Virus record (IMG/VR): IMGVR_UViG_3300027704_000150
Location: 1-24,749 of that record
Length of the DNA stretch: 24,749 nt
Direction: 5' to 3' (one strand)
Origin: a virus
Part shown: piece after piece, positions 1 to 24,749 of the stretch
Position numbering within the stretch: the first letter of the stretch is position 1
Layout: the number at the start of each line of letters is the position of its first letter
Translations under genes and position numbers: made by a program
The notes under the pieces: model-generated
The model's input: the letters and a program-made list of their open reading frames with translations, nothing else
Database searches by the model: none
Told to the model about the DNA's origin: nothing

Positions 1-283
1 CAATGTGCATAGACATATCAGACTTCAATATACGTAGTTGGATTGGTTCCCAACCTCGATCATCAAGTTCATCTCGATCAAGGACTCCGCTATAATAATC
101 GTACTTGTCTTTCTTCAAGGTTTTCAATTCCTCTTGAAGTTTTACAAGCTGCAGTCTTTCTCTACTATACCACTTGTAATACTTACTATGCAGTTTTGGA
201 ATTTTAATTGATTCCTCACCCAGCTCAGTACGATCAATTACAGAATCATTTTCCCACTCATTCTGTATCTCTTCTAGCTTCAT
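1..283 (-). CDS. uvsY: UvsY-like recombination mediator, 3' end cut by window edge
   Basis: Reading the minus strand from the ATG at 281-283 gives 94 codons with no stop before the window edge. T4 UvsY is about 137 residues, so the C-terminus is missing. The start MKLEEIQNEW, the segment IPKLHSKYYKWYS (residues 28-40), the charged helix RERLQLVKLQEELKTLKK (41-58), YDYYSG and the later GWEPIQLRILKSD (77-89) are the usual layout of T4-type UvsY. In T4 this protein loads the UvsX recombinase onto gp32-coated single-stranded DNA during recombination-dependent replication. The start overlaps the end of the oxygenase gene by 26 bases and has no strong ribosome site, so translation is probably coupled. 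Family assignment rests on recalled sequence pattern; the position near gp23 fits the T4 map. Confidence 0.88.
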   Translation of the reverse strand, partial: MKLEEIQNEWENDSVIDRTELGEESIKIPKLHSKYYKWYSRERLQLVKLQEELKTLKKDKYDYYSGVLDRDELDDRGWEPIQLRILKSDMSMHI

Positions 284-1307
284 CTTCCAAACCACTTTGT
301 AGTTTCATTATATTATCATTATACTTCCCATTCGTGTTCTGGTCAACAAGATTTGCTAATTCAATCAACATTAAATATTTATTACCAGATTCTAGTATTT
401 TTGGTACACGCGGCTTTTTAAATGAACAAAATTGATGTACAAGATCCTCAGCCTCTTTCCCTATGAACCCACGAACTATATCTCTCGTAAAGTTAGGATC
501 TCCTTTATTTTTAGTATACTTTGCAGTATCACAAGCACTGTGCCACAACCCGGCCTTACATACTGCTGAAGAAGCTTCTAGATTAGACTCAAGATACTGA
601 TATACATTCCAGAAATGCTCACTAAAAGTTTTACCAACGTGTGGATAATCTTTTGTGTGCTTCATTAAATACGTAAAGCCTTCATCCTTCTGCCAAATAG
701 GCATAGTGTTGAACACCATAATATCTTTGCTAATTGGACACATTCTTGACAGCGAAGACGATGCATGTAGTTGTGAACTGTCAAGTATAAACATCCTATT
801 ATACTTTGGTAGACAAGAAGCGTCAATCTCTCCTTCATCTGTATATAAAATAGTCGCCCCATAATAATCCATCTTCCAGTCTTTTGACATATATACAATA
901 ACGGTTTCAAACCCTTCAATGGCTTCATCTAATTCTTCTATTGGTGTTCCATCTTTTGTAACAAACTTACTGTCTTCTAAATCTGTATGTGCATACGCAT
1001 CTTGCCCATAATGATATGACTTTGCATAACATCTTACTAATCCTCTAGGGCCAAGAATTTGTTGAATAATATCAAACGCATCAGCAATGCCTGGATGATC
1101 TTGCTCAAAGTTTGGAATATCAGTTAAGTCAACTTCTATGTGTCTTGCATTTCGCAAAATATAGTGTTGATTGTGTCCATGATCATATGACTTATTACTA
1201 CTAGACTTCCAACCAGTTTGCATCCAACCAAAGTATCTATATTTTAATTCGTTAAGTACGGGCTCTGGAAATACCCCATCTACCAACCGAGGGTCAGCGT
1301 ATGTCAT
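258..1307 (-). CDS. 2OG-Fe(II) oxygenase fused to an HD-like (DUF6817-type) domain
   Basis: The 349-residue product has two visible halves. Residues about 1-205 resemble a 2-oxoglutarate/Fe(II) dioxygenase double-stranded beta-helix: H107-x-D109 in AYAHTDLED, then a distal H181 and R188 in the segment LDSSQLHASSSLSR, the spacing expected for iron and 2OG ligands. Residues about 220-335 resemble the HD-like domain DUF6817: H231 in SEHFWN, then AGLWHSACDT with H256 and D260, then FIGKEAEDLVHQFCS. The start is an ATG with AGGA about 8 bases upstream. The gene lies between a tail-tube-like gene and uvsY, downstream of a late promoter. Substrates of both domains are unknown. The oxygenase half is the surer call; the HD-like half is pattern recall. 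Confidence 0.72.
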   Translation of the reverse strand: MTYADPRLVDGVFPEPVLNELKYRYFGWMQTGWKSSSNKSYDHGHNQHYILRNARHIEVDLTDIPNFEQDHPGIADAFDIIQQILGPRGLVRCYAKSYHYGQDAYAHTDLEDSKFVTKDGTPIEELDEAIEGFETVIVYMSKDWKMDYYGATILYTDEGEIDASCLPKYNRMFILDSSQLHASSSLSRMCPISKDIMVFNTMPIWQKDEGFTYLMKHTKDYPHVGKTFSEHFWNVYQYLESNLEASSAVCKAGLWHSACDTAKYTKNKGDPNFTRDIVRGFIGKEAEDLVHQFCSFKKPRVPKILESGNKYLMLIELANLVDQNTNGKYNDNIMKLQSGLEDEARRDTE

Positions 1308-1317
1308 AATAAAAATC

Positions 1318-1905
1318 CTATCTTACATTTGTAGCTTGTGTATCAACTGTTCCTGATGATGCCAATCGAAGAATTCTGAATAACTTATATCTAAATGTAG
1401 CTTGACACTCAATGTAATCTACACTGGGTGATGTGGCCGAAAATTGTAGGTCTGATAATGAAATTGGATATGCGTCTTCAAACAATACTTCAAGATTAGG
1501 CCTCATTGCAGAATTTAAAATAGTTATAGTAGCATCACTATACGGCCCATCTACTCTGAAGTCAACAGAATTTGGTTCGCCATAAATGTTTTTTGCTTGA
1601 GCGAAGTCTTCTGGGAAACCTAATTGTACCATCCAATCATACAATTCAACATAGTTTCTTAGATCCTCATCAACTTTAAATGATACCTGAAACTCTGCAT
1701 ATGTTATACGATCTCCAATGGTTGGAATATTAACAAATGGGGTTGGCATTATTGCGTCACCCATTTGTACAGAAGGCACATTAACCGATTGTACAAAATA
1801 ATTTGTATTAGGGAGCTTCTTAATAGAAAAGTTAAATCCTAATGGTGATAGGAAGTTAGGATTATCTGGTTGATCGTTTAATGCTCCGGAAGATGGGACT
1901 GCCAA
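1318..1905 (-). CDS. Tail-tube-fold virion structural protein
   Basis: The 195-residue product resembles the T4 gp19/gp54 tail-tube superfamily. An N-terminal FNFSIKKLPNTNYFVQSVNVP is followed by ITYAEFQVSFKVDEDLRNY and LYDWMVQLGFP, then a beta-rich C-terminal half. Related proteins in marine and jumbo myoviruses are usually labelled tail tube or virion structural. The real gp19 is encoded separately at 8130-8681, so this is a second member, possibly a baseplate or tube-initiator component. The best start is the TTG at 1903-1905: an AGGAG lies 7 bases upstream and there is no nearby ATG alternative. It overlaps the Usg-like gene by 28 bases. Gene reality is very likely; the exact role is uncertain. 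Confidence 0.72.
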   Translation of the reverse strand: MAVPSSGALNDQPDNPNFLSPLGFNFSIKKLPNTNYFVQSVNVPSVQMGDAIMPTPFVNIPTIGDRITYAEFQVSFKVDEDLRNYVELYDWMVQLGFPEDFAQAKNIYGEPNSVDFRVDGPYSDATITILNSAMRPNLEVLFEDAYPISLSDLQFSATSPSVDYIECQATFRYKLFRILRLASSGTVDTQATNVR

Positions 1906-2117
1906 TCTACACTCCTAATATATTTACTTGTTGCATGTGATACTAAAACCTCACTTATTACAGCATCAATATTATGATGCCAGTAATTTAAAAACTTATG
2001 TATTTTTGGATACTCTGGTACTTCATCTTCAGTACCCCACATAAACTCTTGAAGAACATTATTATAATCTGGCATCCAATAATACACGTTAATTAAAACC
2101 TGTTGCTTTACTAACAT
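1878..2117 (-). CDS. Usg-like family protein
   Basis: The 79-residue product matches my memory of the Usg-like family (Pfam Usg): YYWMPDYNNVLQEFMWGTED (residues 13-32), then P-x-YPKIHKFLNYW, then a short VLVSHATSKYI near the C-terminus. The family is small, cytosolic, of unknown function and essentially alphaproteobacterial. It is sometimes annotated as a supposed tryptophan-pathway subunit without direct evidence. Here it is the first gene behind a T4 late promoter directly downstream of the capsid terminator, and it overlaps the next gene by 28 bases. The ATG is preceded by AGTAGG, inside a 10-base palindrome. It could be a captured host gene used late in infection. Confidence 0.7.
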   Translation of the reverse strand: MLVKQQVLINVYYWMPDYNNVLQEFMWGTEDEVPEYPKIHKFLNYWHHNIDAVISEVLVSHATSKYIRSVDWQSHLPEH

Positions 2118-2146
2118 GTAGGCCTACTTAATTGCTTCTATGTATC

Positions 2147-2154
2147 TATTTATA
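2147..2154 (-). promoter_or_regulatory. T4-type late promoter, Usg-like to uvsY operon
   Basis: The minus strand reads TATAAATA, the exact T4 late promoter -10 octamer recognised by the gp55 sigma factor with gp33 and the gp45 clamp. It lies 30 bases upstream of the Usg-like ATG and immediately after the U-tract of the capsid terminator, so it restarts transcription there. Confidence 0.82.
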
Positions 2155-2155
2155 C

Positions 2156-2184
2156 AAAAAAAGGGGGGGCATAAAGCCCCCCCC
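2156..2184 (-). terminator. Rho-independent terminator after gp23
   Basis: On the minus strand a perfect 8 bp GC stem (GGGGGGGC/GCCCCCCC, arms 2176-2183 and 2163-2170) with a 5-base loop is followed by seven T residues (2162-2156). It begins 27 bases after the gp23 stop. There is no T-run on the plus strand side, so it acts on minus-strand transcription only. Confidence 0.92.
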
Positions 2185-2210
2185 AGAATCGTCCCTTAAT
2201 GGGCTTCTTC

Positions 2211-3572
2211 TTACATAATATTGTCTACAAGGATCTTTCTGTAGTACTCATTCGAGTCTGCAGCAAGAGCACCAGTAGCAGCAAGAGCTGTCGTGCCTCT
2301 AGCAAACGGATTCTCAACAACGCCGTAACGAGTCTTGAAGCCGATCTTTGGCTGGAAGGTATCTTCCCCAACCGCACGGACCATCTGTAGCGGAACGTAT
2401 GGGCAGTAGAATACACCAGCATCGAATGCACTCGAGCCTTTATAGCCAACGGTCATATAGTTACCAGTGGTATAAGGATCGACGTAAACACGAATCCGGC
2501 CATTGAGGACACCAGCAAATGTGTTACCTGTGTCATCAACCTGTAGGTTGTTAGAGTTAAGAGCAGGAGTGTAATCAAGCACGCCGGCCATTTGCAGAGC
2601 AGAAGCAACATCCGAAGAGCAGATCAGCATGTTGCCTTTCCCTCTACGAGTTCCCTTCGCAATACTATTGGCTTCTCTTTCGATCTGGAACATAAGGCCT
2701 TTAAACTTCTCAACCATCCAACGACCATTAGAGTCGGTGTCAAGGTCAAACTTACCAGCCGTAGTCGTATCGTCCTGAGCACCAACCTTAGCAATAACAT
2801 TAACTGTACGAATCATCTCTCTGTTAATTTCAGCGAGAATTTCAGTCGACAGAATGTTGGCCAACTCAGACTCAGCATCCAAGCCATGAATGGCCTTAAG
2901 ATCCTGCGCCAATTCCATGGTGTACTCAGCTTTGAGAGCTCTGGACTTTGCAGTCACAGCAATCTTCTCAATGCTGAATGCCATCTCTGGGAAGGCGTTA
3001 CCAGCACCATCACCCAAGCGTTCAGCCTGCGTTGTGGTCATACCAGCAGCATAGTTGTACAGTTCTACGTTAGAAGCAGAGCTGTTCAGGTAGCCATTAC
3101 CGACGAATGTACCAAGGTTCTGAGTAGCACCACCAACAGCAGTGTTGGTCGAGGAATCTTTGTCCATGGCAAAGCCAGTATTGACTTCGTTGTAAAAGGT
3201 TTCAGTTCCAGTCTGAGTAGCGTAGCGAGAGCGCATCGCAAAAATCAAGCCGGTAGGACCTGTCATAGGCTGAACGCCCATAACGTCATACGCAACGAGA
3301 TTTGGCATGGCGCGACGTACCAAGCTAATCAAAACTGGGTCGTAGATGTCTACGTTACCATCACCAGCAGTACTTGAAGAAGCACCCATGGCGTTGGTGG
3401 GAGACGCTTCCAGCAAGCTCTGCGGAGCAAAGCTCGCAGACTCACGAAGAGCGTTCTCTGTGTTTTCTAGCAATACAGCTGTAACATTCCGTCGGTGAAC
3501 ATCCTGGATCTTATCAAGGTCAGGGTGCTCAATGATCGGCTGCCACTTCTGTAATAGATCTTCATTTAGCAT
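2211..3572 (-). CDS. 23: Major capsid protein gp23
   Basis: The 453-residue product is a T4-type major head protein (HK97 fold). It begins MLNEDLLQKWQPIIEHPDL and contains LVRRAMPNLVAYDVMGVQPM followed by TGPTGLIFAMRSRY, the family's most recognisable block. It also has RALKAEYTMELAQDLKAIHG, the segment GTRRGKGNMLICSSDVASAL, and PYVPLQMVRAVGEDTFQPKI near the C-terminus. Length is slightly below T4 gp23 (521). The sequence LLE-A at residues 53-56 fits the gp21 protease recognition pattern (L/I-x-E before A/G), so maturation probably removes the first 55 residues. The gene follows gp22 and ends in a strong terminator. It looks richer in GC than the non-structural genes, as is common for highly expressed structural genes. 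Confidence 0.97.
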   Translation of the reverse strand: MLNEDLLQKWQPIIEHPDLDKIQDVHRRNVTAVLLENTENALRESASFAPQSLLEASPTNAMGASSSTAGDGNVDIYDPVLISLVRRAMPNLVAYDVMGVQPMTGPTGLIFAMRSRYATQTGTETFYNEVNTGFAMDKDSSTNTAVGGATQNLGTFVGNGYLNSSASNVELYNYAAGMTTTQAERLGDGAGNAFPEMAFSIEKIAVTAKSRALKAEYTMELAQDLKAIHGLDAESELANILSTEILAEINREMIRTVNVIAKVGAQDDTTTAGKFDLDTDSNGRWMVEKFKGLMFQIEREANSIAKGTRRGKGNMLICSSDVASALQMAGVLDYTPALNSNNLQVDDTGNTFAGVLNGRIRVYVDPYTTGNYMTVGYKGSSAFDAGVFYCPYVPLQMVRAVGEDTFQPKIGFKTRYGVVENPFARGTTALAATGALAADSNEYYRKILVDNIM

Positions 3573-3589
3573 TTGGATTCTCCAATCTA

Positions 3590-4699
3590 TTATTTAGTAA
3601 GTGTTCGTGAAATAGCCTGAGCATAAGCAGCCATTGGACCTTCAGAGATTCCCGTAGGCTTATCTTCCGACTCAATATCAACAGCAATTGATTCAACAAT
3701 ATCTGTCGTGGCTGGTTTCTTATTGAAATAGGTTTCAAGAATAGTATCCAACTTACTATCGTATTCGTCCAAATTCTCGAAATCTAGGCCTTCAACCAAA
3801 TCAGTAAATTCGTCTCTCTGTTTCAGAGTAAGTTCTTTACTCTTCTCGTTGAAAAGAATTTGACCATTCTGGTCTTTAATTACCCCAGTCAGGGCAATCT
3901 TGTCGTTGACAGCTTCGTCGAGGCTGGTAGTAAGCTCTTCAACTTTCTTTTCCATCTCGTCAAACTGATCAACTTTTTCTTCGGGAATCGTTACATTCGA
4001 TTCCGTGAATAGGTTTTTGATACCATCCATGAAATTCTCTGCCATCTCTACCTTGAGCGCACTCTCGATAGCGATTTCATTCTCTTCCAACCAGGTATCT
4101 GCTACGTACTCGAGATACTCATCAAGCTTCTTCTCGAGTTCTTCTTCGTACTGAGCTTTTGCTTCAACAAGTTCGGCCGCATAATGCTCTCTAAGAGCTT
4201 CCTCGACGATAGTTGCTTTAATATTAAGCGCAGCTTCAAAAATTGTGGTAGCTTGATCAAAGAAATCTTCCGTAAGATTATCCTTATCAGCAAACAACGC
4301 TTCCATGTCTTCCTTCACTTTGACGTTAGCCATCATGTGAAGTTTAACAGGGGACTTTGCACTGCCCTTAGCTTTGATCGAGCTCTTGTTTCCAGTGGAA
4401 TCCATTAAGCCTTTATAAGCCTTTGAGGCTTGTGCCATGCTCATGGATGAATACGCATCAACAACCTTGGCGATTACGCCAGTCTTGCCTAGCTTTTCCA
4501 TCGGCATTCCGTTATTCTTATCGGCTTTACGACGAGACGAACCAGTGTCGATTGGATCAGGCACACTTGACGCCTCACCGGAAGCCTGAAACTCTACAAG
4601 CTCTTCTGTGTTCTCTTCGTCGTCAGTGGCCTCAAGAACAGGTTCATCAGTGTCGAACTCTTCGAGTTCTTCCACTTGATCTAGTTCTTCTTTTGCCAT
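3590..4699 (-). CDS. 22: Prohead core scaffold protein gp22
   Basis: The 369-residue product is acidic, highly charged and predicted mostly helical, with coiled-coil-like stretches at about 130-280 rich in E, K, A and L (for example YEEELEKKLDEYLEYVADTW). Its place between protease gp21 and capsid gp23 is that of T4 gp22, the main internal scaffold that is cut to peptides by gp21 during head maturation. ELVE-A and the near-C-terminal ISE-G fit the gp21 cut pattern. The ATG has AAGGAG 8 bases upstream, and a late promoter lies 53 bases upstream. Marine members of this family often carry an acidic N-terminal extension like the one here (about residues 1-60). Sequence identity to T4 is low, so the call rests on composition and synteny. 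Confidence 0.92.
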   Translation of the reverse strand: MAKEELDQVEELEEFDTDEPVLEATDDEENTEELVEFQASGEASSVPDPIDTGSSRRKADKNNGMPMEKLGKTGVIAKVVDAYSSMSMAQASKAYKGLMDSTGNKSSIKAKGSAKSPVKLHMMANVKVKEDMEALFADKDNLTEDFFDQATTIFEAALNIKATIVEEALREHYAAELVEAKAQYEEELEKKLDEYLEYVADTWLEENEIAIESALKVEMAENFMDGIKNLFTESNVTIPEEKVDQFDEMEKKVEELTTSLDEAVNDKIALTGVIKDQNGQILFNEKSKELTLKQRDEFTDLVEGLDFENLDEYDSKLDTILETYFNKKPATTDIVESIAVDIESEDKPTGISEGPMAAYAQAISRTLTK

Positions 4700-4751
4700 C
4701 TTTTGACTCCTTTAGATTTTAGTCAATTTAACAAGTTATTATATTCTACTA

Positions 4752-4759
4752 TATTTATA
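4752..4759 (-). promoter_or_regulatory. T4-type late promoter for gp22-gp23
   Basis: The minus strand reads TATAAATA in an AT-rich 72-base gap between gp21 and gp22, 53 bases upstream of the gp22 start. It would give separate high-level late transcription of scaffold and capsid, ending at the terminator after gp23. Confidence 0.85.
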
Positions 4760-4771
4760 ATAATTGTAATT

Positions 4772-5428
4772 TTACAGGGTTTTTAGAAACTTATCGAACA
4801 TTAACAATGCCGATTCGCGTAATTTTCGTACATCTTGGTCACCTAGCGCTTTAGTTTGTTCAACAACTTGCATCGTATCCCATCTCTTCGTCGCAACATC
4901 ATATACCCAATCAACACCTTCCATCACACCATTAACAAACGCCTGAGGTGCAGAAGGATCTGCAACAATATCTGCTGCAGTAGAAAGCATAAAATCGTCT
5001 TGTACTACATGACAATCAGCTTGCTGCCTTAGAGTCCCCATGCCGCGAGAGCTAACACCAAGTTGCGCTCCCTCATCAATAAGATTTTTGACGATATTGC
5101 CGTATGGAGTATCTAATATTTTTGCTTTACCAACAAAGTTGTTACCTTCTTGGTGCAAGCTTTTGATCATATGGGATACTCTCTCTAAGTTGATCGTCGG
5201 TCCATTAGGATGACCGAGCTCACCATATGCTCTATTCTTTGCTACGTATTCTGTATTATAACGAGCAGCTTCCTTAGCAAGGGTTTTGATGGGATACATT
5301 CTACCATTACGGTTTTGTATCTCACCCTGTAAAAACACGCCTTCTAAGAAATGACTCTTTGTTTTTGTCTCTTCGTCGATCTGGATCGAGGTCTCAACAA
5401 TTTCAACTAGTTCAGTGACTAATTTCAT
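4772..5428 (-). CDS. 21: Prohead core protease gp21
   Basis: The 218-residue product is a T4-type prohead serine protease (peptidase family S80). The catalytic histidine is probably H73 in YGELGHP and the catalytic serine is in GVSSRGMG (S126/S127), the arrangement known for this family. The segment FLEGVFLQGEIQNRNGRMYP near the N-terminus is also characteristic. In T4 gp21 sits inside the prohead, activates itself and cuts scaffold and capsid proteins after an L/I-x-E motif. The start codon overlaps the preceding stop as ATGA, indicating coupled translation. Confidence 0.95.
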   Translation of the reverse strand: MKLVTELVEIVETSIQIDEETKTKSHFLEGVFLQGEIQNRNGRMYPIKTLAKEAARYNTEYVAKNRAYGELGHPNGPTINLERVSHMIKSLHQEGNNFVGKAKILDTPYGNIVKNLIDEGAQLGVSSRGMGTLRQQADCHVVQDDFMLSTAADIVADPSAPQAFVNGVMEGVDWVYDVATKRWDTMQVVEQTKALGDQDVRKLRESALLMFDKFLKTL

Positions 5429-5691
5429 GATCCGCTTCCTCCAGCTATCGGTGTAATATAGCAGGTTACGACATTAGTGTTTAATGAAACCCAAATTCCT
5501 TGATCACCGAGATCCAAGTTAACAGCTTCACCACCATCCAAGTTAATTGTTTTTTGGACTGTTGCTTCAGCTGTTCCAATTTCGACATTAGCAACAGATG
5601 TAGCATGTGTGTTAACAACTCTTACATATCGGTAAGTCTGTTGAACGTGTGTCGCATTTAATATTGCGCTGTTAGCAATTGGTTTGATCAT
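5425..5691 (-). CDS. Small beta-rich protein between core proteins and protease
   Basis: The 88-residue product beginning MIKPIANSAI is not recognised. It is beta-rich and hydrophilic (TYRYVRVVNTHATSVANVEI, then a GGEAVNLDLGDQ turn), with a Gly/Ser tail. The pattern resembles small single-domain virion or decoration-like proteins of marine T4-like phages, but that is inference. The ATG at 5689-5691 is chosen over an upstream in-frame GTG because AAGGAG lies 7 bases before it and it overlaps the preceding stop as ATGA. It also overlaps gp21 as ATGA. T4 itself has no counterpart at this site. Confidence 0.75.
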   Translation of the reverse strand: MIKPIANSAILNATHVQQTYRYVRVVNTHATSVANVEIGTAEATVQKTINLDGGEAVNLDLGDQGIWVSLNTNVVTCYITPIAGGSGS

Positions 5692-6236
5692 GCCACACTC
5701 CTTACCCACTCAAGGAGAGAGGAGTTTGTTTGTCTATTTTCTGCAAACAAAACGTCGAATTGATCTTGATGATCTTCAGATAGAGATTCATATACCTCAT
5801 CGAGAATAGACATTGTCTCTTCATCGATCTCAATAGTAGAACCATCTTTGAGTTCATATTCATCAATCCAAACTTCTTCGTCAACGTCTACAGGATCATG
5901 ACCATGGCTCTTTACAAAATCACTCTTGTTCGTTTTCAAAGATGCCATGATAGCATCTACCTTAGCCTCATACATTTTATCACCAGCTTCATTCTCTTGA
6001 TCAGCTAAGCGCTTTTTCTTTGTTTGTTTAGCACCAGAGAAGATAGCGTTCTTATCTCCAGCGTTCTTTTCGGGAACGGGATAGTCGGTCTTCTGTACGA
6101 CGTGCTTGTCGACAAAAGCCTTCTCGCCACCTTGAACAACGTTTTTATAAGAGACGTTTTGTCCCTTGTCGTTGCCTGGTGTCGGAACTATTTCAGTCTT
6201 ATATCGTTCCGTCAGCTGTTTAAGTTTCTTGGCCAT
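5688..6236 (-). CDS. Prohead core protein, gp68-like by position
   Basis: The 182-residue product is charged, with a basic N-terminus (MAKKLKQLTERYKTE), a lysine-rich KQTKKKRLADQENEAGDK at about 71-88 and an acidic C-terminal half (VDVDEEVWIDEYELKDGSTI) ending in SLLEWVRSVA. Its position between the gp67-like protein and gp21 is that of T4 gp68, a minor prohead core protein affecting head shape, but it is longer than T4 gp68 (141) and sequence similarity cannot be judged by eye. It overlaps its upstream neighbour by 17 bases and its downstream one by 4. Similar proteins occur in other marine T4-like phages at this place. Confidence 0.6.
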   Translation of the reverse strand: MAKKLKQLTERYKTEIVPTPGNDKGQNVSYKNVVQGGEKAFVDKHVVQKTDYPVPEKNAGDKNAIFSGAKQTKKKRLADQENEAGDKMYEAKVDAIMASLKTNKSDFVKSHGHDPVDVDEEVWIDEYELKDGSTIEIDEETMSILDEVYESLSEDHQDQFDVLFAENRQTNSSLLEWVRSVA

Positions 6237-6480
6237 CAGACTCCTCGTCCTCTACTGTTTCGATTTCACCAACATTGTCATCAACTTCCTCTGGTCCTAG
6301 TTCCATCGCTGGAGTATCCGTAGGATCTAGTCCTCCTAGCTTTGCTGCTACTACCTGGCGTATTGTATCAACTTTATCATTTACCCGGTCGACCATTACT
6401 CCGGAGAACACATCCGCAAAACCGGTTGGTTCTCCTTTATTAGCGGCAGCAATCATATCTTTCAACGTTGGTTCGGTCAT
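6220..6480 (-). CDS. Prohead core protein, gp67-like
   Basis: The 86-residue product has an amphipathic N-terminal half (TLKDMIAAANKGEP, then FADVFSGVMVDRVNDKVDTI) and a very acidic C-terminal tail of E and D. Size (T4 gp67 is 80 residues), composition and location directly after portal gp20 match T4 gp67, an abundant internal core peptide precursor. A late promoter lies 17 bases upstream of the ATG, consistent with high expression. The function is inferred from synteny and composition rather than from residue identity. Confidence 0.68.
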   Translation of the reverse strand: MTEPTLKDMIAAANKGEPTGFADVFSGVMVDRVNDKVDTIRQVVAAKLGGLDPTDTPAMELGPEEVDDNVGEIETVEDEESDGQET

Positions 6481-6496
6481 AGTTTATATCTCCATT

Positions 6497-6504
6497 TATT
6501 TATA
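6497..6504 (-). promoter_or_regulatory. T4-type late promoter for gp67-like and downstream genes
   Basis: The minus strand reads TATAAATA in the 25-base gap just after the portal stop codon and 17 bases upstream of the gp67-like start, leaving a very short leader. Confidence 0.82.
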
Positions 6505-6505
6505 T

Positions 6506-8098
6506 TTATCCAGTACTGGGGGGCCCATTTGGCGTCCCGCCGTTAGGAGGGCCTTTAGTACCGTCAATATTATTGTCACCCATGTCCGGATCTGCAAGTG
6601 CTGCATCCATTTCAGTGTTGGCGTCGTTCTCTTTTTTCATCTGTTTATCTAAGTTATCGATATCTTCGTCTGTTTGCTTGAGCACATTACGTTTAACCCA
6701 ATCTTCAGAAAAGTATTTTCCAACATATACATCAAGTGCATTCACAGTATTAATACGTTCATTGAGGATTTCATTGTCTTTCAACTCAGAGAAGTAGTTG
6801 TCTGTCTTGAAATCATATTTAATGTTGCGTTTAATATCATTAAACTCTTCTGGCGTCATGTGTCCTTTTAACACCAATTGTTTCTCTAATGCGGAATCAA
6901 ATAATATTGAAAATCGCATTCTAATTCTTTGAATAAATTTTTGAAATTTTACTTCATCACGATTAATTTCAGTAGCTCGTCCTAATGTCATTCCTGTTTC
7001 AGGTTCTAATCTTGATATAGGTACGTTTAATGACTTGTACATCTTCTTTTGGAAGTACAGTACATCGTCCATCTCTCCAAGATTTTGACCACCCGGCAGT
7101 GTAGTGATTTCAGTACCACGACCACCTTCCCGTCTTGGCAACCAATAGTCCTCAAGCATTGTCATAAACTTACGATCGTCTCTGACTTCGCCAGTAGCAG
7201 CATCGTAAATTAAACGATTTTTATGCTTGGCCATCATATCTCTAAGATATTGCTCTGCTTTCATCTTGGGTAGATTACCAACATCAATATAGAAGATACG
7301 CCTTTCAGGAGCTCTAGCTATTCGGTAGATGACCGTTGCGTCTTCTAAAATTCGAAGTTGGTTTAAGGGCTTAATAGCTTTATGAAGATGAGATAGAACA
7401 AGTCTATTGTCTTCACTCATAACACCAGATGTTGCATGAAGTATAGCATCCTTAGCGATCTTAACTCCTTGATCTGCTCCAGCTGCTGTCGGACTCCCAC
7501 CTGGATAACCAACAAACCCTTTATCATTATAAATGAAAAATTCACTAATAGTACGTTCTACTTGGACTTGTGTTCCAGGTATACGTTCTTTTTTATTTTC
7601 TCTTACTTTTTTAATTTTTCGAGGATCGATATATCTTAATTCTTTGATACCTTCTTCTACCGCATCCGGATCAATGATCACATGATAGAACATTCTACCA
7701 TCGATATACCAATGACGAGCAACCTCATAGCCCTTTTCATTAAACTCTAAAAGGTCTAGGACAAACTCAAATTCTTTTTGAATGATTTTTTTAGTTCCAG
7801 CAGACATACCTTTAACTAAATCAAGGTTGATATCTACTAGTCTGTTGTGCTCATCATAAACAATAAACTCATGAATGATATCGTCGATGGCCATGTCGCA
7901 CTCAGGCATCATAGACATTCGACGATATCTAGTTACAAGTTCTGCTTCTGTTCGGGTAGCACCTTCAAGATCAACATAGGTGCCATACATGCCTCCAGTA
8001 GTGACATTATGTGCGCCATCATCTAGTTGTAAGGGCGCAAAGGAAGCAGGTCGCTCCCCTTGCGCTCTTTTTATTTCAAATCCGAATAATGTTGCCAT
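6506..8098 (-). CDS. 20: Portal vertex protein gp20
   Basis: The 530-residue product matches T4 gp20 in length (524) and in hallmark blocks. These include RYRRMSMMPECDMAIDDIIH near residue 60, IDGRMFYHVIIDP, ELRYIDPRKIKKVRE, ATVIYRIARAPERRIFYIDV, LPKMKAEQYLRDMM and TTLPGGQNLGEMDDVLYFQK. The latter region continues into SLNVPISRLEPETG, the region used for cyanophage g20 diversity surveys. The portal dodecamer sits at one capsid vertex, nucleates head assembly, and is the channel and motor dock for DNA. The C-terminal 50 residues are low-complexity Asn/Gly/Pro. Confidence 0.97.
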   Translation of the reverse strand: MATLFGFEIKRAQGERPASFAPLQLDDGAHNVTTGGMYGTYVDLEGATRTEAELVTRYRRMSMMPECDMAIDDIIHEFIVYDEHNRLVDINLDLVKGMSAGTKKIIQKEFEFVLDLLEFNEKGYEVARHWYIDGRMFYHVIIDPDAVEEGIKELRYIDPRKIKKVRENKKERIPGTQVQVERTISEFFIYNDKGFVGYPGGSPTAAGADQGVKIAKDAILHATSGVMSEDNRLVLSHLHKAIKPLNQLRILEDATVIYRIARAPERRIFYIDVGNLPKMKAEQYLRDMMAKHKNRLIYDAATGEVRDDRKFMTMLEDYWLPRREGGRGTEITTLPGGQNLGEMDDVLYFQKKMYKSLNVPISRLEPETGMTLGRATEINRDEVKFQKFIQRIRMRFSILFDSALEKQLVLKGHMTPEEFNDIKRNIKYDFKTDNYFSELKDNEILNERINTVNALDVYVGKYFSEDWVKRNVLKQTDEDIDNLDKQMKKENDANTEMDAALADPDMGDNNIDGTKGPPNGGTPNGPPSTG

Positions 8099-8129
8099 TC
8101 GTTAACTTCACTTTCCTAATAATATAACT

Positions 8130-8681
8130 TTAGTTGCCGCCGGCGTTACCGGTAATACCTCCATCTACTTCCCACCAATCGTATTGAAAGGTAACAGTAA
8201 ACTCTTCAATCGTATCTGTAGTGTTCCAATCAAGATCAATAGTGCTGACCTCAGTTGGCCACATACCATTGAATGTGTATTGGCGAATTGGAATACCGGT
8301 TTTACTATACTGTACTACTTGTGCGTTTTCCTTGTACAGAGAAGGCGCAGCTGCACCAAACTTCCGTACGTTACCTAGATGCGTATTAATATTCTGCATC
8401 CACTCTTCCATAGCATTTCTGATCAAGAAGTCTTCGTCATTGGTTATTGTTATTGTCCATTCAGCAAATGTTCTATCACCAGCTATCTTAATCTTTCTAC
8501 CAAAGTAACCTACTTCAATAGTTCCGACCGTCGACGCTGGAATTTGCGCCGCTCTTGCCATAAAAGGAATTTTGGCATCACCACCAGAGTTAGCCGGATT
8601 ATTCATTATGACCTGGAATAGAGCAGGGCGTGCACCACCAAGTGCTAGCTGTGATCTAATTTCATTGATATTAAAGGCCAT
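8130..8681 (-). CDS. 19: Tail tube protein gp19
   Basis: The 183-residue product is close in size to T4 gp19 (163) and sits in the canonical place between sheath and portal. It begins MAFNINEIRSQLALGGARPA followed by LFQVIMNNP, and contains PFMARAAQIPASTVGTIEVG, FGRKIKIAGDRTFAEWTITI and FLIRNAMEEWMQNIN, as in marine T4-like tube proteins. It forms stacked hexamers as the inner tube of the contractile tail. The ATG has AGGAG 6 bases upstream. A variant late promoter octamer lies 24 bases upstream. Confidence 0.95.
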   Translation of the reverse strand: MAFNINEIRSQLALGGARPALFQVIMNNPANSGGDAKIPFMARAAQIPASTVGTIEVGYFGRKIKIAGDRTFAEWTITITNDEDFLIRNAMEEWMQNINTHLGNVRKFGAAAPSLYKENAQVVQYSKTGIPIRQYTFNGMWPTEVSTIDLDWNTTDTIEEFTVTFQYDWWEVDGGITGNAGGN

Positions 8682-8704
8682 CGAGCTCTCCTATTCGTTG
8701 TATC

Positions 8705-8712
8705 TATTTAGC
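8705..8712 (-). promoter_or_regulatory. Variant late promoter (GCTAAATA) upstream of gp19
   Basis: The minus strand reads GCTAAATA between the sheath stop and the tube ATG, 24 bases from the start. It differs from TATAAATA at two positions. Its spacing to the gene equals that of the exact promoters here, and the same octamer recurs on the plus strand at 17415-17422. No direct proof of activity. Confidence 0.42.
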
Positions 8713-10914
8713 TTAGAATTGTCCGACGACTTCAGAGAACTCAACGTTCGTTCTGACGGCGATGAAGTTCAACTGAATAAAGTTAATCGACCGAGCTGGC
8801 TTGATGTATATGTCACCAATAAACTCGTTTCTGTCAATTACTTCACCAGTATTATTCGTATCGTCACAAACAACCTTGAAGTCAAAAATACCTCTTCGAC
8901 CCTGAACATCCCGAAGGAAAGGCTCGACCATATTTCTGAATTGTGCTCTCGTGAATTCATCGTTGAATTCAAACAATGTATATTTTGCCGCTCTACTAAT
9001 TGCCTTCTCAAGAACAATGAACAATCTACGAACATTAATTCTATCAAACGCACTCGGCTTAGCAAGCAAAGTTTTGTCACCAAATAGGATAGTTCCTTGA
9101 CCAGGGAAAGTAACAACTGGGTTGATACCCTTCTTGTACAAAATGTCCCGATCAGCCTTATCTGGGTTGTAGGGGTTCTTAATGACGTTCTTCAAGATAC
9201 CTCTGTTAAATCCAGCAGGAGAGAACCATGGGTCTCGAAGATTATCTGTTCTGACAATCAGACCAGCAACATCACCGTTGTATGGAACATACCGATATAC
9301 GTCGTTGTATCTATCATACTGATATTTGTATCCACCGTCCATCACACCATACGAGGAGGATGTCAGAGCGTTTCTCATGTCGACTGTGTTAGCAGACTCA
9401 TCACCAGCGTTGTTGATCACATCAGCCTTTTCGGGAGAGATGATAACAATACAATCTTTTCTTGGCTCAGCAATATTATCAATCAGATAGTTTCCAAGTT
9501 GATGACCGTGTGTGCCACCTCTTGCTTTACCTTGCAAGATCAAAGAGACATCAATCTCTTCAGCATTCTTGAACTTATCATAAGCTGTCGTCAGCTGACC
9601 AATTGCAACGTTGCTTTCACCAGAATCGCTCTCGCCAACTAAGACGTGAGTAGTTACGTTTGCAGTACCACCGTCTCGGCCAACTGTAAATGATCTCGAG
9701 AATGGAACCGTGTTAGTTACAGCAGTGTTGACCATGTTGACAGCTGTGTTAACATAATCTGCTGTCGAGTTTTGAGTCTCACCAGCTACGCGTACTTTCT
9801 TGCCACCGTTATATACCCACGCGCTTTGAGCATGGAGCACATCGTAGTAGTAGATCGATTCACCAGACTCGTTCTTGGCGTCTGTAGCGCGAGACAGGTT
9901 TGGATACGATTCAAGGATACTTCCTCTTACACCGGAAATTGCTCCATCTTCATCTTGAACAACAATATGAAGCTCATCTGAAGCATCTGAATTGTTTGCA
10001 ACATTGTTACAGAACAATGAAGTACCAGGAGCTTGATCGAAGTTACCAGCAAACTGCCACTTACGTGTTACTGAACTAGCAACTAGGTTAGCAGTGAACG
10101 CAGCACTCAGTGTATACTTGGACTCGAACGAAATATTCGCTGTACCTGTAAAAACAGTACCGCCGACTCCATCAAGAGCTCCGGAAGTCGATGTTGATCC
10201 GATTGTCTGGACACGTTTTTCGGTAAACCCAATTGAGTTATTACCTAGCTTAATAATATCACCAACAGCAAAGCTGGAAGCAACATTAGCAACAGTGTTT
10301 TGTGCTAGCAGATATTCAGCAACAGTTACGTTAGACGTCTCTGTGAAACTGCCTTTACTATCCGTTGCAGTAATGACAAACTCTGTATTACCTACAGCGA
10401 TGTTAACATCAACAGATGAAATACCAGATACGTTATTAGAGACTGTGCTCTCAAACGCACCAGAGCTATCACAAACAGAAATCTTCAACGAGTTACCAAG
10501 TGATCCAGGGTAGCGAGCCAAGAAGCTAGCATCGGCTGGAACAGTGACATCGTTGTCATAGTGTTCTTGGTTTTTGATTTTTAGAGTATGCGACGTGTTA
10601 GCTGAGCCGACGGCGGTTGCTGTATTCTGCAGCACCGTAGCGTTAAGAGCAGTTGTCGCAGTAGCTCGGCTAACATATAGCTTGTTGCCATATGCTAGAA
10701 AATTGGCTGCGGTGAAAAATGTTTCGAAATTAGTACCGTCGGGCTTCCCATAAGTATTGGCAAGTTCTTCTTCTGAAGAAACTAGGTTCGCCAGCTCGAC
10801 AGGTCCCCATCTAAAGTGACCTGCAAATGCGCCCTCAGTCGTAGAGACTGCAGGAACAATTGTGGTTAAGTCAATTTCCGTTACGTTTACACCAGGACTG
10901 ACTTGAAATCCCAT
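8713..10914 (-). CDS. 18: Contractile tail sheath protein gp18
   Basis: The 733-residue product is longer than T4 gp18 (659) but has the expected ends. The start is MGFQVSPGVNVTEIDLTTIV, with EGAFAGHFRWGPVE following. The conserved C-terminal domain contains RDPWFSPAGFNRG, YKKGINPVVTFPGQG, NVRRLFIVLEKAISRAAKYT, FLRDVQGRRGIFDFKVVCDD and FIGDIYIKPARSINFIQLNF. The middle (about 110-450) is Thr/Ser/Asn/Val-rich and variable, where sheath proteins carry surface-exposed domains and where the extra length lies. The protein forms the contracting sheath around gp19. A late promoter lies 53 bases upstream of the ATG. Confidence 0.97.
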   Translation of the reverse strand: MGFQVSPGVNVTEIDLTTIVPAVSTTEGAFAGHFRWGPVELANLVSSEEELANTYGKPDGTNFETFFTAANFLAYGNKLYVSRATATTALNATVLQNTATAVGSANTSHTLKIKNQEHYDNDVTVPADASFLARYPGSLGNSLKISVCDSSGAFESTVSNNVSGISSVDVNIAVGNTEFVITATDSKGSFTETSNVTVAEYLLAQNTVANVASSFAVGDIIKLGNNSIGFTEKRVQTIGSTSTSGALDGVGGTVFTGTANISFESKYTLSAAFTANLVASSVTRKWQFAGNFDQAPGTSLFCNNVANNSDASDELHIVVQDEDGAISGVRGSILESYPNLSRATDAKNESGESIYYYDVLHAQSAWVYNGGKKVRVAGETQNSTADYVNTAVNMVNTAVTNTVPFSRSFTVGRDGGTANVTTHVLVGESDSGESNVAIGQLTTAYDKFKNAEEIDVSLILQGKARGGTHGHQLGNYLIDNIAEPRKDCIVIISPEKADVINNAGDESANTVDMRNALTSSSYGVMDGGYKYQYDRYNDVYRYVPYNGDVAGLIVRTDNLRDPWFSPAGFNRGILKNVIKNPYNPDKADRDILYKKGINPVVTFPGQGTILFGDKTLLAKPSAFDRINVRRLFIVLEKAISRAAKYTLFEFNDEFTRAQFRNMVEPFLRDVQGRRGIFDFKVVCDDTNNTGEVIDRNEFIGDIYIKPARSINFIQLNFIAVRTNVEFSEVVGQF

Positions 10915-10966
10915 GGCTTATTTCTCCTTCTATAAGGTATTTACGCAAGTTTATCTTACGTCCAAA

Positions 10967-10974
10967 TATTTATA
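10967..10974 (-). promoter_or_regulatory. T4-type late promoter for gp18
   Basis: The minus strand reads TATAAATA in the 72-base gap between gp17 and gp18, 53 bases upstream of the sheath ATG, the same distance as for gp22. Confidence 0.85.
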
Positions 10975-10986
10975 ATATACTAGCTT

Positions 10987-12639
10987 TCACCACGATCCTT
11001 CAATCTCGTATGGCGTTGCAACAAGCAATGGATCTGACTTATATTTCTGCATATCGTCGTCCGGATCTGTAAATCCATCCTGAAAAAACCCAAAAGGAAG
11101 CAATTCATCTTCCATAGCTTTCTCATTTGCTTCTAGCAGATTTTTTCTTATGTCGATATCTGTCATGTCTTTAAAGTATTCTTGACCGGTAAGCCAAGAA
11201 AATAATACCAACGACATCACAAGATCATCATGATAACCTTCTTCTGCTGCATAACTCTGACCTTTAACGCAAAATGCTGTCAGCTCTTTAAGGATTTCGA
11301 AATCATTGATTACTAATTTATCGTTCTCTATGATAGTTTTTAAGCCGGCACAACCAACACGCTTTAGTTGTTTAGTTGTTCTAACACCAAGCTGTTGGCC
11401 TTTACCACCGAATCCAGCAGTAAGCAACTGGCCAGATCTGCCTTTCCACTCGGCTGTTAGAATACCCTCATACTCTAACTCGTGGTGTAGTATGTCTGCA
11501 ACCTGTTGACCTATATCATTTATCTCTACGAGAATAATAGCATCATTGTACATCCGGCCAGTATTATATATGACATTAGGATACAACATTGGAGAAATAA
11601 CATTAGAGCGATAGGTACAAACCACTTCATAAGGTACAACAGTGCAATCAATAACAGTAAAAGCACTATAGTCATTTCCAATACCTCTTGATGTATCTAC
11701 ACTTATTGCATATATGTGATTTGATACTCGTTCTTTCCATATTTTTAAATTCTCATTCTGTTGTATTGGATCGTGGAACACTAATCTAGATAACACAGTT
11801 GGATTAATTAGTGTGTTAGATGAACCAATAAAGTCACATTCGAATTCTTGTCTAAATTGTTCTTCACTTGTGTTCTTAATGGTCTGTTCTTTCCAAGCCT
11901 CATCTCTACCTGGTACAGCTGACCAATGAACTTGAATAGGCAAATATTCGTTTCTACCTTCTACTGCATCTATCCACAACTTATAAAATAAATTCATACC
12001 TTTTGGAGTAGATGTGATCATTACTCGTGAAGTATTACCAGATGAAATTGTAGGATAAACAGACGCAAAAAACTCTTCTTGTAGCGTCGCATCCACAAAC
12101 GCAAACTCATCCAAGTATACAAGACTGAATGACCCACCTCTTATAGATGAAGTAGATGTTGACGATGCTAAAATCTTCGATCCGTTTTCTAACTCGATGC
12201 TACCCTTGTTCCATTCCACAAGGCCTTGTTGCAACCAAGGAGGCAACCACTCATATGCCATTTGGAGCCGGCTCAAAATCTCACGTGCAGTACTGGCCTT
12301 ATTAGCCAAGATAGCACAGTTAAACGATTCGTTGAATAATACAAACCAAAGTATGATGGCAACCATTGTTGTTGTCTTGCCGCTCTGCCGCGGCATTTTA
12401 CAAATAGAAAATCTATTCTCAACAACAGACTGCATTATATCTTTTTGAAAGTCGTATAGCTCTAAAGGTACAACACCTTCATCAACACTAACGATCTTCA
12501 TGTATTTCTTACAAAAGTAATTAATATCCTTAGAACACTTTACGAGTTCTTGGATTTGTTCTTCTGTATAATCAATTGCAATCCCAGCTTTTTTAAGTCT
12601 GGCATTGCCAAGATATATTTGGTTAGACGATAATTCCAC
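10987..12639 (-). CDS. 17: Terminase large subunit gp17 (ATPase and nuclease)
   Basis: The 550-residue product is the DNA packaging motor. ATPase domain: Walker A RQSGKTT at 84-90, VEWNKGSIELENGSKI as in T4, Walker B SLVYLDEFAF with D177/E178, and the coupling motif ITSTPKGMN. RNase H-like nuclease domain: D315 in SVDTSRGIGNDYSAF, E372 in VEINDIGQQ, and D471/D472 in AAEEGYHDDLVMSL, a block nearly identical to T4. It is shorter than T4 gp17 (610) mainly at the N-terminus. The predicted start is the GTG at 12637-12639, inside the end of the nuclease gene (17-base overlap); a weak AAGAG precedes it, so coupling is likely. Confidence 0.97.
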   Translation of the reverse strand: MELSSNQIYLGNARLKKAGIAIDYTEEQIQELVKCSKDINYFCKKYMKIVSVDEGVVPLELYDFQKDIMQSVVENRFSICKMPRQSGKTTTMVAIILWFVLFNESFNCAILANKASTAREILSRLQMAYEWLPPWLQQGLVEWNKGSIELENGSKILASSTSTSSIRGGSFSLVYLDEFAFVDATLQEEFFASVYPTISSGNTSRVMITSTPKGMNLFYKLWIDAVEGRNEYLPIQVHWSAVPGRDEAWKEQTIKNTSEEQFRQEFECDFIGSSNTLINPTVLSRLVFHDPIQQNENLKIWKERVSNHIYAISVDTSRGIGNDYSAFTVIDCTVVPYEVVCTYRSNVISPMLYPNVIYNTGRMYNDAIILVEINDIGQQVADILHHELEYEGILTAEWKGRSGQLLTAGFGGKGQQLGVRTTKQLKRVGCAGLKTIIENDKLVINDFEILKELTAFCVKGQSYAAEEGYHDDLVMSLVLFSWLTGQEYFKDMTDIDIRKNLLEANEKAMEDELLPFGFFQDGFTDPDDDMQKYKSDPLLVATPYEIEGSW

Positions 12640-13048
12640 GCTCTTTTAACCGATCTCTGTTTATAAGATGTTCGTCTGCAATAAGTGATTTGTTCTGTCC
12701 AAGATATCTAACACCATAATGATCTCTAATCATAGCTTCAGCCATCTTCATCCATGCACCAGACGTGTGGTGGTAGATTTCAAAGTCTCCTAAGATCCTA
12801 CCATATTTTCCCTTTTCATCTTGAAAAGAATAAAACTTCCTTGCTCCAGCAATATATTTTATAACTTGGTCTTTTGCTAACAAGCCATACTTCTTCTCTT
12901 CATCATCTGACGTTCTTGATTCCGGAGTATCAATCCCCATGATTCTGATTCTTTGTTTCTTTAACCAGACACCAAACCCTAAATCAATATCGATGTCAAC
13001 AGTATCACCGTCAACTACCTTAACTAAATTAAAACTATATTCAAACAT
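12623..13048 (-). CDS. Staphylococcal-nuclease-like (SNase) endonuclease
   Basis: The 141-residue product carries the SNase/thermonuclease signature: KVVDGDTVDIDI with D15, RIRIMGIDTPES with R35, D40 and E43, and YGRILGDF with R84. These correspond to the Asp/Arg/Asp/Glu/Arg catalytic and calcium-binding set of micrococcal nuclease. No obvious signal peptide is present, so it should act in the infected cell. It sits between terminase small and large subunits and overlaps gp17 by 17 bases, implying coordinated late expression. It may help degrade host DNA or process DNA during packaging; the role is inference, the family is clear. Confidence 0.9.
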   Translation of the reverse strand: MFEYSFNLVKVVDGDTVDIDIDLGFGVWLKKQRIRIMGIDTPESRTSDDEEKKYGLLAKDQVIKYIAGARKFYSFQDEKGKYGRILGDFEIYHHTSGAWMKMAEAMIRDHYGVRYLGQNKSLIADEHLINRDRLKERGIIV

Positions 13049-13107
13049 CTGTTGACTTCTCCTAAAATTGGTATATAATAAGTAATGCGGTCCGGACAGG
13101 TATAGTA

Positions 13108-13566
13108 CTATTTTTTAAAGACATCCCTAGCATTACCACCTAATAGCTTAGTAAGCTCACTGGTATTACCAACGAACAGATTATTAGTAACCTTGTCTGG
13201 GCCTTTCGGATCGGATAAGATGTTCTTTGCTTTCTGCTGTATATCTACTATTCGTTCGTTTGTATCTGTGAGAGTTTTAATAAGTTGTCCAACAACTTCA
13301 TATGCTCGAGGATGTTGGGATTGAGCTGCTAACTCCATTAATTCTTCTAATGCATCTTTACCTTTTTCAGCTAAGTGGTATAGATTCTCTCTAGCATATT
13401 TAACATCGTTCTCTGTTGTTTGATCAGATTCTGAAACAGTTTCAATAATTCGCGGATCCTTAGTCACTATTAATGGCGCAGTATTAGGAGTGAGATCTAA
13501 AGCATTAGCAATAGGATCAGGATGCACGTTAAATTTATTATCCGGAACTTGTGTTTGCGTCGCCAC
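13108..13566 (-). CDS. 16: Terminase small subunit gp16
   Basis: The 152-residue product has the helical core expected of T4-type small terminase: DVKYARENLYHLAEKGKDAL, EELMELAAQSQHPRAYEVVG, and TNERIVDIQQKAKNI, with a disordered C-terminus ending LLGGNARDVFKK. Gp16 forms rings that recognise DNA and regulate gp17. The GTG at 13564-13566 is preferred over the upstream TTG at 13581 because GAGGAG lies 7 bases before it. It overlaps gp15 by 29 bases. A 59-base gap follows before the nuclease gene, containing an 8-base GTCCGGAC palindrome of no assigned role. Confidence 0.9.
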   Translation of the reverse strand: MATQTQVPDNKFNVHPDPIANALDLTPNTAPLIVTKDPRIIETVSESDQTTENDVKYARENLYHLAEKGKDALEELMELAAQSQHPRAYEVVGQLIKTLTDTNERIVDIQQKAKNILSDPKGPDKVTNNLFVGNTSELTKLLGGNARDVFKK

Positions 13567-14428
13567 TGAAGAACTCCTCAAAGTTTGTTATATATCCATA
13601 ATTATCGTTTGCTTGAATGAGTGAAGTATTAACAGTCAAAGAAGCATTTGTTGTTGGAGAACCATTAGCTAATAGTCCAGGTGTAATTGTTGTTCGTTGA
13701 TGGAGGACATTAGATGATGTGCTAATGCCGGCAATTACTGTATTGGCTGGATGTGAGTTAGCAATTGGGGTCGTTGTATCAACATAGAAATTTAAATTAG
13801 CAGTTTTGATAACCCCAGATGTTCTGACTGGGCCGAACAGTTGACCCTTTACAGTAAATGTAAGAGTGTGTATTAAAGCGCGCCTCTGTTGAAAATCTGC
13901 TTCATACGTATCTTGTATTGAGACAGCTTCAAGCACAATTGGTATGTCGACAGTCCAGTTCATCGATGATAATAGTGTTGCTGTAACAGTAAACTCTGGT
14001 GTGAAAAACGGCATGATCTGTTCAAGGATTTTTGTAGAATCTTCTGCATATTTTGTAAATACGTTCAACTCAAAAGTAATATCATATGGAACAGGGTTGT
14101 ACATAGTTTTGTAATTAGATTTGTTGTTTGTGTCATGTACAGCAACGTTTCTACGTACGGTGTTTAATTTTCTTTCTGTTGCATACGACATACCAATCAT
14201 TTCAAAAGACATTCGCGGAAGGGTTATTGCAACTTCTCTATCCAAATCTGGATCTTGTTCTAGTCTTGCAATAGTTTTGTCGCGAGGACCATATGTTAAT
14301 GGTACTTTTATATCTTGTACTCTGTTTCCTTCGCCATCTGTTCTATAGATCATGATCTCATTGAACAATGTACCAAATATGATTACATATTTACGTAAAG
14401 TGGAGTGGTAAAAATTATGGCCAAACAT
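13538..14428 (-). CDS. 15: Tail sheath stabiliser / tail terminator gp15
   Basis: The 296-residue product matches T4 gp15 (272) from its first residues: MFGHNFYHSTLRKYVIIFGT then LFNEIMIYR, corresponding to the T4 pattern MFG-YNS-RRY-G-LF-I-I-R. It continues with VPLTYGPRDK, ITLPRMSFEMIGMSYATERK, MYNPVPYDITFELNVFTKYA and EQIMPFFTPEF. Gp15 caps the finished sheath and tube and joins the tail to the neck. The Asn/Thr/Ser-rich C-terminal 80 residues are variable. The start overlaps the gp14 stop (ATGA-type). Confidence 0.94.
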   Translation of the reverse strand: MFGHNFYHSTLRKYVIIFGTLFNEIMIYRTDGEGNRVQDIKVPLTYGPRDKTIARLEQDPDLDREVAITLPRMSFEMIGMSYATERKLNTVRRNVAVHDTNNKSNYKTMYNPVPYDITFELNVFTKYAEDSTKILEQIMPFFTPEFTVTATLLSSMNWTVDIPIVLEAVSIQDTYEADFQQRRALIHTLTFTVKGQLFGPVRTSGVIKTANLNFYVDTTTPIANSHPANTVIAGISTSSNVLHQRTTITPGLLANGSPTTNASLTVNTSLIQANDNYGYITNFEEFFSGDANTSSG

Positions 14429-15204
14429 CAGAAACGTCCGCCTTCACTAAATGGATCGGTATCGCTAAAGTCAATTACTGTATCTGCTTCACCCTCAATG
14501 AACACATTTTCACTATCTGTAATTGTATCAAAGTCTCGAGATGGTGTTGAGCTAGCGTCTTCAGAATCTTCTTCTTCAGTAACAAGTCTGTAACCATCTT
14601 CTGTGAACACCGGTGTAATGCCATCTTCACCTAACAACTGAACTTCTTCAAGAACATCAAGAGAATGTTTAGATTGAACCTCATCAATTACGTCTATACC
14701 AGTATTAAATCTTTCGTTTGAATACTCAAACAACTCTACTTTGATATCATAGAATTGTATTGCGCCCATTTGATAAAATACAGGCTCATGCTCAGTGAAC
14801 ACAATTGAATATAGCTTTTCAGTCAAGGGGAAGAAAATTAAATCACCTTCCCTTGGTCTTGAGATATTTTGTGTACCTTCAATTTCAGTCTCAAAAGACC
14901 GCCTTGCAACCGACAATGTCATAGAATCTCTAATTTCTAATCCGAATTTGGACAAGAAGTCACCTTCTCCTTCGAACCCATCAACATTTCTTATGTACAT
15001 TGCAACATCAGTTACATTATCAAACACAGCCAGATCCTCTTCAGTATATAACTGATCATATCCCTCTGAAGTATACTTCTTACACATATATCCAACATCT
15101 ATACCATACATCGATATAGATTCTATCACCAAATCAGCGATTAAGCCTTGCTCACCTGCATGAGCAAACTTATTAAAATATGTGCTTGTTGTTGCTTGTG
15201 CCAT
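14428..15204 (-). CDS. 14: Neck / head completion protein gp14
   Basis: The 258-residue product matches T4 gp14 (256) in length and place. It contains QGLIADLVIESISMYGIDVG near residues 19-38, YTEEDLAVFDN, then FGLEIRDSMTLSVARRSFE, RPREGDLIFFPLTEKLYSIV and VFYQMGAIQFYDIKVELFEY, blocks I associate with this family. Gp14 together with gp13 forms the neck that seals the DNA-filled head and receives the tail. The C-terminal 60 residues are very acidic. It is separated from gp13 by 2 bases and overlaps gp15. Confidence 0.93.
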   Translation of the reverse strand: MAQATTSTYFNKFAHAGEQGLIADLVIESISMYGIDVGYMCKKYTSEGYDQLYTEEDLAVFDNVTDVAMYIRNVDGFEGEGDFLSKFGLEIRDSMTLSVARRSFETEIEGTQNISRPREGDLIFFPLTEKLYSIVFTEHEPVFYQMGAIQFYDIKVELFEYSNERFNTGIDVIDEVQSKHSLDVLEEVQLLGEDGITPVFTEDGYRLVTEEEDSEDASSTPSRDFDTITDSENVFIEGEADTVIDFSDTDPFSEGGRF

Positions 15205-15206
15205 TA

Positions 15207-15950
15207 CTACCCTGTCATATCATGTACTGGAAGAGAATAAGCGCTTATCATCTCTTGCTCTAATTTATCTTTTTCCATTTGAGCCTGAGATAATATATCA
15301 GCTCCGTTAAATTGAACTCCTCCTGGTAGCTGCATTCCTGTAAATTTACTCAGGTTCGAACCCCATTGATATTTAATTAAACACGTAGCATACTCAGTTA
15401 ACCACCTATCGCTCCATAAATCTGTGTACGTATCTCCATCAAGCTTTTCATAAACGTGTGCAACTATATATTCACCCGCATTCCTCTTATCCCAATCCAT
15501 ATCAATATGAAGTCTGTTGACATGTCTATTATACCTCAACGGTTGCTTACCGACCAAAATTTCCTCGATCATTCGAATATTCATAAAATTCATATAGAAA
15601 GGAACGAGATCATATCTCGACAGATCATATAAATCATTTAAAGCAATTTGATATCGGATATTGAAAAGATTGTTTGTACTTGTAGTATCCCCAATGTCAA
15701 AGATATCAACAATACCAATAATATTACTATTAGTAATCGTGATATACTTATTAGTTTTGTCGGTTTCTGTTACAACGTGTTTCAAAAAAGTCTTTTGTGT
15801 ACCATCAAAATGATAGTCTTGGTAATAAGCAAGTGCTTGATCAACACGATCGTCTATCTGATCGTCGTCGACATTAATCTCTATAACTGGTTTACCAAGT
15901 CTTCTGAGACACAATTCTTTGAATGTTGCTTTCGTAGTAGGTACTGCCAT
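15207..15950 (-). CDS. 13: Neck protein gp13
   Basis: The 247-residue product starts MAVPTTKATFKELCLRRLGK and continues with PVIEINVDDDQIDDRVDQAL then YYQDYHFDGT, a highly characteristic start of marine T4-type gp13. Downstream are IVDIFDIG, LPFYMNF-like segments, RLHIDMDWDKRNAGEYIVAH and WLTEYATCLIKYQWGSNLSK. It is shorter than T4 gp13 (309). It binds the portal after packaging as part of the neck. The ATG has a GGGGA about 7 bases upstream and lies 3 bases after the preceding stop. Confidence 0.93.
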   Translation of the reverse strand: MAVPTTKATFKELCLRRLGKPVIEINVDDDQIDDRVDQALAYYQDYHFDGTQKTFLKHVVTETDKTNKYITITNSNIIGIVDIFDIGDTTSTNNLFNIRYQIALNDLYDLSRYDLVPFYMNFMNIRMIEEILVGKQPLRYNRHVNRLHIDMDWDKRNAGEYIVAHVYEKLDGDTYTDLWSDRWLTEYATCLIKYQWGSNLSKFTGMQLPGGVQFNGADILSQAQMEKDKLEQEMISAYSLPVHDMTG

Positions 15951-15953
15951 TTC

Positions 15954-16583
15954 TTATCCCCAGGCTGCATCGCCATTGGCGTATAAAACTTGAAATCTAT
16001 TTCCACTTCCATCCTTTAGCGCTGTGGTGAATTGTAAGTTCGAACCCGCCAAAAAGTTAGCAGATGAATTAATACAATTGAAAGTAACTACTGTATTGTT
16101 TGCACTAGCACTTACTCCTCCTGCAACGGTGACGTTTCTAACATGAGTTGTGTTAGAAGCCATCATAAAATCACTTGCTTGTCTATCTGTAATAGTCACA
16201 TCAGACAAACCATTAAGTTGTGTTGATCCACCTGTTACTGCATTCTCATCTACGTAATTCTTTACAGCGGTGGTTGTTGCTATAGTTGACGAGTTGGCTA
16301 CCGAATCTATATTAGCAGACAACCCTACAATTTTTGTGTTAGCTGTTCCTGAAGTAGTAAGAGTTAACCCTCCAGATTTAATTTCATCGATGAAGCTATT
16401 TGCATCTATTACTATAGCTTGGTTGGCTGTTAGTGTTCCTGGAGTTCTTTTTCCTCCAATTGCAAGAACAACATTATTAGAACCAATGAAAAATATTTCG
16501 CCGTTTGTTGCATAGGCAGGCTCACCATTAGCCAACGAAGTTGGTATTGATGTATTGGCACTATACCTTAATTGGATTGCCAC
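15954..16583 (-). CDS. Probable tail fibre / appendage structural protein
   Basis: The 209-residue product is rich in Asn, Ser, Thr, Ala and Val. Its N-terminal LANGEPAYATNGEIFFIGSN (residues 18-37) resembles the short L-x-x-GE-x-AY repeat found in phage tail fibre and appendage proteins. Later TTAVKNYVDENA and VTGGSTQLNGLSDVTI resemble segments linking fibre repeats, and it ends FQVLYANGDAAWG. No enzyme motif is visible. It starts at a GTG that overlaps the upstream TAG by one base, and gp13 follows 3 bases after its stop. Its location upstream of the neck genes is where marine T4-like phages keep appendage genes. Confidence 0.7.
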   Translation of the reverse strand: MAIQLRYSANTSIPTSLANGEPAYATNGEIFFIGSNNVVLAIGGKRTPGTLTANQAIVIDANSFIDEIKSGGLTLTTSGTANTKIVGLSANIDSVANSSTIATTTAVKNYVDENAVTGGSTQLNGLSDVTITDRQASDFMMASNTTHVRNVTVAGGVSASANNTVVTFNCINSSANFLAGSNLQFTTALKDGSGNRFQVLYANGDAAWG

Positions 16584-16852
16584 TAGAAATTTCCTCCGGA
16601 TGCTCTACTACTAGCAATAAAAGTATCGTTAGCAGATACGTATCTAATTATCTGATCGTCAGCAATACTATCTGTATTGACGTCTTCAAAATCATTAACT
16701 CTTCTAACTACTTTTGTTGGCATTGTTAATGATATCTTTGAAGCAGCATTAGCTAAATGTATAGTCCCTGATGCTACATTAGATAATGGTGTTCCATTAG
16801 CATGCAACGGCGTAACTGTTGTATTACTACTTATGGTAATACTAACTCCCAT
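16583..16852 (-). CDS. Small virion-appendage-like protein
   Basis: The 89-residue product is not recognised by name. It is beta-rich (MGVSITISSNTTVTPLHANG) and ends with DQIIRYVSANDTFIASS followed by a GG-x-F tail. This C-terminal module resembles the end of the next upstream gene product (ILVYNSALNKYVLS, then DGGSF). Together with its neighbours it appears to be part of a small modular fibre or decoration set. The start overlaps the preceding stop by one base (TAATG), so the four genes are translationally coupled. Confidence 0.65.
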   Translation of the reverse strand: MGVSITISSNTTVTPLHANGTPLSNVASGTIHLANAASKISLTMPTKVVRRVNDFEDVNTDSIADDQIIRYVSANDTFIASSRASGGNF

Positions 16853-17064
16853 TAAAAGGAACCACCATCCATACTATCTGCTGATAACACGTATTTATTA
16901 AGAGCAGAATTATACACTAAAATTGTACCGTTTGCCTTATTTGATTCGACCACGTCCTCACATGCTTCTAGTCTATTTGCTGTTCCTGATACAGGATTAC
17001 CATATATAGATAATGTGTTGAGTGTATTGGAAAGTATTTGTGTTCCAGATCTGAAAGTACTCAT
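16852..17064 (-). CDS. Small virion-appendage-like protein
   Basis: The 70-residue product (MSTFRSGTQILSNTLNTLSI) ends with NGTILVYNSALNKYVLSAD and DGGSF. The G-x-IL-x-YN-x-x-x-x-KYV pattern is one I associate with marine phage fibre and virion proteins. It overlaps the upstream gene as ATGA and the downstream gene as TAATG. Probable structural accessory protein; no specific function can be assigned. Confidence 0.65.
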   Translation of the reverse strand: MSTFRSGTQILSNTLNTLSIYGNPVSGTANRLEACEDVVESNKANGTILVYNSALNKYVLSADSMDGGSF

Positions 17065-17396
17065 TGAGTCACCCTTGGTGTTACTGTTACGATTCCCTCT
17101 ACAGCCCTCAATTTGGTATTAGCAGATGTGTTATTTAAACTTAAATCATACACATATCTACCGTCTGTTATTCCCGCTGTGTTAGCATAATTCAAAACCA
17201 TCGTTACTGTTCCATTAGTACCACCTGTTGTACAAGTGAACGTAGCAGTAGCAGAAGATGAAGAAAAGTGTTTTCTTATCTGAGAATTTGCTGTATAATT
17301 AGTCAAGTCGACTCGAGCACCAGCTGCATCCGTGATATCAATATCAGTAGAAAAACTAGTACCTTGCTCAATCACAATGTTTGCTTTAACTGCCAT
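17061..17396 (-). CDS. Beta-sandwich structural protein (baseplate/appendage N-terminal-domain-like)
   Basis: The 111-residue product resembles the small beta-sandwich domain found at the N-terminus of BppU-type baseplate proteins and in many marine phage structural proteins. It begins MAVKANIVIEQGTSFSTDID, has LTNYTANSQIRKHFSSSSAT, then a TNGTVTMVLNYANTAGI segment and DGRYVYDLSLNNT, ending in VEGIVTVTPRVTQ. It is the first gene of the four-gene appendage group, 27 bases downstream of a TATAAATA late promoter. Fold assignment is from pattern recall. Confidence 0.68.
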   Translation of the reverse strand: MAVKANIVIEQGTSFSTDIDITDAAGARVDLTNYTANSQIRKHFSSSSATATFTCTTGGTNGTVTMVLNYANTAGITDGRYVYDLSLNNTSANTKLRAVEGIVTVTPRVTQ

Positions 17397-17414
17397 TCCA
17401 TGCTCCTAAACTTA

Positions 17415-17422
17415 GCTAAATA
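17415..17422 (+). promoter_or_regulatory. Candidate late promoter (GCTAAATA) for the plus-strand operon
   Basis: GCTAAATA on the plus strand lies 32 bases upstream of the first plus-strand ATG (17454). It is the same octamer as the variant upstream of gp19. It directly abuts the exact TATAAATA of the opposite strand, forming the palindrome TAAATATATTTA at 17417-17428. It is the best candidate seen for driving the plus-strand operon; activity is inferred. Confidence 0.42.
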
Positions 17423-17430
17423 TATTTATA
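17423..17430 (-). promoter_or_regulatory. T4-type late promoter for the appendage-neck operon
   Basis: The minus strand reads TATAAATA, 27 bases upstream of the ATG at 17396. It heads the long run of overlapping or nearly abutting genes from the appendage proteins through gp13, gp14 and gp15 to the terminase genes. Confidence 0.82.
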
Positions 17431-17453
17431 AGAACAATCAGGCGGTCATTATA

Positions 17454-18017
17454 ATGAGTAAAATTAGTGAATTGCGGCAACATGCTCGTAATAGAAAATT
17501 ACCTCCTTACATGGAGATTGGAAGAATCACACCGGAATTGGTTGTTCATAATCTATTTATCTATGATGATTTATCGAGAGATCCAAAAAACTTATCTGGA
17601 ATGAAGACAGCTGAACACCGGCATGCTAATGCTGTAGCTGGAGTCAGCACCGGTAAAGACGTTTATGATTTAGGAAAATTTTATAATCAAATCCATACAA
17701 ATGAAATTGAACTTAGTGCGCCTAATTTTAATTTTGTGAATACTAGATTTGCTATGTTAGAACCAGGACACCATATAGATTTTCATATGGATCCTCCTAG
17801 CATATATAACATTATATGTCCTCTGACAGATCCTGTTATATTAGAAATTAGAGAAGATTTAAACGCTTATCCAGTAATTATGCCCGGTGAAATTTGTTTT
17901 ATTAATCCGAGTTACTCACATGCTTCTCGTCACGAGTCGAAGGAAACAAGAGTAGCTATATTAGCCAATTTTGATTATAATGAGGAAGTGTATGACCACC
18001 TTACCAGGCTACTATGA
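17454..18017 (+). CDS. Asp/Asn beta-hydroxylase-like 2OG-Fe(II) oxygenase
   Basis: The 187-residue product has a double-stranded beta-helix signature. R98-F-A-M-L-E-P-G is followed by HHIDFHMDPP with H111-x-D113, then VIMPGEICFINPSYSHASRH with H156 as the distal iron ligand, and R166 in ETRVAILANF as a likely 2OG-binding arginine. The order R, PG, H-x-D, distal H, R resembles the aspartyl/asparaginyl hydroxylase family. The ATG at 17454 is chosen because upstream in-frame codons run into the opposite-strand gene and its promoter. AGGCGG upstream is a weak ribosome site. The end overlaps the radical SAM gene by 26 bases, suggesting the two act together. Substrate unknown. Confidence 0.75.
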   Translation: MSKISELRQHARNRKLPPYMEIGRITPELVVHNLFIYDDLSRDPKNLSGMKTAEHRHANAVAGVSTGKDVYDLGKFYNQIHTNEIELSAPNFNFVNTRFAMLEPGHHIDFHMDPPSIYNIICPLTDPVILEIREDLNAYPVIMPGEICFINPSYSHASRHESKETRVAILANFDYNEEVYDHLTRLL

Positions 18018-18921
18018 AGTAGAGCCAGAAGATTGTAAATTTACAGACGTTACGGCAGACGTTACTCATCAGTGTAATATGAGCTGCTCGAATTGTTACA
18101 TCCCCAATAGAGATGTACCAGACATGGATATTGATAAGATGCTGGATTGCATTAGTAGATTTCCTCAAAGAACAATGATACGAATAATGGGCGCTGAGCC
18201 TACTATGAGAAATGACCTAGTAGACATAATTAAACGCATTAGAGCAACAGGAAATAGATGTACCCTGTTGACTAATGGGCTAAAGTTGGGTAGTATGAGA
18301 TATACTCAGAGTCTTAGAGATGCTAAACTATCACACGTATATCTAAGCCTCAATGGGGTTGATAATGATGATTGGTATGAAGAAATAGATGAGCTGAGGT
18401 GTGCTAAGCTTAAAGTGAAAGCCTTAGTAAATATTAAAGCCGCCAGGTTTATTATCGATACCGGTACAATATTATGTAAGGGTATCAACGATGATGCGCC
18501 TTCAAGGCTGATACATCTATTTAAAGAAAAAGAAATAGAACACGCAATGATACGATTTAAGAATGTTGGACAGCATGGAAGGTATTTACTAGAAAGTGTT
18601 GATAATTGGTCAATGGATGATATGATACAGATTTGTGCAGATCACTTTGGCATCACAGTAGATTATATTAATTCGTGGAGAGAGAAGCCAATATATGGTG
18701 ATCATGTTGAACCAGATACATTTATGTTTCCTATAAATGAGAACTCAGAAGGTAAAATGCTACACAGAAGTGGGCTATGGGTCAAACTTGCTGATTGGGA
18801 TAGCCATGGAGATACTCGGCCGTATCCATTCATGGAACAAACGCGTCGAGGTAGAATAACAGAAGACTTTAAAGTTGCTCCTCTTCCTGCTCATATAGTA
18901 GCGAATGAGGGTGGATATTAA
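17992..18921 (+). CDS. Radical SAM enzyme
   Basis: The 309-residue product carries the radical SAM cluster motif CNMSCSNCY (C28, C32, C35; CxxxCxxC) near the N-terminus. IRIMGAEPTMRNDLVDIIKR matches the GGEP-type SAM-binding motif, then TLLTNGLKLG and VYLSLNGVDNDDW follow, as in the partial TIM barrel. No long Cys-rich C-terminal SPASM domain is visible; the C-terminal region (about 230-309) is unassigned. Such enzymes generate a 5'-deoxyadenosyl radical for C-H activation, methylation, epimerisation or peptide modification. The ATG at 17992 is preferred because GAGGAAG precedes it closely, over in-frame ATGs just upstream. The stop overlaps the next ATG by one base. Confidence 0.9.
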   Translation: MTTLPGYYEVEPEDCKFTDVTADVTHQCNMSCSNCYIPNRDVPDMDIDKMLDCISRFPQRTMIRIMGAEPTMRNDLVDIIKRIRATGNRCTLLTNGLKLGSMRYTQSLRDAKLSHVYLSLNGVDNDDWYEEIDELRCAKLKVKALVNIKAARFIIDTGTILCKGINDDAPSRLIHLFKEKEIEHAMIRFKNVGQHGRYLLESVDNWSMDDMIQICADHFGITVDYINSWREKPIYGDHVEPDTFMFPINENSEGKMLHRSGLWVKLADWDSHGDTRPYPFMEQTRRGRITEDFKVAPLPAHIVANEGGY

Positions 18922-19352
18922 TGGAGATACCTACCTTCTTTCAAAAAGGTGATAACGAATATTTAAATCCTATTAGATTGTTATACAACTCGAAGAAGTA
19001 TAAATTTTATCATGTAATTACATACACCGATTATTATCAAGCATATACAAGTCCCAATGAGTTCAAAGCATCTGGTAGGCTACCATTTGAATTTAACAGA
19101 ACAATGAGACAATTTGCTATTGAAAAGTCGTTTATGAAACTGAAGAACCACGGTGAAGGAACCTATCTTACCTTTTCTACCATAGAAGATCATCACACAA
19201 TTAAAGATTGGATAGCAGCTAAAGATTGGATGCCATTAATATTAATGTATGATAAAGACATAGTAGATTTAGATGCAAACAAACACGTGGAGGTAGAAAG
19301 TATAGACAAATACCTATCCATAACACGGGAGTGGATTGATGACAGCCATTGA
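18921..19352 (+). CDS. Unrecognised protein in the modification operon
   Basis: The 143-residue product (MEIPTFFQKGDNEYLNPIRL) is not recognised. It is soluble, rich in aromatic and charged residues, with an apparent alpha/beta pattern (KYKFYHVITYTDYYQAYTSP, later STIEDHHTIKDWIAAKDWMP, ending SITREWIDDSH). No signal peptide, membrane segment or Cys cluster is seen. It begins inside the radical SAM stop codon and overlaps the first glycosyltransferase by 14 bases. That places it as a coupled component between the radical SAM enzyme and the glycosyltransferases; it may be a partner or substrate-binding protein. Confidence 0.75.
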   Translation: MEIPTFFQKGDNEYLNPIRLLYNSKKYKFYHVITYTDYYQAYTSPNEFKASGRLPFEFNRTMRQFAIEKSFMKLKNHGEGTYLTFSTIEDHHTIKDWIAAKDWMPLILMYDKDIVDLDANKHVEVESIDKYLSITREWIDDSH

Positions 19353-20136
19353 CATTTGGGTTATTAAAACCGTACATATAGAATGCCCATATCAAACAGA
19401 ATGGGATCCTAGTGAGTATTACACCGACATCCACGTCATGGACTTAAAACATCAAATTGATGAATACTTTACACAACCATATACTTTCAATTTAGTAACA
19501 AATCAAACTACAATTGCAATGCCTGGTATTACAATTCATGACTGTAATGATTGGAATTTATGGGGTTGGTGGAACAAAATAGGATTGTTCAGTAAGGAGC
19601 TATCTGGCCCTGGAATCAACATTTACATTGACTTAGATACGATTATTCAAAAAGACTTTACCGATCTTCCGGCATTTGCTCCTAAAGATAAAATCAGTAT
19701 GTTGTATTGTTATTGGAAACCTATCGATTGGGAATCACAAGCATTTAAAGTATCTAATTTTAATCCAGATTTTGAATTTGCCACATTAATCAATTCGTCC
19801 ATCATGGTGTGGCACGGTGATCAGTATGATTATATTTGGCAACAGCTTATGGAAGATCCAGAGACGTTCACGTTTAGGTTTAGAGGTAATGATGAATACA
19901 TGAACCACTTTCACAAAGATGTAATTAACTGTCTTCCTAGAGGATGGGCATATTCTTATTTCTTTGGTGCAGAAGAAGGTTCAGAATTTTTTCCCAAAGA
20001 CAAGGATCAATTTATAAAGAGACGGGACTTTCATTTTAGATTATTAAATGGTCAAGGAAAAAAGTGGAGAGATTATGATGATGGTCAACCTTTGGAAAAC
20101 TCATCAAAGGATGTTGTTAGAAAGATGAAAGGTTGA
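19339..20136 (+). CDS. GT-A-type glycosyltransferase 1
   Basis: The 265-residue product has a GT-A-like layout. The key segment is WNLWGWWNKIGLFSKEL followed by NIYIDLDTIIQKDF, with D98-L-D100 as the metal- and sugar-nucleotide-binding DxD. NSSIMVWHGD then supplies the mid-domain strand, and GWAYSYFFGAEEG a C-terminal one. No membrane segment is seen, so it should be cytosolic. The ATG at 19339 has GGAG about 9 bases upstream; a TTG immediately before it is a weaker alternative. It overlaps the next gene by 4 bases. Donor and acceptor are unknown. The family resembles GT8/GT32-like enzymes, but the exact family cannot be fixed by eye. Confidence 0.75.
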   Translation: MTAIDIWVIKTVHIECPYQTEWDPSEYYTDIHVMDLKHQIDEYFTQPYTFNLVTNQTTIAMPGITIHDCNDWNLWGWWNKIGLFSKELSGPGINIYIDLDTIIQKDFTDLPAFAPKDKISMLYCYWKPIDWESQAFKVSNFNPDFEFATLINSSIMVWHGDQYDYIWQQLMEDPETFTFRFRGNDEYMNHFHKDVINCLPRGWAYSYFFGAEEGSEFFPKDKDQFIKRRDFHFRLLNGQGKKWRDYDDGQPLENSSKDVVRKMKG

Positions 20137-20900
20137 ATACTATTAATTTAATGACTATGAAATGGGGTACGAAGTTCAAAGCTGAATATCCTAATTTAAT
20201 TCATAGAATGGCTAAGAAATATATGCCATGTGAATTCAACTCTTATTGTATGACTGATGATCCAACGGGATTAGATAAAGATATTATAGCAGTAGAATGC
20301 ACTGAGCAATGGTTATGGAATGATATCTTGGAACAAGATCAATGGTACTTCTGGGATGGTATTAAGATGTCGTTATTTGCTCCTAAACTGTGTGGTATAG
20401 AAGGTAAGATTTTATTTACAGACCTAGATAATTTATTTATCAGCCCGATGGATAGGATCATCAACACTCCAACGCCAGCCATGATTGGTTGTGATTGGAT
20501 GCCACCGTGGCATGTTGGGATGCATGGTGGTAATTATTTTCTAACAATGTTGTTTAATGCGAGTTTGATATACGTGGATAATACAGATCCAATTACAAAC
20601 GAAATCTGGAATCATTTCAATAAGAATTATAAGAAAATTAAACAATCGTTGTATAGTGCTGATGCTTATTTATGGCGTAAATGGAGAGATCAGATACACA
20701 CATATCCAAAAGGAACAGTATATTCGTTTAATAGGGGTGCTGCTTATCCAGACAACTATACTATAGCTGGAAAAGCTGCTAAGTATAAGTATAGACCTGA
20801 TCATTCCGTTTGTGTGTTTATGGAAGACCATGAACCAGATCCACTGGATATACATGATGGGTGGGTTGCAAGAGAATGGAAACAATACCTTGAAAATTGA
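20133..20900 (+). CDS. GT-A-type glycosyltransferase 2
   Basis: The 255-residue product starts with a beta strand MNTINLMTMKWGTKFKAEYP, typical of the first Rossmann-like strand of these enzymes. It has WYFWDGIKMSLFAPKL followed by GKILFTDLDNLFISPMD, with D97-L-D99 as the DxD. LFNASLIYVD and the C-terminal GTVYSFNRGAAYPD match equivalent parts of the third glycosyltransferase. The TTG at 20133 (overlapping the preceding stop) is preferred to the internal ATG at 20151 because it keeps the full first strand. It is a paralogue of its neighbours by layout, with W-W-N-K replaced by a looser F-W-D-G-I-K. Confidence 0.74.
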   Translation: MNTINLMTMKWGTKFKAEYPNLIHRMAKKYMPCEFNSYCMTDDPTGLDKDIIAVECTEQWLWNDILEQDQWYFWDGIKMSLFAPKLCGIEGKILFTDLDNLFISPMDRIINTPTPAMIGCDWMPPWHVGMHGGNYFLTMLFNASLIYVDNTDPITNEIWNHFNKNYKKIKQSLYSADAYLWRKWRDQIHTYPKGTVYSFNRGAAYPDNYTIAGKAAKYKYRPDHSVCVFMEDHEPDPLDIHDGWVAREWKQYLEN

Positions 20901-21540
20901 TATAGTGACTCTTAAAGTAGGCCTGGGTTATAAATCTGAGTATGTTAACCAGTTATTTAAGCAAGCTGAAGAGACTAATGACTTAGGTAATTTTACGTGT
21001 TACACAGATAATGCTCGTGGAATTAATCCTAATATATCAATTGAAGAATTCAATCCTATGTACAAAGAGAGAATGTGGTGGAACAAGATTGCATTCTTTG
21101 AACCAGGATTGTTTAAGAATGATACAATTTATCTTGATCTAGATTGCGTTATACAAGGCGATCTATCTCCATTTGTTAATACCGGTCACGTACTTCATAC
21201 ATCTTGGTTTAGTGAGAATGTTAATCATTATATATTTGGATGTAGTGTAAATTCTTCAGTGATGTTTATTAAAGACGAAAATTTTGTAGAAGTATATAAC
21301 GATTTTATTAAACACAGAGATAAAGTTTATAAATCATTTTATGGATTAGATTCTTGGATGTATCGAAGACACATCAACAAAATAAAATACTTTCCTGAAG
21401 GATTGGTATATTCGTTTAGATATGGAGCTAAGTATCCTCACGATGTAGAAGGCCAAAAGTTAAGAAATAATTTTAGTGTTTGCTGCTTTGATGATATTGA
21501 AGATAAAGAATCTAGGTTGAAGGAAATTTGGAATGTATGA
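20890..21540 (+). CDS. GT-A-type glycosyltransferase 3
   Basis: The 216-residue product (MKIDIVTLKVGLGYKSEYVN) repeats the layout of the two preceding genes: RMWWNKIAFFEPGLF followed by TIYLDLDCVIQGDLSPF (D83-L-D85), then VNSSVMFIKDE, a LDSWMYRRHIN segment and EGLVYSFRYGAKYPHD. It is the shortest of the three. The in-frame TTG at 20890 is the probable start; an open frame extends upstream inside the previous gene but shows no homologous sequence. It overlaps its upstream neighbour by 11 bases and the methyltransferase-like gene by 8. Function is transfer of a sugar from an activated donor, substrate unknown. Confidence 0.74.
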   Translation: MKIDIVTLKVGLGYKSEYVNQLFKQAEETNDLGNFTCYTDNARGINPNISIEEFNPMYKERMWWNKIAFFEPGLFKNDTIYLDLDCVIQGDLSPFVNTGHVLHTSWFSENVNHYIFGCSVNSSVMFIKDENFVEVYNDFIKHRDKVYKSFYGLDSWMYRRHINKIKYFPEGLVYSFRYGAKYPHDVEGQKLRNNFSVCCFDDIEDKESRLKEIWNV

Positions 21541-22186
21541 TCCTGTATTAGATGAAACATATCGTTTGTTTGTAAAGGGTATGGGATACCTACAAAAGAA
21601 CCATATCTATAAATTTAAAGATTATAGTGAGTGTGTTTTTGATACTCAAATAAAATCTAAGTGGTGGTTAGCAGAAACATTATCTAACACTGAATTTAGA
21701 GACAGAGAAGTAAAGCGTGTAAGCATTCTAGCTAGCTGGTATGGTATTGTTATTGTGCCTATGTTGTTTAAACATTTTGGTCGGATTCCAATTGACCTAT
21801 ATGATGTTGATGAGTATACTATAGATATAGCTAAACACATATACAAAGATGAGTTTAGTGATATGGTAAATGTACATTGTAAAGATGTTGTGTTTGATGA
21901 CCTAGATTTAAAAGGTAATGTTATTATCAATTGCTCGTGTGAACATATGTTTGACATGTCTCATATCGTTCAACAATACCCAGACGCATTGTATGTGCTA
22001 CAGAGTAATAATAATCGAAACGTCAAATGGCTTCATATTAATTGCGTTGACAACTTGGGCGAACTAGCTAAACAAGCAGACATTAGAAACGTAATATATG
22101 GTGAAAGCAAAGAAGTGTATGGCCAAAAAAGAATGATGCTTATTGGTACACATATGAAGGATGATAAAAATGCAGTTGGGGATTGA
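21533..22186 (+). CDS. Class I SAM-dependent methyltransferase-like protein
   Basis: The 217-residue product has a Rossmann-type order. VSILASWYGIVIVPMLF (residues 63-79) sits in the motif I place, IDLYDVDEYTIDIAKHIY (87-104) ends its second strand with acidic residues, VNVHCKDVVFDD follows, and GNVIINCSCEHMFDM (128-142) sits in the motif IV place. The ASWYG version of the glycine-rich loop resembles GGWYG loops I recall from other marine phage methyltransferase-like proteins. Substrate is unknown; a sugar or protein is as likely as DNA, and no DNA-methylase DPPY-type motif is seen. It starts inside the last glycosyltransferase and overlaps the next gene by 17 bases. Confidence 0.66.
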   Translation: MYDPVLDETYRLFVKGMGYLQKNHIYKFKDYSECVFDTQIKSKWWLAETLSNTEFRDREVKRVSILASWYGIVIVPMLFKHFGRIPIDLYDVDEYTIDIAKHIYKDEFSDMVNVHCKDVVFDDLDLKGNVIINCSCEHMFDMSHIVQQYPDALYVLQSNNNRNVKWLHINCVDNLGELAKQADIRNVIYGESKEVYGQKRMMLIGTHMKDDKNAVGD

Positions 22187-22559
22187 TAGCCAAATATATG
22201 GTTTTGTAATGTTGCTGTATAGTCAGCAACTATTCAATCAACTATTTAATGCTGAGGAAAATGCTGAATGGGAGAAAATACAACCCATTGTAGGTGAGTT
22301 TCATGAAGCATTAAATGAGCAAAATAGATGGGATGCATATCAAAGGTGTATAAAATACAATGGCCTGGACAACATTGTTTTCACTGGTGTTAATGATTCA
22401 TATTACATGATGTACTGTATTAGCAATTACAGAGTACCTGGTATTGATATTGACCCAAAGGTTACGTCCTTTCATGAGAAAATATTGTATTATGTTTTTG
22501 TTAACATAGCAAAGAAGGCTCATAAGATATATAATAAATTTGGATCAAGACTTATCTAA
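22170..22559 (+). CDS. Unrecognised last gene of the plus-strand operon
   Basis: The 129-residue product (MQLGIDSQIYGFVMLLYSQQ) is not recognised. It looks helical and soluble, with a central charged region (NAEENAEWEKIQPIVGEFHE), a YMMYCISNYRVPG segment and a basic C-terminus (AKKAHKIYNKFGSRLI). The ATG at 22170 is preferred over the one at 22161 because AAGGA lies 8 bases before it. It overlaps the methyltransferase-like gene by 17 bases and is followed by a 106-base convergent gap, so it ends the operon. Confidence 0.68.
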   Translation: MQLGIDSQIYGFVMLLYSQQLFNQLFNAEENAEWEKIQPIVGEFHEALNEQNRWDAYQRCIKYNGLDNIVFTGVNDSYYMMYCISNYRVPGIDIDPKVTSFHEKILYYVFVNIAKKAHKIYNKFGSRLI

Positions 22560-22577
22560 CTAAATACTGCAGAGAGT

Positions 22578-22643
22578 ACAAACAAAACTAGTATTATACT
22601 TAGCACATAATAGTGGCCTCCGTTAATAAAGAAGTTTGTTTGT
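22578..22643. repeat. Inverted repeat in the convergent intergenic gap
   Basis: The arms ACAAACAAAACT (22578-22589) and AAGTTTGTTTGT (22632-22643) pair over 9 contiguous bp, then 2 more after a one-base bulge, around a 42-base loop that itself contains AGTATTATACT. It lies between two converging operons. It might act in transcription termination in both directions, but the stem is AT-rich and lacks a classic T-run, so this is weak. Confidence 0.35.
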
Positions 22644-22665
22644 AATTTGATAAGAAAATCTAACA

Positions 22666-23424
22666 TTATTTAATAAATGATGCATCGTATGGAGCAAGAG
22701 GCCAAACCAAATCTGTACCAGCAATTTCCTCTACAGCATTTTTCCACACATTTTCATCAAATATAACATAACCTAATGTTATTCTAGGCTCATTAGAGTA
22801 TGCTGTATGCCAAACTATCTTCTCGTGCTCTTCTTTCTTTCCATAATAACCAACCTTACACGACCAACCTGGTTGATCTTTAATTGTTACTACGTTCTCC
22901 TCATTCTCTCCGATATTAGGACGAGGTGAATTAGAACCAGTAGGGTTGATGTGTCTCCAATATCCATCCCCAGTTGGATTATATGTAAACAAAATATTGA
23001 AACTTGGAACATTCCAATTTGTATGCCAAGAGATATAACCTTGAGGAGGGTAAAACATTTTCAGTGCACAAAATCTATACCCAAGATAGTTACCTAAGGT
23101 ATCATCAAGCCACTGAGACTTGTCCATTAAAGGCCGGCCATCCTCTTCTGATATAGTACCAGATTTAATCCATGTCGCTACTTGGTTGAAGTCATAACCA
23201 TAACTATCAGGTGGAAATCCATCATGCTCCATATGTTTGAGAGACATTAGGCACTCCACAGAGCTTGCGTATTCAGCACGGTTTTCATTAAAGAATTTTG
23301 CGCCACGAGCCTTATATTTCTTATCCTTACCAAAGTTCTCGGCTAAGTCGAGGCTCCAGATGAAATCTTTCCATTCATCTAAATACGTCAAAATTTCCGA
23401 TTGTATTTGATATACTGGGGTCAT
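22666..23424 (-). CDS. Double-stranded beta-helix (2OG oxygenase-like) protein with H-x-N
   Basis: The 252-residue product resembles 2OG-Fe(II) oxygenases of marine T4-like phages. FCALKMFYPPQGYISWHTNW holds H134-T-N136 at the place of the usual H-x-D. SFNILFTYNPTGDGYWRHIN follows, then GWSCKVGYYG and EKIVWHTAYSNEPRITLGYV with H206 as distal histidine and R214 as possible 2OG ligand. The Asp-to-Asn change may alter or abolish iron binding, or the family may use it naturally. The ATG at 23422-23424 has AAGGA 8 bases upstream and lies inside the glycosyltransferase gene (50-base overlap). Substrate unknown. Confidence 0.65.
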   Translation of the reverse strand: MTPVYQIQSEILTYLDEWKDFIWSLDLAENFGKDKKYKARGAKFFNENRAEYASSVECLMSLKHMEHDGFPPDSYGYDFNQVATWIKSGTISEEDGRPLMDKSQWLDDTLGNYLGYRFCALKMFYPPQGYISWHTNWNVPSFNILFTYNPTGDGYWRHINPTGSNSPRPNIGENEENVVTIKDQPGWSCKVGYYGKKEEHEKIVWHTAYSNEPRITLGYVIFDENVWKNAVEEIAGTDLVWPLAPYDASFIK

Positions 23425-24259
23425 CTATTAATCCTTCATCCTGAATTCCGCCTGGAATGGTGTAATGGTGCATAACTTTTTGGTGTTTTTCACTTAACTC
23501 ATAATCACGATAGCCATTAACAAAGTTCCACTTTGGGTGAATTTCTTTAATTCTTACATTATAATTTTTGTAGTAGTTAGTTCTCCAAAAAGCATACGTA
23601 TCCCAAAACCATAGTGATTTAGGATGATTGAATTTCTTTTCCCAAACTTTCTTGCTTGTAATTTGTTCTTTGTAGTTTTCATACCATGCGTGTAACATCT
23701 CTAGTGTATGGGGCTTATTATTATATATAAACATTCCACAATGCCATTTCATACGGTAAACACCATTGTTAGCTGTAGGATCCCAAGAATGAATTGCATA
23801 TAAAGGTTTACCGTTTTTGGGATCACCACCCTCCCATATTAATTTTTTGTCTTCTTCTTCATAATGGGTAAGCTCTTTGTCGTTTGTAAAGTAAACAACT
23901 TTAGCATTATATGCTCTATTGATAGTCATAACCATATCATTATCATCTTGAAGTTCATCAAAAATGTATTTAATATTATCATGCTCACAATATGTGTCTG
24001 CATCCATATAACACGTCTTGTCATATGTTGTTTGATTGAGTGCCCACAGCTTTGCTCTGCAATGAACTGGAACATTGGTTATAATTTTATCAAAGATCTT
24101 ACTATCACGATTTTGATTAACCCAAGGCTCATGAGTAAATAGTGTACACTTCGCTTCAGGCCAGTAGTCTTTAACCGATTCAGCTGACATAACAGCTGCG
24201 TCATAATATGGTTTTGTTAAAGATCCGACATAAAGAAAACCATTATTCTGACTTGTCAT
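23375..24259 (-). CDS. GT-A-type glycosyltransferase 4
   Basis: The 294-residue product has the GT-A arrangement. FLYVGSLTKPYYDAAVMSAE is followed by CTLFTHEPW; LWALNQTTYDKTCYMDADTY then carries D86-A-D88 as the DxD motif. GVYRMKWHCGMFIYNN is the mid-domain strand, LWFWDTYAFWRTNYYKNYNV follows, and VMHHYTIPGG near the C-terminus resembles the terminal His-containing metal-binding segment of glycogenin/GT8-type enzymes. No membrane segment is seen. It overlaps the flanking genes by 17 and 50 bases. It differs clearly from the three plus-strand glycosyltransferases, which have D-L-D and shorter products. Donor and acceptor unknown. Confidence 0.75.
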   Translation of the reverse strand: MTSQNNGFLYVGSLTKPYYDAAVMSAESVKDYWPEAKCTLFTHEPWVNQNRDSKIFDKIITNVPVHCRAKLWALNQTTYDKTCYMDADTYCEHDNIKYIFDELQDDNDMVMTINRAYNAKVVYFTNDKELTHYEEEDKKLIWEGGDPKNGKPLYAIHSWDPTANNGVYRMKWHCGMFIYNNKPHTLEMLHAWYENYKEQITSKKVWEKKFNHPKSLWFWDTYAFWRTNYYKNYNVRIKEIHPKWNFVNGYRDYELSEKHQKVMHHYTIPGGIQDEGLIDDPSISNTIGNFDVFR

Positions 24260-24716
24260 CTTTATTCACATACTCTAACGCAATAAGTGCACCAACGGTT
24301 GCAATCACTTCCATAGTAGATTTAGATTTCCGAATCGCAGACTTCAACTCTCTGTTAGTTGAATTAGTAACAACAGGGAGTTCAAATGCTTCAACCTTTG
24401 CACCAAACAATCCCTCTTGCTTTTGCTTACCTTCCATATCTTTATGTTCAGACTCTTCTCTTTCACGAAGGCGATGAATCTTATTAATTTCTCGTTGTGT
24501 GTTTTTATTTAATTGGTCTTCAGGTACCTCTTTCTTGATATGATGCCAAGCTGCCTTATGCATAGGTGCAGAATCAATAGTATGGTTTTCCACACGATCA
24601 TCTGGCATTCTCAAAAAGAATGTAAGTACTGAACGTCCATCATTAGAAAAATAAGCATATATTATTTCACCGTCGCCGAAAGGCCATTCTGGTTCTTTTG
24701 TTTCTTCTTCAGCCAC
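24243..24716 (-). CDS. Unrecognised charged protein, start uncertain near window edge
   Basis: The product of 157 or more residues is not recognised. It has an acidic start (MAEEETKEPEWPFGDGEIIY), a beta-rich N-terminal part (SVLTFFLRMPDD), a highly charged middle (REINKIHRLREREESEHKDM) and a C-terminal EVIATVGALIALEYVNK that is hydrophobic but short. The GTG at 24714-24716 has GAGGAG 6 bases upstream, which supports it as the start. However, the frame stays open for the remaining 33 bases to the window edge, so a longer protein cannot be excluded. It overlaps the glycosyltransferase by 17 bases. Confidence 0.65.
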   Translation of the reverse strand: MAEEETKEPEWPFGDGEIIYAYFSNDGRSVLTFFLRMPDDRVENHTIDSAPMHKAAWHHIKKEVPEDQLNKNTQREINKIHRLREREESEHKDMEGKQKQEGLFGAKVEAFELPVVTNSTNRELKSAIRKSKSTMEVIATVGALIALEYVNKDDKSE

Positions 24717-24749
24717 TCTAGTCTCCTCACGTTTATCTTCATCAATGGG

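Follow-up and report, generated by a model that had tools for sequence, protein, structure and literature searches.

An eight-gene operon of a marine T4-like phage lies in the host-recognition island and combines a conserved glycosyltransferase block with a separately mobile oxygenase-radical SAM cassette

The stretch of DNA analyzed here (the window) is the 24.7 kb IMG/VR record IMGVR_UViG_3300027704_000150, which ends at position 24749. It is a fragment of a marine T4-like phage, with a capsid protein that shares 64-69% identity with those of Stenotrophomonas phage DLP_6, Methylophilales phage Melnitz and Pelagibacter phage Mosig. The late structural genes of the window are encoded on the minus strand. 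A 349-aa protein encoded on the same strand (258-1307) adjoins them; its C-terminus matches phrog_20220 (unknown) and its N-terminus weakly matches phrog_274. The eight overlapping genes of the operon occupy 17454-22559 on the plus strand, between tf1 and the ox9/GTd pair, and the neighbors on either side are on the minus strand. The tf1 gene (17061..17396, minus strand) borders the operon and encodes an L-shaped tail fibre assembly-like protein (phrog_3304, E 1.1e-21). Together with tf1, the neck genes (14428-15950) adjoin the operon; the neck adaptor (15207-15950, E 2.5e-41) is on its near side. These matches bear out the original prediction that the operon runs opposite to the late structural block and lies beside tail genes. 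Beyond the operon, ox9 (22666..23424) and GTd (23375..24259), both on the minus strand, overlap each other. The ox9 product is oxygenase-like by inspection only and has no Pfam match. GTd is a putative fourth glycosyltransferase with a DAD motif, and its match to Glycos_transf_2 (E 2.9e-4) is below the cut-off. The two genes are co-conserved and are kept as a pair beside genes 3-8 in every lineage seen; in Kyanoviridae phage C48C1, their homologues adjoin a tail-fibre assembly gene.

The overlaps of 26, 1, 14, 4, 11, 8 and 17 bases that had been proposed fit starts at 17992 (gene 2, ATG), 18921 (gene 3), 19339 (gene 4), 20133 (gene 5, TTG), 20890 (gene 6, TTG), 21533 (gene 7) and 22170 (gene 8, ATG), respectively. 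For genes 2, 6 and 8, the true start may lie a few codons away, and gene 2 has a possible earlier ATG at 17980. As described below, family matches, motifs and a predicted fold also agree with the identities that had been suggested: a 2-oxoglutarate (2OG) oxygenase, a radical SAM enzyme, three related glycosyltransferases and a methyltransferase-like protein.

Gene 1 (ox1, 17454..18017) encodes a 187-aa 2OG/Fe(II) oxygenase of the Asp/Asn beta-hydroxylase family (PF05118, E 8.7e-6). Its score is 26.1 bits (cut-off, 22.6), and all 17 aligned diverse relatives match PF05118. H111, D113, H156 and R166, which form the HxD...H...R motif, are invariant in the alignment of these 17 relatives. Thus, by family match and alignment, the assignment of ox1 to the PF05118 oxygenases with an intact catalytic motif is confirmed. 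The 2OG/Fe(II) motif is common to ox1 and the family; ox1 is distinguished as a small stand-alone phage form, which is 18-28% identical to the more distant aligned members.

Gene 2 (17992..18921) encodes a radical SAM enzyme with a MoaA/Tes-like core (PF04055, E 1.4e-12; 48.5 bits, cut-off 29.5) and the CxxxCxxC motif. C32, C36 and C39 are invariant in 86 of 86 homologues, and C141 is present in 84 of 88. The closest curated models are TrsS (84 bits, cut-off 490), MoaA (72 bits, cut-off 284) and Tes (69 bits, cut-off 450); each score is far below the cut-off. The best sequence match in the PDB is the tetraether lipid synthase Tes (E 9.2e-16). The CxxxCxxC core is common to gene 2 and these enzymes. 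In contrast to them, gene 2 has its own C-terminal region ending RRGR...NEGGY, and the window protein does not possess auxiliary-cluster cysteines.

Genes 4 (GTa, 19339..20136), 5 (GTb, 20133..20900) and 6 (GTc, 20890..21540) encode related GT8-like glycosyltransferases, which cluster together and in which a DxD motif is invariant in the alignment. GTa (E 8.1e-11) and GTc (E 3.9e-14) match phrog_1962, a GT-A glycosyltransferase family, and GTb joins them by alignment. The cut-off of PF01501 (glycosyltransferase family 8) was not reached: GTa scored 14.8 bits against 24.3, and GTb and GTc gave no match. When the subfamily was searched as a profile, no Pfam or PDB match was found. From the alignment and the phrog_1962 matches, the three are confirmed as related DxD glycosyltransferases. 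Gene 7 (MT7, 21533..22186) has a profile match to 3dtn (E 2.7e-4), and its AF2 model (pLDDT 87.4) gives Z 14-15 to class I methyltransferases; with RedM, Z is 15.1 over 182 aligned residues (rmsd 3.2), as for a Rossmann methyltransferase fold. Thus, MT7 is confirmed by predicted fold as a class I SAM-dependent methyltransferase, and its family has at least 540 viral relatives.

Two small proteins complete this part of the operon. Gene 3 (unk3, 18921..19352, 143 aa) is conserved with the glycosyltransferase block, and gene 8 (unk8, 22170..22559) encodes about 130 aa; neither gave an accepted match in family searches. The AF2 model of unk3 is modest (pLDDT 77.6) and has no significant fold match. 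We considered whether unk3 is a GNAT that replaces the acetyltransferase-like neighbor found in other genomes. This idea was rejected because profile comparison gave no support and the weak model had no significant fold match. Relatives of unk3 occur at the operon site only, and all relatives of unk8 with a readable context are at the host-recognition island.

The eight open reading frames are conserved coding genes, because pN/pS against the nearest contig (L002) is low (0.13-0.39 for all eight) while synonymous sites are near saturation. GTb is the best conserved of the three glycosyltransferases (0.13) and GTc the fastest evolving of the eight genes (0.39); genes 6 and 1 change fastest. Furthermore, a search for the gene set in relatives found all eight genes, identically ordered, in at least 11 other IMG/VR contigs. 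Because of these pN/pS values and this recurrence, the arrangement is not a chance one, and the operon is confirmed as real and under purifying selection. Relatives carry host-like phosphate-uptake genes between genes 7 and 8, in a slot that the window leaves empty; these genes differ from one relative to another (L007:12304-13263, L003:12242-12727, L004:11791-12270 and L011:12310-13299) and encode a Pit-type permease (by inspection), half of a Na/Pi cotransporter or a PstS-like binding protein. In L132 and L133, a large glycosyltransferase-looking open reading frame is present in this slot. Relatives also carry a PP-loop ATP pyrophosphatase-like gene between the nuclease and small terminase genes (L007:2062-3108), which the window does not have.

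Scans that used genes 3 and 8 as queries revealed sister contigs. At least 13 contigs have a complete set of genes 3-8 at the same site but do not have genes 1 and 2. The block has the same orientation in L113, L125-L130 and L145; in one subclade (L132, L133, L135, L137, where gene 3 is partial, and L139), it keeps its place but is inverted with respect to the tail genes. L113 groups with the cassette carriers in the trees of GTb and the neck gene but not in that of GTd, and the remaining contigs without the cassette group in a clade of their own. Because of its placement in the first two trees, L113 probably lost genes 1 and 2 and kept genes 3-8 intact. One or two changes on the trees explain the inversion, and no inverted repeats of 10 bases or more were found at the block borders in L127, L132, L135 and L145; therefore, an invertible switch was rejected. 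Thus, the operon is a composite of a conserved block (genes 3-8) and a separately mobile cassette (genes 1 and 2), not one indivisible pathway. The original prediction of a single co-selected pathway is only partly supported. Genes 3-8 are conserved as a block, but this block occurs without genes 1 and 2, which are paired in many other phages that do not have these glycosyltransferases.

Profile and contig scans for the radical SAM family gave 88 loci, which form 46 clusters at 90% identity. The oxygenase gene is within 1.5 kb of the radical SAM gene in 25 of the 46 clusters. An acetyltransferase or putative acetyltransferase-like gene is nearby in 23 clusters, a desaturase in 10 and an acyl carrier protein in seven. 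In contrast, glycosyltransferases of the operon are near in only six, all from the clade of the window. In L014-L016, the cassette is beside recombination and CobS/CobT-like genes, with no tail gene near. The phage acetyltransferase-like family (c7) was rejected as a proven GNAT, and it is termed GNAT-like only because it has neither a Pfam match nor a profile link to the bacterial GNAT. A cellular origin of the radical SAM enzyme was also considered and rejected: the gene is rare, being present in two of 385 alphaproteobacterial genomes, one of which is the seed genome.

One copy of the T4-type late promoter motif, TATAAATA (17423..17430, minus strand), faces the tail genes and points away from the operon. 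The window contains five copies, each on the minus strand and some 16-52 bases ahead of a late gene; this count alone is not significant, since 13 of 100 shuffles reach five. The copy facing tf1 is conserved in 14 of 14 divergent intergenic regions examined. In these 14 regions, no T4-type late promoter motif faces the operon, except for a palindromic case in L028. In the inverted contigs, TATAAATA sits between the block and tf1. This distribution of motifs suggests that the operon does not form a late transcription unit.

The surroundings of the operon have a known counterpart. Zaragoza-Solas et al. 2020 (PMC7029224) described the host recognition cluster (HRC) of pelagimyophages: a hypervariable region next to the neck genes and bordered on the other side by VrlC, with tail fibres, numerous GT8 enzymes and also radical SAM cassettes. 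An Asp/Asn hydroxylase is given there as core to the group, and the glycosyltransferases are read as modifying the O-chain against superinfection. Likewise, the operon is in an island of a T4-like phage that abuts neck genes and has tail fibres, and its content (GT8-like glycosyltransferases and a radical SAM enzyme) is variable, as the presence or absence of the cassette and the inversion of the block show. Thus, its setting is this known island, the VrlC side of which is outside the window. The original prediction that no described phage system has such a composition must therefore be narrowed. The island type, with its glycosyltransferases and radical SAM cassettes, is known, but the six-gene block, its order and the oxygenase-radical SAM pairing are not described for the HRC in the passages of PMC7029224 examined here, and the exact gene set and the pair were not found in the searchable literature. 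Genes for radical SAM enzymes, glycosyltransferases and methyltransferases are jointly enriched in viral contigs from the Tasman Sea (PMC7150976).

The cultured Pelagibacter phage Mosig EXVC030M (MT647606) has an island in the same place, next to its neck genes and tail-fibre genes. A tblastn search of INPHARED with ox1, unk3, GTb, GTc and MT7 gave no match; in contrast, a profile search recovered MT7, glycosyltransferase and ox1 homologues in Mosig. In its comparable opposite-strand block, MoaA-like radical SAM genes are accompanied by homologues of MT7 (E 2.6e-41) and of the glycosyltransferases (E 8e-11), and its PF05118 gene (Asp/Arg hydroxylase) adjoins an N-acetyltransferase and a tail-fibre gene. 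The Mosig radical SAM members are only distantly similar to gene 2 (E 1.5e-8). Unlike the operon, the Mosig block has aminotransferase and carbamoyltransferase genes, and no match to unk3 or unk8 was found in the Mosig stretch searched.

For the order of the chemistry, its substrate, its target and its timing, we infer the following scheme, which we favor tentatively. Genes 3-8 would modify a glycan of the host envelope, and genes 1 and 2 would be an added radical and oxygenation cassette. The three GT8-like glycosyltransferases most likely add sugars sequentially, MT7 may cap or decorate a sugar, and unk3 and unk8 may assist. The mobile cassette, placed ahead of the glycan module, is probably co-translated with it; its most likely contribution is a radical reaction plus a hydroxylation, either of a building block or of the chain once finished. 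The most likely target of the product is not the virion but the envelope glycan of the infected host, which would be altered before the late phase; the change could, for example, keep competing phages from adsorbing. This scheme draws on the eight-gene order, the occurrence of genes 3-8 without genes 1 and 2, the pairing within the cassette, the intact motifs, the predicted methyltransferase fold, the late promoter motif that faces only tail genes, the published HRC (PMC7029224) and the opposite-strand block of Mosig. Several points count against it. The neighbors of the cassette elsewhere (acyl carrier protein, desaturase and acetyltransferase-like genes) point away from sugars, and, as a profile, the glycosyltransferase subfamily matches nothing in Pfam or the PDB. 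Moreover, the absence of a late promoter motif bears on timing only as evidence from sequence motifs.

Linkage to the tail-fibre assembly gene is consistent with modification of the host envelope, but it fits decoration of the virion equally. In that case, the oxygenase would hydroxylate residues of a virion protein, such as a tail-fibre protein, which the radical SAM enzyme would modify further, and the glycosyltransferases and methyltransferase would build a methylated glycan on it. The block and ox9-GTd adjoin the tail-fibre assembly gene wherever the context is readable, and in phage C48C1 the ox9-GTd pair likewise adjoins such a gene. The PF05118 family includes hydroxylases acting on protein side chains, and hydroxylation followed by glycosylation is known chemistry. 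Nevertheless, we consider this explanation unlikely. Because no late promoter motif faces the operon, which is directed away from the late genes, it seemingly is not a late unit, and this is mild evidence against virion decoration; the cassette is also found with no tail gene near, as in L014-L016.

Another possibility, of which we are doubtful, is that two unrelated cargo modules share one transcript. The oxygenase and radical SAM enzyme would then act in a small-molecule or acyl pathway, separate from the glycan of genes 3-8. The rarity of these glycosyltransferases among the neighbors of the radical SAM gene, in comparison with acetyltransferase-like, acyl carrier protein and desaturase genes, agrees with this idea, as do the probable loss of the cassette in L113 and the acceptance of phosphate-uptake genes by the slot between genes 7 and 8. 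However, the genes overlap, and their order and spacing are conserved across the clade of the window despite near-saturated synonymous sites, which suggests more than an accidental neighborhood. Finally, synthesis of a viperin-like antiviral-type nucleotide or a RiPP by gene 2 is very improbable, since the PADLOC match is partial and weak (pVip, E 3.4e-12), the NCBIfam viperin score (34.8 bits) is far under the cut-off of 180 and lower than the MoaA and TrsS scores, no precursor-peptide gene was recognized among the listed open reading frames of at least 40 aa, and the window protein has no C-terminal SPASM-type cysteine set.

If the host envelope is the target, the operon is a candidate for a superinfection-exclusion system of the open ocean that uses unusual chemistry. 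The genomes of marine T4-like phages contain numerous 2OG oxygenase and radical SAM genes that lack an assigned role, and the separation of a mobile cassette from a fixed glycan block gives two testable units, for which natural relatives with and without the cassette are a ready comparison. The cassette is the most notable part. It is possible that the pair, which has an acetyltransferase-like or acyl-carrier partner elsewhere, is an undescribed cassette exchanged among marine phages and carried by a few alphaproteobacteria. It might perform a new small-molecule, lipid or sugar modification and, in the lineage of the window, feed a phage-encoded methylated glycan. Synthesis of ornithine lipids or N-acyl amino acids combines OlsB with a PF05118 hydroxylase. 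The combination of a GNAT, an acyl carrier protein and a PF05118 enzyme around the cassette elsewhere resembles this system and is a possible lead; in contrast, the window does not contain the GNAT and acyl carrier partners. The radical SAM gene of L067, L077 and similar loci (about 7001-9200) precedes genes for an acyl carrier protein and for a 340-aa family (c14) with no Pfam match. This arrangement, one instance of which is in a 342 kb phage contig, resembles an acyl or small-molecule pathway. In the alphaproteobacterial contigs L093 (4877-13903) and L098 (5809-14845), the order is GNAT, PF05118 oxygenase and radical SAM enzyme, and the genes that follow encode a predicted secreted protein and then a giant protein that is RTX/calcium-repeat-like.
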